Shown here in pieces: positions 1-64,000 of a stretch of 64,000 bases of DNA. The notes beneath the pieces were generated by a model that saw only the letters and a list, made by a program, of their open reading frames with translations, did not search any database and was not told the origin of the DNA. Both the position numbers and the translations under genes were made by a program. How positions within the stretch are numbered: position 1 is the stretch's first letter; each line of letters begins with the position of its first letter. Where the stretch lies: positions 496,001-560,000 of the forward strand of contig NZ_CP033459.1 in the NCBI RefSeq assembly GCF_003265305.2. Reading direction: 5' to 3'. This DNA is from Pseudoprevotella muciniphila (GTDB lineage: Bacteria > Bacteroidota > Bacteroidia > Bacteroidales > Bacteroidaceae).

Positions 1-476
1 AAGAGGCAGACGGCACGCGTTTCGGAGATTGGGAAATGGACACCATAGTCGGTAAGGATGGGAAAGGAGCGCTAGTTACACTCTACGAGAGACGTACTGG
101 ATATGGGATGGTCAAAAGGCTGCCTGATGGAAAAGAGGCAAAAGGCGTGGAAGAAGCAGTATACAGAATGTTGATTCCTTACAAGAAACAAGTACTCACT
201 ATTACTACAGATAATGGAACAGAGTTCGCCAGGCATAGTCAATTGGCAAAGAAACTCTCCACGAAAATCTTTTTTGCACACCCTTATAGCTCATGGGAAA
301 AGGGAGGTGTAGAAAACTACAACAAACTCGTCAGACAATATATACCTAAGGGAACGAATTTAGAACAATACACAGACAAATATCTTATGGAAGTACAAAA
401 GCAAATTAACAGCAGACCAAGAAAAAAACTCAACTTTAATAACCCAAAAAACGAATTTTACAAACTTTTAGACTAA
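1..476 (+). CDS. IS30-family transposase, C-terminal part (cut by window start)
   Basis: The reading frame is open from base 3, so the protein began before the window. The visible part opens with an FGDWEMDTIVG stretch, the first catalytic Asp region of IS30 transposases. The second Asp lies in TTDNGTEF and the Glu in KGGVENYNKL, so the whole DDE integrase-type core is present, together with the NSRPRKKLNF end typical of this family. The catalytic C-terminal half therefore looks intact. The inverted repeat expected just beyond the stop (about 478-510) cannot be confirmed because the left end is outside the window. Confidence 0.9.
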   Translation, partial: EADGTRFGDWEMDTIVGKDGKGALVTLYERRTGYGMVKRLPDGKEAKGVEEAVYRMLIPYKKQVLTITTDNGTEFARHSQLAKKLSTKIFFAHPYSSWEKGGVENYNKLVRQYIPKGTNLEQYTDKYLMEVQKQINSRPRKKLNFNNPKNEFYKLLD

Positions 477-552
477 TATTGCACTTGCTACTTGAATCTA
501 CGATATGGTAAGAATCCTCGTTTCAAAATGAGATTTATTTACAAATTATCAC

Positions 553-560
553 TAAATTTG
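553..560 (+). promoter_or_regulatory. -7 promoter element for the acyltransferase gene
   Basis: TAAATTTG fits the Bacteroidetes -7 consensus TAnnTTTG and lies 28 bp before the chosen start at 588. No good -33 TTTG is seen at the usual spacing. It lies within the longer possible reading frame that starts at 492, which favours the internal start. Confidence 0.45.
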
Positions 561-587
561 CCAAATATTGTGCACTTACATTACGAG

Positions 588-1334
588 ATGAGATTTCTAT
601 ACATTATTTATCAGATATTCATTGGTTGGCCCTTAGTGGCTGTTGTTGCAGCGCTTACGAGCATTGTTGTCATTATTGGCAGCATATTCGGCAGTGCTCA
701 TTTTTGGGGTTACTACCCCTATAAGATTTGCGGTATTCTGACGTTGAAGATTCTGCTTATTCCCGTCAGGATTGAGGGGCGTGAACACATTGACAAGCAT
801 AAGTCGTATGTATTCGTAGCTAATCATCAGGGCGGCATGGATATTTTCCTTGTTTACGGTCATATTGGCAGGAATTTCAAATGGATGATGAAGAAATCGC
901 TGCGCAAGATACCTCTGGTGGGTTTTGCCTGCGAGAAGGCGCATCACATTTTCGTTGACAAGTCTGGTCCGAAAGCCATCAAGAAGACGTACGACGATGC
1001 CCGCTCCACCCTTCAGGGCGGCACATCGCTCGTGGTGTTCCCCGAAGGCGCGAGGACCTTTACCGGGCGTATGGGTCTATTCCGCAAGGGTGCCTTTTCA
1101 CTCGCTCAGGAAATAGGTCTTCCTATCGTACCTGTGACAATCGACGGCAGTTTTGACTTACTCCCCCGTCAGCGCGGCATGGTGGGTATTCTGAAATGGC
1201 ACAGACTGCGCCTTATCATTCACCCTGCTATTTCCTCCGAGGACATCAAGGTGGCTATGGATTCATCGTACAAGACGATTATGAGCGACCTTCCTGAACA
1301 CCATCAGGGCTACGAAAAGAACGACGACCAATAA
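588..1334 (+). CDS. plsC: 1-acyl-sn-glycerol-3-phosphate acyltransferase (PlsC family)
   Basis: The family transfers an acyl chain to lysophosphatidic acid at the inner membrane to make phosphatidic acid, the precursor of phospholipids. A hydrophobic N-terminal segment (about residues 4-40) is followed by the acyltransferase motif NHQGGMD (HX4D) and by FPEGART, the glycerophosphate-binding motif. Length (248 residues) is normal. The frame is open back to 492, but the promoter-like element at 553-560 and the hydrophobic start MRFLYIIYQIF point to 588. The fucose-activation gene follows after a 44-bp gap and may be co-transcribed. Confidence 0.88.
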   Translation: MRFLYIIYQIFIGWPLVAVVAALTSIVVIIGSIFGSAHFWGYYPYKICGILTLKILLIPVRIEGREHIDKHKSYVFVANHQGGMDIFLVYGHIGRNFKWMMKKSLRKIPLVGFACEKAHHIFVDKSGPKAIKKTYDDARSTLQGGTSLVVFPEGARTFTGRMGLFRKGAFSLAQEIGLPIVPVTIDGSFDLLPRQRGMVGILKWHRLRLIIHPAISSEDIKVAMDSSYKTIMSDLPEHHQGYEKNDDQ

Positions 1335-1378
1335 CATTTTTGTATTCTTCTGAAAAATTAAATATACGACATAAAGAC

Positions 1379-4225
1379 ATGCACACGCTTCTTTCTCTTC
1401 CTCCCAATGTAGTTAAGCATTTCCATTCGCTCACCAGTCTTGACAGGGCGGAATGGTTCTGCACGTCCGACCCCGTTGGTTGCAAACTCGGCTCCGGCGG
1501 TGGCACCACCTGGCTTCTTCAGCAATGCAAGTTGCAGGAGGATGCCTCAGCATCTTTCTCAGAGTGGCTCGGCAGAGAAAAGCGTATATTGCTTCATGCA
1601 GGCGGTCAGAGCAGGCGTTTGCCTTGCTATGCACCTTCGGGTAAGATTCTGACGCCCATTCCCGTTTTTCGCTGGGAAAGCGGCCAGTGCATCGACCAGA
1701 CTTTGCTCGATATCCAAATGCCACTCTACAACTGCATTATGGACAAGGCGCCTTCTTCGCTTCGCACGCTTATTGCCAGCGGCGATGTTTATCTGCGCGC
1801 CACAGAGCCGCTTCAGGAGATACCTGATGCCGACGTGGTGTGCTACGGACTATGGGCTGATCCAACTTTGGCTTCTCACCATGGTGTTTTTATGATAGAC
1901 CGTCAATGTGCCAACAGCCTTGACTTCATGCTTCAGAAGCCTACTGTGGAAGAACAGGCAAGACTCATACGTTCTCATTACTGCCTGATGGACATCGGTG
2001 TCTGGCTACTCTCCGACAGAGCCGTAGAATTACTCGTCAAGCATTCTACAGACAGCGAAGGCAACGTCATCAACTATGACCTTTACAGCGATTTCGGCTA
2101 TGCTCTGGGCAACAACCCCAAACATTATAATGCAGAAATCAGTCAGTTGAAAGTCGCCATTCTGCCACTCCCTGGTGGTGAATTCTACCATTTCGGCACC
2201 GCCCCCGAACTGTTGTCATCGTCGATGGACATTCAAAACCTCGTAAAGGACCAGCGCTACATTATTCAGCAAAATGTGAAGCGCCATCCCTCACTTTTCG
2301 TTCAGAACGTGGCAATGCAAATTGGCTTCAACGAAAACAACCAATATATCTGGATAGAAAATTCTTTTATCGGCAAGAATTGGCGCTTTACTGACCACAA
2401 CATCATTACGGGAGTTCCTGAAAATGATTGGCTTATAGAAATGCCTTCCGGACTTTGCATTGACGTCATTCCTTATACCGAAAAAGGGTTTGTGCTTCGT
2501 CCTTACGGTTATAACGATGCTTTCCGCGGTGCTTTTGACAGTGAAGCCACCACTTATCTTGGCAAAAGTTGGAAGACTTGGGCAGAAACGCATGGTCTCG
2601 AAGCAGCCGACTTTGGTTGTACTGACGATATCCAATCCGCAAAACTTTTCCCGATATTTGAAGATATTGAGGAGATGGGCAAATGGTTCGTCTGGATGAC
2701 TTCCGATCAGCCCGACCTGAAACTTGCTGAAGCATGGAAAACCCTTGCGCGCCTTTCTGCTGACGACATCTCCAATGATGCCAACTTGCCACGCCTGTTT
2801 GAACAACGCCGCAAACTGCTGAACGGCAATCTGCTCAAACTTGCCAACAACTGGCAGAAGAGTGTGTTCTATCAAGTGAACCTAAAAGATGTGGCACAGA
2901 AATATGCCGACTCACATCTTGCCCTTCCTTTCCCGCTGCCGGAATCGGCACCGCTGATGGCCCGCATCCACGACGCCATGTTCCGCGCAGAGAAACTTTA
3001 CATAGAAAACGACAGCAATGCCGAGACCATGGAGCGCCGCGCCTTTGAACTCCTTAGTCAAGGTCTTACGGACGGCATTTTGGACCACAAGTGCTCGCCT
3101 AAACTCGATATTTGTGAAGACCAGATTGTGTGGAGCCGCAGCCCGGTGCGTATCGACATCGCAGGGGGGTGGACAGACACTCCACCCTATTCGCTTACGA
3201 AGGGCGGCAACGTTATCAATTTTGCCATAGAGATGAACGGGCAGCAACCCTTACAGGTTTATGTAAAGCCTTGTAGGGAGCCCGTGGTTATCTGCCGCAG
3301 TATTGACATTGGTGCCATAGAACGAATTGAGACATACGACGAACTGAAGATGTTCAACAAGATAGGTTCACCATTCTCCATCCCCAAGGCGGCACTTGCT
3401 TTGTCGGGATTTCTCTCACCATTTGGTGCTGCAACTTATCCATCGCTTCGTGCCCAGTTGGAGGATTTCGGTTGCGGTATAGAGATTACGCTTCTCTCTG
3501 CCATACCTGCCGGCTCAGGGCTTGGCACAAGTTCCATTCTTGCAGCGACAGTACTTGGTGCTTTGTCCGACTTTTGCGGTCTTGGTTGGGATAAAAACGA
3601 TATCTGCCATCGTGTGCTTGTGCTTGAACAATTGCTTACTACCGGTGGCGGTTGGCAGGATCAGTATGGCGGCGTTCTGCCAGGTGTCAAACTCCTTCAG
3701 ACATCACCCGGTTTCGAGCAAATGCCTCTGACAAGGTGGTTGCCGGACACACTTTTCACTGCTCCGGAATACAAGGATTGCCACTTGCTTTACTACACGG
3801 GGTTGACCCGAACTGCAAAAAAGATTCTTGCAGAAATCGTACGCGGCATGTTCCTCAACTCCACCCGCCACCTCTCGCTCCTCCAACAGATGAAAGACCA
3901 CACACTTGAGATGTACGAGGCTATACAACGCATCGACATGCTGGCGTACGGGCGCCTTCTGCGTGAGACGTGGCGACAGAACAAACTGCTCGACTCAGGT
4001 ACCAACCCACCGCTCATCGACCAACTTTGCGACGGAATTGATGACCTCACGCTCGGTTACAAACTGCCTGGTGCAGGCGGAGGAGGATTCCTCTATATGC
4101 TTGCCAAGTCGCCTGAAGCCGCAGAGCGCATCAGAACGAAACTTGCGGAACAGCCTCTTGGAAAGAATGCCCGTTTCGTAGATATGAGCATTTCTCAGAC
4201 AGGTCTTCAGATTAGCAGGAGTTAA
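1379..4225 (+). CDS. fkp: bifunctional L-fucokinase / L-fucose-1-phosphate guanylyltransferase
   Basis: Fkp phosphorylates free L-fucose and then couples it to GTP, giving GDP-fucose for fucosylation of surface glycans and glycoproteins in Bacteroidales. The N-terminal half carries the nucleotidyltransferase signature HAGGQSRRLP...SGKILTPIPVF. The C-terminal half is a GHMP kinase with WSRSPVRIDIAGGWTDTPP, the ATP loop IPAGSGLGTSS and the GAGGGGF motif. Length from the chosen start is 948 residues, matching the Bacteroides enzyme. The start at 1379 (MHTLLSLPPN) matches the known N-terminus; an in-frame start at 1340 would add 13 unrelated residues. Identity to the known protein is evident across the whole length. 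Confidence 0.97.
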   Translation: MHTLLSLPPNVVKHFHSLTSLDRAEWFCTSDPVGCKLGSGGGTTWLLQQCKLQEDASASFSEWLGREKRILLHAGGQSRRLPCYAPSGKILTPIPVFRWESGQCIDQTLLDIQMPLYNCIMDKAPSSLRTLIASGDVYLRATEPLQEIPDADVVCYGLWADPTLASHHGVFMIDRQCANSLDFMLQKPTVEEQARLIRSHYCLMDIGVWLLSDRAVELLVKHSTDSEGNVINYDLYSDFGYALGNNPKHYNAEISQLKVAILPLPGGEFYHFGTAPELLSSSMDIQNLVKDQRYIIQQNVKRHPSLFVQNVAMQIGFNENNQYIWIENSFIGKNWRFTDHNIITGVPENDWLIEMPSGLCIDVIPYTEKGFVLRPYGYNDAFRGAFDSEATTYLGKSWKTWAETHGLEAADFGCTDDIQSAKLFPIFEDIEEMGKWFVWMTSDQPDLKLAEAWKTLARLSADDISNDANLPRLFEQRRKLLNGNLLKLANNWQKSVFYQVNLKDVAQKYADSHLALPFPLPESAPLMARIHDAMFRAEKLYIENDSNAETMERRAFELLSQGLTDGILDHKCSPKLDICEDQIVWSRSPVRIDIAGGWTDTPPYSLTKGGNVINFAIEMNGQQPLQVYVKPCREPVVICRSIDIGAIERIETYDELKMFNKIGSPFSIPKAALALSGFLSPFGAATYPSLRAQLEDFGCGIEITLLSAIPAGSGLGTSSILAATVLGALSDFCGLGWDKNDICHRVLVLEQLLTTGGGWQDQYGGVLPGVKLLQTSPGFEQMPLTRWLPDTLFTAPEYKDCHLLYYTGLTRTAKKILAEIVRGMFLNSTRHLSLLQQMKDHTLEMYEAIQRIDMLAYGRLLRETWRQNKLLDSGTNPPLIDQLCDGIDDLTLGYKLPGAGGGGFLYMLAKSPEAAERIRTKLAEQPLGKNARFVDMSISQTGLQISRS

Positions 4226-4274
4226 GTATTCAACAGAATTCTTACAAATAGCAATTAAAATAAAACATACATAT

Positions 4275-5936
4275 ATGAAAACTCATTTCATCAAATCAAT
4301 TCGCAGCATCGCAACAGTTTTGCTGCTTGCCGCTTTTGCTTTATGCAGTCAGGCACAGACCATCAAGGTGGCTGTGTTCAGTATCAACGATTTTCATGGA
4401 GGAATCATAAAAGATGCTCGTAAGAAAATTCCTGGTGCCCCTGCCGTTTGGCAGACGCTCGATTCTCTGCGCAGCGTTTACCCATACAGCGTTACTGTTT
4501 CTGCTGGCGACAACTTTGGCGGCAGTTATTTTTACACTGCCACGGAAGGCGTTGTCATTCCTGACTTTTTCAACAAAGTTGGTATCACCATCTCTGCCGT
4601 TGGTAACCACGAATTTGATGACGGACAAGAAAAACTCGCTGACCGCTGGAGCAGCAAACGTCCTGAGGGTTGGGACCTCACATACCTTGCGGCAAATGTT
4701 ACGGACCAGAGCGGTAAACTTCCTTCTTATATTAAGCCCTGCACCACAACAGACATCGCATTGCCCGGTGGCGACAAACTTACAGTAGGTATCGTAGGAC
4801 TTCTCACTTCGAACACCCCAAACCAAACGTCTAAATCGAAATGGAAAGGATTGTCCTTCAACGGCAATTACACAGGTGTAATCAATTCTCTTAAATCGAC
4901 AGAAGCCTACAAACCAGTGGCAGATGCCGACATCCGCGTCCTTCTCATGCATGTGGGTACACGCATGGACGGCGACAAACCGGTATGGAATGACAGAGAC
5001 AGTGCCAACATTGCCACCTTCAACGACCCGGATTTCCATGGCCTGCTCACGGGCCACGCACACGAGGTTGTATGCGGTCGCATCAACAGCGCCAACTATC
5101 CTGTGGTACAAGGTAAATGGCATGCTGAATACATTGGTGCCATAGTGTTTGACGTAGATTTAAGTACTAAGCAGGTTGTCGGAGCAGAGCCCAAACTGAT
5201 TCCTGTAAATCCCGACGTGGCGCTTGGTGAAAAGCAACTGGCATACAGTATGAGAATAGATTCCTTGCTCAATGTTACAGAATTCAGCGGTCATAAACTG
5301 AGCGAGGTACTCACTACCTGCACAGAAGACCTTGAACACGACCGCACTAAAAATAAATACATTCAGACCGAAATGGGCGAGATGGTATGTCAATCGTATG
5401 CCGAAGCCGTTCGTGAAGCCGGTCATTTCGACAAGGACCAAATCATCATTGGCGTAAGCCACACCGGAAGCATTCGTGGTGGTTTTCCGAAGGGAAAAAT
5501 CAGGATTCTCGATATTGGTGAGGCATTACCTTTCGCCAACAAACTACACGTATTCAACGTTCGTGGCTCCATCATCAAGGATTTAGTTGAATTCGGTCTT
5601 CACAACAAGGTTTATGGTTGGCTCCAGACGAGTCGCCTTGAGATTGATACGACCAAGACGGGCAACGTGAAACGCCTGATCTATAAACACATCAGTGGCA
5701 AGAAAACAGAAATAAAGAATAAAGACTACTACCTCCTCGTAGCGGATGAGTTCCTCGCCGGCGGCGGCGACGGCTACTCCACCGACTTCTTCCCTGCCTC
5801 TCAGAGAGTTCTTTTCGATGGACTGCCAACAAGTACTAAGGCTTTCATCAAATATCTTCAGAAGCGCGAATCGGTTCCAGGCGATGCCCGTCCGGACATT
5901 AGGCTTTATCATAAGTTCTACTTTAAGAAGTGGTGA
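4275..5936 (+). CDS. secreted 5'-nucleotidase / 2',3'-cyclic phosphodiesterase-like metallophosphatase
   Basis: A signal peptide (about residues 1-27, ending CSQAQ) is followed by a calcineurin-like phosphoesterase domain with metal-binding motifs FSINDFHGG, SAGDNFGGS, GNHEFDDG and GHAHE. The C-terminal half (from about residue 330) has the 5'-nucleotidase C-terminal fold with the GDGYSTDF substrate-binding region. The family removes phosphate from periplasmic nucleotides for nucleoside salvage; UshA is the best-known member. The exact substrate cannot be read from the sequence. At 553 residues it is full length. It starts 49 bp after fkp. Confidence 0.85.
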   Translation: MKTHFIKSIRSIATVLLLAAFALCSQAQTIKVAVFSINDFHGGIIKDARKKIPGAPAVWQTLDSLRSVYPYSVTVSAGDNFGGSYFYTATEGVVIPDFFNKVGITISAVGNHEFDDGQEKLADRWSSKRPEGWDLTYLAANVTDQSGKLPSYIKPCTTTDIALPGGDKLTVGIVGLLTSNTPNQTSKSKWKGLSFNGNYTGVINSLKSTEAYKPVADADIRVLLMHVGTRMDGDKPVWNDRDSANIATFNDPDFHGLLTGHAHEVVCGRINSANYPVVQGKWHAEYIGAIVFDVDLSTKQVVGAEPKLIPVNPDVALGEKQLAYSMRIDSLLNVTEFSGHKLSEVLTTCTEDLEHDRTKNKYIQTEMGEMVCQSYAEAVREAGHFDKDQIIIGVSHTGSIRGGFPKGKIRILDIGEALPFANKLHVFNVRGSIIKDLVEFGLHNKVYGWLQTSRLEIDTTKTGNVKRLIYKHISGKKTEIKNKDYYLLVADEFLAGGGDGYSTDFFPASQRVLFDGLPTSTKAFIKYLQKRESVPGDARPDIRLYHKFYFKKW

Positions 5937-5972
5937 GAAAGTTGACAGTTTGACAGTTGAGAGTGGTTATTT

Positions 5973-7100
5973 ATGGCACGATTTACATTTCTATCCAGGA
6001 CACCAGACCGTGATTATGACATTGAGCAGTTTCTGACAAATGACGAGACTGCTGAAATCAGGCGGAGCCGTCGCATCCTGCCTGCAGAATGGCAATTTCA
6101 ATGCGGTGTTCAGATCACTTGGCCACATTCGGAAACCGACTGGGCACCTGTTTTGCCAGACATCACTAAAACATATTTACGTCTGGCCTTTGAGATTGCC
6201 ACTCGTGAGAAATTGCTCATTGTTACTCCAAACGTATCTGAATTGCAGGCTCTGCTGGAAAAACAACTGCCAAAACGCGCCATAGACAACATCGTCCTCT
6301 TCGAATGCCCTACAAACGACACATGGGCTCGCGACCACGGCTTTATTACCATAATCGGAGAGACGAACTTTGAATGTCTCGACTATTGCTTTAACGGTTG
6401 GGGCGGCAAATTTGAAAGCGAGAAAGATAATGCCATCAATGCCCTCCTCTCGCAATCCGGACTGATTAAGGGCAAATATGTTGATTGTCTTGACTTTGTG
6501 CTTGAAGGCGGTAGCATCGAAAGCGACGGTAAAGGAACTTTGCTTACCACTACAAGTTGCTTACTCGGCAAAAATCGTAACGGGAATAATAAAAGCACCA
6601 TCGAAGAACGTCTGACATCTGATCTTGGTGTCAGGCGTATCCTCTGGTTGAACCATGGAAAACTTGAAGGTGATGACACAGACGGGCATATTGATACCAT
6701 TGCCCGTTTCTGTCCTGGCGACACCATTGCATACGTGCGTTGTGATGACCCTGACGATAGCCATTATGATGATTTCAAAGCCATGGAAGAAGAGTTGCAA
6801 CAATTTACCACCGAAAATGGTACACCATACAATCTCGTACCTCTACCCTTCCCCGATGCCATATTTGGAGATGATGGGCACAGGCTTCCCGCAACCTATG
6901 CAAATTTCCTGATACTCAACGACTCTATCCTTTTGCCTACATACAATCAGCCGATAAACGACAACAAGGCCATGCAAACGTTGCAAAGGATATTCCCAAA
7001 ATTTGGCATCATTCCCATTGACTCCACGATTTTAATTCAGCAACATGGCTCAATCCACTGTGCAACAATGCAGTTTCCACGTGGAAGCCTGAACATTTGA
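5973..7100 (+). CDS. aguA: agmatine deiminase
   Basis: The enzyme hydrolyses agmatine to N-carbamoylputrescine plus ammonia. It belongs to the guanidine-modifying (PAD_porph) fold. The expected catalytic residues are all visible: Asp in WARDHG (about D121), His/Asp in DGHID (H239, D241) and the nucleophile Cys in HCATMQFPRG (C363). The N-terminus has about 20 residues before the conserved RRILPAEW, so the true start could be a little later. It is followed after 17 bp by the next enzyme of the pathway. Confidence 0.93.
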   Translation: MARFTFLSRTPDRDYDIEQFLTNDETAEIRRSRRILPAEWQFQCGVQITWPHSETDWAPVLPDITKTYLRLAFEIATREKLLIVTPNVSELQALLEKQLPKRAIDNIVLFECPTNDTWARDHGFITIIGETNFECLDYCFNGWGGKFESEKDNAINALLSQSGLIKGKYVDCLDFVLEGGSIESDGKGTLLTTTSCLLGKNRNGNNKSTIEERLTSDLGVRRILWLNHGKLEGDDTDGHIDTIARFCPGDTIAYVRCDDPDDSHYDDFKAMEEELQQFTTENGTPYNLVPLPFPDAIFGDDGHRLPATYANFLILNDSILLPTYNQPINDNKAMQTLQRIFPKFGIIPIDSTILIQQHGSIHCATMQFPRGSLNI

Positions 7101-7117
7101 CTAATATAATCCGCACA

Positions 7118-7993
7118 ATGAAAGTATCCCTCATACAGATGTCATGCGTTACAGATGTTGCACAAAACCATCTGAAACTCAAATCAAAAATAAGCGACGC
7201 CAAGAAACAGGGCGCAGAATTGGTTGTTCTTCAGGAACTACACGACACACCCTATTTCTGCCAGGCTGAAAATGTTGATAATTTCGACCTTGCTGTTTCT
7301 ATACCTGGTGCAGAAACCGATTTTTATAGCGGTATAGCGAAGGATAACGGCATCGTTTTAGTTACGTCATTATTTGAACGTCGCGCTGCAGGATTATATC
7401 ACAACACAGCAGTAGTATTTGACACCGACGGCAGTATTGCAGGTCAATACCGCAAGATGCATATTCCAGACGACCCTGCATACTACGAAAAATTCTACTT
7501 CACACCCGGCGACCTTGGTTTTCAACCCATACAGACAAGTATAGGAAAACTTGGTGTACAGGTATGCTGGGACCAATGGTATCCCGAAGGAGCACGCCTC
7601 ATGGCACTCCGTGGTGCAGATCTGCTGATTTATCCCACCGCCATTGGCTATGCTGCGGAAGACAGTGCAGAAGAGCAGCAGCGACAGCGCAATGCCTGGC
7701 AACTCGTGCAACGCGGTCATGCCGTAGCGAATGGTCTTCCAGTCATCACTGTGAACCGCACTGGTTTCGAACCCGACCCAAGCGGTCAGACCGCGGGCAT
7801 CCGTTTCTGGGGCAGCAGTTTTGTTTGCGGACCGCAGGGTGAAATACTTGCTGAAGCGCCTGAAGGCGAAGATACCATCCTGACTGTAGAGATTTCGCTC
7901 AAGAGGTCAGAGCAAGTGCGTCGTTGGTGGCCTTTCCTCCGCGACCGACGAATAGATAAATACAACGACATACTTAATAGATTCAACGATTAA
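7118..7993 (+). CDS. aguB: N-carbamoylputrescine amidase
   Basis: This nitrilase-superfamily enzyme converts N-carbamoylputrescine to putrescine, CO2 and ammonia, completing the AguA-AguB route from arginine-derived agmatine. The catalytic triad is visible as Glu40 (LVVLQELHDTPYF), Lys113 (YRKMHIPDDP) and Cys150 (VQVCWDQWYPE). The DQWYPEGARLMALRGA context is typical of the carbamoylputrescine branch. ATG at 7118 (MKVSLIQMSC) is preferred over a TTG at 7097 that would overlap aguA. Confidence 0.94.
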   Translation: MKVSLIQMSCVTDVAQNHLKLKSKISDAKKQGAELVVLQELHDTPYFCQAENVDNFDLAVSIPGAETDFYSGIAKDNGIVLVTSLFERRAAGLYHNTAVVFDTDGSIAGQYRKMHIPDDPAYYEKFYFTPGDLGFQPIQTSIGKLGVQVCWDQWYPEGARLMALRGADLLIYPTAIGYAAEDSAEEQQRQRNAWQLVQRGHAVANGLPVITVNRTGFEPDPSGQTAGIRFWGSSFVCGPQGEILAEAPEGEDTILTVEISLKRSEQVRRWWPFLRDRRIDKYNDILNRFND

Positions 7994-8004
7994 AAAACTT
8001 AACC

Positions 8005-10017
8005 ATGAAACGTTTTCTCATAGCACTCTTTGCCATCCTGTCCTCTTCTGTGGTAGCACAAAATGTGATAACACCGCCAACAACGGAAGAAGGCTTCAAA
8101 GTCATCGAACTCAGTAAGATGGACCTCAGCAAGACCACATGTGGATGGAGCACTCCAAAAGCCAACAAGAGTATTGAAGGTCACCCTATCACAATCGCTG
8201 GCAAAACGTATGCCTCTGGTGTGGGTACACATGCCACAGGGCGCATAAATTTAAAACTCAACGGTAGCGCCATGCGCTTCAAGGCACAACTCGGCATAGA
8301 CGACGAAGTGGTGCCAAATAAGGGCAACGTGAAATACACCATTAAAGGTATCGGCGAGAATGGTCTGTCCAGTGTTTTGGCAGAAGGGACTATCGTTTCA
8401 GGTGGTCTGACTCAAAATATTGACGTTGACGTCAACGGCTACAAATACCTCATTATCGATTTAGATGAAAATGGCGAGAACAGTTATGACCACGTTGATG
8501 TGGCTAATGCTTACTTCACTTGGGATGACGATGAAGGTGCTGCCTCTCCTCCTTACATAGTCAGCAATGACGAGATTGGCTCACCCTTGGCTTGCGCCAC
8601 GATTGTGTTCTCTCAACCTGGAGTCCGTTTCATGCACAAAATCCGCGCATCGCAACCCAATGCCCTGGTAAGTGTCAGCGACCTCCCAAAAGGGCTGAAA
8701 TGGAACTCCGAGCGGAATCTTGTAGAGGGATGTGTCAAGAAAGCCGGTGTTTATACCTACCATGCCTTGGTGGAAAACGATGGTGTAACGCAAAAGGTGC
8801 CTGTCACACTCACTGTCAGCAAAGACCTTCAGCAACCAGTGCCGTTCATGGGTTGGCTATCGTGGAACGTATGGGAAGAAGCAATCGATGAAAAAATCAT
8901 GCTTGAGACCGCCCACGCTGCCAAGCGCTATGGATTAGACAAACTCGGCTATAAATACCTCTGTCTCGACGACTGGTGGCATTGCTGCAAAGAGCGGCCT
9001 GCCGATGGATTTCCTGAATGGGATCAGGCAAAATTCCCCAACGGTATGCGGTATCTCACAGATACACTTCATGCCTTAGGTTTCAAGGCTGGCATTTATT
9101 CAGATGCTGCAGCCCACACCTGTGCCGGTGCTTTCGCTTCATACGGCTACGAGAAGATTGACGCCAAGGCTTACGCCGACTGGGGATTCGACCTCCTTAA
9201 ATACGACTATTGTGGTGCTCCGCCTGCAGCCGAAGAAGCACAACGGCGCTACACTGCCATGGGCAATGCCCTGAAGGAAAGCGGCAGGAACATACTTTTC
9301 TATATGTGCGAATGGGGACCACGCGAGCCCTGGAAATGGGGAGCAGAAACAGGTGCAACATGCTGGCGATGCACCTACGACAGTCGCGACTATTGGGATT
9401 GGGGCAGCAAAGCCAATGGTGGACACATCGGCGTTATTCAAGGGGTTGACGTCATGAAGCATCTTTGGGCATATTCTGGTGTGAACCGCTTCAACGATGC
9501 GGACATGATGATGATAGGACTTCACGGCACAGGGCGTTCGTCGAGTTATGATGCTGCCAACTATCCCACCGGACGCGCAGGCATGACACAGGAAGAATAC
9601 CAAAGCCAGTTCTCGCTTTGGGCGATGTATGCCTCGCCGCTGACCCTTTCGTTCGACATCCGTAACATCAGCGACGACGACCTGCGCATCATCAGCAACA
9701 AGGAAATGATAGCCATCAATCAGGACCGTATGGGACAGGCTGCCGAACTCGTGAGTGATACCATCATCAGCGGTCAGCAGGTAGAGGTGTATGTGAAAGA
9801 CCTTGAGAACGGCGACATGGCTGTGGCTGTGTTCAATCGCGGAGAGAGCACCATCCACTACACGTTCTATCCCCAACAAGCCTACCTCAACGGCAAAAAG
9901 CCATACAAGTTCCATGATGTTTGGGGCATTTCGCAAGACAAGATGGTAGGTGCAGAAGGCTACAACATGCAAGTGCTTCCCCATCAGACCCGCGTATTCC
10001 GAGTATCGCGGAAGTAG
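8005..10017 (+). CDS. secreted alpha-galactosidase, GH27, with NPCBM domain
   Basis: A signal peptide ends at SSSVVAQ. It is followed by an NPCBM-type carbohydrate-binding domain (about residues 28-175, with YASGVGTHATG), an Ig-like putative domain (about 180-275) and a GH27 barrel beginning PFMGWLSWNVW. The nucleophile is expected at D401 (LLKYDYCG) and the acid/base at D500 (FNDADMMM). The enzyme would release terminal alpha-galactose from dietary or host glycans. It lies 11 bp after aguB, so co-transcription is likely although the functions are unrelated. No SusC/SusD pair is present, so it is not part of a typical polysaccharide utilisation locus here. Confidence 0.92.
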   Translation: MKRFLIALFAILSSSVVAQNVITPPTTEEGFKVIELSKMDLSKTTCGWSTPKANKSIEGHPITIAGKTYASGVGTHATGRINLKLNGSAMRFKAQLGIDDEVVPNKGNVKYTIKGIGENGLSSVLAEGTIVSGGLTQNIDVDVNGYKYLIIDLDENGENSYDHVDVANAYFTWDDDEGAASPPYIVSNDEIGSPLACATIVFSQPGVRFMHKIRASQPNALVSVSDLPKGLKWNSERNLVEGCVKKAGVYTYHALVENDGVTQKVPVTLTVSKDLQQPVPFMGWLSWNVWEEAIDEKIMLETAHAAKRYGLDKLGYKYLCLDDWWHCCKERPADGFPEWDQAKFPNGMRYLTDTLHALGFKAGIYSDAAAHTCAGAFASYGYEKIDAKAYADWGFDLLKYDYCGAPPAAEEAQRRYTAMGNALKESGRNILFYMCEWGPREPWKWGAETGATCWRCTYDSRDYWDWGSKANGGHIGVIQGVDVMKHLWAYSGVNRFNDADMMMIGLHGTGRSSSYDAANYPTGRAGMTQEEYQSQFSLWAMYASPLTLSFDIRNISDDDLRIISNKEMIAINQDRMGQAAELVSDTIISGQQVEVYVKDLENGDMAVAVFNRGESTIHYTFYPQQAYLNGKKPYKFHDVWGISQDKMVGAEGYNMQVLPHQTRVFRVSRK

Positions 10018-10059
10018 TTTTTGAACCGAGATCGGCTCAAAATGTTGGCCACATAAAAA

Positions 10060-11319
10060 ATGAAAAAGATGTTTGCTCGTTTTAGAAATTTTATAGCGCT
10101 TATCAAGCGGCAAAGCCGTAAGATCTTTGCTTCGCTCGGTCTTTCCGCGCTTATCACTATTCTGTGCTATCTGATGAACAATTGTCCCTACCCCTATTGG
10201 GACAGCTTGGACAAGTTCACATGGATGGAATATTTCTTGAGCAACATCAAACCCGACTCTACAGACACAAGTGATGCTTTGTTCATCAATATTAGCCATG
10301 ATAAGCAGATAACCAAAGTGAGTTACATCAGAAAGTTGGGTGAACGAAGTTATGACGGAGAAGCATACACTTATCTACCCTATGAACCAAACAACGGCTC
10401 AATCGGCACAACAGACATAACCAATCGAGACACCTTGCTAAGTTTCTTGAAAAAAGCAGAAAAAGCAAACAACTACAAATACATCTTCCTTGACATCCGT
10501 TTTGAAAAAAATATCACAACAAAAACGGATAGTTTGCTATTTGCCCAAAAGGCAAGAATGAGAGACGTGTCCTACGCCACACATTCAGATATTGAGAATA
10601 ATGAAAAGGCAGACCCCACAAAAGCGGTTATTAACGACTATTTTACCACTATTACAAACACAAGTTTTACTCGTTACCAATATCTACAGAATAATAGAGA
10701 GTCTGCTCCCTTGAGTATATACACATCTGTAGATAGCATCAACCACAAAACCATCAAAAAGTGGGGTCCATTCTATTATAGTAACGGCCAATTGTGCCAA
10801 AATAGTCCTTTCATGCGGATACCAAAAGATTTTGGAGATGTAGCATATATGAAATACTATGATTTGGGACCTGAATTGCTTCAATATTGGAATGAAGAGG
10901 ATTGGTCGTCTGAATTAAAGGATAAAGTTGTATTTGTGGGTAATTTCGAAGATGATGTGCACAACACCTATAACGGCACACAGCCATTTCCATATATCAC
11001 ATACCTAGCTTATAAAGAACTCTGCGAAGGTAAACATATCGTTTCGTGGAAATCTATTGGCTTATTGTATGTTATTTATGTGATTATATGCTTATTCATT
11101 ATGAATAAGAAAAGCATTTGGCAGTTTATTCCTTGCATCAGGCGCTCAAATAATAAGTTACTCCTATTTGTATTAAAAATGCTTGGTTATACAACGTTCC
11201 TCTCAGCTCTCACGATAGTGTTATATATATGGTTTAACAATATTTATAACGTGTTTTTTCCATCTCTTATATTCTCTATTCTAAGTTTAATCTTCTCATA
11301 TAAAAATAAATCCGTATGA
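10060..11319 (+). CDS. CHASE2-like membrane sensor protein
   Basis: One N-terminal transmembrane segment (about residues 23-41) precedes a large extracytoplasmic region ending in [18 protein letters not shown]. That last motif, with [15 protein letters not shown] after it, resembles the end of CHASE2 sensor domains. Three further membrane segments close the protein (about residues 335-415). There is no kinase, cyclase or other output domain. The stop codon overlaps the start of the caspase-like gene by 4 bp (ATGA), so the two are translationally coupled and probably partners. Base composition is AT-richer than the flanking catabolic genes. The domain name is inferred from motif and topology only. 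Confidence 0.6.
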
Positions 11320-14300
11320 AACGTGTCTTTCTCATATCAAATTACATACTCTTTGGTTTGATAGCAATCTATAGTCAACGAGTAGAAATATTGAAACTTA
11401 GCACAGATAACATTGCGATTGGCAACGCGCCTAATGTAAAGACATATAAAGTGCATGGAGTATTCAATGCGAATGAGACAATCCACTGGAATGCCGAAAA
11501 ACAAAGCATGAAGATTAAGATTTTAGACGGAAAAAATAAACGGCATATTACAGACATTACGAAGAAAGATTTTGAAAAATTAAGTATCAATACCGTTGCA
11601 AAATATATGAGTAGGCCAAATGAGAAGAGTAGAAAAAACACATCTATTGTACACGGATCTTGGAAAGATATAGAGGAAGTTTCTGAAAATTCAGATTCTG
11701 TTTTTCCTGAAAAACGTTTCGCCTTGGTAATTGGAAATTCCAATTATGAACATCTGAAACGACTTGACAACCCGAAGAATGATGTGGATAGTGTTACCGA
11801 CAAACTTTGTTCTTTGGATTTCGACGTACTTCCTGCATACGATGCAGATTATAAACAATTTAACAATCTTATCAACATATTAAGTGAGAAAAAGGATTAT
11901 GACGTTGTGCTTGTTTATTATTCAGGACACGGCATACGACATAATAACAAGCAATATCTCATACCAATTGATGCAGAAATCAAGGATCCCTCAGATTTAG
12001 AAAATAATTGCTTCACCCTTTATCAATTATACACTAATCTTGGAATTTTGAAAGAAGCAAAGGCAAGAATAGTATTTATTGATGCGTGTCGAACAGAAAC
12101 GCCCTGGCAAAAAGAAGGAGACAGCGAAGAAGAGGCAGAGCAAGATAACCCAATTGCTGTTATTTATTCCACATCAAAAAATAAAAAAGCTTTCGATGGT
12201 AAATCTGGAGGGAATAGTCCTTTTGCTAAAGCTTTTATTCAAGAAATAGGAAATCCATCTGAAAGCCTCGCTAAAACTATTGGAAATATCAATGAGATAT
12301 TACAACAGAACACAAATGGAATTCAAAGCGTCAGTGACCACGGAAGCGCTATTATCACTAAATTCACATTTGTTGCTGTGGAGAAGGGGGGGATAAGTCT
12401 AATAACTAATATGGATGTTATTAGAAATGTTGCAGAAGGTAGGATAAATGCTGAGCAATTGGGGTTTGATGCACAGAAATTTTTAGGTTATAGCAATGTT
12501 GATATTTCCACTTCTGTAACGTCCATTCTTGATTATGGTTTTAAGGATTGTGACGAACTATACAGTATATCCATCCCAAAAACTGTAACAAAAATTGGTA
12601 AAAATGTTTTTGAAGGTTGTGAAGGACTTTCAGAAATTATAATTTCTCCAGACAACCCTAAATATGATAGTCGTGATAGTTGCAATGCTGTCATTGAAAA
12701 CGAAACTAATACGATTATTGCAGGTTGTAAAGAAACAATTATTCCCAATAGCGTAACTAGCATCGGAAAGTCTGCTTTCAAAGGTTGCTCAGGTTTGACA
12801 TCTATAACCATCCCCAACTCCGTTACGAGCATAGGAAATCATGCTTTCAATGATTGCTCCAACCTGACATCTGTAACCATACCCAACTCCGTTACGAGCA
12901 TTGGAGATGAGGCTTTCTATAATTGCTCTGGCCTGACCTCAGTAGCCATCCCCAACTCTGTCACGAGCATTGGAAGTAATGCTTTCTATAATTGCACAGG
13001 TCTGACATCAGTAACCATCCCCAACTCCGTTACGATCATAGAAAATGGTGTTTTCGGGGGTTGCTCAAGCCTGACATCCGTAACCATCCCCAACTCCGTT
13101 ACGAGCATTGGAGAGTGGGCTTTCATGAGTTGCACAGGTCTGACATCAGTAAACATACCCAACTCCGTTACGAGCATAGGAGAGTGGGCTTTCAATGATT
13201 GCTCCAACCTGACATCTGTAACCATCCCCAACTCCGTCACGAGCATTGGAGATAAAGCTTTCAAGGGTTGCTCAGGCCTGACATCTGTAACCATACCCAA
13301 CTCCGTTACGAGCATTGGAGAGTGGGCTTTCAATGGTTGCACAGGTCTGACATCTGTAACCATACCCAACTCCGTTACGAGCATCGGAGAGTGGGCTTTC
13401 GAGGGTTGCACTGGCCTGACATCGGTAACAATCCCCAACTCCGTCACGAGCATTGGAGATAATGCTTTCGAGGATTGCTCCAACCTGACATCTGTAACCA
13501 TACCCAAATCAGTCAAAGAAATAGGATCTGGTGCGTTCAATAATACTCCATGGTTTAACAAGCAAGAAGACGGATTGGTATATGTTGGCAACGTTGCATA
13601 TAAATATAAGGGAGAAATGCTTGAAGGAGCTACTATTAATATTAAAGAAGGTACGACTAGTATTGCAGATTATGCTTTCAAAGGTTGCTCAGGTTTGACA
13701 TCTATAACCATCCCAAACTCCGTTACGAGCATAGGAAATCATGCTTTCAATGATTGCTCCAACCTGACATCAGTAACCATACCCAACTCCGTTACGAGCA
13801 TTGGAGAGTGGGCTTTCGAGGGTTGCTCAGGCCTGACATCTGTAACCATACCCAACTCCGTTACGAGCATTGGAGATGGGGCTTTCTGGGGTTGCTCAGG
13901 CCTGAATTCTATAATCATCCCCAACTCCGTTACGAGCATAGGAAAAAGTGCTTTCTCAGGTTGCACAGATTTGGTGTATGTAACCATACCTGCGTCTGTT
14001 AAACAAATAGGAAGTGGTGCTTTAAAAGGAACTTCTTGGTATGACATGCAGCCTGATGGGTTAATTTATGTTGGCAACGTTGCATATAAATATAAGGGAG
14101 AAATGCCTGAAGGAACTACTATTAATCTTAAAGAAGGTACGGCATCTATTGCTGATGAGGCTTTCTATGGTTGCTCAGGCCTGACATCAGTAACCATACC
14201 CAACTCCGTTACGAGCATTGGAGAGTGGGCTTTCGAGGGTTGCTCAGGCCTGACATCTGTAACCATACCCAACTCCGTTACGAGCATAGGAGAGTGGGCT

Positions 14301-14762
14301 TTCAAAGGTTGCTCAGGTTTGACATCTATAACCATCCCCAACTCCGTCTCGATCATAGAAAATGGAGTTTTCGGGGGTTGCTCAGGCCTGACATCCGTAA
14401 CCATCCCCAACTCCGTTACGAGCATTGGATATTGTGCTTTCGAGGATTGCTCCAACCTGACATCTGTAACCATCCCCAACTCCGTTACGACCATAGGACA
14501 AGAAGCTTTCAGTGGTTGCAATAAACTAAAAAGCATTAGTCTTCCTAATTCTGTGGAATATATTGAGTTTGCTGCGCTTGGTTATAATTTAGAGAACATG
14601 TATATAAAACGTGAAACACCATGTAATATTGTGTGGATGCTACCTGACCTATCTATATGGCGCGTTTCATCATGCACCCTCCACGTTCCCAAAGGTTGCA
14701 AGGAAGCCTACGAAAATGAAGAGCCTTGGTGCGATTTCAAGGAGATTGTAGATGACCTATAA
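11316..14762 (+). CDS. secreted caspase-like protease fused to BspA-type leucine-rich repeats
   Basis: The N-terminus ([20 protein letters not shown]) is a likely signal peptide. Residues about 130-360 form a peptidase C14 (caspase/metacaspase) domain: [10 protein letters not shown] at the first strand, catalytic His205 in YYSGHG, and catalytic Cys258 in FIDACR. From about residue 395 to 1085 it consists of about 23 BspA-like (LRR_5) units of 23 residues, consensus [21 protein letters not shown]. These are interrupted twice by a longer insert containing [17 protein letters not shown]. The tail is non-repetitive. The family logic suggests a protease exported or surface-exposed and guided by the repeats, with the CHASE2-like partner upstream as sensor or anchor. 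Substrate and trigger are unknown. Confidence 0.85.
12735..14575 (+). repeat. 69-bp tandem repeat array encoding LRR units
   Basis: About 23 in-frame units of 69 bp carry long identical blocks such as CCCAACTCCGTTACGAGCAT. A higher-order duplication is visible: the block around 12776-12870 recurs nearly identically at 13676-13770. The 130-bp insert coding [13 protein letters not shown] also occurs twice, near 13570 and 14065. Such arrays change length by recombination or slippage without breaking the frame. Confidence 0.9.
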
Positions 14763-14781
14763 GCGTATTATAAAGCAACTT

Positions 14782-14822
14782 GCACCCCGAAAGTTCAAAA
14801 TCTTACTTTCGGGATGCATTTT
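14782..14822 (+). terminator. intrinsic terminator after the caspase-LRR gene
   Basis: GCACCCCGAAAG (14782-14793) pairs with CTTTCGGGATGC (14806-14817) with one mismatch, followed by ATTTTTA. It lies 20 bp after the stop. Confidence 0.75.
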
Positions 14823-14877
14823 TATGCGAGAATATGGAATGGGTGCGAGCCAGCAAATGAGTCTTGTTTCATCTTCT

Positions 14878-15912
14878 TCAGAAATACTCTCTCACTGCAA
14901 ACTCATACTGTTCTATAAAAATCTGCTTGATTGCGTAGAAACTATTCTGTTCATAGAAAACAAGCATTGCTTTTTTGTAGTCATAGGAATCTACAGAACG
15001 GAAACTCAATGGGCAATAACCATTGGCAATGAGGATGGCGTTAGAAGTGATACGTGCAGTACGTTTGTTGCCATCTGAGAATGCCTGTATATACGACAAA
15101 AGGACTAATGCGAGTAGTGCTTTTTCGAAAACACTGCTCTTACTGTTTATCAACTGGCAGGTATCGCTCATCGCTTCGCGAATCTGGAATTCATTATCGA
15201 GGGGATGGTATTTTGTACCGGTTATACCCACGCGGCGATGACGTATGCCTCTATCTACTGAAAGTTCCTTAGTGAGTAACTGGTGTATGTCCTCAATATG
15301 GCTTACGGTGAGTGTTTGCAAATAGTCCGGATTGTCGAGAATGAAACGCAATGCATCCTTGTGGTTAAGTAGCATCACCGCTTCTTCCTTTGTTTTTCCA
15401 TCTGCCGTTTTACTCTCACGCAGCAGCCGCTCCGTTTCCAGCAACGAATATGTATTTCCCTCGATCTGCGAAGATTTCCAACTAAGGTCGATGCCCAAGC
15501 GTTCCATCTCCTTGTGATACTCGCTTTCGGTCATTTCGCTGACATGCAGTCTGAACTCTGCTTGAAGGTTTGTGAGAAGTAATTCCTCCTCTTCCGTAAA
15601 AAGTTTAATGGTAGGCAGTTGTTCACTAATCAGTTCAAAATTAAAGGAAGTCTGAACCTGTCGCCGGTCAACATCTACTGCAAAATAGGTGTCTAAATTG
15701 AATGGCATCAGAAGTTGTGCCTTATTTGAAAGACTGTAATGAGTGGCACGCGCCTTTCCTGTAACTACGATATCACCGTTCTGAATACCTGTGGCTATAA
15801 GGCGTTTCATCGTAGCATCACTGTTTTCAAAATTGATTCCTTTTGTTATTTCATCGCGCGTAGATTGCGGATGATAGTGAAGAAACTGTAGGATTGTTCT
15901 GTAAACGTCCAT
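14878..15912 (-). CDS. Fic-domain protein with inhibitory helix and altered catalytic motif
   Basis: Fic proteins transfer AMP or another nucleotide group to target proteins. The N-terminus (residues 1-60) looks like a winged-helix DNA-binding domain. Next comes the inhibitory motif SSQIEGN (residues 147-153, [S/T]xxxE[G/N] type). The Fic core is at about 235-300 with RRVGITGTKYHP (target-side flap) and IQAFSDGNKRTAR as the active-site loop. In the canonical HxFx[D/E]GN[G/K]R motif the first residue is a catalytic His; here it is Gln276, read directly from codon CAG. The enzyme may therefore be inactive, have another activity, or act as a regulator. It stands alone and divergent from tamB. 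Confidence 0.85.
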   Translation of the reverse strand: MDVYRTILQFLHYHPQSTRDEITKGINFENSDATMKRLIATGIQNGDIVVTGKARATHYSLSNKAQLLMPFNLDTYFAVDVDRRQVQTSFNFELISEQLPTIKLFTEEEELLLTNLQAEFRLHVSEMTESEYHKEMERLGIDLSWKSSQIEGNTYSLLETERLLRESKTADGKTKEEAVMLLNHKDALRFILDNPDYLQTLTVSHIEDIHQLLTKELSVDRGIRHRRVGITGTKYHPLDNEFQIREAMSDTCQLINSKSSVFEKALLALVLLSYIQAFSDGNKRTARITSNAILIANGYCPLSFRSVDSYDYKKAMLVFYEQNSFYAIKQIFIEQYEFAVREYF

Positions 15913-16083
15913 AATTGTCTATAAAAACTAAATCGGTGCAAATTTGGCTAAAATTTTCATATTATCGGCTCATTTTGTGCTTAAAATTGGATTAAATCTT
16001 TGATTTTTGAGCCGATTTTTCTTTCGCATTACTTTATTTTTCGTTTTTTGCCTAAAACAGTGTTATTTCCCGAGTTTGTTTTT

Positions 16084-16091
16084 TATCTTTG
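16084..16091 (+). promoter_or_regulatory. -7 promoter element upstream of tamB
   Basis: TATCTTTG matches TAnnTTTG about 78 bp before the tamB start. No -33 TTTG is seen at standard spacing. Confidence 0.4.
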
Positions 16092-16169
16092 CAAGATAAA
16101 GCGGGCTTTTGTCGCTTGGATTAGCGGACATTTGGTCGCTTGAGAGAAAAGGAACAGATAGGAAATTCA

Positions 16170-19100
16170 ATGTCAAAGAGGGTAAAGCGCATCTTGAAAT
16201 GGGCTGTCGGCATCATCTTGCTGCCGGTGGTGCTGGTTTTGTTATTGGGCGTTTTACTGTATGTTCCTGCCGTCCAGAATTACGTTGTTGACAAGGTGGC
16301 AGAAAGCCTGAGCGACAGCACGGGCCTGAGTTTCAGCATAGACCGCGTGCGCTTGGGTTTCCCCCTTGACTTGGAGGTTCAGGGCGTGCGCGCCACGCAG
16401 AGAGGCGACAGTGTGCTCCGCGCCAAGGAGTTGCGCCTTGATGTGGAATTTTGGCCTCTTTTCAGCGGTCAGGCGAACGTGAGCGGCATTACGCTTCGCG
16501 ATGCAGGCGTAAACACGCGCGATTTGATTTCCAACACACAGATTATCGGTACAGTCGGCGAGGTTAAAGCCGACGTGAAGGGTATCAACTGGAAAGAGAA
16601 CAAGGTCATTGTGCCTTCTGCAGAATTGCGCAACAGCGATGTTACCGTCCTGTTGTGCGACACTGCCGCAGAAGACACCACGAAAGGTGCGCCGTGGCTC
16701 ATCAAGGTGGACCGCGCACAGATTGAAAATACGCGGGCTCGCCTGACGCTTCCCAACGACTCATTGCATATTTTTGCAAATATTGGCGATGCAGAAGTGA
16801 GGGGTGCATCTTTCGACACGGGCAAGCCTTTGTATGAAGTAGGAAGCCTTACGATGTCAAGTTCTACGGTGTTCTACGATGCAGAGTGGCGCGACAGGAA
16901 TCTTGCCACGCAATGGCAGCCCGACATGAGGTGGACAGAGCGCGGTCTCGACTTCAACCACATCCATTTAGACAGTCTCGACCTCAGTGCCGAAGGATTC
17001 AGTTACAACGAGTTTGGCGTGCTGCGTCTTGGACTACGCAATCTGGCAGTAACAGAATTAGTAAGTGGTTTCCGCCTTGAAAGCCTCGAAGGCGACATCT
17101 ACTACGACCCAGACCGCATCCGTGTGAACGGTCTTCATCTTACTACCCCCTACTCTAATATTGACGGCGAAGTCTCCCTCCTTTTTGCTGCTCTCGACAG
17201 CCGCGCTACAGGTGCAAACAACATGACCACTTCCATCAACAGCCGCATAGGCTGGCAGGATGTCAAACTTCTCGGCAAAGGCTTCGTTCCTGACGAACTA
17301 TTGAGGAATTGGCCTCACTATCAGACCGAACTGAATGCCAACGTCAGCGGAAATGTGAAGCAACTGACAATTAACGACCTCTACGTCAAGACACCTTACA
17401 GCAAAATCACGGGCAGCGTATTCGTTCAGCCATCAGCCCTTGACGCCAAGGGCTATATCCCTGCGAATCCGGGTCTTAAACTCAACGTACAGACCGTTAT
17501 AGGTTGGCAAGATGTCCTGTCGTTCGGCAAGCCATATCTGCCACAAGAAATTCAGAAGAATTATCCGCACTATGCCGTATCTGCTAACGTGAATGGTGAA
17601 GGTAATCTGCACAACATCAAACTTCGCCACATTACGCTCAAAACGCCATATTCGTCGATAGACGGTGCCGTCAGCCTCAACCTCGATGCCTTCAGCGGCA
17701 GTCGTGGAGATGCCTACGCCATGAACGTGAAGAGCAAGATTGGCTGGCGCGATGCCCTCGCTTTCGGTGGTCCATACATGCCGAAGGAACTGCGCAGCGG
17801 CTATCCTCACTACGACATAGCCCTCAACGTTAATGGTAGCGGCAACACCAACCACATCAGCATCAAGGACATGCTCCTGCGCACGCCTCACAGCACCATC
17901 AGCGGAAGCGGTAACGTCAACTTTGCAGCCCTCTCGGGCGGACGCAGCAGCGGTGATGCCTTCAATCTGAACATCAAGTCGAAAATTGGTAAAAACGATG
18001 TCAATGTATGGTCAAAGCCCTTCGTTTCAGGAGATGTAGCAAAGTTGCTTCCCCCCTACGACTTCACGCTAAACGGCGAGATAAGGGGCAACCTGCAACA
18101 GATTAACACACGCAACCTGTTCATCAAGACCCCTTACAGCCAAATTCAGGGCGACGGCATGGTGAACATCGCAGCCCTGAGCAATGGCGGCACACACGGC
18201 GAAGCCCTCAACCTCAGACTCAATACAAAAATAGGTTGGGCAGACATCGCTCACTATGGCGGTCCGTTCCTCTCTGCCGACATGATGCGCCAACTCCCAC
18301 ACAGTACCTACACCCTGAACGGGCACGTAACCGGCAACCTGAACAATCTGAACATGAGCAATATGCTGGTAGGTATTCCCGGTGTCGGTCAGGTGTCAGG
18401 CGATTTCGCCTTGAACAGTCTCAGCGGCGGTTCTCCGAGCGGTACGATGAACGTGAACATCACCGGTCAGAACATGGACCTTATCAACCGCCTGCTACCC
18501 GACGACCTGCGCGAGACCATCCACATTCCCAATGGCGTTTCGGCTAAAGGCAAGATAGAATTCAGAGCGGACAACTACTGCGCCAACCTCAATATAGCAC
18601 AAGGCGGCGGCACAGCCCACGTGAACGGCTGTGTGAACACGCGCACGGAGACTTACGATGCTACGGTTACCGCCAACCACTTCCCGCTACAGAACTTCCT
18701 CCCCGACATGGGTATGAGAAACTTCACCGGCGACATTGCAGCCAACGGGAATGGCTTCAACGTACTCGAAGCAAGTTCGCGCCTTGCTGCCGATATTGAC
18801 ATCAAGGACTTCAAATATGAAAACTACGACCTGAATGGTGTAATCATCAATGCGAAAAACCACAACGGCACACTGATTGCAGACTTCACCGCAAAGAACG
18901 ACATGATAAATGGTAGTGGTAAACTTACTGCACACATCGGCAATGAGATAGAAGGTCATTTGGATGCATCGTTTCCTTTCATCAATCTGACACAGTTGGC
19001 GCAATTGGAAGACACAGTTGAAGCCGGTGGAAACCTTGACGTTACATTCCACAGCACGAGCGACTTCACCAGATATGGTGCCTCGGGAAGTATGTCAGGC

Positions 19101-21776
19101 ATCCACTATACCACGAACGACTACGGATACATGACTAATGACTTCCATGTGAAGTTCAATACTCAGCCCGATTCGACGACCATCTGGGCACAATCGGGCG
19201 ACCTCTTGCTCGACTATCGCGCAGAAGGCGACCTTACCTACGGCTTTACACGACTTGCCAATTCTGGCAGCGAGATGGCTGACCAGATTTCAAAGGGTCA
19301 CATAGACGAATTGCGTCTCAGCGGTGAACTGCCTGCTGTTGATCTGAATTTGCACATCGGCAAAAACAATCCGTCAGTATCATTCCTTAAGACACAAGGC
19401 ATCACCTTTGACGAAGTGAGCGTGAACCTCAACACTACACCTGAGACCGGTCTCAACGGATTTATCAACGTCAAATCTCTCCAGAAGGATCACCTCATGT
19501 TAGACACTGCCTACGCTGTAATCGGCACAGATTCCACAGGTTTCTTTATCGACGGTATGGTTCACAACTTCAAACGCAAAAACCCCAACAAATTCAAGGC
19601 GTCTCTGAAAGCCTCGCTCAACGAGACTGGTGCGAATGTTGAAGCGATGTTCAAGGATAAGGACGGCGCTACGGGTGTTGACCTTGGCGTCATGGCAGAA
19701 ATTCTTGAAAACGGCTATAAATTCCACCTCTATCCCAAGAATCCCATCCTTGCGTACCGCACATTCAGTATCAATGATGACAACTACGTCTATATCGGGA
19801 ATGACAACAAGATAGGTGCCGATATCAACCTTCTTGCTGACGACGGCACGGGTCTGAAAGTCAACAGTGAGCCCGGCGACAGCATCAACGACATCACAGT
19901 GAGTCTCTCCAACATCAACCTGCAAGAATTGTCTGCATGTGTGCCCTACATTCCCAACATGAAGGGGAAACTCAGCGGCGACATTCACGTTAACGACGAC
20001 CACAAGCAAATCAGCGCAATGGCCAACCTCAACTTTAATGAATTTGAATATGAGGGTTCCTACTTAGGTGATGTCGGCGTGGAAGGCATCTACCTGCCAA
20101 AAGAAGGCAACGAACACTATGCCAGTGCGTTTATTACCACGAGCAATCAGGACGTAATGAGTGTGGAAGGCACATATAACGGCGACACGGAAATGTTTAC
20201 CGCCGATGGCAACCTGCACGACTTCCCCTTACAGTTCGTCAATGGCTTCCTTAGCGGTACAGACGTCAAGATGAGAGGTATAGGTATGGGCGACTTCGCA
20301 GTTAGCGGCAAAGCCAATGCTCCTACAATCAACGGCGATCTCAGTTTCAACGACGGTCATATCTACAGCGACGTGTATGGATTCGACTTCAAGATGGAAG
20401 AGACGCCTGTTGTCATCAGCAACAGTCGCATGAAGTTCGACAATTACCAACTCTTGTCAACCGGCATAAATCCGCTCTTCGTAAACGGTAATCTCGACAT
20501 GAGCGACTTCAGCCGCATTGCTCTTGATTTTGACCTCAAAGCGAAAGATTTCGAACTTATCAACACCAACAAGAACAAGGAAAGCATGCTTTACGGCAAA
20601 CTCTTTACCGACCTCAATGCCACGATGAGAGGAAATACTGCGGATGGCCTGAGTTTGCGTGGCAATCTCAACGTACTTCCGAAGACCGACCTGACCTATA
20701 TCCTTAAAGATTCTCCACTCACTGTGGAAGACCAGATGGCAGGGCTTGTTAAGTTTGTTGACTTTAGCGACACGACAAGTGTGGAAGAAGAAATCGTTGA
20801 CGAGAGTACTAATTTCGACATGACCTTTGGTGTGAACATCGATGACAATGCCCACTTGCTATGCCTCCTGAGCGAAGATGGCAGAAACTACCTCGACGTA
20901 CGTGCAGGTGGTTCAGTTACACTGCGCCAGAACCATCAGGGCGATATGCGAATGCTTGGCAAACTCACCGTAAACAAAGGTGAGATGAAATATGAGTTGC
21001 CCGTCATTCCTCTCAAGACATTTACCATAGAGGAAGGCAGCAGTATAGAATTCCGCGGCGACATAGAAAATCCTGCACTTGACATTTCCGCCAAAGAGCG
21101 TGTAAAGGCTCTTGTTACAGAGAACGACCAGCAGCGCACTGTAGCATTCGATGTTGGCATCGACATATCAAAGACGCTCAACAACATGGGTCTTAATTTC
21201 ACCATTGACGCACCTGAAGATCTGTCCATTCAGAACCAACTTGCAGCAATGGGTGCAGAAGAGCGCAACAAAGTGGCAGTTGCGATGCTTGCCACGGGTA
21301 TGTACCTCACAAACAATATGCAGTCAAGTTCCGGTTTCAAGGCGAGCAATGCCCTTAACGCCTTCCTTCAGAGCGAGATACAGAATATTGCCGGCAATGC
21401 ATTAAAGACTATTGATGTGAGTGTGGGTGTAGAAAGCGGCACTTCCACTTCGGGTACAGCCACGACCGACTACGCTTTCCAATTCTCAAAGCGCTTCTGG
21501 GGCGACCGCATCAGCGTCATCATAGGCGGGCGTGTGAGCACAGGCTCCGATGCAGACAATTCTGCAGAGAGTTTCATCGACAACATTGCCGTGGAATATC
21601 GTCTCGACTCACGTTCTGCAAAACAACTTAAAGTGTTCTACAACCGTCAAACAATAGATCCACTTGAGGGTCAACTCACCAAAGCAGGCGTTGGTCTTGT
21701 ACTGCGGCGTAAGAGCAATACGTTAGGCGACTTATTCATCTTCAGCAGGAAAAAGAACAAAGAAAATAAAGAATAG
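16170..21776 (+). CDS. tamB: TamB-like translocation/assembly module protein
   Basis: This 1868-residue protein has an N-terminal membrane anchor (about residues 8-35) and then a very long beta-rich repeat region, with recurring IGWxD...P and NINxxxHxxx segments. It ends in a DUF490/TamB-type C-terminus (about residues 1480-1868: ITLRQNHQGDMRMLGKLTVNKG and SVGVESG...YAFQFSKRFWGDRISV). TamB family proteins form a periplasmic bridge that helps place outer-membrane proteins or move lipids. The next gene is its expected outer-membrane partner. ATG at 16170 (MSKRVKRILK) is chosen over an upstream TTG at 16140. Confidence 0.9.
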   Translation: MSKRVKRILKWAVGIILLPVVLVLLLGVLLYVPAVQNYVVDKVAESLSDSTGLSFSIDRVRLGFPLDLEVQGVRATQRGDSVLRAKELRLDVEFWPLFSGQANVSGITLRDAGVNTRDLISNTQIIGTVGEVKADVKGINWKENKVIVPSAELRNSDVTVLLCDTAAEDTTKGAPWLIKVDRAQIENTRARLTLPNDSLHIFANIGDAEVRGASFDTGKPLYEVGSLTMSSSTVFYDAEWRDRNLATQWQPDMRWTERGLDFNHIHLDSLDLSAEGFSYNEFGVLRLGLRNLAVTELVSGFRLESLEGDIYYDPDRIRVNGLHLTTPYSNIDGEVSLLFAALDSRATGANNMTTSINSRIGWQDVKLLGKGFVPDELLRNWPHYQTELNANVSGNVKQLTINDLYVKTPYSKITGSVFVQPSALDAKGYIPANPGLKLNVQTVIGWQDVLSFGKPYLPQEIQKNYPHYAVSANVNGEGNLHNIKLRHITLKTPYSSIDGAVSLNLDAFSGSRGDAYAMNVKSKIGWRDALAFGGPYMPKELRSGYPHYDIALNVNGSGNTNHISIKDMLLRTPHSTISGSGNVNFAALSGGRSSGDAFNLNIKSKIGKNDVNVWSKPFVSGDVAKLLPPYDFTLNGEIRGNLQQINTRNLFIKTPYSQIQGDGMVNIAALSNGGTHGEALNLRLNTKIGWADIAHYGGPFLSADMMRQLPHSTYTLNGHVTGNLNNLNMSNMLVGIPGVGQVSGDFALNSLSGGSPSGTMNVNITGQNMDLINRLLPDDLRETIHIPNGVSAKGKIEFRADNYCANLNIAQGGGTAHVNGCVNTRTETYDATVTANHFPLQNFLPDMGMRNFTGDIAANGNGFNVLEASSRLAADIDIKDFKYENYDLNGVIINAKNHNGTLIADFTAKNDMINGSGKLTAHIGNEIEGHLDASFPFINLTQLAQLEDTVEAGGNLDVTFHSTSDFTRYGASGSMSGIHYTTNDYGYMTNDFHVKFNTQPDSTTIWAQSGDLLLDYRAEGDLTYGFTRLANSGSEMADQISKGHIDELRLSGELPAVDLNLHIGKNNPSVSFLKTQGITFDEVSVNLNTTPETGLNGFINVKSLQKDHLMLDTAYAVIGTDSTGFFIDGMVHNFKRKNPNKFKASLKASLNETGANVEAMFKDKDGATGVDLGVMAEILENGYKFHLYPKNPILAYRTFSINDDNYVYIGNDNKIGADINLLADDGTGLKVNSEPGDSINDITVSLSNINLQELSACVPYIPNMKGKLSGDIHVNDDHKQISAMANLNFNEFEYEGSYLGDVGVEGIYLPKEGNEHYASAFITTSNQDVMSVEGTYNGDTEMFTADGNLHDFPLQFVNGFLSGTDVKMRGIGMGDFAVSGKANAPTINGDLSFNDGHIYSDVYGFDFKMEETPVVISNSRMKFDNYQLLSTGINPLFVNGNLDMSDFSRIALDFDLKAKDFELINTNKNKESMLYGKLFTDLNATMRGNTADGLSLRGNLNVLPKTDLTYILKDSPLTVEDQMAGLVKFVDFSDTTSVEEEIVDESTNFDMTFGVNIDDNAHLLCLLSEDGRNYLDVRAGGSVTLRQNHQGDMRMLGKLTVNKGEMKYELPVIPLKTFTIEEGSSIEFRGDIENPALDISAKERVKALVTENDQQRTVAFDVGIDISKTLNNMGLNFTIDAPEDLSIQNQLAAMGAEERNKVAVAMLATGMYLTNNMQSSSGFKASNALNAFLQSEIQNIAGNALKTIDVSVGVESGTSTSGTATTDYAFQFSKRFWGDRISVIIGGRVSTGSDADNSAESFIDNIAVEYRLDSRSAKQLKVFYNRQTIDPLEGQLTKAGVGLVLRRKSNTLGDLFIFSRKKNKENKE

Positions 21777-21821
21777 CATTCCTGAGTTTCAGGAAAAATG
21801 GCAAACAGACAAATCATGAGT

Positions 21822-24308
21822 ATGTCAAAGAGACTCATATACTTCGTATTACCACTGCTCTTGTTCGGACTATTTAGTTGTTCTACAACAAAAAATCTGC
21901 CCGAAGGCGAACAGTTGTACACAGGTGTGAAACGTATTCGCTACAGCACCGATATGCCCAAGAAACCTAAAAAACGAAAAAACAGGGCAAGGACTGACAG
22001 TGTGGGCGTGATTACATCCGTGGCCAATGCCGTAAAGGCCGTTGACGCTGCTCTTGAGGGGCGCACGTATGCAATGCGTCGCAGGGAGATGATAGACTCT
22101 ATGTCGAAACAGGAGTTGAAAGAATATAAGGAATATCTGTCTGCACAGCGCAAAGAATTTGCCACTGCCAAGGAAGAAGTTGATGCTGTACTGAATTATG
22201 CTCCAAACGACGCTTTTATGGGTTCTGCTTCTATGCGTTCACCCATCCATGCTGGTCTGTGGGCATACAATAGTTTTGTGAACGACAGCACAAAATTCGG
22301 TAAATGGATGTTCAAGACTTTCTCCACACAGCCGATATACATATCAACCGTCACCCCTGAAACGCGCGTAAAAGTTGCCGCCAATACCCTGCGCAACTAC
22401 GGTTATTTCAACGGCAAGGTAAACTATCGCATAGTTCAGCAAAAGAACCCAAAGAAAGCGAAAATTTCTTATTATGTCAGGACGGGAGAACTTTATCGTC
22501 TTGATAGTATAGAATATGAAAAATTTACACCCGAAGTAGATAGTTTAATAAAAGCCACAAAAAACCGTTCTAAATTAAAAAAAGGTGATGGCTTTAGTGT
22601 CGTCAATCTCAATAGTGAGCGTACTCGTATCAGCGATCATCTTCGTCGTAGGGGTTATTACTATTATAGTCCGTCCTTTATAACATATGAAGCCGATACT
22701 TTTCAGCGTCATGGTTTTGTGCAACTCCGTGTGAAACCAACGGAAAACATACCTCCTCAAGCCATGCGTCCATGGCGCATCGGCAATGCGCATTTCGATA
22801 TCCGCAACGAAGCAGGTGAGATTCTGACAAAAGAGGAAACATTCCGCGATGCCACATTTCGTTACAACGGCAAAAAGATGCCGCTCAACCCCGGCGTATG
22901 GCGTCATTCTATTTATTTACGCAAAGGCGATCGCTATAGTCTGATGCGAGAACAACTGTCGCTTCAGAAACTCAACGAGTTGGGCGTATTCAGTATGCTG
23001 GAGATGAACTTCATTCCGACAGACACTACCGACACCTGCCAGACACTCGACATGTACGTCAACGCCGTGATGGACAAATTATACGACCGCTCTCTCGAAA
23101 TGAATGCTACCATTAAGAGCAATTCCCAAATTGGTCCAGGCTTTTCCTACTCCCTTTCCAAACGCAATGCATTTGGTGGTGGCGAGAAAGTGGCATTCAA
23201 GATTTTTGGTTCATACGAATGGCAGACGAAAATCGGGTCCAAAGGAAGCAATTCATTGCTGAACAGTTATGAACTTGGTACCAACCTGAGTTTTGAGTTT
23301 CCCCGTTTCGTCATGCCTATTCTAAACCGTAAATTTCTCCGTTTTCCTGCTACGACCACCTTCGATTTTCAAGTTGACTGGCTCAATCGCTCTGGCTTTT
23401 ATCAGATGCTGACATACAGTCTGGGAGCGAATTATGCTTGGTGGAAAAAGCGAACACTTAAACATGAATTAGATTTCCGCATGGATTTTGACAAGCGTTT
23501 GTCTTCTACCACGTCTTTCGACTCCATCCTCCAAGCCAATCCTATCCTTGACGTAAGTATGCGCGACCACTTTGTTCCGTCAATATCATATACTGCGACT
23601 TACAATGCGTCTCGCAAACACCGCAATCCGCTGTGGCTTCAATTTACCATTAAAGAGTCCGGCAATCTGATGTCGTGCGCCTATGCTGCTGCAGGTAAGA
23701 AATTTTCTGAACCAGACAAGCGGCTCTTTAACAATCCATTTGCTCAATTTGTCAAACTGACAGGCGAAGCCCACCACAGTGTCAAAATAAATAATAATCT
23801 TAAGTTGGCATCACGCTTTTTTGGAGGTGTGATATTCAACTATGGCAACACCCTGCGTGCGCCATACGCTGAACTATTCTATGTAGGAGGAGCCAACAGT
23901 GTCAGAGGTTTTGTTATAAGAAGCGTCGGGCCAGGAGGATTCAAGACTGCGGAATCCAAGTATTCGTATGTGGATCAGACAGGCGACGTCAAACTTGAAG
24001 CCAATCTGGAACTACGCTCTCATTTGTTCGGAAGTCTTCATGGTGCCGTATTCCTCGACGCTGGCAATGTTTGGCTCACACGTACAGACGAATCGCGTCC
24101 TGATTCAAAGTTCAACCTGAAGAATCTTGGCAAGATTGCAGTAGGCACAGGCGTCGGTTTGCGCTACGACCTTGAGTTCCTGATTCTCCGTCTTGATCTC
24201 GGTGTTGCACTTCATGCTCCATACAAGACGAGCAAATCGGGTTGGTTCAACATCGACAAGTTCAAGGATGCCATGACTTTACATTTCGCCATAGGCTACC
24301 CATTCTGA
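21822..24308 (+). CDS. tamA: BamA/TamA-family outer-membrane lipoprotein
   Basis: The N-terminal signal ends in a lipobox-like LLFGLFSC followed by STTKNLPEGEQLYTGV, the usual opening of Bacteroidetes TamA-like proteins. POTRA-like segments occupy roughly residues 170-410. The C-terminal half is an Omp85 beta-barrel with LFYVGGANSVRGF (the conserved VRGF/Y motif of this family) and a terminal strand ending in aromatic Phe (AIGYPF). It works with TamB in outer-membrane assembly. Starts at 21798 and 21816 are also in frame; 21822 (MSKRLIYFV) gives a compact lipoprotein signal. It lies 45 bp after tamB, so an operon is likely. Confidence 0.9.
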   Translation: MSKRLIYFVLPLLLFGLFSCSTTKNLPEGEQLYTGVKRIRYSTDMPKKPKKRKNRARTDSVGVITSVANAVKAVDAALEGRTYAMRRREMIDSMSKQELKEYKEYLSAQRKEFATAKEEVDAVLNYAPNDAFMGSASMRSPIHAGLWAYNSFVNDSTKFGKWMFKTFSTQPIYISTVTPETRVKVAANTLRNYGYFNGKVNYRIVQQKNPKKAKISYYVRTGELYRLDSIEYEKFTPEVDSLIKATKNRSKLKKGDGFSVVNLNSERTRISDHLRRRGYYYYSPSFITYEADTFQRHGFVQLRVKPTENIPPQAMRPWRIGNAHFDIRNEAGEILTKEETFRDATFRYNGKKMPLNPGVWRHSIYLRKGDRYSLMREQLSLQKLNELGVFSMLEMNFIPTDTTDTCQTLDMYVNAVMDKLYDRSLEMNATIKSNSQIGPGFSYSLSKRNAFGGGEKVAFKIFGSYEWQTKIGSKGSNSLLNSYELGTNLSFEFPRFVMPILNRKFLRFPATTTFDFQVDWLNRSGFYQMLTYSLGANYAWWKKRTLKHELDFRMDFDKRLSSTTSFDSILQANPILDVSMRDHFVPSISYTATYNASRKHRNPLWLQFTIKESGNLMSCAYAAAGKKFSEPDKRLFNNPFAQFVKLTGEAHHSVKINNNLKLASRFFGGVIFNYGNTLRAPYAELFYVGGANSVRGFVIRSVGPGGFKTAESKYSYVDQTGDVKLEANLELRSHLFGSLHGAVFLDAGNVWLTRTDESRPDSKFNLKNLGKIAVGTGVGLRYDLEFLILRLDLGVALHAPYKTSKSGWFNIDKFKDAMTLHFAIGYPF

Positions 24309-24364
24309 ACCTGCCCCACAAATAAAGTTTTATTCTAAAGAGTTCAACTTGTCAAACAAAACTA

Positions 24365-24395
24365 TTTGATTGATAAAAGTTTTTTCATATTTTTG
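24365..24395 (+). promoter_or_regulatory. complete Bacteroidetes promoter for the TetR gene
   Basis: -33 TTTG (24365-24368), 19-bp spacer, -7 TATTTTTG (24388-24395). Both boxes fit the sigma-ABfr consensus. Confidence 0.7.
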
Positions 24396-24425
24396 CAACA
24401 TACATAAAAAAGACTGAACGCTATC

Positions 24426-25055
24426 ATGCCAAAATCGACTCAGCAAGACTCGCATAATAAAGAACGTATCATAGCAGAAGCCATATCCGAATTCAAAAAG
24501 AACGGCATACGTTCCACCACGATGAATCAGATTTCTCAGAATTTGAGGATTTCGAAGCGCACGTTGTATGAAATATATGACAGCAAGGAAGAACTCCTTC
24601 TCGATTGCCTGAAGGCCGCTCATAATCTGAAACTAAAAAAGATAGAAGAGATCGCAGAGCATTCCTGTAATGTGCTCGAATTCATCATTGCCTTCTATTC
24701 TGTTTCAAGGGAAGAAGCCAAAGAAAACAATCCGAACTTTGTAACTGATTTATTCCATTATCCCCGTGCATTGGATTTTTTCCGCAAGATGCGAGAGGAC
24801 GTTCTTAACGAAGCAGTTTCTTTCCTGAAAAAAGGTGTGGAAGAAGGCGTGTTTGAGCTTTACTTCAATTACGAAATTTTTTATACACTACTTTCGAGGT
24901 TTCCAGAGTTTATATTACGCGAGAAAGCATTCGCTGCATTTACTCCAGACGAAACATCGATAAACACCACCCTTATATACTTACGTGGTTGTACTACGAA
25001 AAAGGGGCGTGAGATGATAGACAACTACATCAAGGGGCTTGTTGAGAAGGGATGA
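24426..25055 (+). CDS. TetR/AcrR-family transcriptional regulator
   Basis: The N-terminal helix-turn-helix is clear: AISEFKKNGIRSTTMNQIS followed by ISKRTLYEIYDSKEELL (about residues 15-60). The remaining 150 residues are a helical ligand or dimer domain without a recognisable subfamily. Length (209 residues) is typical. It follows tamA-tamB after 117 bp with its own promoter, so its targets cannot be read from the context. Confidence 0.9.
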   Translation: MPKSTQQDSHNKERIIAEAISEFKKNGIRSTTMNQISQNLRISKRTLYEIYDSKEELLLDCLKAAHNLKLKKIEEIAEHSCNVLEFIIAFYSVSREEAKENNPNFVTDLFHYPRALDFFRKMREDVLNEAVSFLKKGVEEGVFELYFNYEIFYTLLSRFPEFILREKAFAAFTPDETSINTTLIYLRGCTTKKGREMIDNYIKGLVEKG

Positions 25056-25166
25056 TGTAACAAGAGAAACTTTCCCCAGGCCAGCAATCGGTTGCCTTTT
25101 CCGCCTTTTCTTTAAGATAATTTCATTATTTACGAAACAACAACAAACTTATTACATTCAAGAGTC

Positions 25167-26315
25167 ATGAAAAGAATTTTATTTCTATTGATTTCCCTTT
25201 TGGCATTGAGTGTCTATGCCAATGACGGTGTTTTCACTACTAATGGCAGCCAATTGGTGCCAATCGAAGAGACTGATATTCAACTAAAGAAAGAGGTGCT
25301 AACCATTTCACTTCTCGACAACGGCAAGGCTGAAATTGATGTTCAGTACACACTCTACAACCCTGGACAGGCAAAGACGCTCTGTGTTGGTTTCGAGTCG
25401 GAGACAGGCTACAACATTGACGTGCGTTACGACGGTGTTAATCCCAGCATATCAAAGTTTAATGTAGTGATGAACGGCAAGAAACTGCCTTACAAGAATG
25501 CCATGACTAAACGCTACAGTGTGAACAAAGGTGAGGGGCTTCACATCGAACGCGTAAATTCAAAGATGGTTCCTAAGGATGAAGAAGATTACCTCTTTCT
25601 CAGCGACTATAGTTACACCTACTATTTCGACGCCACATTCGTGCCCGGCACGAACACCATTCACCACACCTACATTTACGACATGAGTTACTCTGTTTGC
25701 GCCAGTTATGAATTGGCATACAGTCTCACTCCTGCCAAGCGTTGGGCTGGAGGTTCGATAGGCGACTTTACGCTCATTATCAAAGCCGAGAACACAGTAA
25801 AGCATTTCCTCATGGACGAGGCTGCGTTCAGCGGTGCCCCGAGGATGACCGTAACGAGCGGAATGGGCAAATATCGCGGCAACACATTTGTTACTCCACC
25901 CGACAACGATGACCCGGAGAGCGGCAGTTCTTTTACCGAGATCTGCATTCGCAATGGTGCAATAGAATATCATAGTGCAAACTTTAAGCCCGAGGATGAA
26001 CTTTTCCTTGTTTGCGACCCATGCAAAGTGTCGTACGATGAAAAATTCGAGATGAAAGACAACCTTGGCTACTTCTATGACCCCAGAGTGTACTCAATAG
26101 ACTATATGTCAACTATCGAAGAGGATGAAAAGCCTGCTATATACAAAGACGTCATGCGCAACCTGCCCTTTGCTGCAAGAGGATATGTATTCAAGCGTCA
26201 GGACCTTCGCAATTATTTCTCGAAACAGTGGTGGTACATGCCAGATCCGAATTACAAGGCAGACGTCAAATCGCTCACCAAGCAGGAACGTGAACGGATA
26301 GAAGCCTATAAGTAA
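25167..26315 (+). CDS. secreted protein with C-terminal YARHG domain
   Basis: A signal peptide (MKRILFLLISLLALSVYA) is followed by about 290 residues of beta-rich sequence without a family I can name with certainty. The last 45 residues (ARGYVFKRQDLRNYFSKQ and WWYMPDPNYKADV...LTKQERERIEAY) match the extracellular YARHG domain. Function is unknown; an extracytoplasmic or cell-wall role is likely from the family. It is monocistronic as far as spacing shows. Confidence 0.7.
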   Translation: MKRILFLLISLLALSVYANDGVFTTNGSQLVPIEETDIQLKKEVLTISLLDNGKAEIDVQYTLYNPGQAKTLCVGFESETGYNIDVRYDGVNPSISKFNVVMNGKKLPYKNAMTKRYSVNKGEGLHIERVNSKMVPKDEEDYLFLSDYSYTYYFDATFVPGTNTIHHTYIYDMSYSVCASYELAYSLTPAKRWAGGSIGDFTLIIKAENTVKHFLMDEAAFSGAPRMTVTSGMGKYRGNTFVTPPDNDDPESGSSFTEICIRNGAIEYHSANFKPEDELFLVCDPCKVSYDEKFEMKDNLGYFYDPRVYSIDYMSTIEEDEKPAIYKDVMRNLPFAARGYVFKRQDLRNYFSKQWWYMPDPNYKADVKSLTKQERERIEAYK

Positions 26316-26363
26316 GTCTGACCGCTATATATAACACGCATTTATAGATAAGATAATAACGAC

Positions 26364-26397
26364 AGCAGTTCTTCTCAGGAGGGACTGCTACTTTATT
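26364..26397 (+). terminator. probable intrinsic terminator after the YARHG gene
   Basis: AGCAGTTC (26364-26371) pairs with GGACTGCT (26382-26389, one G-T pair), followed by ACTTTATTT. Confidence 0.5.
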
Positions 26398-26456
26398 TAC
26401 CCAAATCTTTATCACAATTATCTCTACCTAATTCTTTTTTCAGTCAGGCGCGATGT

Positions 26457-26487
26457 TTTGATATTTCGCAAAATTTGGTTTTCTTTG
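26457..26487 (+). promoter_or_regulatory. promoter for the cation efflux gene
   Basis: -33 TTTG (26457-26460), 19-bp spacer, -7 TTTCTTTG (26480-26487; one mismatch to TAnnTTTG). It lies 22 bp before the start codon. Confidence 0.5.
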
Positions 26488-26509
26488 CATTTGAATTTTA
26501 TTCAGTGAA

Positions 26510-27406
26510 ATGGAGGAAAGGGCCAAAAACATACAACACATAACGCTATGGGGTGCAGTTTGCAACATTATGCTCACCATAGTTAAATTCGTTGCAGGTA
26601 TTTTGGGCAGCAGTTCTGCTATGATTGCAGACGCTGTTCATTCTGCATCGGATCTCATCAGTGATATTGTTGTCATAGTTTTTGCCCGCATCTCAAACAA
26701 AGGCATGGACAAGTCGCATGATTATGGGCATGGTAAGTTTGAGACGTTGGCTGCCTTTTTTGTTAGCCTTATTCTTCTGTTGGTAGGTGTTGATATGTTG
26801 CAGTCTTCCTGTCGCCAGATTATCGACAGCATAAAGGGGCGTCCTAGCGCTGCTCCTGAGATGATAGCGCTATGGGCTGCCATTGTTTCGATTCTGACCA
26901 AAGAGGTGCTTTATCAATGGACAGTCCGCATAGGGAGGAAATTTTCAAGTCCTGTCGTGATTGCCAATGCCTGGCATCACCGCACGGATGCTCTTTCTTC
27001 GGTCGCATCGCTCTTGGGTATTGGTGGCGCAATTATTTTGGGTGGACAGTGGACGATTCTCGATCCTATTGCGGGCGGCATTATCAGTGTCGTTATCATT
27101 GTAGTCGCTATAAAGATGTCCATCCCTACCCTTTCCGAACTCACGGAAGCCTCGCTGCCCGAAGAGACAGAGCAGAAGATGCTTGACATTGCCCGTTCCG
27201 TGAAAGGCGTGAGGGGTGTGCACGAACTCAAATCTCGCCATAGCGGACGCTATATTATTGTAGATTTTCACATAGTTGTTGATCCAAACACAACCATTTA
27301 CGATGCGCATGAAACGACAGTAGTCATTGAGCAAAAATTGCGTGAGGAGTTCGGTGAAGAAACACAAATAAACATCCATATCGAACCATCTGACGATTCG
27401 TTGTAG
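26510..27406 (+). CDS. cation diffusion facilitator (CDF) family efflux transporter
   Basis: The 298-residue inner-membrane protein has the CDF metal-site motifs: first ...SSSAMIADAVHSASDLISD (HxxxD) in one helix and ANAWHHRTDALSS (HHxxD) in another. About six membrane helices are followed by a cytoplasmic domain with HELKSRHSGRYIIVDFHI. CDF proteins exchange Zn2+, Fe2+, Mn2+ or Cd2+ for protons. The HxxxD/HxxxD pairing does not by itself settle which metal. Confidence 0.92.
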   Translation: MEERAKNIQHITLWGAVCNIMLTIVKFVAGILGSSSAMIADAVHSASDLISDIVVIVFARISNKGMDKSHDYGHGKFETLAAFFVSLILLLVGVDMLQSSCRQIIDSIKGRPSAAPEMIALWAAIVSILTKEVLYQWTVRIGRKFSSPVVIANAWHHRTDALSSVASLLGIGGAIILGGQWTILDPIAGGIISVVIIVVAIKMSIPTLSELTEASLPEETEQKMLDIARSVKGVRGVHELKSRHSGRYIIVDFHIVVDPNTTIYDAHETTVVIEQKLREEFGEETQINIHIEPSDDSL

Positions 27407-27480
27407 TCCCGCCTTTATATTCTGAGGTTTCCTGTCTGTTTACTTTTTGCTGCACTTTGTTCAGAATTTCAGTAGAAATA

Positions 27481-27512
27481 TTTGATTGTTAGCCGAATTG
27501 TTTGTAATTTTG
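27481..27512 (+). promoter_or_regulatory. complete promoter for rpsA
   Basis: -33 TTTG (27481-27484), 20-bp spacer, -7 TAATTTTG (27505-27512). This leaves a 5' leader of about 50 nt before the start codon. Confidence 0.7.
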
Positions 27513-27568
27513 CGGCGTTTTAATTCACATATTGTCTAACTTTTTAACAAAAACTCATTTATTATTAA

Positions 27569-29335
27569 ATGGAGAACTTAAAGAACATTGCTCCTCTGTC
27601 TGATTTTGACTGGGATGCATTCGAAAACGGCACCACCGAAAGCGGTGCAAATTCCACTGCTGATGAGCAGAAATATGATACCACTCTTGGCCGCGTTCAG
27701 GAGAATGAGGTAGTAGAGGGTAAAGTAGTTGCCATCAACAAGCGCGAAGTAACCGTAAGCATTCAGTCAAAGAGCGATGGCATTATCGCTGCTTCCGAAT
27801 TCCGCTACAATCCTGAGCTCAAAGTTGGTGATACTGTAGAGGTATATGTAGAGAACCAGGAAGACAAAAAAGGACAGTTGGTTCTCTCCCACAAGAAGGC
27901 ACGTGCTGCCAAGTCTTGGGAACGTGTAAACGCAGCATTAGAAAACAAAGAAATCGTTAAAGGCTTCATCAAGTGCCGCACTAAGGGTGGTATGATTGTC
28001 GATGTATTTGGCATCGAGGCATTCTTGCCCGGTTCACAGATTGACGTTAAGCCTATCCGCGATTACGATGTATTTGTAGAAAAGACTATGGAATTCCAGA
28101 TTGTTAAAATCAATCAGGAATATCGCAACATAGTTGTATCTCACAAGGCTTTGATTGAGGCTGAACTCGAAGCCCAGAAGCAGGAGATTATGTCGAAACT
28201 TCAGAAGGGTCAGGTACTCGAAGGAACAGTCAAGAACATCACGTCTTATGGTGTCTTTATCGACCTTGGCGGTGTAGATGGCCTTATCCACATTACCGAC
28301 CTGAGTTGGAGCCGCGTGAACGATCCTCATGAAATCGTTGAACTCGACCAGAAACTGAACGTAGTTATTCTCGACTTCGATGAAGAAAAGAAGCGCATCG
28401 CACTTGGTCTGAAACAACTTCAGCCGCATCCATGGGAAGCCCTTGATGCTGACCTGAAGGTAGGCGACAAGGTTCAGGGCAAAGTAGTCGTTCTGACAGA
28501 TTACGGTGCATTTGTAGAAATCGCTCCCGGTGTAGAAGGCTTGATTCATGTAAGCGAGATGAGTTGGAGCCAACACCTCCGCAGTGCTCAGGACTTCCTG
28601 AAAGTAGGCGACGACGTAGAAGCCGTTATCCTTACTCTCGATCGCGAAGACCGCAAGATGTCGCTTGGCATGAAGCAACTGAAGGATGATCCCTGGAAAG
28701 AAATCGAAGCAAGATACCCCATCGGTTCGAAGCACACTGCAAAGGTTCGCAACTTCACCAATTTCGGTGTGTTTGTAGAACTTGAAGAAGGTGTTGACGG
28801 ACTGGTACACATCAGCGACCTTTCTTGGACAAGAAAGATTAAGCACCCCAGCGAATTCACAAAGGTTGGCGAGCCTCTTGAAGTTATCGTTCTTGAAATC
28901 GACATCGACAACCGTCGCTTGAGCCTCGGTCACAAACAGTTGGAAGAAAATCCTTGGGATCAGTTTGAAAACGTATTTACAGAAGGTAGCGTTCATGAAG
29001 GTACCATCACCGAACTGATGGACAAGGGTGCTGTCGTACAACTTGAATACGGTGTTGAAGGCTTCGCTACTCCCAAGCATCTCGTAAAAGAAGATGGCAG
29101 CAAGGCTCAACTTGAAGAGAAACTTCCTTTCAAGGTATTGGAATTCAACAAGGACAGCAAGCGCATCATCCTCTCTCACAGCCGCACTTACGAAGAGCCT
29201 GCACGTGCTGCACGCACACGCAAGCCCGCACCAAAGAAGGATGCACCCGCAGTTCAGAACCAAACTGCCGCTCAATCTCTTGGCGACAATGATGCTTTGG
29301 CAGAATTGAAAGCGCAAATGGAAAAGGGAGAATAA
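27569..29335 (+). CDS. rpsA: 30S ribosomal protein S1
   Basis: S1 binds mRNA at the ribosome and helps load leaders that lack strong Shine-Dalgarno sites, which is common in Bacteroidetes. The protein holds about six S1/OB-fold repeats. The central ones are easily read from recurring motifs such as ITSYGVFIDLGGVDGLIHITDLSW, LTDYGAFVEIAPGVEGLIHVSEM and FTNFGVFVELEEGVDGLVHISDL. At 588 residues it is normal for Bacteroidetes. The C-terminal tail is basic and Pro/Ala-rich (RKPAPKKDAPA). It is monocistronic, with its own promoter and terminator. Confidence 0.96.
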   Translation: MENLKNIAPLSDFDWDAFENGTTESGANSTADEQKYDTTLGRVQENEVVEGKVVAINKREVTVSIQSKSDGIIAASEFRYNPELKVGDTVEVYVENQEDKKGQLVLSHKKARAAKSWERVNAALENKEIVKGFIKCRTKGGMIVDVFGIEAFLPGSQIDVKPIRDYDVFVEKTMEFQIVKINQEYRNIVVSHKALIEAELEAQKQEIMSKLQKGQVLEGTVKNITSYGVFIDLGGVDGLIHITDLSWSRVNDPHEIVELDQKLNVVILDFDEEKKRIALGLKQLQPHPWEALDADLKVGDKVQGKVVVLTDYGAFVEIAPGVEGLIHVSEMSWSQHLRSAQDFLKVGDDVEAVILTLDREDRKMSLGMKQLKDDPWKEIEARYPIGSKHTAKVRNFTNFGVFVELEEGVDGLVHISDLSWTRKIKHPSEFTKVGEPLEVIVLEIDIDNRRLSLGHKQLEENPWDQFENVFTEGSVHEGTITELMDKGAVVQLEYGVEGFATPKHLVKEDGSKAQLEEKLPFKVLEFNKDSKRIILSHSRTYEEPARAARTRKPAPKKDAPAVQNQTAAQSLGDNDALAELKAQMEKGE

Positions 29336-29364
29336 AAATCCCCCATCCTATTAGTTAAAGAATT

Positions 29365-29410
29365 AAGGAGATAAGTTTTCTATGGGAACTTATCTCCTTT
29401 CTTTTGTGCT
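29365..29410 (+). terminator. strong intrinsic terminator after rpsA
   Basis: AAGGAGATAAGTT (29365-29377) pairs perfectly with AACTTATCTCCTT (29387-29399), followed by TTCTTTTG. It separates rpsA from the convergent DGR. Confidence 0.85.
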
Positions 29411-29541
29411 TGTATATGTTAATCGGCTATTCAGACTTTAAAAGGTGAATGGTTTACCTGAGTAAATAAGACTGTTGGTATTCGCTAAACCTTTTTCCTT
29501 ACTTTGTCAATAGTTTTAACTTGAAAAAATGAGATTTTCAG

Positions 29542-30693
29542 TTAGGCTTCTTTCAACACATATTTCAACTTGCTCCGTTTTTCAACAAAGCGTCCATATT
29601 GCCATGGGGTACGCATAGGGAGGAAAAGCTTTCTTTGCAGGTGTGTGCTACTATAATGCCCCATGATGCCGAGCCAACTGTTTAGTCGTGCTTGAATGTG
29701 TTTTGGACAGGTTTCGTGCTCTACCAAAGGGAGTTTTTTCTTTATGCGATGCAAAGTTGGGTTATTTACATAGCGTCGATAGGGTTTTAGGTAGGCACCA
29801 AGAAAATCTACACCGAAAGACGCGTTATATATCCTCACTTTTCCTTCATGAAGATAAAGATTCAAATTTTGCAAGAGAAAATAGCGCACACGGGGTATCA
29901 GACTTCTCAGAAAATCTCTATCGCAAGACACCACGTAGAAGTCATCTACATAGCGACCATAATGCTTACATTTCAGTTCTCGCTTCATGTATTGGTCTAA
30001 TTCATTCAGAAAAACATTACTGAAAAGTTGACTGGTAAGATTGCCAATGGGCAGTCCGCAACCAAGAGGACTACAGAAAAGGCTTTTCTCTTTGGGCAGA
30101 TGTAGCCACTCTGCCCTATTACCTTTCATAATGCATCCATCCGTTGGATTGAGCAAAATAATCTCACGAGAGAGGTATTCAAGAAAGTCGAGAAGTGAAC
30201 TACCAAAATTTTGGCGCAGTCTTCTTAGTTGACGAAGTGTGATATCCAATAGTCGCTGCCGATTGATGTGCATAAAGTAGCCTTTGATGTCCATCTTTAG
30301 TACATAGCAACGTTGGGAGTAGTTTTGGCTTTCGCATAGGATGTGGTGCTCCAAACGGTCTATACCAAAATGCGTGCCTCGCCCTTTTATGCACGAATAA
30401 CTGTCGTAGATAAATGTACGTTCAAGCCACTCGTGTGTATAATTGTAGTAAAGATGGTGCACGATGCGGTCGCGAAAGTTGGCAGCAAAGACTTCTCGGA
30501 GTTTGGGATCGTTAATCAAGAAGCATGTGCTGGGGAGAGGTTTGTAGGTGCGGTTAATCAGTTCGTCGCAAAGTGCTTCTAAATTCTTATCCAATCTGGC
30601 GGCGAACAAGCGTTGATAGGGTTTATTGCGTTTATGGCGACTGGCATCATAGAAAGCACGGGTTAGGTCGGACAACAATTGTTCGCGATTCAT
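29542..30693 (-). CDS. DGR reverse transcriptase
   Basis: The 383-residue protein has the ordered RT motifs: NFRDRIVHHL (about 72-81), catalytic Asp135 in VLKMDIKGYF, GLPIGNLTSQ (213-222), YVDD (248-251) as the catalytic pair, and FGVDFLGAYLKP. The IGNLTSQ form, in place of the PQG...SP form of group II introns and retroviruses, is the hallmark of DGR RTs and is linked to low fidelity at template adenines. There is no maturase, endonuclease or retron msr/msd arrangement. It is the last gene of the cassette, 187 bp after the TR. Confidence 0.96.
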   Translation of the reverse strand: MNREQLLSDLTRAFYDASRHKRNKPYQRLFAARLDKNLEALCDELINRTYKPLPSTCFLINDPKLREVFAANFRDRIVHHLYYNYTHEWLERTFIYDSYSCIKGRGTHFGIDRLEHHILCESQNYSQRCYVLKMDIKGYFMHINRQRLLDITLRQLRRLRQNFGSSLLDFLEYLSREIILLNPTDGCIMKGNRAEWLHLPKEKSLFCSPLGCGLPIGNLTSQLFSNVFLNELDQYMKRELKCKHYGRYVDDFYVVSCDRDFLRSLIPRVRYFLLQNLNLYLHEGKVRIYNASFGVDFLGAYLKPYRRYVNNPTLHRIKKKLPLVEHETCPKHIQARLNSWLGIMGHYSSTHLQRKLFLPMRTPWQYGRFVEKRSKLKYVLKEA

Positions 30694-30728
30694 AGTAGAG
30701 ATTTTTATAACTTAGCAGGTCCTTTTAG

Positions 30729-30820
30729 TCGCTTCGCGAGAAATCTTTCAAATCTTACAAAATTTTACAAAATCTTGTTTCTATTTATGAGATTTGTATG
30801 ATTTCTGCCTCGTCAGAGGC
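30729..30820. repeat. hairpin-capped intergenic repeat (family A), copy 1
   Basis: Left hairpin TCGC-TTC-GCGA (30729-30739), then GAAATC...AAATCT. The mirrored AGATTTGTATGATTTCT precedes the right hairpin GCCTC-GTCA-GAGGC (30807-30820). The architecture matches copies at 46403, 47343, 51666 and 52318, but the stem sequences differ. It lies between the RT start and the TR. Confidence 0.7.
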
Positions 30821-30880
30821 ACTTATATTTTGATAGTATAAATAAAAGGGATGCACACCCTTCTTGTGAAGAGGTAAGTG

Positions 30881-31069
30881 CTTAGAACGCACGGGCCGTA
30901 CAGTGTGTCCGTTGTTGCGGTTGTTGTTGACGTTCACATCGTCCGAGTTGAAGTTCAGGTTGTACGCGTTGTTCGGGTTGTCTGCGTTAAGCGTACGCGA
31001 CCAATATTTGGCGTTAGAACCTGCGTTGTTGAGCGACGTGCCGTTGCGGTTGCCCGCAGCGGGAAGGAA
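30881..31069 (-). repeat. DGR template repeat (TR)
   Basis: The 189-bp segment is non-coding but, read on the minus strand in the VR frame, would give FLPAAGNRNGTSLNNAG followed by many AAC (Asn) codons and GHTVRPVRSK. AAC-rich codons are typical of DGR templates because A-mutagenesis of AAC reaches many residues without a stop. It aligns with VR with 20 substitutions at template A and 2 at template C. The 32 bases at 30881-30912 are identical in both. The frame continues past both ends, but there is no start signal, so no protein is claimed. Confidence 0.95.
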
Positions 31070-31266
31070 CAAACCTTTTCGGCAGCCATCTGGAAAGATG
31101 CAATGCGGAACTATCCTATCTTGATTTATTTATACTCAATCATTATAGGCATGAGCCGCGTTGCATCACTTAGTTTTTCTCAGAAGCTATTGAAGCCCCA
31201 AAGACAGGCTGCCTATGAACTGACCAGCTCCAATTTGCTGGGGTGCATCCTTATAAATTATTTATA

Positions 31267-31803
31267 TCAAATCAAGCGAGCAAGATGTGCCTTGATTTCT
31301 GCAAGGAACATCATGCAGTCGATGGGCGATTTGCTCTCTACGGGAAAGGACATGATGGTGTGCATCACTTCTGAAATAGAAGAGGGAGAAATAGCTTCCG
31401 ATTGTCGTGACGTTGATTTTTCTTTTTGTTGCGATGTACTGAGAGGCTGTTTCTCCACCCATTGTGCATATTCTGCACGCATGGTTTCTAATACATCATT
31501 TGTTACATCAATAGGCAAGTCGATGACCGTGTGCTTGTCCTCCACGTCTTTTGGCACACAACCATCAGGAACAAATTTCTGCAGGCTCGTCTTTGGAAAA
31601 CCGATGTAAACCACAGGAGCATCGATATCCTTGAATTGACGTTTTGTAGCCTTGAACTCATGAACAAAACGACACATGAGCCATGCGCTCCAGTCGTAGG
31701 CGCGCATAAAACTTCCCTCGTGCCACAAGTGGACACGATGACATTGTGTCGCGTCCTTTGTGCGCTCTCTCTCAAATTGAACAACTTCTTTAATACTTGC
31801 CAT
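31267..31803 (-). CDS. DGR accessory protein (unknown fold)
   Basis: This 178-residue protein lies between the target gene and the TR, the slot used by accessory genes in DGRs. It does not resemble the small basic four-helix Avd protein of phage BPP-1. The N-terminus IKEVVQFERERT...RVHLWHEGSFMRAYDWSAWLM loosely recalls the FFxxGxFYExY motif of MutS domain I; this is a pattern resemblance only. A hydrophilic Ser/Gln/Lys linker (about residues 118-140) is followed by a short helical end. It probably helps cDNA synthesis or homing, inferred from position alone. Confidence 0.7.
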   Translation of the reverse strand: MASIKEVVQFERERTKDATQCHRVHLWHEGSFMRAYDWSAWLMCRFVHEFKATKRQFKDIDAPVVYIGFPKTSLQKFVPDGCVPKDVEDKHTVIDLPIDVTNDVLETMRAEYAQWVEKQPLSTSQQKEKSTSRQSEAISPSSISEVMHTIMSFPVESKSPIDCMMFLAEIKAHLARLI

Positions 31804-31842
31804 TATTTTTTCTTTGAAGATTTGAGCCTATTCTTCTCCGTT

Positions 31843-31876
31843 GGGGCGCGAGGCTAAAGCCTCTGGGGTGCGCCCC
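31843..31876. other. stem-loop(s) just beyond the VR
   Basis: GGGGCGC (31843-31849) pairs with GCGCCCC (31870-31876). Inside it GAGGCT-AA-AGCCTC (31850-31863) forms a second perfect stem. The competing pair GCCCCACAA (31872-31880) / TTGTGGGGC (31906-31914) overlaps it. In transcription direction these lie 24-95 nt past the VR. They could be the cruciform that assists retrohoming in other DGRs, or a terminator or attenuator between target and accessory gene. Confidence 0.55.
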
Positions 31877-31937
31877 ACAAAGAAGAACAGTCTCAAATCT
31901 GTGTGTTGTGGGGCATTGGGAAGGATGCACTTCAGTT

Positions 31938-32127
31938 CTTAGAACGCACGGGCCGTACAGTGTGTCCGTAGTTGCGGTAAATGGGTGACGTACACACCGT
32001 CCGAGTAGAAGTACAGGCAGTACGCGTAGTCCGGGCTGTCTGCGTTAAGCGTACGCGACCAATAATTGGCGCCAGAACCTGCGTCGTATAGCGACGTGCC
32101 GTAGCGGTGGCCCGCAGCGGGAAGGAA
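31938..32127 (-). repeat. DGR variable repeat (VR)
   Basis: This is the 190-bp 3' end of the target gene, matching TR over its full length. On the coding strand the AAC codons of TR have become codons for Tyr, His, Asp, Ser, Gly, Cys and Thr, while non-adenine positions are kept. Bases 31938-31969 are identical to TR 30881-30912, a candidate initiation-of-mutagenic-homing end. One extra base lies in the AAA run at 31979-31981 relative to TR. Confidence 0.95.
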
Positions 32128-32601
32128 GATGGAATGACCATTACGTCCTGTGAAGAGCATACCTTTCACACCATTGATTTTGGTCCATCTGTGCTTGGTG
32201 TGTTCGATGAGTTCTTCGAATTGTTCATCGGATGGTATCCGCCATTTACCGCCCCAGAGTTTACGAGCTACGTCATCTGAAAGGTCTAACTCTTCCTTAT
32301 CATCTGTGAAGCCATCTTCACCATAGTCTGAATCTGTACAATATTTTGTAAGTTTATCACTGCCAAACTTATAGCTATCCCAATCGTATTTAGTTTTTCT
32401 TGATGTTTCGCCCCAAGCATAATAATAGCCATAATTCGTCCTTGTTTTCGCACCAATGTTGCAATCTGCCCATTTTGTGCCACTGGGCAAGCCGAGGTCG
32501 ATATAACGGTGACCATGATCCATACCGTTTTGTGCTGAAAGCGTAAGAGGCAAGAAGGAAGTCGTTATAGCGACCATTAAGAAAAATACTATCTTTTTCA
32601 T
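31939..32601 (-). CDS. DGR target: secreted lectin-like protein (Fib_succ_major type)
   Basis: A signal peptide (MKKIVFFLMVAITTSFLPLTLSAQ) is followed by the Fibrobacter succinogenes major paralogous domain: IDLGLPSGTKWADCNIG, YYAWGE, KLWGGKWRIPSDEQFEEL and FLPAAG...NYWSRTL. This domain is related to the C-type-lectin/FGE fold used by DGR variable proteins. The last 60 residues are the VR, where variable residues should form the ligand face. ATG at 32601 is chosen because the promoter lies inside the longer frame that begins at 32721. The frame now ends LRTHCTARAF; the TR-like frame would end GHTVRPVRSKN, so the C-terminus looks frameshifted by one base. Confidence 0.92.
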   Translation of the reverse strand: MKKIVFFLMVAITTSFLPLTLSAQNGMDHGHRYIDLGLPSGTKWADCNIGAKTRTNYGYYYAWGETSRKTKYDWDSYKFGSDKLTKYCTDSDYGEDGFTDDKEELDLSDDVARKLWGGKWRIPSDEQFEELIEHTKHRWTKINGVKGMLFTGRNGHSIFLPAAGHRYGTSLYDAGSGANYWSRTLNADSPDYAYCLYFYSDGVYVTHLPQLRTHCTARAF

Positions 32602-32652
32602 ATCATTGATTTTTAATTGTTTATAATCGGAAATAGTTGATATTGTATTTGG

Positions 32653-32684
32653 CAAATATAGAATTTTTGTTGATATCGACCAAT
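32653..32684 (-). promoter_or_regulatory. promoter of the DGR target gene
   Basis: On the minus strand: -7 TATATTTG (32660-32653) and, 20 bp further upstream, ATTG (32684-32681) as a 3-of-4 match to the -33 TTTG. The start codon is about 50 bp downstream. Confidence 0.6.
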
Positions 32685-32744
32685 ATTTAATGCGAGTTTT
32701 TATTTCATCCATTTTGTCCATTTATCCGCCAGGTTATTTTTTTG

Positions 32745-32810
32745 ACCGCGAATGACGCGTAACCGAGCTCTGCTCGCTTGCTACTGCAAGAATTACGCTA
32801 ATTGCGCGAA
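32745..32810. repeat. divergent family C palindromic repeat
   Basis: CGAGC-TCT-GCTCG and CTTGC-TACT-GCAAG hairpins occur in the same order and context (…AAGAATTACG) as in the copies at 47481 and 52000, where loops and some stem bases differ. It lies in the 448-bp gap between the DGR target and the ClC gene. The gap otherwise holds the target promoter and a half copy of family A. I see no gene in it. Confidence 0.55.
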
Positions 32811-32924
32811 GCCTTATGGGATTTATCATCGCGTGATAAGAAATTTCGCGAATTTTATAATTGCTTCGCTCGATGGATTACGCGAACCTTTCGGCATTTT
32901 AGCTACGTCAATGTCTTCCTTTAG

Positions 32925-32972
32925 TCGTGCTTCGCACGAGAAATCATGCAAATCACACAAATCATCCAAATC
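32925..32972. repeat. half copy of family A repeat
   Basis: Hairpin TCGTGC-TTC-GCACGA (32925-32939) is followed by GAAATCATGCAAATC and more CAAATC steps. The opposite hairpin is missing. Confidence 0.55.
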
Positions 32973-33049
32973 TTTTTCTATAAATAATTATTGGTGTCCG
33001 CACAAACTTTTTGAGCATTGAAAAAATTAGCGAACACCAATAAATAGAT

Positions 33050-34828
33050 TTATTCTTCCGAGAAGTCTTTCATCAGCTTTCTGTAGGATGCATATAGGTT
33101 GTTTTTGGAGATAAAACCTACGAAGTTGTTTTCAGCGTTCACCACAGGGAGTTTTGTTGCTCCTGTATCATCGAAGGTGTCCATCACATTTGCAACGGTG
33201 GTGTCGGTATGCAACACTGCTACGGGTTGTTCCATGAGTTGCTCTACGATATATTGACGGTAAAGCTCACTGCGATACATGAGGTGTCGCAGGTTGTTTA
33301 TATTGATGATACCATGCAGTGTTCCTGCTCTGTCGGTAACGGCGAACATATATTCCGTTGAACGTGAGATGACCTGTACCATCTGCTGCATCGGCATGTC
33401 AGGTGTCAATCTGGGTGCAGTCTTGTCGATGACTGCGTCGAGCGACATCAAGGTCAGAATGGAGTTGTCCTTGTTGTGGGTAATCAGTTGTCCTTTTCTT
33501 GCCAGACGCATGGCATAAATGCTATGTGGTTCGAACGAGATGATTGTGAGATATGAGGCTACGCTGACAATCATCAGCGGTATAAAAAGTTCATAGCCTC
33601 CCGTTAGTTCAGCAATCAGGAACACGCCTGTCAGAGGTGCGTGGAACACGCCGCTCATAACGCCAGACATACCCAGCAACGCATAATAGGTTACGGGTGT
33701 CGGTGCATCGAGAATATTGTATTTATTCCAAAGACTTGCGAAAAAGAATCCTCCGATACATCCCAAGAAAAGACTTGGCGCGAAAGTACCGCCACATCCA
33801 CCTCCGCCGTTCGTTGCAGTTGAGGCAAAGACTTTCAGAAGGAGAATCATCCCGAGGTAAAGCAAGAGGTATTCTGAATGTCCGTATAAAAATGAATTAT
33901 TGAGCACCTTGTCTGCTTCACCTTGCAAGAGCAATCCTATTGTATTGTATCCTTCTCCATACAATGACGGAAAGAAATATATCATGACCGACAGCAAACA
34001 ACCTCCGACAGCAATTCGCAGATACATATTTTTCAGTTTGGCAAATTTCTGCTCAAACCAATTCATCATCCTCGTAAAATAGAGGGAAATGAGTCCGCAG
34101 AAGATGCCGAGCAGAATAATAGACACGAGATCTATCATTTCGAAGTCAAGATGTGCCTCAAAAGTAAACATCGTGCCTGTTGTAAGACTTCCGGAGAGCG
34201 CATACGTAACGCATGTAGCGGTCAGGCATGATACCAGCAACGGCAGCAATGATGCCATAGTGAGATCGACCATGAGCACTTCAAGGGTAAAGACCAGCCC
34301 TGCTATGGGTGCTTTGAAAATGGCTGCCACAGCCCCGCTTGCTCCGCATCCCACAAGAAGCATTGTCGTCTTGTGGTCCATCTTGAACGCGCTGCCGAGG
34401 TTGCTTCCTATGGCAGATCCTGTCAGTGCTATTGGCGACTCTGCACCGACAGATCCTCCGAAACCGATAGTCAGTGCCGATGCTATCAGGCTTGACCATG
34501 TGTTGTGCCGCTTGAGATGTCCTTGCCTTCTTGAGATGGCGTGCAGGATTTTTGTTACTCCGTGGCTGATGTCATCGCGAACGATATACTTTATGAACAA
34601 TGCCGAGAGTGCTATACCTATGATGGGGTAAATCAAGAATAGCCAATTAGATTTTGTTACGTCAAACTCCGAAGTCAGAAAATGCTGTATCAATTCGATG
34701 AGACTTTTCAGTGCCCACGCAGCCAAGGCAGAAAGTATGCCTGCAAAAAAGCTGAGCATCATAACGTATTGCCGTGACGACAGGTGTTTTTCGCACCACT
34801 CAGCAAATCTGTTCGAGGTTTTCTGCAT
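33050..34828 (-). CDS. ClC-family chloride channel/antiporter with CBS domains
   Basis: About ten to twelve membrane helices (residues 20-420) carry the ClC selectivity-filter motif GGSVGAESPIALTG, in which Glu is the gating residue, and the GGGGCGGTFAPSLFLG loop. Two CBS domains follow (about residues 450-590), probably binding nucleotides. The start at 34828 (MQKTSNRF) is used because the longer frame would overlap the preceding tsaC gene. It starts 8 bp after tsaC, so they share a transcript. Channel versus H+/Cl- exchange cannot be decided with certainty from sequence. Confidence 0.9.
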   Translation of the reverse strand: MQKTSNRFAEWCEKHLSSRQYVMMLSFFAGILSALAAWALKSLIELIQHFLTSEFDVTKSNWLFLIYPIIGIALSALFIKYIVRDDISHGVTKILHAISRRQGHLKRHNTWSSLIASALTIGFGGSVGAESPIALTGSAIGSNLGSAFKMDHKTTMLLVGCGASGAVAAIFKAPIAGLVFTLEVLMVDLTMASLLPLLVSCLTATCVTYALSGSLTTGTMFTFEAHLDFEMIDLVSIILLGIFCGLISLYFTRMMNWFEQKFAKLKNMYLRIAVGGCLLSVMIYFFPSLYGEGYNTIGLLLQGEADKVLNNSFLYGHSEYLLLYLGMILLLKVFASTATNGGGGCGGTFAPSLFLGCIGGFFFASLWNKYNILDAPTPVTYYALLGMSGVMSGVFHAPLTGVFLIAELTGGYELFIPLMIVSVASYLTIISFEPHSIYAMRLARKGQLITHNKDNSILTLMSLDAVIDKTAPRLTPDMPMQQMVQVISRSTEYMFAVTDRAGTLHGIININNLRHLMYRSELYRQYIVEQLMEQPVAVLHTDTTVANVMDTFDDTGATKLPVVNAENNFVGFISKNNLYASYRKLMKDFSEE

Positions 34829-34836
34829 TTTCTGTT

Positions 34837-35445
34837 CTATCTTATGATTTTTACTTCTCCACCCGATCCCAATTTGATAATGCCCGACGGCTGACATCTA
34901 CGTTTTTCATTGCGACGAGACGCGCAAACATAATCTACAGCAGAAAGGATATCATCGCTTATTTCTGAAAAGCATTGAGGTGCGGGCATGCCACTGATAT
35001 TCGCTGAAGTAGAGACTATAGCACGCTTCATTCTGAAACACAGTTGTTTGCTGAACAATTCTCTTGTTATCCGAAGCGCAACAGATCCATCTTCTGCAAC
35101 GACATTCGGAGCCAGATTTCTTGCGCCATCAAAGATAATTGTCAATGGTTTGTCAGCCACATCGAGCAGTTCCCATGCCACTTCCGGCACTTGATTCAGA
35201 TAGAATTGCAGTTTGGCGTCAGAGTCGATCAGGCAAATCAGCGACTTGGCATCACTTCTTCGCTTTATTTCAAACACCCGCTTTACCGCTTCTGCGTTTG
35301 CGGCGTCGCATCCTATGCCCCAGATGGTGTCTGTGGGATAGAGTATGACACCTCCTGCGTTCATCACTTCTACGGCCTTGGATATGTCCTCACGATAAGA
35401 AGCGAGCAATGCTTTTTCCTTGTCTGAATATATGGAACGACTCAT
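34837..35445 (-). CDS. tsaC: L-threonylcarbamoyladenylate synthase (Sua5/YciO/YrdC)
   Basis: The enzyme makes threonylcarbamoyl-AMP, the precursor of the t6A modification of tRNAs reading ANN codons. The YrdC fold is shown by GGVILYPTDTIWGIGCDAANAEAV, the KRRSDAKSLICLI motif (family KxR...K/SxxxNP region) and VSTSANISGMP. At 202 residues it lacks the extra Sua5 C-terminal domain. It sits 18 bp after the topoisomerase gene and 8 bp before the ClC gene. Confidence 0.92.
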   Translation of the reverse strand: MSRSIYSDKEKALLASYREDISKAVEVMNAGGVILYPTDTIWGIGCDAANAEAVKRVFEIKRRSDAKSLICLIDSDAKLQFYLNQVPEVAWELLDVADKPLTIIFDGARNLAPNVVAEDGSVALRITRELFSKQLCFRMKRAIVSTSANISGMPAPQCFSEISDDILSAVDYVCASRRNEKRRCQPSGIIKLGSGGEVKIIR

Positions 35446-35463
35446 GTTGGTGATGTCTTATTT

Positions 35464-38220
35464 TTAGAAATCAAAGGTACCTTGTCCGGTCAATTCGTCT
35501 TCTATTTCAGTACGGCTTCTGTTGTCTTCCAACTCAACGACTTCCTGCTCTTGTTCTTGTTCTGTTTCTTCGGGTTCTGATTCGGGATCTGGGAAACGAA
35601 GAGGTTCTAACTCTTCGACTTTGGATATTTCACATGTAGTAACACGTTTGCCCTTTGCCTTGAAGCCCTTGACAGCAATAAAACTGTCCACGTCTATTTC
35701 AAGTGGTTCACGGAAATCGTCTGCCCCACCGTAAGTTATCAAGAAACGAGGATACACTTGTTCTGAAAGTAGCAACAATCTTGACTCTTCATTCTCTCCA
35801 AGGAGGTTCTGATGGCGTGTTGCAGCCGCCTTCTCAAAACAGAAACGTTTGATATAGAGATAATTGCTCTGGGAAGCGTCGTACAATGCGGCACTGAAAA
35901 CCTGAGCATCATCAAATTTTCTTATCATCAAGATGTTTTGCTCGTAATGATTGTTCGGGTCGAAATTGGTGGTATAGAAATCCCCATTTTTGAGAACGAC
36001 GAGGATGAGGTCATCGCTCTGGAATTCTCCAAGATATTGTCCATGCTCATCGAAATTAAGTCGTTGCACATCATGGTCGAACCACACTTTCCTTCCTCCG
36101 AGCGTACTTCCTCCGTGTGCCTTCAACTGTATGCGATAGACGGGGTTTTTGGTCAGGAGATTTCCTCTTACTCCCCTGCCCTTTACCATCAGTTTGCTGA
36201 AATCCTGGTCGAAGAAGATTTTTCTCAGTTTTGGTTGTGGTTTTAGCGTTACCTTTATTACTTCTGCTTCGCCATTAGGATTTGCCGTGAAATAGACGAT
36301 TTTACTTCCGGGCTTGCCTTGTGTGACGTCATATTCACGATCTTGGGTGATACTTGTTACGTTGAAGCGCTTCATGTAATATGGCCCGTTCTTGCCATCC
36401 TGGTACACCACATTGTAGATTGTTCGTGTGTCGGATTTCTTAAAAACGGCAATATGCAGGATTTCTGTTTTCTTCTTCTCGTTTTTTGAACGTTCTGTTT
36501 CTCCCACAAACACTTTGTCTGCCACCCTAACCACCTTGTAGGTACCATCCTTATAGAAGATAATGACATTGTCGATGCTACTGCAATTTTCTACAAATTC
36601 GTCTTTTTTGAGTCCTGTACCTATAAAACCTTCTTCTCTGTTGATATATAGTTTTTGGTTGGCTTCAATGACCTTCGTTGCTATGATGGTATCGAACGAC
36701 CTTATTTCAGTGCGCCGGGGATGGTCTGCAGCATATTTTTCCTTAATCAGGCGGAACCAGTTTCCGGTTACCTCTACCATATTCTTGAGGTCCTTGTCTA
36801 TGCGCGCAATTTCGTCCTTCATTCGCATGATAGCCTCTTCTGCCTTGTCTTTGTTGAAGCGCAGGATTCTTGCCATCTTAATTTCCATGAGCCGCAGGAT
36901 GTCATCTTTTGTAACTTCGCGCACCATGTCCGGATAGAACGGCGTTAATCTTTCGTCCACATATTCGCATGCAGCATCCATATTCTTTGCTTCTTCGAAA
37001 GGACGGCCTTTATAGATTCGTTCTTCAATAAATATTCTTTCGAGCGATGCATAATGCAGACTTTCGATCAATTCACCTCTGCGTATCAGCAATTCTTTCC
37101 TGAGCAATTCCTTAGTCCTGTCAACACTTGCCTTCAGGACATCGCTCACAGTCATGAATTTTGGCTTCTTGTCGTCGATGACGCAGCAATTAGGCGAGAT
37201 TGATATTTCGCAGTCGGTGAATGCGTAGAGGGCATCGATGGTCTTGTCAGAACTCGTTCCCGGTGCAAGTTGAATCTGTATTTCAACATCTGCCGCAGTG
37301 TTATCATCCACCTTTCTGATTTTTATCTTACCTTTCTCGTTGGCTTTCAGTATAGAGTCGATGACGGTTGTGGTTGTTTTTCCGAAAGGTATTTCATTTA
37401 TAACCAATGTTTTAGCATCGAGTTTTTCGATTTTGGCACGTACTTTTACTTGCCCTCCTCGCAGTCCGTCATTATAATTTCTTACATCAATACTTCCTCC
37501 GGTCAGGAAGTCCGGGTAGATTTGAAAATCTTCTCCGTTAAGATACTGAATTGCCGCATCGCATATTTCTCCCAAATTGTGCGGCAGTATTTTTGCCGAA
37601 AGTCCTACTGCGATGCCTTCTGCTCCCTGCGCCAACAATAACGGGAACTTAACCGGCAACGTGATGGGTTCTTTATTTCTGCCGTCGTAGGAGAGTTTCC
37701 ATTCTGTCGTTTTTGGGTTGAAAAGCACATCGAGTGCAAATTTTGAGAGTCGCGCTTCGATGTATCGCGGTGCTGCTGCAGAATCACCTGTCAGTATGTT
37801 TCCCCAGTTTCCCTGACAATCAACGAGCAGGTCTTTTTGTCCCATCTGAACCAGGGCATCGCCTATTGAGGCATCTCCGTGCGGATGGAACTGCATCGTA
37901 TGGCCTACAATGTTTGCCACTTTATTATATCTGCCGTCGTCCAAACGCTTCATTGAGTGCATGATGCGCCTCTGAACAGGCTTGAAACCATCGCTCAGGT
38001 GTGGCACAGCGCGTTCCAGAATGACGTAGGAGGCATAGTCCAGAAACCAATCTTGATACATGCCTGTGAGTTGATGCCGCACACCATCGGCAGAATCACC
38101 CGGACGAAATGAGGGTCTGCGTTGGTTAGTATTTACCTCATCAAGGTTTTCCTGCAATTTTTCCTCTCCATTCAGGCCCTGCGCCTCTTCCAATGGTTTA
38201 TCTTTATTTTCGTCGCTCAT
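35464..38220 (-). CDS. parC: DNA topoisomerase IV / gyrase subunit A
   Basis: The type IIA topoisomerase A subunit breaks and rejoins DNA, passing a second duplex. The active-site Tyr153 is in AAPRYIEARLS. The QRRIMHSM and HPHGDASIGDALV motifs of the winged-helix region are present, and the C-terminal half (from about residue 540) has the six-bladed wrap domain. The protein has an acidic low-complexity N-tail and C-tail. Bacteroidales carry both GyrA and this longer form; ParC is the better guess from length (918 residues) and divergent N-terminus, but a gyrase role is not excluded. The mrp gene lies 15 bp upstream. Confidence 0.88.
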   Translation of the reverse strand: MSDENKDKPLEEAQGLNGEEKLQENLDEVNTNQRRPSFRPGDSADGVRHQLTGMYQDWFLDYASYVILERAVPHLSDGFKPVQRRIMHSMKRLDDGRYNKVANIVGHTMQFHPHGDASIGDALVQMGQKDLLVDCQGNWGNILTGDSAAAPRYIEARLSKFALDVLFNPKTTEWKLSYDGRNKEPITLPVKFPLLLAQGAEGIAVGLSAKILPHNLGEICDAAIQYLNGEDFQIYPDFLTGGSIDVRNYNDGLRGGQVKVRAKIEKLDAKTLVINEIPFGKTTTTVIDSILKANEKGKIKIRKVDDNTAADVEIQIQLAPGTSSDKTIDALYAFTDCEISISPNCCVIDDKKPKFMTVSDVLKASVDRTKELLRKELLIRRGELIESLHYASLERIFIEERIYKGRPFEEAKNMDAACEYVDERLTPFYPDMVREVTKDDILRLMEIKMARILRFNKDKAEEAIMRMKDEIARIDKDLKNMVEVTGNWFRLIKEKYAADHPRRTEIRSFDTIIATKVIEANQKLYINREEGFIGTGLKKDEFVENCSSIDNVIIFYKDGTYKVVRVADKVFVGETERSKNEKKKTEILHIAVFKKSDTRTIYNVVYQDGKNGPYYMKRFNVTSITQDREYDVTQGKPGSKIVYFTANPNGEAEVIKVTLKPQPKLRKIFFDQDFSKLMVKGRGVRGNLLTKNPVYRIQLKAHGGSTLGGRKVWFDHDVQRLNFDEHGQYLGEFQSDDLILVVLKNGDFYTTNFDPNNHYEQNILMIRKFDDAQVFSAALYDASQSNYLYIKRFCFEKAAATRHQNLLGENEESRLLLLSEQVYPRFLITYGGADDFREPLEIDVDSFIAVKGFKAKGKRVTTCEISKVEELEPLRFPDPESEPEETEQEQEQEVVELEDNRSRTEIEDELTGQGTFDF

Positions 38221-38235
38221 AGCAATATGACTGGA

Positions 38236-39336
38236 TTATTGTGTTTTGACTGCAACAGTAGGTGGTTGTTGCAGATTTCTTTTTTCTATTTGTTTTACTA
38301 CTTGTTCTGCCAAATTGCGGAAAGCAATGCCTGTCATTGTCTGGGGATTTGCTGCAACGGGTTCTCCGTTGTCTCCGCTATCGCAAATGCTCTGTACTAT
38401 CGGAATTTGTCCTAATAGAGGTACGTTCATTTCTTCTGCCAGTTGTTTCACTCCTTCACGTCCGAAAAGGTAGTATTTATTCTGTGGCAGTTCTGCCGGT
38501 GTAAACCATGCCATGTTCTCAACAAGTCCGAGTATAGGCACATTGACCTTTTCGTTTCGGTACATGTCAATCCCTTTTCTTGCATCAGCCAGAGCAACTT
38601 GCTGAGGCGTTGAAACAATGACAGTACCTGTGATTGCAAGTGTTTGCAGAAGTGTCAGGTGTATGTCGCTCGTGCCGGGGGGCGTGTCTATGATAAAATA
38701 ATCGAGTTCTCCCCATTTCACTTCCTCGATGAGTTGCTTCAAGGCATTTGATGCCATAGCACCACGCCACAGTGCAGCCGCTTCTGTCTTTATAAAGAAC
38801 CCGATGCTTAACAGTTCCACACCGTATTTCAGAGCGGGAATCATCATTTGCTTTCCATCAATTTCTTCAGCGTAGATGGGCTCTCCTTCCAAGTGGAACA
38901 TCTTTGGCACGCTTGGCCCGAAGATATCAGCGTCAAGGAGACCGACCTTGTAGCCAAGACCTGCGAGTGCTACTGCCAGATTGCTGGCAACGGTACTCTT
39001 ACCTACTCCCCCCTTACCGCTACTAACTGCTATGATATTTTTCACGCCGGGCAGTGCTTTTTCTTCTTCTTGTACCTTTTGGGGATGCTTAATCTTCGTG
39101 TTTATCGTAACGTTGACTTCTTTGTTTATATATGCGTGAATTGCAGCCTCTGCCGCTTTTACGGTTGACTTGAGAAACGGGTCTGTACTTCTTTCGAAAA
39201 TCAGTGAAAAACTGACATTCATGCCATCAATACGAATGTCGTCCTCAAGCATTTCCGACTCTATAATGCTTTTCTTGGTGCCCGGGTATCTAACCTTTGA
39301 CAAAGTATCTATGATGAGTTGTGGGTATAATGTCAT
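38236..39336 (-). CDS. mrp: Mrp/ApbC-type iron-sulfur cluster carrier ATPase
   Basis: The P-loop NTPase has the deviant Walker A SSGKGGVGKSTVASNLA (about residue 105) and IIDTPPGTSDIHL. An N-terminal DUF59/MIP18-like domain occupies residues 1-90. Such proteins bind and transfer Fe-S clusters. The expected CxxC cluster-binding pair near the C-terminus is not obvious: the region reads VENMAWFTPAELPQNKYYLFG, with no Cys pair. Many Mrp proteins have MxxFxCPxC there. It may therefore not act as a classic carrier. Confidence 0.88.
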   Translation of the reverse strand: MTLYPQLIIDTLSKVRYPGTKKSIIESEMLEDDIRIDGMNVSFSLIFERSTDPFLKSTVKAAEAAIHAYINKEVNVTINTKIKHPQKVQEEEKALPGVKNIIAVSSGKGGVGKSTVASNLAVALAGLGYKVGLLDADIFGPSVPKMFHLEGEPIYAEEIDGKQMMIPALKYGVELLSIGFFIKTEAAALWRGAMASNALKQLIEEVKWGELDYFIIDTPPGTSDIHLTLLQTLAITGTVIVSTPQQVALADARKGIDMYRNEKVNVPILGLVENMAWFTPAELPQNKYYLFGREGVKQLAEEMNVPLLGQIPIVQSICDSGDNGEPVAANPQTMTGIAFRNLAEQVVKQIEKRNLQQPPTVAVKTQ

Positions 39337-39371
39337 TTTGATATGAATGAGAAAACTATTATCAAAGTTGT

Positions 39372-40697
39372 TTATGAATTCAAGAATATTGCTCCGAAAA
39401 TCTGCAAGGACACGAACAAAACTACCGCAATCATATTATATTGATGACGCAATTTTGAGTTCATCTGTGAATATATGGCGAATGCCAGGACATAATACAA
39501 ACAATAATATCCCATGAGTCGCCTTTGCGTCATGACGGTCGATTGCATATACAGGAAGAGTACGCCTATGATGACTTGCATCTTAACCGAAAAACGGATG
39601 TCTGACTTAAAAAATGCAGATAGTTTACGATTGAATGCCAATCCGCTCAATATTACAACAGTCCAGACGTTGAAGAACGCGGAGAACACTCTTGGGAATG
39701 CCATGATGTTACGCGCTTCTGCTCCATACTTAACTGTTACCACAGGTTGCAAAACGCTCCAAAACGGAAGAGGTTGACACGCATTGTAAAAAATGGACAA
39801 GAAATTTCCTATCACGGGAATACTGTTAAGCCTGTTGACGATGCCGGAACTTGTCTCTACTTCAACAAGATACACCTCGTGGTTGGTATCGTATATTTCT
39901 TGTATCTGACTGAAATAATTAAAGAAATAGCCTACAATAAAAAGTCCCGCAAAGGCACTTATGGCAATCTGATATTTGTTTTTAAGTTTTGTGGCGAAAA
40001 GATAGACCGGTATGCACAATGCCAGGAACAATCCGGATTCCACACGGAACAATATGGTGATGACTATAGTAATTATCAATAGAATGAGCCGTATGTAATT
40101 CTGCTTCTCTGATAACGATATATTTATAGCAATAAGATACAGCAGAAGTATATGGAAGTCTCGAAGGATAATAGATGAATAATAGAAAACAATGGAGAAG
40201 AGACAAATCAGCAGTGTGTATTTCAACGCTTTTTTATGGATATTGAAGCGCTGAAACAACTTGAAAATCATGATACCCACAAAGGGGTACAGGAACAGTA
40301 TTGATACCTGTATGCTGAAATATATGTCTGCGCCTACCGATTGCCCTAACATTGCCCAGGGTACTGTGTAGAGCCAATAGGCAGGTATGTCCTGACTCAG
40401 GATTTCATAGTCTGTAAAGATATCCTTGAATACCTTAGATATGCTTCCATTGGAATACCTGACGAACTCTTCCACGTATGGCACATAGTAGTTTATGGAG
40501 TCGAACGAGAAAAGCCATTTGAAACCGTTCAGTTCCATATATGTATAGCATGCCAATAAATACGCAGCGCCTGCAAAAAAGAGTACGCAGAATAATTTAC
40601 GCATGTCTGCCCTGCCTTCACTTCTGAAACTTAAAAGTTCAAAGATGACAAAACCTATGACAAATGCTAAAAGTAATATTATGAGATTTCCTAACAT
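39372..40697 (-). CDS. polytopic membrane protein of surface-polysaccharide type
   Basis: The 441-residue protein has about 11-12 hydrophobic helices and few soluble loops. It lies directly upstream of an O-acetyltransferase-like gene pair, in transcription order after them, with a 6-bp gap. Features such as FDSINYYVPYVEEF, periplasmic in orientation, and the topology resemble EpsG-like or O-antigen-polymerase-like proteins, but I find no decisive motif. Role in building or extending a glycan is inferred only from topology and neighbours. Base composition is AT-richer than the mrp/parC block. Confidence 0.45.
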   Translation of the reverse strand: MLGNLIILLLAFVIGFVIFELLSFRSEGRADMRKLFCVLFFAGAAYLLACYTYMELNGFKWLFSFDSINYYVPYVEEFVRYSNGSISKVFKDIFTDYEILSQDIPAYWLYTVPWAMLGQSVGADIYFSIQVSILFLYPFVGIMIFKLFQRFNIHKKALKYTLLICLFSIVFYYSSIILRDFHILLLYLIAINISLSEKQNYIRLILLIITIVITILFRVESGLFLALCIPVYLFATKLKNKYQIAISAFAGLFIVGYFFNYFSQIQEIYDTNHEVYLVEVETSSGIVNRLNSIPVIGNFLSIFYNACQPLPFWSVLQPVVTVKYGAEARNIMAFPRVFSAFFNVWTVVILSGLAFNRKLSAFFKSDIRFSVKMQVIIGVLFLYMQSTVMTQRRLMGYYCLYYVLAFAIYSQMNSKLRHQYNMIAVVLFVSLQIFGAIFLNS

Positions 40698-40703
40698 GCT
40701 ACT

Positions 40704-41207
40704 TCAATTTCTTTTTTTTATCACACGACATGGATTTCCTACCGCCACAGAATATTCGGGCACATCCTTAGTTACCACGGATCCTGCTCCTATGACCACT
40801 CCTCTGCCTATGGTAACACCATCAAGTACAACGCAATTTGCACCAATCCAGACATCATCTGAGATAGTGATGCCTTTGTTGGTAACGCCCTGTTGCTTTA
40901 TGGGGATGTTTATGTCAGAAAAATTATGGTTGGCACCGATTATCATGCAATTTGGCGCTATTGCAACGTTGTTTCCTATGCTGAATTTGCCCCTCAGCAC
41001 AGAATTCCTGTTTATTGAAACATTATTGCCTATTGTGGAGACAGAATCTGTCAGGTTCCGGACTTCTACGTTATTGTCGAGGCTAATTATCTTACCAAAC
41101 TCAACATGCCCTCTGATGCTGACGTTCTTGCCAAAATGGACATGTTGATTCTTTCCAAAATGTATGATATTTTTAATATAATCGCGCAGTCTGCCTATTA
41201 TGCTCAT
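40704..41207 (-). CDS. hexapeptide-repeat (LbH) acyltransferase
   Basis: The 167-residue protein is built from isoleucine-patch hexapeptide repeats (VHFGKNVSIRGHVEFGKI, IGNNVAIAPNCMIIGANH). The C-terminal part has the sugar acetyltransferase signature ISDDVWIGANCVVLDGVTIGRGVVIGAGSVVTKDVP. Such enzymes acetylate sugars, for example serine acetyltransferase-like WcaF or MaaA relatives. Substrate is unknown; the neighbours suggest a surface glycan. Confidence 0.88.
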   Translation of the reverse strand: MSIIGRLRDYIKNIIHFGKNQHVHFGKNVSIRGHVEFGKIISLDNNVEVRNLTDSVSTIGNNVSINRNSVLRGKFSIGNNVAIAPNCMIIGANHNFSDINIPIKQQGVTNKGITISDDVWIGANCVVLDGVTIGRGVVIGAGSVVTKDVPEYSVAVGNPCRVIKKRN

Positions 41208-41330
41208 TTAATGCTTCTGTTATTCCTTTTCAGTTGTTGAAAGTACACAAAAATACATCGTACAAAGATAGTACAAAATCGCTAAATATGGTGCATAGAG
41301 AAAAACACTCTTAATTGTATTCGTAAAAAC

Positions 41331-43151
41331 TTACTTGAAAATGGTTTTAAAGTCAATCTTTTTTGCAAAATATTTAGCGCCTCCTTCAGAAAGATGCCGA
41401 GTGTCTTGACTCATAAATTTATGGTCATCTGAGAAAACTACAACTCTACCATCATCCACAACAGACAAACTTAGTAAATCAATATATTTGTCTCCCCATT
41501 CTTTTTTCATAAGATTATTTATCAAGAAGTAAGTCGGTTTTATCTTAATGGTCTGTTTGAAATAGTCAGGACGATAACGATTCTTATACATAATACCATT
41601 GCTCTCACCAAAATTCTTTGTACCAATTCCCCACACATCAGCATTGGGCTTTATGTTGTCCCAAATATACTTAGGAACATTATGCTTCCAATCAAAGATA
41701 AAAATATAATCAGCATGACTAATGCGTGGAATATATATGCTGTCAATCTTATATATGTAAGACAAATTTATCTTATCTGCCATTTCTGATTCGAGCAAAA
41801 TGTTTCCCCAATCACGAGCAAAACTGTGCCCAATAACAACGACGTTCGTCTTGCCGTTGTTTAATGGAAAATCTTTGTCATAAGCATATATACGGTCTAC
41901 GTAATCTGCATGCATATTACGATGTACGTTGTTCATTTGAACATTTAATTCTGGAACATCACGAACGACTCCTGCGTGCATAAATATCGCAAAAGCAACG
42001 CCATTAATAATCGTGAATGCAAAAATGGCGATGACTCTACTTCTCTTATTTATTTTTACTTTCTTTTCCACGAAACGGTAACTGATATACGATATGACAA
42101 ACACTACAACAAGGAATACGATAATAAAGAATGTTGTAAAGTCATTAGAAATAGAATATCGATAGAATGCTAATAGTGGCTGATGCCAAATGAAAATGCT
42201 ATAACTCATTATACCCAACTTGCAAAAGATCTTCATATTGATTAATGAAGAAATAAGTTGACTTCTGATGTTGTTACAAATAACAAATAAGATAGTTAAT
42301 AGTACTGTTGAAAGCAGGAGAATTTCCTGAGGTATTAAGCTTTTATTATTCGTTATAATTCCCATTACAGGGCTATACTCGCTTGTTTGTCCTTCAACAT
42401 AAATAATGCTCACAAACATTAATAGTGCTAAAAATATAAAAATTAATGCACTCAATATTCTATTTTCATAAATAGTTCCTTTTCGCTGACGAGCAATCCA
42501 AATACCAGCTAATCCTCCAGACGCAAGTTCGTAGAAACGATAATGAAGTAAGTAGAACTTTTCGCCCACTTTAGCTGATGGATTACAATATAGTAGTAAG
42601 GAGATAAAGGACAGAATTACAATAGCGATGATGAAATATTTGTAAAAGTCAATGTGAAGTTTTTTGCACAACCATTTAATAAACAGCGCAATAAGTGGTA
42701 ATGTTAAATAGAATTCAAATAGGATACCTATGTACCATGTATGCATCAGAGGTTTGTAGTCATTACTAACATCCCAATAATTTTTAGTTGTTATCGATGC
42801 AAGTATATTATTTGAAAACAAGTTGGTTCCTATAACAGATTCACTTAGATTCTCGTAATCGTCGGGCAACATGCTCCAATAACCCACAAGAAGTGATAGA
42901 CCTGTGGCAAGAAGGATTAATGGGAGCAAACGCATTATTCGTTTCTCCATAAAGGAAAAGTAATGGAACTTTCCATCTGCCACATCTTTAGTAACTCTTG
43001 GCATTATAAAGAAACCATTAATCACAAAGAATGCATCAACACCAAGATAACCACTGCGGGAAATTCCCATGTGATATAAAACAACTGCAATAATAGCGAT
43101 TCCCTTTAGCAAATCAAGGTCGTTCCTATGATTAAGCCTAAAACTTTCCAT
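41331..43151 (-). CDS. membrane acyltransferase 3 with C-terminal SGNH domain (OafA-like)
   Basis: Residues 8-370 form the ten-helix acyltransferase-3 domain, opening DLLKGIAIIAVVLYHMG with the conserved His and holding RFVEKKVK at its end. The C-terminal 230 residues are an SGNH hydrolase-like domain. Its first block is VVVIGHSFARDW (Ser nucleophile) and its last block DTRHLSEGGAKYF supplies the catalytic Asp and His. OafA-type proteins transfer acetyl groups across the membrane onto O-antigen or other glycans. Together with the LbH and polytopic proteins it forms a three-gene, AT-rich glycan-modification group. Confidence 0.9.
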   Translation of the reverse strand: MESFRLNHRNDLDLLKGIAIIAVVLYHMGISRSGYLGVDAFFVINGFFIMPRVTKDVADGKFHYFSFMEKRIMRLLPLILLATGLSLLVGYWSMLPDDYENLSESVIGTNLFSNNILASITTKNYWDVSNDYKPLMHTWYIGILFEFYLTLPLIALFIKWLCKKLHIDFYKYFIIAIVILSFISLLLYCNPSAKVGEKFYLLHYRFYELASGGLAGIWIARQRKGTIYENRILSALIFIFLALLMFVSIIYVEGQTSEYSPVMGIITNNKSLIPQEILLLSTVLLTILFVICNNIRSQLISSLINMKIFCKLGIMSYSIFIWHQPLLAFYRYSISNDFTTFFIIVFLVVVFVISYISYRFVEKKVKINKRSRVIAIFAFTIINGVAFAIFMHAGVVRDVPELNVQMNNVHRNMHADYVDRIYAYDKDFPLNNGKTNVVVIGHSFARDWGNILLESEMADKINLSYIYKIDSIYIPRISHADYIFIFDWKHNVPKYIWDNIKPNADVWGIGTKNFGESNGIMYKNRYRPDYFKQTIKIKPTYFLINNLMKKEWGDKYIDLLSLSVVDDGRVVVFSDDHKFMSQDTRHLSEGGAKYFAKKIDFKTIFK

Positions 43152-43314
43152 GACGTATTATTTCTGTAAGTTATTCAAAAAACCGAGTTAAAACCATAAA
43201 ATAAAGTGAGTTCGACATAAGAAAATGTCGAGAATAAATTACAGAATTGAGATTATAATTATATCTTTATTTCTAAAAATCAAATACTAATAATCCCAAC
43301 TCCCTTAACAACTG

Positions 43315-43322
43315 CAAATTTA
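43315..43322 (-). promoter_or_regulatory. -7 element upstream of the OafA-like gene
   Basis: TAAATTTG on the minus strand fits TAnnTTTG. A TTTG lies 23 bp further upstream (43349-43346), slightly beyond the usual spacing. The same 258-bp gap also has a short hairpin TCGACAT/ATGTCGA (43212-43231). Confidence 0.35.
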
Positions 43323-43410
43323 GTGGAAATTTATTGTATTGTTGACAAATTCAATAAAAATTTCAATCAATCATAGGCATTTCTGGAATAATCCAGGCAT
43401 TCCCTTGCAC

Positions 43411-44172
43411 TCAGCATAAGATAGTTTGTCCGTCGTAGGCAAGAAGTATGTTTTCCGGGAGGTGGTTTGATTGGTCGGCATGCAGGCAGGCATCATGGTT
43501 GAGGTGGGTAATGTAGGCATGTTCTACACTTAGTTCTTGCGCGATTCTGACCGCTTCCTGTATGGTATGGTGCGTTGGGTGCGGTGTGAATCGCAGACCG
43601 TTGATAATGAGTGTTTTTATGCCTTGCAATAGAGCGAGATTGTCGGGCGAGATGGACTTCATGTCGGTGATGTATGCCATGGTGCCGATTCTATAGCCGA
43701 GGATGGGCAGTTTGCCGTGCATGACTTCTATGGGCAAGACTTCAACCCCTTTGATATTTAGCGGTTGCCCCGCCATAGCCCGTTTGACGGAGATATGCGG
43801 AATGCCTTGTCGCAAAGGATCTTCAAAGCAATAGGGGTACATTCTTCGGAGTGCCCCTTCGGTGGTTTTGTCGCAATAGATTTGTGTCGTTCCGAATTTA
43901 TTGAACGGCCGCAGGTCGTCGATGCCTGCTATGTGGTCGTAGTGCAGGTGCGTGAGCAGGATGGCATCTATAGGCTTGAAAGGTAAAGACAGCATTTGCT
44001 CGCGAAAGTCAGGTCCGCAGTCGATAAGTATGCGTATATCCTGTTCTGTTTCGATGATGGCAGAAGAGCGCAGTCGTTTGTCATGCGGATCGGCTGAAGT
44101 GCATACAGGACATTTGCATCCTATCACGGGCACTCCTGTGCTCGTGCCTGTTCCGAGAAAAGTGAGTTTCAT
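43411..44172 (-). CDS. MBL-fold metallohydrolase (PhnP-like)
   Basis: The 253-residue enzyme has GTGTSTGVPVIGCKCPVC at the start and the metal-binding motif THLHYDHIAG (HxHxDH), plus later His residues (VMHGK, THLNHDA). Cys residues in CKCPVC are typical of the phosphodiesterase subgroup close to PhnP and YcbJ-like proteins, which hydrolyse cyclic phosphates or related esters. Substrate is not determined. The start at 44172 (MKLTFLGTG) fits the fold; a longer frame to 44337 would overlap murB. It sits 7 bp after murB. Confidence 0.85.
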   Translation of the reverse strand: MKLTFLGTGTSTGVPVIGCKCPVCTSADPHDKRLRSSAIIETEQDIRILIDCGPDFREQMLSLPFKPIDAILLTHLHYDHIAGIDDLRPFNKFGTTQIYCDKTTEGALRRMYPYCFEDPLRQGIPHISVKRAMAGQPLNIKGVEVLPIEVMHGKLPILGYRIGTMAYITDMKSISPDNLALLQGIKTLIINGLRFTPHPTHHTIQEAVRIAQELSVEHAYITHLNHDACLHADQSNHLPENILLAYDGQTILC

Positions 44173-44179
44173 ATACTGC

Positions 44180-45205
44180 CTATCCGATGAAATTGACTTC
44201 GGGGTGTATGTCTGTTCCGAAGCGTTCCTTGACGTCTTTTTGTATGGTTTGACAAAGCCGGACGATGTCTTCTCCTTTCGCTCCGCCATGATTGACAAGC
44301 ACGAGTGCCTGCTTTTCATACACGCCTGCAGGTCCAAGTCGTTTTCCTTTCCATCCGCATTGCTGAATCATCCAACCTGCGGGAATTTTCACACCGTTTG
44401 GTGCAGGATAATGAGGCATTTCCGGATATTGGGACAAGAGTTCTTCGAACTTTTCCTGCGGCACGACAGGATTCATAAAAAACGATCCTGCATTGCCAAG
44501 CACTTCGGGTTCCGGGAGTTTGCCTTGTCGTATGTCGATTATGGTCTGACGAAGGGTTTGTGCATCCACATTGTCTGCAATACCCCTTTTTTCGAGTTCG
44601 TGCCGTATTGATCCATAGTCGAGATTTGGACGGAAAGATTTTGACAAACGAAAATCTACGGAATAGACCGCGAATCGCCCTTTGAGTTCGTTCTTGAAAA
44701 TACTCTGCCGGTAGGCATAATGGCATTGGTCATTCGTCAGCGAAGTTTCTTCTGCCGTTTTGAGATTGACGAGGTTTACCCTGACAATAAAATCCTTTAC
44801 TTCGCTGCCGTATGCGCCGATATTCTGCACTGCCGCTGCGCCCACTTCACCTGGTATGAGCGACAGATTTTCTAATCCATAATAGCCCGCTTTCGTACAA
44901 TATGCCACAAAATCGTCCCAAGTGATTCCCCCTTCCGCTCTTACGATGACTTCATCGCCTTGTTCGGAAATGACATCCACTTTTTTTGCTGCGCTGTGAA
45001 GTATGCAGCCTTTGAAATCATTGACAAATAGCAAGTTACTTCCTTTGCCTATATGTAGCAACGGGAGTTCAGGATGATTATCTGCGAGCCGGCTTATGGC
45101 ATCTTTGAGTTCTTGCAACGAGGCATATTCAATGAAAAGAGCAGATTTTGCTTCAATTCCGAACGTATTGTGCTTCAATAGTGATGCGTTTTCTTCAATT
45201 GTCAT
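44180..45205 (-). CDS. murB: UDP-N-acetylenolpyruvoylglucosamine reductase
   Basis: MurB reduces UDP-GlcNAc-enolpyruvate to UDP-MurNAc with NADPH and FAD in peptidoglycan synthesis. FAD-binding motifs LLHIGKGSNLLF and LIPGEVGAAAVQNIGAYGSEV are present. The catalytic region YAYRQSIFK and the substrate motif GNAGSFFMNPVV (catalytic Ser) follow, with HPEVNFIG at the end. Length (341) and motif order fit the E. coli-like type I MurB. Confidence 0.95.
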   Translation of the reverse strand: MTIEENASLLKHNTFGIEAKSALFIEYASLQELKDAISRLADNHPELPLLHIGKGSNLLFVNDFKGCILHSAAKKVDVISEQGDEVIVRAEGGITWDDFVAYCTKAGYYGLENLSLIPGEVGAAAVQNIGAYGSEVKDFIVRVNLVNLKTAEETSLTNDQCHYAYRQSIFKNELKGRFAVYSVDFRLSKSFRPNLDYGSIRHELEKRGIADNVDAQTLRQTIIDIRQGKLPEPEVLGNAGSFFMNPVVPQEKFEELLSQYPEMPHYPAPNGVKIPAGWMIQQCGWKGKRLGPAGVYEKQALVLVNHGGAKGEDIVRLCQTIQKDVKERFGTDIHPEVNFIG

Positions 45206-45277
45206 ACCTTTATAGAAATATTTGAAGCAAAATTAAGGTTTTTTGTTGAGTGGCACGGCTATTTGGCGATATTTCTT

Positions 45278-45285
45278 TACCTTTG
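45278..45285 (+). promoter_or_regulatory. -7 promoter element of pheS
   Basis: TACCTTTG matches TAnnTTTG and lies 28 bp before the start. No clear -33 box. Confidence 0.4.
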
Positions 45286-45313
45286 TGCGTTCAAAAAAGA
45301 ACTACAGCATATT

Positions 45314-46333
45314 ATGTTAGAAAAAATACAAGAAGTACTCAATAGTCTTTCCGACTTGAAGGCATCGAATGCACAGGAACTTGAGGCCATCCGCATCAAA
45401 TACCTGAGCAAAAAGGGCATCATCAACGACCTGATGTCTGAATTCCGCAACGTGGCAGCCGACCAGAAACGCGAGGTGGGCATGAAAATCAATGAGTTGA
45501 AGACGGCTGTACAGGACAAGATCAATGGACTGAAACAGTCTGTATCGACACAAGAGGCTGACCAGAGCGACCTCGACCTGACACGCACACCCTACCCCAT
45601 TCGCCTGGGCACTCGTCATCCCATCTCTTTGGTTCGCAACGAAATTATCGACATTTTCTCGCGTCTGGGTTTCTCCATAGCCGACGGTCCCGAAGTGGAA
45701 GATGACTGGCACGTCTTTTCGTCACTCAACTTTGCGCCTGACCATCCTGCCCGCGACATGCAGGACACATTCTTCGTGGAGCAACAGCCTGACATCGTTC
45801 TCCGCACACACACAAGTTCGGTGCAGAGCCGCGTGATGGAGACGACCGAGCCGCCCATCCGCGTAATCTGCCCGGGCCGCGTTTACCGCAACGAAGCCAT
45901 CTCGGCACGCGCACACTGTTTCTTCCATCAGATTGAAGGCCTGTACATCGACAAGGACGTGTCTTTCACCGACCTCAAGCAGGTGCTTCTGACATTTGCG
46001 CGCGAGATGTTCGGTGCTGACACGAAAATCAGGCTTCGCCCGTCCTATTTCCCCTTCACGGAGCCAAGCGCAGAGATGGACATCAGTTGCAACATCTGCG
46101 GCGGCACAGGATGCGGTTTCTGCAAGCACACCGGTTGGGTGGAAATTCTGGGTTGCGGCATGGTGGATCCCAACGTGCTTGAAGCAAACGGCATCGACAG
46201 TAATGTTTACAAAGGCTACGCCTTCGGATTGGGCGTGGAGCGCATCACGAACCTGAAGTATCAGGTGAGCGACCTCCGCCTGTTCTCCGAAAACGACGTG
46301 CGTTTCCTCGACGAGTTCACTGCGGCACATTAG
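45314..46333 (+). CDS. pheS: phenylalanyl-tRNA synthetase alpha subunit
   Basis: PheS pairs with PheT to charge tRNA-Phe. A coiled-coil N-terminus (about residues 1-85) is followed by the class II catalytic core: TPYPIRLGTRHP, GFSIADGPEVEDDWHVFSSLNFAP, motif 2 RVYRNEAISARAHCFFHQIEGLYID and motif 3 GLGVERITNLKYQVSDLR. A Cys-rich insertion CNICGGTGCGFCKHTGW (about 256-272) could bind zinc and is seen in part of the family. The start at 45314 (MLEKIQE) matches the family N-terminus; a longer frame begins at 45263. Confidence 0.96.
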   Translation: MLEKIQEVLNSLSDLKASNAQELEAIRIKYLSKKGIINDLMSEFRNVAADQKREVGMKINELKTAVQDKINGLKQSVSTQEADQSDLDLTRTPYPIRLGTRHPISLVRNEIIDIFSRLGFSIADGPEVEDDWHVFSSLNFAPDHPARDMQDTFFVEQQPDIVLRTHTSSVQSRVMETTEPPIRVICPGRVYRNEAISARAHCFFHQIEGLYIDKDVSFTDLKQVLLTFAREMFGADTKIRLRPSYFPFTEPSAEMDISCNICGGTGCGFCKHTGWVEILGCGMVDPNVLEANGIDSNVYKGYAFGLGVERITNLKYQVSDLRLFSENDVRFLDEFTAAH

Positions 46334-46402
46334 CCTCTGCTACGCTTAATACATATACGCCCAACGTAAATACACTTTGCGGGTGTGTCAAAATTAAAGA
46401 AG

Positions 46403-46517
46403 TCGCCTAAAGGCGAGAAATCCTGCAAATCTTTACAAATTATACAAATAAAATAATTGTCTGATAATCAATTTGTAAGATTTGATGAGATTTGTAAGAT
46501 TTCTGCGCGACAGCGCA
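46403..46517. repeat. family A hairpin-capped repeat, copy 2 (inverted)
   Basis: Hairpins TCGCCT-AA-AGGCGA (46403-46416) and TGCGC-GACA-GCGCA (46504-46517) flank AGAAATC...CAAATC and GATTTGTAAGATTTCT. It is the reverse complement of the copies at 47343, 51666 and 52318. It fills most of the 228-bp gap between pheS and the next gene. Confidence 0.8.
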
Positions 46518-46561
46518 CTCAATTCTTTTTGACACGCCCTCATTTTTAAAATTGACATCTT

Positions 46562-47293
46562 ATGCAAGCCATGATATTTGCAGCGGGGCTTGGTACCCGC
46601 CTGAAACCACTTACCGACCGTATGCCGAAGGCGCTCGTACCCGTGTGCGGCAAGCCCTTGCTGGCTCATACCATTGAACGATTGAAAGGTGCCGGCGCAG
46701 ACGAGATAGTGGTGAATGTTCATCATTTCTCACAGCAGATTGTGGATTATCTGGCGACACATGACTTTGGCATTCGCATAAAAATCTCGGACGAAAGCGA
46801 CCGGTTGCTCGACACGGGTGGCGGCCTGCGAAAGGCTCTGCCGCTGTTCAGCCGTCAGGACAAACCTGTACTTATCCATAACGTGGACATCTTGAGCAAC
46901 ATACCGCTCGAGGACTTCTATGCTTCACATCAGGAGAACGATGCCACTCTGCTCGTTAGCGAACGGCAGACATCGCGCTACCTGCTCTTCGATGACAAAG
47001 ACCGCCTTGTGGGGTGGACCAACATCAGCACAGGCGAAGTGAAGACGCCTTACAAAGACTTGGACGTGGCAAGTTGCCGCAGATATGCCTTTTCCGGCAT
47101 TCACTGCTTCTCACCTCGCCTGGGCAGACTGATGACGGACTTACCTGACAAATTTTCCATCATCGACTTTTACCTCTCTGTATGCGACAAAGCCGTTATC
47201 AAAGGGCATTTTCAGAAAGACTTGCGGCTGCTTGACGTGGGGAAACTTGACAGTCTTGAGCAGGCGGAGGCGTTCTTGGAAGGAATAATCTAA
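46562..47293 (+). CDS. sugar-1-phosphate nucleotidyltransferase (MurU/RmlA-like)
   Basis: The 243-residue protein has the nucleotide-binding signature AMIFAAGLGTRLKPLTDRMPKALVP and a Mg-binding Asp region (LIHNVDILSN). The short length without a C-terminal hexapeptide domain resembles MurU-type MurNAc-1-phosphate uridylyltransferases, which recycle cell-wall sugar, and also ADP/GDP-heptose or mannose enzymes. The sugar specificity cannot be read. No kinase partner (AmgK-like) is seen next to it. Confidence 0.85.
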   Translation: MQAMIFAAGLGTRLKPLTDRMPKALVPVCGKPLLAHTIERLKGAGADEIVVNVHHFSQQIVDYLATHDFGIRIKISDESDRLLDTGGGLRKALPLFSRQDKPVLIHNVDILSNIPLEDFYASHQENDATLLVSERQTSRYLLFDDKDRLVGWTNISTGEVKTPYKDLDVASCRRYAFSGIHCFSPRLGRLMTDLPDKFSIIDFYLSVCDKAVIKGHFQKDLRLLDVGKLDSLEQAEAFLEGII

Positions 47294-47342
47294 CCACAAA
47301 TTACACGAACAACACGAATTTTTAGGCTTAAAACGAATTGAG

Positions 47343-47457
47343 TGCGCTGTCGCGCAGAAATCACACAAATCTAATCAAATCTAACAAATTGATTTTCAGA
47401 TAATTATTTTTTTGTATGATTTGTAATGATTTGCAAGATTTCTCGCCTTTTAGGCGA
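47343..47457. repeat. family A hairpin-capped repeat, copy 3
   Basis: TGCGC-TGTC-GCGCA (47343-47356) and TCGCCT-TTT-AGGCGA (47443-47457) flank AGAAATCACACAAATCT and its inverted partner AGATTTGTAATG...GATTTCT. Confidence 0.8.
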
Positions 47458-47480
47458 CTCCTTCATTTTTGATTCCTTTA

Positions 47481-47602
47481 CGTAGCTATTTGGAACGCGG
47501 AGGACGCGGTAATCGAGTTTACTCGCTTGCAAAGCAAGAATTACGCCAACCTTGTCGCCGGATATTGAATTTTTGCCTTCGCTTCGCTGGGCGATGACAC
47601 GA
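47481..47602. repeat. family C palindromic repeat, copy 1
   Basis: The 120-bp unit from CGTAGCTATTTGGAACGCGG to GGGCGATGACACG holds hairpins CGAGT-TT-ACTCG and CTTGC-AAA-GCAAG. It is about 85% identical to 52000-52121. With copy 3 of family A it accounts for most of the 500-bp gap between 47294 and 47793. The remainder (about 47605-47690) contains only a fragment resembling family B (CCCATGAATTTTCTTTA). Confidence 0.75.
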
Positions 47603-47691
47603 AAGTTCCGACAAAAAAATTATCCACTATCGACTGCTAACAGTTCTCCACGTATGCCCATGTAATTGCCCATGAATTTTCTTTAAAAACG

Positions 47692-47731
47692 AAATCGAGC
47701 AGGAGGATTTCGGTTTCCTTCTACTCGATTT
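47692..47731 (-). terminator. terminator after the BspA/discoidin gene
   Basis: AAATCGAG (47692-47699) pairs with CTCGATTT (47724-47731), with an inner AGGA/TCCT pair. On the minus strand the stem is followed by CGTTTTTA. It lies 62 bp past the stop at 47794. Confidence 0.55.
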
Positions 47732-47793
47732 TCATTAGTGTTCAGATTTTTGTCTGAAGGAGCCGTTGATTATGGGTTCGATGCTTATGTCCT

Positions 47794-49584
47794 TTATTTT
47801 ACCCACACTTTCTTGCCATTATGTATGTATATGCCGGAGGTCTGTGGTTTTGCGATGCGTCTGCCTTGTAAATCGAACCAGACATCGACAGATGGAGTTA
47901 TCTGAACACGCTCTATGTCTGTGCTTTCGTTCAGATAGCCCAGGAAAGTATTATAAGCGCTAAGGAGTGCATCGTATGTGGATTGCGTAGCGACATTCGA
48001 ATAGATTTCTGAGTTCGCTGCATTGATGCAATTTTGCAGGTTTTCTACAACTTCCTTAGGCACCTGTGGTTTTTCATCGTTCCCTTGCGGGTCTGTTCCA
48101 GTTCCTTCTTGCGAGTCCGTTCCTAAATTGTATATGCGCAGTTCTCCCAAGCACCAATAGGCATGGCCGTTAATGTCATGGCCGTTACTATAACTTCCCA
48201 AAGTGCTGTTTTGCACACTGATGCGTATATAACGATATTTTCCGCCCAGGTCTATCGAAAGCAAGCCTTTACCATTACTATCATACGTTAATGTCGCCGT
48301 CGTTATTTGTTCCCAACTTCCATTAACATTGTTTGTTGCATAAATCGTTATATCTTTGGGATTAACATAACCTGAAGTGCTACCGCGTGCACCATATTTC
48401 AAAGCGATGCGTTCCACCTCCACTTGTAAGTCGATTTGCAGATAATGGTCTTCATCAGGGGCATCCCCATTACCAGATCTCCATGTCGTATGGAAGAATG
48501 TGGTTTGTTTGCCATCCAAAAGTGCTTCATACGACCCTTCATTTGTGGCTTTGGCATTAGAAGAGAGTTGCGATGCCGATGTCAGAAGCCCTGTTGGCGG
48601 AGTAGTGAATGCAGCCTTTGATAAACTATCCACGTTATTGGTTATTGTACCACCTGAAGTTGAACCGCCATTGTTTGAATTGTAAGATGTAATAAGCGAG
48701 TCGGACTTTATTCTTAATTCAAGCATATCTTTTAGAAGCGGATCTTCTGGTAAAGCAGTAAAACTGTAGAATTTCTTCCATTCACTCGCAGATTGATATG
48801 CGCTTATACTATTTTTAGGCACATAGAGTTTGCATTCCTCCTTATTTATATCTTGAAAAACATTTGAAGCGCAATTAGGGGGGAATGTTGCATAACACTC
48901 TATACGTCTTATTGCATTGCAAGAATAAAATGCTCCTGTACCTATATAGCCAACGGAGTTTCCAAAAGTTACAGATGTCAAACTTGAGCAAGCTCTAAAA
49001 GCTTGAGCTCCTATCGTCGTTACTGAGTTGGGGATTGCGATTGATGTTAAACTTTTACACCCGTAGAAAGCATGATAATCTATAGTTTTGACGGAGTTTC
49101 CTAAAGTGACAGATTTCAGATTACCGCAACTATAAAATGCATTCTCTCCTATACTCGTGACTGAGTCTCCAATGTTGGCAGATATCAAACCTGAGCAATT
49201 AGAAAAGACACTTTGACCCATGGTCGTAACAGAATTGGGTATTATAATGGAAGTAAGGCTTTTGCATAATGCGAAAGCTCTATCTCCTATACTCTTTACA
49301 GAGTTTGGAATAGTTACAGATGTTAAACCTCGGCAATCTTTGAAAGCATCAGAACGTATGCCTGTAACCTTTACAGTCTTGCTCCCTATTATAATTCCTT
49401 CGGGGATAACTACTTCACCTGAATATTCATGATATTCATCATAAGAACTTCCTCTATAAGTTACTATTAATTCTGTTTGATTATTGCTAAAATTATAGTA
49501 AATGCCATCGACTTCTATGTCGTGAGCAGAAATAGGTATGCCGCAGAGGATGGACGGCAATAGCAGTAAAAGTAATCGTTTCAT
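47794..49584 (-). CDS. secreted BspA-like LRR protein with discoidin (F5/8C) domain and Por/Kp-type C-terminus
   Basis: A signal peptide (MKRLLLLLLPSILCGIPISAHD) is followed by about seven BspA-type LRR_5 units (residues 75-240, [17 protein letters not shown] and similar). A linker of Ser/Gly/Asn comes next (about 300-320). A galactose-binding F5/8 type C domain follows (about 345-475: YEALLDGKQTTFFHTTWR, HYLQIDLQVEVERI, RYIRISVQNST). It ends with FDLQGRR...GIYIHNGKKVWVK, the C-terminal signature common in Prevotella exported proteins and similar to type IX secretion signals. A surface adhesin or glycan-binding role is likely. Confidence 0.85.
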   Translation of the reverse strand: MKRLLLLLLPSILCGIPISAHDIEVDGIYYNFSNNQTELIVTYRGSSYDEYHEYSGEVVIPEGIIIGSKTVKVTGIRSDAFKDCRGLTSVTIPNSVKSIGDRAFALCKSLTSIIIPNSVTTMGQSVFSNCSGLISANIGDSVTSIGENAFYSCGNLKSVTLGNSVKTIDYHAFYGCKSLTSIAIPNSVTTIGAQAFRACSSLTSVTFGNSVGYIGTGAFYSCNAIRRIECYATFPPNCASNVFQDINKEECKLYVPKNSISAYQSASEWKKFYSFTALPEDPLLKDMLELRIKSDSLITSYNSNNGGSTSGGTITNNVDSLSKAAFTTPPTGLLTSASQLSSNAKATNEGSYEALLDGKQTTFFHTTWRSGNGDAPDEDHYLQIDLQVEVERIALKYGARGSTSGYVNPKDITIYATNNVNGSWEQITTATLTYDSNGKGLLSIDLGGKYRYIRISVQNSTLGSYSNGHDINGHAYWCLGELRIYNLGTDSQEGTGTDPQGNDEKPQVPKEVVENLQNCINAANSEIYSNVATQSTYDALLSAYNTFLGYLNESTDIERVQITPSVDVWFDLQGRRIAKPQTSGIYIHNGKKVWVK

Positions 49585-49644
49585 AATCGTTTGATATTTG
49601 TTTATTAGTTGTTATTGATTATCTTATTTTGAGTTTTGGTTTAT

Positions 49645-50901
49645 TTATTTGGAACTTTCAAAATCTGAGCCGTCTATTTCAGAAACTGTCTTCTCGATTA
49701 TTTGGGCATTTATTCTATTGGCAAAGTTCATGAGCGTCTCGCTTGGTTTTGGATCAACAATAAATACAGGTTTATGTTCGTAATCAAAATTATCTACTAT
49801 ATATTTATTGATTTCTTTGTCTTTCCCTCCATAGCCTATAATTATCAGTTTCTCTGCATTTTTAAGATTACACTTGAAATTGCAAAATAACTCTTGAAAA
49901 AAGAAATCATTATATCTAATCGCCTTTGTTGTTCCTGTAAGAAAATCATAATGTCTTTCTGATTCAGAATAGATAAATTCTCCTTTATTTTCATCCTCCA
50001 TATAAAGTTGAGTGATGTTTATGCCTTTATTTGATTTAAGATAAGCAATTTTACGAGATATCCCATCAACACCCTTTTTATAAAAGGGAACATAATTTAC
50101 ACTTCCATGAAGTTTGTATAAATTGATGGATGCCTGATTATAGTTATCAGTGGTATATGCTTGTAGTCTGCATGTATACTCAAAACCGTTACAGCAAAAT
50201 ACTCCATAATACTTAGATCCATACTCTTTAAAACCATCATTGACTTCTGTATTGAGTATGTTAGAGAATGACTCAAAAAGCAAGTCGTGATTCAATGTGT
50301 GTACATCGACAATGTAATCTTTAACAAGTGATGTAATAAAATCTATAAAACAGTTATAGTTTTGCTGAAATTCACAACGAACAGAATCTACGTTTTCATA
50401 ATATTGCCTACCCTTCCTATCTCTAATAAGGTCCTGCACAATTTGGTTATAGATATTCAATAAATAATCTACCAAGGTTTCTTTCTCGATATTTTGATTG
50501 AGGTCTTTTTTGAGGGTGTTTGTGTATAATTCCCCATCAAAATAACAGCCTGAAGATAAATAATCGTAAAATTTCTAATAGTCAAATTTTTCTTTGCTTT
50601 TAAGATATTCATTCATCAAGGGCAATAAAAATTCAAAACATTTTTGATGGTCATCTCTATGTGACGAATTAGGATTCGCATAATGAAGAATACCATTAGT
50701 AAAAGCAATAGTCTTATTACAAATAGACTGTTGAACCTTACAACTTAGACAACTGCCCATAGGGTAACCTAAAGGTACAGAAAATCCTGCACCTAATAGC
50801 ATGGATATACGCTTTCTACCTTTTATAGGTTTTTGTTTTGAGAAATCTTCAACATCAACGTCATTGATTGTTTGTACTTTATTATTTAAAAAATGTTCCA
50901 T
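49645..50901 (-). pseudogene. SIR2-like NAD-binding protein gene interrupted by an in-frame amber codon
   Basis: The single frame would encode 418 residues. The N-terminal part has LLGAGFSVPLGYPMG (Rossmann GAGxS). The C-terminal part has TLNHDLLFES (family TxNYD), YKLHGSVNY (catalytic-type His) and IIIGYGGKDKEIN. These are the SIR2-like motifs of NAD+-consuming anti-phage effectors. After ...KEKFDY a TAG codon (50577-50575) stops translation, then 33 sense codons in the same frame lead to the downstream ATG at 50475. No shift in frame is needed. It could be a recent nonsense mutation, a sequencing error or readthrough. A shorter 276-residue protein from 50475 would lack the NAD loop. Confidence 0.8.
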
Positions 50902-50927
50902 TGTCTTTGTATATTATTAGTGTATGA

Positions 50928-50935
50928 CAAATATA
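50928..50935 (-). promoter_or_regulatory. -7 promoter element of the SIR2-like gene
   Basis: TATATTTG on the minus strand fits TAnnTTTG, 27 bp before the ATG at 50901. No -33 box at normal spacing. Confidence 0.4.
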
Positions 50936-51406
50936 GTTTTATTGGAAAAGATTAGGTACCATGGAAACAATGAAAGGTACGAATGTTGTTGTGCAGTGTA
51001 TGAAATGTCATATTTTACTTTCATTTCTGTTTGTATCTCTGTTTTTACTATGATGCGATTATTCTTTGAAGGGTCTTGAAATGTACGGATACAAGAAAAG
51101 CGTGAAGATTTGTTTGTTCATTCTCTCTTGGTATCGCCAAACACCTTACCGAAATGAACTAAGTTACAACTTCCTCACGCTGTAAGTATATAATTCTTCG
51201 TAGCACGAGGATGCGCCATGAAAACATATACTACAGATGAGCGTTAATAAACTTGATCCCTCGGTTGTTGAAATTGGCGATTTCAGAGAGAGGATAAATC
51301 AAAAAACGCTTCCTTGTTCGCAGTTTTCTCCCTGCGATGTGGCAAAGTTAATAAAAAAGAACCATGAATTATTGATTATTTAACCACGAATTTCACGAAT
51401 GACGCG
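50936..51406. other. gene-free stretch
   Basis: I find no convincing gene. One 34-codon frame (51081-51185, MYGYKKSVKICLF...) has no family features and no promoter. The stretch is AT-rich and could be the remnant of a lost gene. Confidence 0.4.
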
Positions 51407-51575
51407 AATTTATATGACAATTCTCCATATCTTAATGGATTAGGAAGTTTACATGAATTACCATGAATTATCATGAATTCTTACATGGGCAAGCGAGCAG
51501 AGCTCGAGTGACCATGAATTTTCTTTAATTTTGAATCTATTTTCTTTAATTTCTGCCCTTCAGGGCACTCTCTTA
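51407..51575. repeat. family B intergenic repeat, copy 1
   Basis: The unit contains three CATGAATTA steps, the hairpin CGAGC-AGA-GCTCG (51494-51506), two TTTCTTTAATTT blocks and the hairpin TGCCCT-TC-AGGGCA (51554-51567). It is nearly identical to 52121-52292. A further hairpin TCGTGC-TGC-GCACGA (51577-51591) followed by GAAAT abuts it. Confidence 0.8.
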
Positions 51576-51665
51576 GTCGTGCTGCGCACGAGAAATGGCC
51601 GGAAAATTGTTTTAGAATTATTCAAAATTTTATTTTCCATTTGTCTGAATGTGAATCATATTGAG

Positions 51666-51780
51666 TGCGCTGTCGCGCAGAAATCTTACAAATCTGTCCA
51701 AATCTAACAAATTGAATTTCAAACGATTACCTTGTTTGTGTAATTTGTAAAGATTTGCAGGATTTCTCGCCTTTAGGCAA
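51666..51780. repeat. family A hairpin-capped repeat, copy 4
   Basis: TGCGC-TGTC-GCGCA (51666-51679) and TCGCCT-TT-AGGCAA (51767-51780, one mismatch) flank AGAAATCTTACAAATCT and AGATTTGCAGGATTTCT. Confidence 0.8.
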
Positions 51781-51857
51781 CTCTTTCAATTTTGACACCA
51801 TAAATTAATTAATAACTCAAGTTTCTCTACGTATGCAGCGAGATTAAATAAAATGCT

Positions 51858-51865
51858 TATATTTG
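51858..51865 (+). promoter_or_regulatory. -7 promoter element of the candidate small RNA
   Basis: TATATTTG fits TAnnTTTG. The first RNA base would be about 51872. No clear -33 box. Confidence 0.45.
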
Positions 51866-51871
51866 CAAACA

Positions 51872-51980
51872 AAAGTTCCATATGCCCTAAGTAGCGATGC
51901 TTAGTGGAAGATGCGAGTGTCCCACGTGGAGGCTGGTGTTTTTTAAGAACTTTCGGGTGCGCTAAACGCACCCGTTTTCA
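51872..51980 (+). ncRNA. candidate structured small RNA (6S-like architecture)
   Basis: Starting about 7 bp after the -7 box, AAAGTTC (51872-51878) pairs with GAACTTT (51947-51953), closing a 75-nt domain. Inside are a CTAAG...CTTAG hairpin and a CCAC/GTGG hairpin separated by unpaired stretches. It ends in a strong terminator: CGGGTGCG-CTAAA-CGCACCCG (51954-51974) then TTTTCATTT. There is no plausible reading frame. The size and the closed-stem-with-bubble layout resemble short Bacteroidetes 6S RNAs that bind RNA polymerase; the identity is inferred from shape only. Confidence 0.55.
51954..51980 (+). terminator. intrinsic terminator of the small RNA
   Basis: Perfect 8-bp stem CGGGTGCG/CGCACCCG with loop CTAAA, followed by TTTTC. 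Confidence 0.8.
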
Positions 51981-51999
51981 TTTATATCGGGATTTCTTT

Positions 52000-52121
52000 C
52001 GTAGCTTATATTGGAACGCGGAGGACACTGTAGTCGAGTTTACTCGCTTGCAAAGCAAGAATTACACGAACATTGTCGTTGAATATTGAATTTCAGCCGT
52101 CGCTTCGCTGGGCGATTACAC
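52000..52121. repeat. family C palindromic repeat, copy 2
   Basis: It starts CGTAGCTTATATTGGAACGCGG and holds CGAGT-TT-ACTCG and CTTGC-AAA-GCAAG hairpins, as in 47481-47602. Confidence 0.75.
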
Positions 52122-52292
52122 GGATTTTTATGACAGTTATCTATGTCTTAATGTATTGGGAAGCTTACATGAATTACCATGAATTATCATGAATTCTTAC
52201 ATGGGCAAGCGAGCAGAGCTCGAGTGACCATGAATTTTCTTTAATTTTGAATCTATTTTCTTTAATTTCTGCCCGTCAGGGCACTCCCTTAG
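52121..52292. repeat. family B intergenic repeat, copy 2
   Basis: Nearly identical to 51407-51575 from TTACATGAATTACCATGAAT through the GCCC-GTCA-GGGC hairpin (52271-52282). It directly follows family C and precedes family A, so C-B-A form one block. Confidence 0.8.
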
Positions 52293-52317
52293 TGAAAGTA
52301 AATCATAATGAAATGAG

Positions 52318-52429
52318 TGTGCTGTCGCGCAGAAATCACACAAATCTATTCAAATCTAACAAATTGATTTTCAGATAATTATTTTTGTATGATTTATGAA
52401 GATTTGCACGATTTCTCGCCTTTAGGCGA
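52318..52429. repeat. family A hairpin-capped repeat, copy 5
   Basis: TGTGC-TGTC-GCGCA (52318-52331, one G-T pair) and TCGCCT-TT-AGGCGA (52416-52429) flank AGAAATCACACAAATCT and AGATTTGCACGATTTCT. Confidence 0.8.
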
Positions 52430-52527
52430 CTTCTTCATTTTTTGATTTATTTTTTCGCAATAGTATTTTGGAACGCTTAGTTTGGCAAATTATTTGCATA
52501 ATGTAAGTTGATTAACCTATTACATAT

Positions 52528-54354
52528 ATGAGACAGATACCTTTAGAAGATTTTTTCAGGAACAGTGAGCGCACGGGGTTTCAACTTTCGCCTGACGGGG
52601 TGCATATTGCGTACGCAGCACCGTATAAGGACCGCATGAATATCTTTGTGGAGCGGACGGACGGTACGGGTGCGGCGTTCCGGCTTACTTCTGAGACAGA
52701 GCGCAGTGTGGGTGGCTATATGTGGGCTGACAACGAGCGCATACTTTTTGTGAAAGATGACGGTGGCGATGAGAATTTCCATTTGTATGGCGTGAACCTT
52801 GACGGCAGCGACCTGCGTTGCTATACGCCTTTCGATGGTGTGAGGGTTTTCATCGTGGATGAACTGGAGGACGTTCCTGACGAGATACTGATTCAGATGA
52901 ACAAGCGTATTCCCGAGATTTTCGACGTTTACCGCCTCAACCTGCGCACTGGCGAGATTGAGATGGTGGCAGAGAACCCGGGTAACATTCAGGGCTGGAT
53001 GACGGACCACGACGGGAAACTTCGCGTGGCACTCGCCATCGTTGACGGGGTGAATACGCAGTTACTCTATCGTGATACTGAGGCAGAAGGTTTCCGTCCC
53101 GTGCTTACCACGAACTTTAAGGAAAGCGTGAGTTTCCTCGGTTTTACGGCAGATAACCGTGATGTGTATGCCGCTACAAACTTAGGCAGAGATAAAACAG
53201 TTTTAGTTCTGATGAATCCTTCCACCTGTGAAGAAAAAGAAGTGCTTTATCAGAACGACCGCTACGACATCTCCAGCATGGCATATTCCCGGCGCCACAA
53301 AAAACTGCTTTCTGCCTCCTACTATGGACACGACCGTCCTTACAGACACTATTTCGACGAGAACGAACGCAAATTCCGCGAACATATCGAAAGCCATTTC
53401 CCAGGCTACCGCGTAGGTGTGGCAGGTTGCGACAAGACTGAAGAGAAGTATTTACTCTTAGTAGGTAGCGACCGAACACGCGGTACTTATTACTTTTACG
53501 ATTCTCTGAAAGACGAGTTCAGGAAGATTGCCGACACTGCACCTTGGATAAAGGAAGAGGAGATGGTGGCGATGCATCCCGTGAGTTATACATCGCGCGA
53601 CGGCTGGACGATAGAGGCTTACCTTTCACTACCGCATGGCTACACACTTGAAAATGCGAAGAATCTGCCAGTTGTGGTTCACCCTCACGGCGGACCTTGG
53701 ACGCGCGACCATTGGGGATTCTCGTCAGAGGTACAGTTCCTTTGCAATCGTGGCTATGCCGTGTTTGAGATGAATTTCAGGAGTTCTTCGGGCTACGGAC
53801 GTAAATTCATGGAAGCGGGCTATAAGCAATGGGGGCAGGACATTCAGAACGACATCACAGACGGTGTGGAATGGCTGAAGTCGGAAGGCATAGCCGACCC
53901 GAAGCGCATTGCCATATATGGCGGTAGTTTTGGCGGTTACGCAGCTTTGGCGGGTGTGACATTCACGCCTGACCTTTACTGTTGCGCGGTAGATTACGTC
54001 GGTGTTTCAAACCTGTTTACGTTTATGCAGACGATACCACCCTACTGGAAGCCCATGCTCGAGATGATGTACGAACAAGTTGGCGACCCAGTGAAGGACA
54101 AGGAGATGATGGCAGCCTATAGTCCTGCGCTCCATGCAGACAAGATTAAAGTGCCACTATTGGTGGCTCAAGGCGCTAATGATCCCCGTGTAAACAAGGC
54201 TGAAAGCGACCAGATGGTAGCCGCCTTGCGTGAGCGTGGTATAGAGGTGGAATACATGGTAAAAGACAATGAAGGACACGGCTTCTCCAATCAGGAAAAC
54301 CGCTTCGACTTCTATCGTGCCATGGAACGGTTCTTCAGCAAGCACCTTGGGTAA
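52528..54354 (+). CDS. S9-family prolyl oligopeptidase / acylaminoacyl-peptidase
   Basis: The 608-residue cytoplasmic-looking protein (no signal peptide) has an N-terminal beta-propeller (about residues 1-350, WD-like strands such as [12 protein letters not shown]). It ends in an alpha/beta hydrolase domain with [14 protein letters not shown]. The catalytic triad is Ser467 in [12 protein letters not shown], Asp in [12 protein letters not shown] and His in [11 protein letters not shown]. It should cleave short peptides after Pro or release acylated N-terminal residues. It is monocistronic. Confidence 0.92.
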
Positions 54355-54379
54355 AGGGTAAATAAAGGCTTAGAGACAG

Positions 54380-54412
54380 AAAAAAGTAGAGCCTAACAGA
54401 CTCTACTTTTTT
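54380..54412. terminator. bidirectional terminator between the S9 peptidase and ROK genes
   Basis: AAAAAAGTAGAG and CTCTACTTTTTT are perfectly complementary around a 9-nt loop, giving a U-run on either strand. It lies between two convergent genes. Confidence 0.85.
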
Positions 54413-54433
54413 CGTTATAATTTTCAGTCAGGT

Positions 54434-55405
54434 TTATTCCCATCCGAGTGCGCTTGCACCAAGCACTCCGGCTTCACTGCCCTTGAGCGTGCTGACCAGG
54501 AGTTTTGCCTGTCCTTTGTAGATATTAAGGATGTCATCGTCATAAGCCTTTGCGATGGGATCCATAATCCAATGTCCTGCCTTTGTAAGTCCACCGAAGA
54601 ACACGAAAGCCTCTGGCGCATTGAACAGAGCATAGTTAGCACAAGCTTTTCCGAGTATTGTTCCAGTATATTCAAAGATTTCCTTTGCAATTTCACAACC
54701 TTGCTCTGCAGCATTGTAAACGTCGAGAGATGTGATCTTCTCCGGGTCGATGTCGCGCAACGGGCTTGGTTTATCGCTCTTTTCGAGCATAATTCTTGCA
54801 GTTCTTGCCACACCTGTTGCAGAACAGTACGTTTCAAGACATCCTGCACGTCCGCAGCCACAAGAGCGTGCTTCTGCAGAACGGTCCACTATGGCATGTC
54901 CGAGTTCTCCTGCAAAGCCATCACTGCCGTAAACAACTTTTCCATCTACAACGATACCGCTTCCTACACCGGTGCCGAGCGTAATCATGATGAAGTTTTT
55001 CATACCTCTTGCCACGCCGTATGTCATTTCGCCGAGCGCTGCTGCATTAGCATCGTTCGTTACACGACAAGGAACGCCGAGCGCTTCTTCAAATAGTTTA
55101 CCGATGGGCACTACACCTTCCCAAATCAGGTTTGCTGCATATTCGATATTGCCGGTATAATAGTTGCCGTTTGGCGCTCCGATACCCATACCTTTTATTT
55201 TGTCTATGCCGCCTACCTCTTCAATGCATGGCTGTAAAGCCTCCACTGCCGCTTTTACGTAGTCATTTACATCGGGATATGCTTTTGTTGAGATAACTGT
55301 TTGTGCCACGATGGTTCCTCTTTGGTCGACGATGCCGAAGACGGAGTTTGTTCCACCCATGTCGAGACCTATTACATAAGGCTTTTCGATAGTTTGTTGG
55401 TGCAT
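54434..55405 (-). CDS. ROK-family sugar kinase (probable glucokinase)
   Basis: The ATP-binding motif VIGLDMGGTNSVFGIV lies at the N-terminus. The ROK sugar- and zinc-binding region ELGHAIVDRSAEARSCGCGRAGCLETYCS (about residues 155-185) has the His and three Cys residues of the family's zinc site. Length (323) is normal. Glucose is the usual substrate of this type in Bacteroidetes, but fructose or N-acetylmannosamine cannot be excluded. It is followed by no obvious partner gene. Confidence 0.88.
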   Translation of the reverse strand: MHQQTIEKPYVIGLDMGGTNSVFGIVDQRGTIVAQTVISTKAYPDVNDYVKAAVEALQPCIEEVGGIDKIKGMGIGAPNGNYYTGNIEYAANLIWEGVVPIGKLFEEALGVPCRVTNDANAAALGEMTYGVARGMKNFIMITLGTGVGSGIVVDGKVVYGSDGFAGELGHAIVDRSAEARSCGCGRAGCLETYCSATGVARTARIMLEKSDKPSPLRDIDPEKITSLDVYNAAEQGCEIAKEIFEYTGTILGKACANYALFNAPEAFVFFGGLTKAGHWIMDPIAKAYDDDILNIYKGQAKLLVSTLKGSEAGVLGASALGWE

Positions 55406-55514
55406 GCTTTTTGTTTTTTATGGTTTTCGATTTATTCTTTCTTTTGAATGTTCAAAATTACACAATTCTGTTTTATTAGAGTTGATTGTCGCTAAAAAGT
55501 TTAGGAAATTTCTT

Positions 55515-56753
55515 TCAGAGTGTGATTTTTCCGAAATCCTTGTCGAGGATAGACATTTCTTTGGCAAGCCCTCCTTCAGATGTCTCACGATAGAGCGACG
55601 GTATGTCCTTGCCTGTATTCTTCATCACGGCTACCGTTTTGTCGAAAGAAACGCGATGCACTCCCTCTGCGAGTGTGGCATAGATATTGGCATCGAGCGC
55701 TCGCGCTGCAGCATGAGCATTTCGTTCGATGCAAGGAATCTGCACAAGTCCGCATACGGGGTCGCATGTCATGCCGAGGTGGTGTTCAAGTCCCATTTCT
55801 GCTGCATATTCCGTTGCAGCGAGCGATCCTCCGAACACATAGTTTGCTGCCGCCGCCGCCATGGCGCAAGCCACTCCCACTTCAGCCTGACATCCCGCCT
55901 CTGCACCGCTGATGCTACCGCGTGTTTTTGCTACATTACCGACGAGACCGGCTGTGGCAAGGGCGTGAATCATTCGTGCGTCCGAAAAGTTGCGACTGGT
56001 CTGTATGTGATAAAGCACTCCGGGCACTACTCCGGAACTACCGCAAGTTGGTGCCGTTACCACTTTCCCACCTGATGCGTTTTCTTCGCTTACTGCGAGT
56101 GCGTAGGCAAAGACGAGTCCCCGCGTTTGCAGGTTGGGGCTGTACCCCATGGCTTTTACATAATAGTGTGGTGCCTTTCGCTTGAGATGCAGGTCGCCAG
56201 GCAGCACCCCTTCGTGGTGAAGACCTCTGTCAACACACGACTTCATAACCTCCCACACCTCGGTAAGATAGTCCCATATTTCGGGCCCCTCGCTGTAGTT
56301 GACGTACTCCCAGTAGGACATTCCTCTTTCGTCGCACCATCTTGCTATTTCTGACATACTGTCCAGTTCATAGACATCAGGAGTCTCGACATGTTCCAGA
56401 TAGTTTGTGCCTTCTTCTTGAAGTGCACCGCCTCCAACACTGTAGACTTTCCACTGGTCGTATGCTGTTCCATCGTCGCGTACCGCCTCGAAGAGCATTC
56501 CGTTGGGATGGAATTCGGGGACTATTTCCGATTTCCATACTATTGTGGTGCGTTCTTCTCCAAGCGTATCGATGATGGCTTGATCCGTTAAGTGTCCTTT
56601 TCCTGTTGCAGCGAGTGAACCATAGAGTGTAACTTGAAACCTGCTACATTCAGGGTGTTTTGAGCGGAAAATTTCCGCGGCTTTTCTGGGGCCCATGGTG
56701 TGTGAACTGCTGGGACCGTATCCTATTCTGAAGAGTTCTTTTAATGATTTCAT
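55515..56753 (-). CDS. sdaA: L-serine ammonia-lyase, iron-sulfur dependent, single chain
   Basis: The enzyme deaminates L-serine to pyruvate. The beta-type part begins LFRIGYGPSSSHTMGPRKAA. The alpha-type part has the Cys ligands of the 4Fe-4S cluster in TAPTCGSSGVVPG and MTCDPVCGLVQIPCIERNA. The two regions are fused in one 412-residue chain, as in E. coli SdaA. It lies 29 bp after fbp in transcription order, so both can be on one transcript. Confidence 0.94.
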   Translation of the reverse strand: MKSLKELFRIGYGPSSSHTMGPRKAAEIFRSKHPECSRFQVTLYGSLAATGKGHLTDQAIIDTLGEERTTIVWKSEIVPEFHPNGMLFEAVRDDGTAYDQWKVYSVGGGALQEEGTNYLEHVETPDVYELDSMSEIARWCDERGMSYWEYVNYSEGPEIWDYLTEVWEVMKSCVDRGLHHEGVLPGDLHLKRKAPHYYVKAMGYSPNLQTRGLVFAYALAVSEENASGGKVVTAPTCGSSGVVPGVLYHIQTSRNFSDARMIHALATAGLVGNVAKTRGSISGAEAGCQAEVGVACAMAAAAANYVFGGSLAATEYAAEMGLEHHLGMTCDPVCGLVQIPCIERNAHAAARALDANIYATLAEGVHRVSFDKTVAVMKNTGKDIPSLYRETSEGGLAKEMSILDKDFGKITL

Positions 56754-56782
56754 TGTCGGTGTCCGTGTTTTGAATTGTTGGG

Positions 56783-58741
56783 TTATTTTCCCTTTATAAT
56801 GCCCTTGCGGTAAGCATCGAGGAGTTGTTTGAGATCTTGTATCTGAAGTCTTAGTTCTGCGCCTTTATCAGTATCAGCCACCATTTTCCTGTGCCCTGTC
56901 ATTTCTACAATCTGTGTGGTTGATCTGATGTCTATTCCACGTTCTATGGCATCGGCTGTTGATGAGAAAGGCTCGTGTTGTACGAGTTCGAATCCGCGGC
57001 TATGGTAAACGAGCGTGTATCCTGCGATACCTGTTGTTTCGTGGAATGGCGCGGCAAATCCGCCATCAATGACCATTAGTTTTCCGTTAGCCTTGATTGG
57101 ATTTTCGCCTTGACTGACATGAACCGGAACATGCCCGTTAATGATATGCTTATGTTCGCCCACGACTCCGAAATTATCTAGGATTCTGTCGCAGACTGTT
57201 TCATCGTTCCGCAATTTGTAATAGTTTCCCTTTATTTCTTCGTGTGGTTGCTTTTCTGCTATGAAATACCTTTCGAAGGTAGCCATTTTTGATTTATCGA
57301 ACAGCGGACTATCAGGTCCACACCACAGATACCAGATGTAGTCAGCACCTTTTTTTCTTTCCTGTTTAGTTGCCTGATGGTCAAAAGCCAATCTTACCAT
57401 CTGTTCCACTCGCTGCATAAGCGTTTTCCCCGCAACTTTTTCTCCATCCACAACCACTTGTTTCAGCGTTCCGTCTTCGTTGAGCGGCACTGATGCATGG
57501 AAGAGCAAATTTGAATTGTAGATACCATACATTGCACCTTTTCTGAGAAGGTAACTGATGTGTTTTCTGAGTCTGTCGCTCATTTCGAAACTATGCCTCA
57601 GCCGTCGCATCATCATAGCCTCTCCGTCAGAGAGTTGGCAGGGATTATCAGGATTTACCGTTGGAAGGAAAGTGTCCGTCAGTTGATAAGAAATGCCATC
57701 GACTTCTACCGTATTGTTTTGGAAATTGATTTTCTCAAGTAGGTTTCTGTTTTGCATACCCCATTCCGGATGTGCCTTGTAGAGTTGCCCTTCAAGTTTG
57801 AAACCGATGACAGAAATAGCCTTGTGCATCTGTGAGAGAAGGCGAAGGTCCTTCTCGGAGAGTTTTCTTCCTATGGATTCAGTTCTTGGAATGAAGGCTT
57901 CGCAGGGGTCGTCTGCATAAGTTTCCATGGCGAATGTAGCCAGCGACATGAGGCTGATGCCGTATCCGTCTTCGAGTGTACGTGTGTTGGCATACCTGAG
58001 TGACAGTCGCAACACTGTGGCTATGCAAGCCAGATTTCCGGCGGCTGCACCCATCCAGAGCATATCGTGGTTTCCCCACTGTATGTCGATGTGGCGGTAG
58101 TTGGACAGGTTATCAAGAATGAGATGTGCACCCGGTCCTCTGTCAAAGATGTCGCCAAGAATGTGGAGTTGGTCGAATGCAAGTCGCTGAATGAGATAGC
58201 ACATTGCTGTGATGAATTGGTCAGCACACCTTGTTTCTATGATTGTCTTGACGATACCGTTGTAATAGTGCTGTTTGTTGTGGCTATCGCTGCTTTCGTG
58301 TAGTAATTCCTCTATTATATATGCAAAATCCTCCGGCAGACTTTTTCTTACCTTTGACCTCGTATATTTCGAAGACATATCCCGACAAAGCGGTATCAGC
58401 CTGTTGAGCGTCAGTTCATAGAATTCATCAAGATTATCCTCTTTCTGCTTGATTATTTCAAGTTTTTCTTCCGGATAGTAAATAAGTGTGCAGAGTTCTT
58501 TTATCTCTTCTTCTTTCAATTCATTCTGAAAGCGTTCCTTCACCTTCCTTTTGATGTTTCCCGACGCATTTCTGAGCACATGCTGGAATGCCGCATTCGC
58601 TCCATGCAGGTCTGCCATGAAATGCTCTGTCGGTTTTGGAAGCCGCAAGATGGCCTCCAGATTGATGATTTCGCTTGTAACTGATGATATCGTAGGAAAT
58701 TGACTCGCCAGGAGTCGGAGATACCTCAAATTATCTTTCAT
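56783..58741 (-). CDS. fbp: fructose-1,6-bisphosphatase, class III
   Basis: The gluconeogenic enzyme removes the 1-phosphate of fructose-1,6-bisphosphate. The 652-residue protein belongs to the Firmicutes/Bacteroidetes metallophosphatase type, not the E. coli type. Metal motifs are FMADLHGANAAF, ILGDIFDRGPGAH, QWGNHDMLWMGA and INGHVPVH. The start at 58741 (MKDNLRYLRLL) fits the family; a longer frame to 58828 would overlap batE. It lies directly after batE and before sdaA, linking serine and sugar metabolism with the bat genes in one strand block. Confidence 0.94.
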   Translation of the reverse strand: MKDNLRYLRLLASQFPTISSVTSEIINLEAILRLPKPTEHFMADLHGANAAFQHVLRNASGNIKRKVKERFQNELKEEEIKELCTLIYYPEEKLEIIKQKEDNLDEFYELTLNRLIPLCRDMSSKYTRSKVRKSLPEDFAYIIEELLHESSDSHNKQHYYNGIVKTIIETRCADQFITAMCYLIQRLAFDQLHILGDIFDRGPGAHLILDNLSNYRHIDIQWGNHDMLWMGAAAGNLACIATVLRLSLRYANTRTLEDGYGISLMSLATFAMETYADDPCEAFIPRTESIGRKLSEKDLRLLSQMHKAISVIGFKLEGQLYKAHPEWGMQNRNLLEKINFQNNTVEVDGISYQLTDTFLPTVNPDNPCQLSDGEAMMMRRLRHSFEMSDRLRKHISYLLRKGAMYGIYNSNLLFHASVPLNEDGTLKQVVVDGEKVAGKTLMQRVEQMVRLAFDHQATKQERKKGADYIWYLWCGPDSPLFDKSKMATFERYFIAEKQPHEEIKGNYYKLRNDETVCDRILDNFGVVGEHKHIINGHVPVHVSQGENPIKANGKLMVIDGGFAAPFHETTGIAGYTLVYHSRGFELVQHEPFSSTADAIERGIDIRSTTQIVEMTGHRKMVADTDKGAELRLQIQDLKQLLDAYRKGIIKGK

Positions 58742-58766
58742 GGTTATATCAGTTGATGTTGTGAGT

Positions 58767-59507
58767 TCATACTTTTTCGATGGCTTCAGCGTGCAACCAC
58801 CCTTCCTTTTCATCCGGGAGACGTACAAGGATAAAGCCTTCTTTGTTTTTTTCTGTCAGCAAGATGACAGTAACCCCTTCGTGAAGATTATTCTGCACCT
58901 TTGCTTGGGTTGACGGACTGTCGTACACTTTCTCATCCTTCATCAGGACAGCCTTTTGCGTATTTGAAGCCTCGTGCGCCTGCATTGCAGCGAATACGTT
59001 GAATGTCAGCAGCATTATTGTAAAGAAAATCATGGAAAAGAACGCAGTTTTTCTCCATCTGACGCTTGATAATAATCTGTAACCTGCAAAGGATATCAGC
59101 ATAAGCACCAGTGCTACTATAGCCCATCCTCCCCATGCCCTGGAACTCTTTGACGAGATAACTTCAGACAGCCACGTGATAAAGAAAAGCCCCTCCGGTT
59201 CACCAAATCTGTCCTGCAATTTTGCATTGCACACCCGAAGATTGAAGTCTGCCACATCGTTTGACGCATCGACTTTCAACGCTCGCTGATAATTGAGTAT
59301 GGCTTTGGGCATATTTTTGTTACGATAGTATGCATTGCCCAGATTAGTGTATGCAGCCGTAGTTGGTGCTGTTTTCAGCACTTTCTCGTAGATTTCTATT
59401 GCTTTTTCATAATTCTTTGCTGCAAGTGCGGAATCACCCGTTTCTTTGGTTTGTGCTACTGCCACAACTGCAGTTATAAACGCTAATATAGTGAGTAGTT
59501 TTTTCAT
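58767..59507 (-). CDS. batE: BatE: TPR and SH3-like membrane protein of the aerotolerance operon
   Basis: A signal peptide is followed by TPR repeats (about residues 20-110: AKNYEKAIEIYEKVLKTAP). Two membrane segments lie at about 125-180. A C-terminal SH3-like domain (about 185-246: MKDEKVYDSPSTQAKVQNNLHEG) completes it. The bat operon supports aerotolerance in Bacteroides; the exact biochemistry is unclear. It overlaps the batD stop by 4 bp. Confidence 0.88.
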   Translation of the reverse strand: MKKLLTILAFITAVVAVAQTKETGDSALAAKNYEKAIEIYEKVLKTAPTTAAYTNLGNAYYRNKNMPKAILNYQRALKVDASNDVADFNLRVCNAKLQDRFGEPEGLFFITWLSEVISSKSSRAWGGWAIVALVLMLISFAGYRLLSSVRWRKTAFFSMIFFTIMLLTFNVFAAMQAHEASNTQKAVLMKDEKVYDSPSTQAKVQNNLHEGVTVILLTEKNKEGFILVRLPDEKEGWLHAEAIEKV

Positions 59508-61315
59508 TGCTTACCGTTTTTATTTGCGTTTATCAATTTGTTCATGATGTCATTCGCCTTCAGGAGCATTTCATCCTTCGTGATGTTCGAAATAACACCC
59601 GAAAAGCGCACTTGTTCACATTCATCGAGCATACCCAGCAACTCGCTTCTGAGCGCTGGTTCCACGTTGTCTTCAGTCAGAAGGTCTTCTATTTTCTGCT
59701 TACTGATTTCGCCCACGCCAATGTTGTAGTGTTCTGCAATATACACTTTGAATGCTTTGAGAATTTCAGCGCAGAAGATATCGTCTTTTTCGTTTAGTAA
59801 TTGCTCGGCTTTTCTTAGTCTGACAGACGCTTTCTTCCCCGATTTCCGTCTTCTCCAGCCTTCTGCATCACTACGTATTTCCAGATTCTTGCCAAGCCAT
59901 TTATAGACCCATACGAATGCTGCGATGATTGCCAGAAGAAGGAAGATGTAGAGCGGTGAGCCCCATTTTGGCAGCAGGTGCTTAGGCTCGTCCTGCGGTT
60001 CTGATATGATGTCGCTACGCATCAGTTCCAACTCCTTATCCACCTCGCTTGCCGAACGTTCTCCCTGCTTGATATTGAGCGGGATAGCCTGCAAAGCAAT
60101 AGTGTGGTAGGTCTTGTCTGCGGGGTCGAAATAGACAAAGGGCGTTTCAGGTATGGTAAAATTCCCCACTTCTCTGGGCACGAACCGGTATTCAAATACC
60201 ACGTTTCCTGTGCAGCCCGCATCATCTGCCTTAGAGTTGTCCGTGATGCGCGGTTCGTATGTCTCGAAGGATTTCGGGAAATTGATTTTTGGCGGTGTAA
60301 TCAGTTTCAGATTGCCAACACCGGATATAGTTAACCGATAGGTGCCAAGTTCATTTGTCTTTGGGGGACCACCTACAATTTCAGCCTTTGCCTGAAGTTG
60401 TCCGACAGCCCCTCCGAAAGCAACAGGACGTTGTGGCAGGGGTTGCACATTGATTTGTATGTCCTTTACTTTTCGCTCCAGCACACTTGGTGTTGAGAAG
60501 AATGCTCCGAACGGATCTGCCGGTTGCACTTGGCATTGGAATGTGATACCCGGTATGGTTATGGTGCCTGTCTTTTGAGGGAAGATAAGTGTTCTCTTTA
60601 CTATGCCTGTCTTGAATGGTCTGCCTCCGATATTTTCTTGTGTAACATCCGGGGTTTTGCTTTCATTTTCTATATCGATGGTAACCATATCCTTGAAGTC
60701 GGGCGTTTGTCCGGTACCCACACTCAGCCCCAGATTCTTTCCGCAATAGAACCGGTAAGTGAGTAACACCGCCTGCTGTTCATAAACAGTCGTTTGGCTC
60801 GCCGTTACAGTGAAATAGAGATCTCGCTCCGTCACTTCCGAACTTAAGGAAGAAGACGGTGGCATTGCCGAAGGCGGGAACATGCCCTGCTGCATAGAAT
60901 GTGGTGTCTGCGCCGGACTTTGATTTGCAGCCGAGTTGTCCACTTTTATGGACAGACTTTTGGTCTGCACGAGGTGTCCCTGTATATTGAAATTTGCCGG
61001 TGGTATGTTATAGGTCCCTGCAGCAGTGGCAACGAGATAGATTATATATGACACTGAGCGACTACTACTTACATTACCATTGATGATACTCGTGCTCGAT
61101 TCCTCTTGTCGGGAAGGACCACCTACGACAGTCAATCCTGCCGGCACATGCGGCGCAGAGAAACTTTCCACGTTAGCATTCCTCACCGTATAGACTATGG
61201 AAAAATCTTGATTTTTCCCCACCCTCTCCGGTGCCTGAACACTTATGGACTGGGTATATGAAGAGAGTGGTGTCAATAGAGTCAACAGGACTAAGAGAAG
61301 CCTTCTGACACTCAT
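59504..61315 (-). CDS. batD: BatD: large periplasmic protein of the aerotolerance operon
   Basis: The 603-residue protein has a signal peptide, then beta-rich BatD domains (about residues 25-420: SISVQAPERVGKNQDFSIVYTV). One membrane helix at about 460-480 (LYIFLLLAIIAAFVWVYKWLG) is followed by a cytoplasmic helical tail. I choose 61315 because MSVRRLLLVLLTLLTPLSS is an ideal signal peptide. Starts at 61393 or 61387 would reduce the 103-bp gap to batC, so they remain possible. Confidence 0.88.
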   Translation of the reverse strand: MSVRRLLLVLLTLLTPLSSYTQSISVQAPERVGKNQDFSIVYTVRNANVESFSAPHVPAGLTVVGGPSRQEESSTSIINGNVSSSRSVSYIIYLVATAAGTYNIPPANFNIQGHLVQTKSLSIKVDNSAANQSPAQTPHSMQQGMFPPSAMPPSSSLSSEVTERDLYFTVTASQTTVYEQQAVLLTYRFYCGKNLGLSVGTGQTPDFKDMVTIDIENESKTPDVTQENIGGRPFKTGIVKRTLIFPQKTGTITIPGITFQCQVQPADPFGAFFSTPSVLERKVKDIQINVQPLPQRPVAFGGAVGQLQAKAEIVGGPPKTNELGTYRLTISGVGNLKLITPPKINFPKSFETYEPRITDNSKADDAGCTGNVVFEYRFVPREVGNFTIPETPFVYFDPADKTYHTIALQAIPLNIKQGERSASEVDKELELMRSDIISEPQDEPKHLLPKWGSPLYIFLLLAIIAAFVWVYKWLGKNLEIRSDAEGWRRRKSGKKASVRLRKAEQLLNEKDDIFCAEILKAFKVYIAEHYNIGVGEISKQKIEDLLTEDNVEPALRSELLGMLDECEQVRFSGVISNITKDEMLLKANDIMNKLINANKNGKQ

Positions 61316-61418
61316 CGGCACAGACCGCGTTATTGCATTGCTATGCGTTTCTGCTGTAGTGTATATCGTTATCAGTTTGTTCGGCATAATCATCAGTTTG
61401 TAGTACCACCATTTCGTG

Positions 61419-62165
61419 TTACCAATTCTTTTCGAGCCCTGTCCTTCCGCGTGGTATTTTGTTAAGTTTGTCGCGTGTTTTCTGCTCCTCCTGCCTCGAC
61501 AGGTTCATCATTTGCTGCGTTTGTGGGCTGACAGGTTGCTTTTCCGGATTATTCCTTTGTTCGTTTTGGTTTTGTTGCTGGTCCTGTTTCTGGTCTTGCT
61601 TGTCTTTATCTTGATCTTTATTTTCGTTCTTGTTTTGCTGATTTTGCTGCTCCTGTTGGTTCTGCTGATTCTGCTGTTCCTTTTTCAACTGATACTGACA
61701 AAGTGCAAGGTTATAACGTGTGTCTTCATCTGAAGGATTGTTTCTCAGCGCCTCTTTGTAATACTCTATGGCTTGTTGTAACTCTTCTTGCTTCTTGTCC
61801 TTTTCCTTTCCTGCCTGCATTTGATGGATTACCCCCAGATTGTGGTTAGCGTATGCCTTCAGAAGTTGAGTTTTTTCAGTTGAAGGCTGCTTATTGCTTT
61901 TTGCAGCATTTTGCAAATATCTTTGCGCATCCTCGGTGTTGTTTTTTGAGAAATTTACATTTCCCAGATTGTAAAGGATATATGGGTTTGCCGTATCTTT
62001 TGCGAGTGCCTGATGATATATTTTTTCCGCCTTGTCGAAATCTCCTGACCTGAAAGCCCTGTTGCCCTGTCTGACGGATTTCCAGAAAGCAGTTTGTGCA
62101 GATGCTGAAACAGACAGCAATCCAAGCACCATACAAAGACATATATTTTTGACAGCGAATTTCAT
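61419..62165 (-). CDS. batC: BatC: TPR protein of the aerotolerance operon
   Basis: The signal peptide ends SVSASAQ. TPR units (about residues 35-160, DFDKAEKIYHQALAKDTANPYILYNLG) precede a long Gln/Asn/Lys/Asp-rich stretch (residues about 165-225), probably disordered. The start at 62165 (MKFAVKNICLC) gives the proper signal peptide. TPR proteins in this operon are thought to assemble with the VWA proteins BatA and BatB in the membrane. Confidence 0.88.
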   Translation of the reverse strand: MKFAVKNICLCMVLGLLSVSASAQTAFWKSVRQGNRAFRSGDFDKAEKIYHQALAKDTANPYILYNLGNVNFSKNNTEDAQRYLQNAAKSNKQPSTEKTQLLKAYANHNLGVIHQMQAGKEKDKKQEELQQAIEYYKEALRNNPSDEDTRYNLALCQYQLKKEQQNQQNQQEQQNQQNKNENKDQDKDKQDQKQDQQQNQNEQRNNPEKQPVSPQTQQMMNLSRQEEQKTRDKLNKIPRGRTGLEKNW

Positions 62166-62178
62166 TATATCTTGTGTT

Positions 62179-63192
62179 TTATTTCGTAAACAATCTGAAT
62201 TTTCTGTAGAATGGATTTTTTGTCTCAAAGATGAGAAATTCTGCAACGATGAAGAAAAGTGCCAGAATTGCGAAGGCGATGAACTGCTCGTTGTAGGTGT
62301 CGTATGCAGTTATTGCCGTATCGTGCTGCAACTTATCTATTTCGTTTTGCAACTGTTGAAGGGCGTTGTTTGAGTTGTCCACGTGTATGTACTTTCCGTT
62401 GCCTTCCTTTGCCACTTGCTTACAGATTTCCTCGTTTAATGCCGTGACCACGACCTGTCCGTTGTTGTCGGTCATTGGGCCGTCACCTTGCGGTATGGGT
62501 GAACCTTCTGTGCTTCCTATTCCGAGGACATAGACGTTACGGTTATCGTCTGCGGCTTCCTTTGCTGCTTCTAATGCATTTTCCTCATGGTTTTCTCCAT
62601 CGGTAATGACAACTATTGCTTTTCCTACTCTTTTGTTTGCAGTAAAACTATTGTTTGCCAACGATATAGCCGCAGCGAGATTCGTACCCTGTATGCTCAC
62701 CATGTCTGTGGTTATGGCATCGAGGAACATCCTTGCCGAAACGAGGTCGTTCGTTATAGGCAGTTGCGGATAGGCTTCTCCTGCAAACACGATTAGTCCT
62801 ACTTTGTCGTTCTGCATTCTGTCAATGATGGTTGTTGCAAGAATCTTAGCCTTTTCGAGCCTTGAAGGCTGTACATCACGCGCCAGCATTGAGTTGGAAA
62901 CGTCCACCACGAAAATGGCTTCTATTCCTTTTTTTGTATCCTTTGTTGTCTGCATTCCGAACTGTGGCCTCGCCATCATGAGAACTATCATGGCTAATGC
63001 CGACGTCATGAGTGCAAACTTGGTGATGTATCTTTTTCTTGAATATTCCTCCACGAGTCCGTGCACGAGTTTGCGCTCTCCGAATCGTTTCATGCGTTTA
63101 CGATAGGCGAAGAGTGTAAGCAGCCATACCACGATGAAGGCGGGTATCAGCAGGAGTGCGTAGAGGTATTCCGGATTTGCAAATCTAAACAT
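62179..63192 (-). CDS. batB: BatB: VWA-domain membrane protein of the aerotolerance operon
   Basis: Two N-terminal membrane segments flank a soluble loop, then a von Willebrand factor A domain (about residues 85-300). Its MIDAS metal site is VVDVSNSMLARD (DxSxS) with the Thr and Asp partners in GTNLAAAIS and VVITDGENHEEN. A final helix anchors it (about 310-330). BatA and BatB are a paralogous VWA pair. It lies 13 bp upstream of batC. Confidence 0.92.
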   Translation of the reverse strand: MFRFANPEYLYALLLIPAFIVVWLLTLFAYRKRMKRFGERKLVHGLVEEYSRKRYITKFALMTSALAMIVLMMARPQFGMQTTKDTKKGIEAIFVVDVSNSMLARDVQPSRLEKAKILATTIIDRMQNDKVGLIVFAGEAYPQLPITNDLVSARMFLDAITTDMVSIQGTNLAAAISLANNSFTANKRVGKAIVVITDGENHEENALEAAKEAADDNRNVYVLGIGSTEGSPIPQGDGPMTDNNGQVVVTALNEEICKQVAKEGNGKYIHVDNSNNALQQLQNEIDKLQHDTAITAYDTYNEQFIAFAILALFFIVAEFLIFETKNPFYRKFRLFTK

Positions 63193-63214
63193 ATTATCTG
63201 TTGAGAATAGTCTG

Positions 63215-64000
63215 TTATGGAAGTCTTCTGAGCCACGTCAGCCTCAAGAGCATTTCGAGCGTAAAGATGATGAGTGCCACGAGCCCGAAGAGTTGATAGG
63301 CTTCGTATCGCTTGTTGTAGTTCGTTGTTGTCAGTTTCGACTTTTCCAGTTGGTCTATATCTTTATATATTTCACTCAATTCATCAGTGCTTTGAGCTGA
63401 ATAATACAGTCCTCCCGTCTGTGCAGCGATTTCTTCAAGCGTGTTTGTATTGTTCACCCCATTGGCTGTTGTGTCATTGTCGAGAGGTTCTGTATTTGAC
63501 TGGTTTTCGTATCCCGGCACACCTACCGAAATGACATATATTCTTATTCCGAGGTTTTTCGCCATTTCCGTAGCCGTGAGTGGTGAGATGTTGCCGGTAT
63601 TGTTTTCCCCGTCGGTCAGCAGTATGACCACTTTGCTTTTCGTATGGCTTCTTTCGAGATGAGTAACGGCATTGGCTATTCCCATGCCTATTGCCGTGCC
63701 CGGCGCGATGACACCTTGGCGCTGCAGGTTGCAATTCACCCTGACGAGAAGACTGAGCAAGGCTGCATGGTCGGTGGTCAGCGGGCATTGTGTGAACGCC
63801 TCGCCTCCGAAGAGAGTCAGACCGATGTTGTCGTTTGGCCTGTTTGAGATAAATTCTGTTGCCACATTCTTTGCCGCCGTTATTCTGTCGGGCGTAAGGT
63901 CTTGGTGCAACATACTGACAGAGATGTCCATTGCCAACATAATATCAATGCCTTCCTGCTCGTTTTTCGATATAGCATTTCTCGTTTGTGGTCGTGCCAG
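63215..64000 (-). CDS. batA: BatA: VWA-domain membrane protein (N-terminus outside window)
   Basis: The frame is open to the last base of the window, so the N-terminal membrane part is missing. The MIDAS motif IMLAMDISVSMLHQD is followed by GTAIGMGIANAV and VILLTDGENNTGN. The C-terminal helix (YQLFGLVALIIFTLEMLLRL) is present. It heads the visible operon order batA-batB-batC-batD-batE, with a 22-bp gap to batB. Confidence 0.92.
   Translation of the reverse strand: MARPQTRNAISKNEQEGIDIMLAMDISVSMLHQDLTPDRITAAKNVATEFISNRPNDNIGLTLFGGEAFTQCPLTTDHAALLSLLVRVNCNLQRQGVIAPGTAIGMGIANAVTHLERSHTKSKVVILLTDGENNTGNISPLTATEMAKNLGIRIYVISVGVPGYENQSNTEPLDNDTTANGVNNTNTLEEIAAQTGGLYYSAQSTDELSEIYKDIDQLEKSKLTTTNYNKRYEAYQLFGLVALIIFTLEMLLRLTWLRRLP

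Follow-up and report, generated by a model that had tools for sequence, protein, structure and literature searches.

The window, a 64,000-nucleotide stretch of the Pseudoprevotella muciniphila genome, carries what can be regarded with sufficient certainty as a genuine chromosomal diversity-generating retroelement (DGR) of the MSL-accessory type, a member of an already known and common kind. The whole is very probably explained by an MSL-type DGR with cDNA homing to a bulge-marked VR in cis and, now or in the recent past, to three further VRs in trans. On the minus strand, the target gene with its VR is followed by the accessory gene, the TR and the reverse transcriptase (RT), which is the usual DGR order (Table 1). 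The target ORF is alternatively readable from position 32721. The same anatomy and the same adenine bias recur in about 20 Bacteroidales loci and about 35 viral contigs. An earlier note, made from the sequence alone, had described a complete DGR with adenine-directed variation, and this description holds: every part is present in the usual order, and most changes between TR and VR fall on template adenines.

Table 1. Features of the DGR locus (window positions) and remote genes ending in TR-like sequence (genome positions)
Feature	Position	Strand	Evidence or remark
DGR reverse transcriptase, 383 aa	29542..30693	-	RVT_1, phrog_1423, 8ub7, tree
TR, AAC-rich, without a hairpin of the VR kind behind it	30877..31069	-	realignment, sequence
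Accessory gene, 178 aa, MSL (MutS domain I-like) family	31267..31803	-	conservation, MutS_I, fold model
Inverted repeat forming a hairpin/cruciform, 35 bp, 3' of VR	31818..31900	-	folding, genome tip search
VR, 3' end of target gene	31934..32127	-	realignment
32-base block shared by VR and TR at their 3' ends, probable initiation-of-mutagenic-homing region	31938..31969	-	alignment; assignment inferred
One base more in VR than in TR, within the AACAACAAC run, shifting the target frame	31985	-	placement within run ambiguous
Target gene, secreted, C-terminal FISUMP/Lcl_C C-type-lectin-like domain	31939..32601	-	Lcl_C, Fib_succ_major, paralogue fold
Remote gene, 223 aa, secreted	885556-884885		TR-like 3' end
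Remote gene, 683 aa, lipoprotein-like	2390689-2392740		TR-like 3' end
Remote gene, 716 aa, VWA-like segment	2511088-2513238		TR-like 3' end

Realignment of TR with VR gave 193 aligned columns with 23 substitutions, 20 of which are located at the 55 adenines of TR (hypergeometric p=6e-10). Rather than being spread evenly over the template bases, the changes thus concentrate on adenines, with 11 A>T, 7 A>G and 2 A>C. The three remaining substitutions are all at a TR cytosine (31031, 30923 and 30880). The earlier note had counted 22 substitutions, with two at template C; its 30923 and 31031 are reproduced, and the overlooked third is 30880 at the 3' edge. Its count of twenty adenine sites was also reproduced, and all but one of the positions agree, 30924 taking the place of 30925. 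The TR/VR pair that it delimited is real, and the lengths it gave, 189 and 190, already imply an extra base in VR, on which it did not comment. It likewise made no mention of the resulting frameshift, the family of the accessory, the hairpin behind VR or the remote genes described below. The 32-base block shared at the 3' end, beyond which VR reads AAGAACT and TR reads AAGCACT, is the probable initiation-of-mutagenic-homing region, as judged from the alignment.

The RT matches RVT_1 (E=2.5e-13) and the phrog_1423 reverse transcriptase family (1.6e-85), with 8ub7, an RT of the same length as bRT, as its best PDB relative (1.5e-29). Both DGR motifs pointed out earlier, IGNLTSQ and YVDD, are present. 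In the RT tree it sits with the RTs of loci L009, L010 and L011 inside the Bacteroidales set, grouping with the RTs of the about 20 loci whose TR/VR pairs are A-directed in the same way; further out lie the DGR RTs of phages, that of BPP-1 among them. Two other RTs of the same genome, taken as a group II-like outgroup, form a separate long branch apart from the DGR RT. A group II intron RT was rejected on both this separate clade and a maturase-family score of 93.8 bits against a cut-off of 300. A retron RT was rejected on score only (40.6 versus 235 bits for one retron family), the tree containing no retrons. Of the two groupings that the earlier note had named as contrary evidence, group II introns are therefore excluded by tree and score, and retrons by sub-cutoff scores alone. 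The ORFs of the two other RTs (C1:2812395-2812982 and 847922-848482, in L068 and L070) have open frames of 574 and 572 aa.

As for the genomic setting, an Rfam search of the window gave no match. In congeners, the two flanking genes, for an S1 protein and a ClC channel, do not lie side by side, and this comparison therefore yielded no clean empty site. The S1 protein is up to 85% identical to members of the same genus; ParC reaches at most 73% identity to the named MAGs tested, with the Bacteroidales as order-level kin.

The target protein matches Lcl_C (5.5e-7) and Fib_succ_major (8.5e-4), both under the curated cut-off. The predicted model of an intact paralogue resembles the Lcl C-terminal domain (8q4e, Z 7.4) and Mtd (1yu3, Z 6.9). 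At the level of this model, a C-type lectin fold near these two proteins is confirmed for the C-terminal domain, in agreement with the lectin-like fold claimed earlier. Foldseek alone found no match under 0.001 for this model or for that of the accessory protein; the structure matches of both come from VIA-align, a second look after Foldseek. The target may be displayed at the cell surface and bind a ligand there. Two DGR targets of rumen Bacteroidales (L015:3007-4752 and L026:1398-3254) have a kinase-like N-terminus (GxGGMAEVWYAEN..AAIK/AVKI) fused to the variable lectin-like domain, and would thus be kinase-type proteins subject to diversification. In the present genome, two truncated or broken target paralogues are without VR (C1:773099-773569 and 1028433-1028597).

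The extra base of VR lies opposite the AACAACAAC run of TR, an AAC run, between TR positions 30928 and 30927. It shifts the last 13 codons of the target, which ends in YVTHLPQLRTHCTARAF at a TAA stop (31941-31939), in place of the in-frame NRNYGHTVRPVRSKN and the TGA (31934-31932) expected after GHTVRPVRSKN. As a result, the end strand G-x-(S/T)VRxV is lost. When 18 targets are aligned, all 17 others have an ending of the type G-x-x-V/I-R-x-V, and viral targets are similar. In the structure predicted for the intact paralogue, this ending forms the final strand of the lectin fold; provided that the extra base is real, the product of the sequenced allele is thus probably misfolded. A later homing event is expected to restore the target frame, because TR itself is in frame. 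Sequencing error, template slippage and later mutation are all possible origins of the base. A sequencing or assembly error, with the target intact in the organism, is a serious possibility, though somewhat less likely than not: a single genome of the species is available, and a coding frameshift was seen in none of the other targets checked for frame. Against such an error, the genome is a single 2.92-Mb contig (2,920,169 bases, 99.95% complete), the large neighbour genes have open frames, no homopolymer longer than 3 is found at the insertion site, and the insertion falls inside an AAC repeat, the kind of sequence at which template slippage by the DGR RT has been proposed (PMC12875486). A recurrent DGR coding frameshift was rejected, given that the 1-nt insertions in L090, L119 and L031 all lie after the stop codon.

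Three other genes of the genome end in TR-like sequence coding for VR-like lectin domains. All four VRs, with that of the window as VR1, are followed by a hairpin with the tip GGCTTTAGCC and a 6-7-nt bulge. At VR1, the 35-bp hairpin carries the bulge ACCCCA (31869-31864) and the tip GAGGC-TTTA-GCCTC (31863-31850). All four stems are paired and end in the tip GGC-TTTA-GCC, the bulge sitting in the 5' arm at 4-5 bp from the tip, and the distance from stop codon to tip is about 80 bases in each case. The outer stems of VR1 and VR3 are alike; those of VR2 and VR4 resemble neither these nor one another (identity 0.26-0.46, close to random). A general genome repeat was rejected for GGCTTTAGCC, which has only 6 copies, four at the VRs and two in coding sequence without a hairpin. 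The TR has no bulged-tip hairpin; its own 3' flank in the window nevertheless has a z of -4.7, compared with 3' flanks over 20 loci of mean z -6.6 for VR versus -0.3 for TR (paired p=2e-6). Nor does the structure correspond to the straight phage-type target hairpin, with a stem of 7-10 bp and a GRNA loop (PMC3240598), having instead 35 bp, a TTTA loop and the 6-nt bulge. The hairpins are GC-rich and lie just behind stop codons, as ordinary transcription terminators without a role in homing would. This reading is very improbable: tip and bulge are common to four unlinked genes with unrelated stems, the stems of 24-46 bp are far longer than terminators need, and the position of the defect is constant across relatives (see below).

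The differences of the remote VRs fall at TR adenines in 36/55, 28/43 and 24/51 cases (p 1e-12, 4e-9 and 4e-4). Such a bias is expected in any paralogue, because the TR adenines sit at variable codons. Moreover, the remote VRs show 15, 19 and 27 non-A differences from the present TR, which is therefore not their recent writer. These differences are what would be seen if the remote genes were mere target paralogues, whose A-site pile-up reflects TR AAC codons at exposed variable residues, without rewriting from this TR. That possibility, which we consider the less probable one, also fits the WSSSL of VR2 and VR4 as against the WSRTL of TR, VR1 and VR3, and the L009 genome, which holds five diverged paralogues without the bulged hairpin. 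Other evidence argues against it. In all three remote genes, conserved residues keep the same codon more often within the VR than upstream (23/27 vs 37/77, 25/31 vs 20/39 and 22/33 vs 23/59; p 0.0006, 0.01 and 0.01), which favours past rewriting from a TR. The VR-specific hairpin tip is kept at all three genes on independent stems. Furthermore, the 3' flank of the gene at 2392 kb (C1:2392738-2392870, in L072) is 93% identical to the VR flank of the window and ends in a broken accessory start; as the match reaches the first accessory codons, a DGR copy or fragment once lay there. From these sequence comparisons we propose that the three remote genes are, or recently were, trans targets; for present trans activity the balance is even. 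Next to the remote target at 885 kb (C1:884265-889466, in L071) lie a large tail-like ORF and an ORF resembling an amidase, and the region may be what is left of a prophage. A tandem ORF repeat of three near-identical copies (C1:2389574-2390023, in L072) is found upstream of the remote target of 683 aa.

The accessory gene is conserved in 17 other loci, where it likewise separates VR from TR. MutS_I matches 12 of 17 family members, with L009 and L031 above the curated Pfam cut-off; the accessory of the window alone falls below the match level, so its assignment is made from family and fold. The predicted model (pLDDT 88) is of mixed alpha/beta type, and its first 42 VIA-align matches are all MutS/MSH domain I (Z 6.1-4.3), including MutS-beta with looped DNA. 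A search of the accessory profile against PDB sequences gave no MutS match; thus, the MutS link comes from Pfam and fold. The conserved accessory motif GxFxRAY, compared by eye, resembles GDFYE of MutS, with the Phe kept and the Glu replaced by Arg. An accessory of Avd type was rejected, as the model is not a four-helix bundle and the family searches returned no Avd match. MSL with PF01624 has been named as a known DGR accessory (PMC10053308). The GenBank phage collection contained no detectable match to the accessory of the window; dozens of viral contigs (L090-L134) carry MSL-type DGRs despite this blank. An MSL-type DGR of the same clade, with a bulged hairpin, occurs in a MAG labelled Bacilli (L021), by cross-phylum transfer or mis-binning.

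Among relatives, 45 viral contigs with the accessory and the cellular loci gave 46 de-duplicated MSL-type sites. A long hairpin (median 26 bp) with a defect of at least 3 bases 4-9 bp from the tip is present at 38 of the 46, whereas among 20 sites of Avd type or without an accessory (median 14 bp) it is present at 5 (Fisher p=1.2e-5); this count is crude, since the longest rather than the VR-nearest hairpin was taken, the known GAAA hairpin of BPP-1 was missed and the loci are related by descent. The defect lies 4-9 bp from the tip in 40/41 cases, against 24% expected if uniform. In the L009 genome, the tip and bulge proper to that genome (AGAACAG, GGCGGCTC-ACC) occur at two remote sites whose non-A divergence is low; five paralogues that have diverged further have neither. 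A search of the viral contigs by TR pattern found none. Common descent of the RT clade alone might tie the bulged hairpin to MSL-type DGRs, without any contact between accessory and hairpin. The case for this is nearly balanced: the MSL loci form one RT clade and their counts are not independent, whereas the tip differs fully between genomes and is shared within a genome with the defect position kept, as for a recognised, co-evolving mark, and the accessory has the fold used by MutS to bind mismatches and loops. Recognition of the hairpin bulge by the MutS-like accessory as a targeting mark is, at this stage, a tentative proposal drawn from correlation.

These observations enable us to propose a putative model. 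The RT would copy the TR transcript with random bases at adenines. The cDNA, starting in the shared 3' block, would then replace the VR at the 3' end of the secreted lectin-domain gene; retrohoming itself is inferred for this locus. The long DNA hairpin just 3' of VR would mark the target site, with the tip (stem, loop and 6-nt bulge) as the specific mark, and the presence of this mark behind three distant genes whose C-terminal domains are of the same kind would make these trans targets, now or recently. In a more speculative extension, the MSL accessory would be the targeting factor for the cruciform bulge, the genome-private tip would make any gene that acquires it a target, and slips in AAC repeats would switch the frame that homing restores.

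Known DGRs with an MSL accessory (PF01624, PMC10053308) share the order target/VR, accessory, TR and RT and the MutS_I-like accessory; a bulged hairpin with remote targets sharing its tip, as seen here, is absent from the literature covered. A literature search for DGRs with a bulge found nothing relevant, the main survey of DGR accessories (10.1093/nar/gkx1150) being outside its scope. The bulged site thus seems to be a variant of the DGR target mark that has not been described before. The DGR of Bordetella phage BPP-1 (bRT, Avd, TR and the VR of Mtd) likewise combines A-directed change, a C-type lectin target and a hairpin 3' of VR, which is required there and whose loop is read by sequence (PMC3240598). 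However, its accessory is Avd and its hairpin is short and straight with GAAA in the loop, in place of MSL and the 35-bp, TTTA-looped, bulged hairpin. The DGRs of Treponema denticola and Pseudogulbenkiania similarly pair one RT with several distant target genes, and such chromosomal remote targets may be remnants of DGR copies since lost (PMC4891356, PMC3521204). Their remote VRs differ almost only at A, whereas those described here have many non-A differences and keep the hairpin mark.

In summary, DGR target choice is known in detail for one phage system only, with its short straight hairpin and Avd, and MSL-type DGRs are common among the Bacteroidales of gut and rumen and the phages of these bacteria. 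If true, our model would give a function to an accessory family so far without one and explain how one RT diversifies unlinked genes. It would also provide a short portable mark for finding remote targets overlooked by metagenome surveys, one of which stated that they were not detectable there (PMC8144416).
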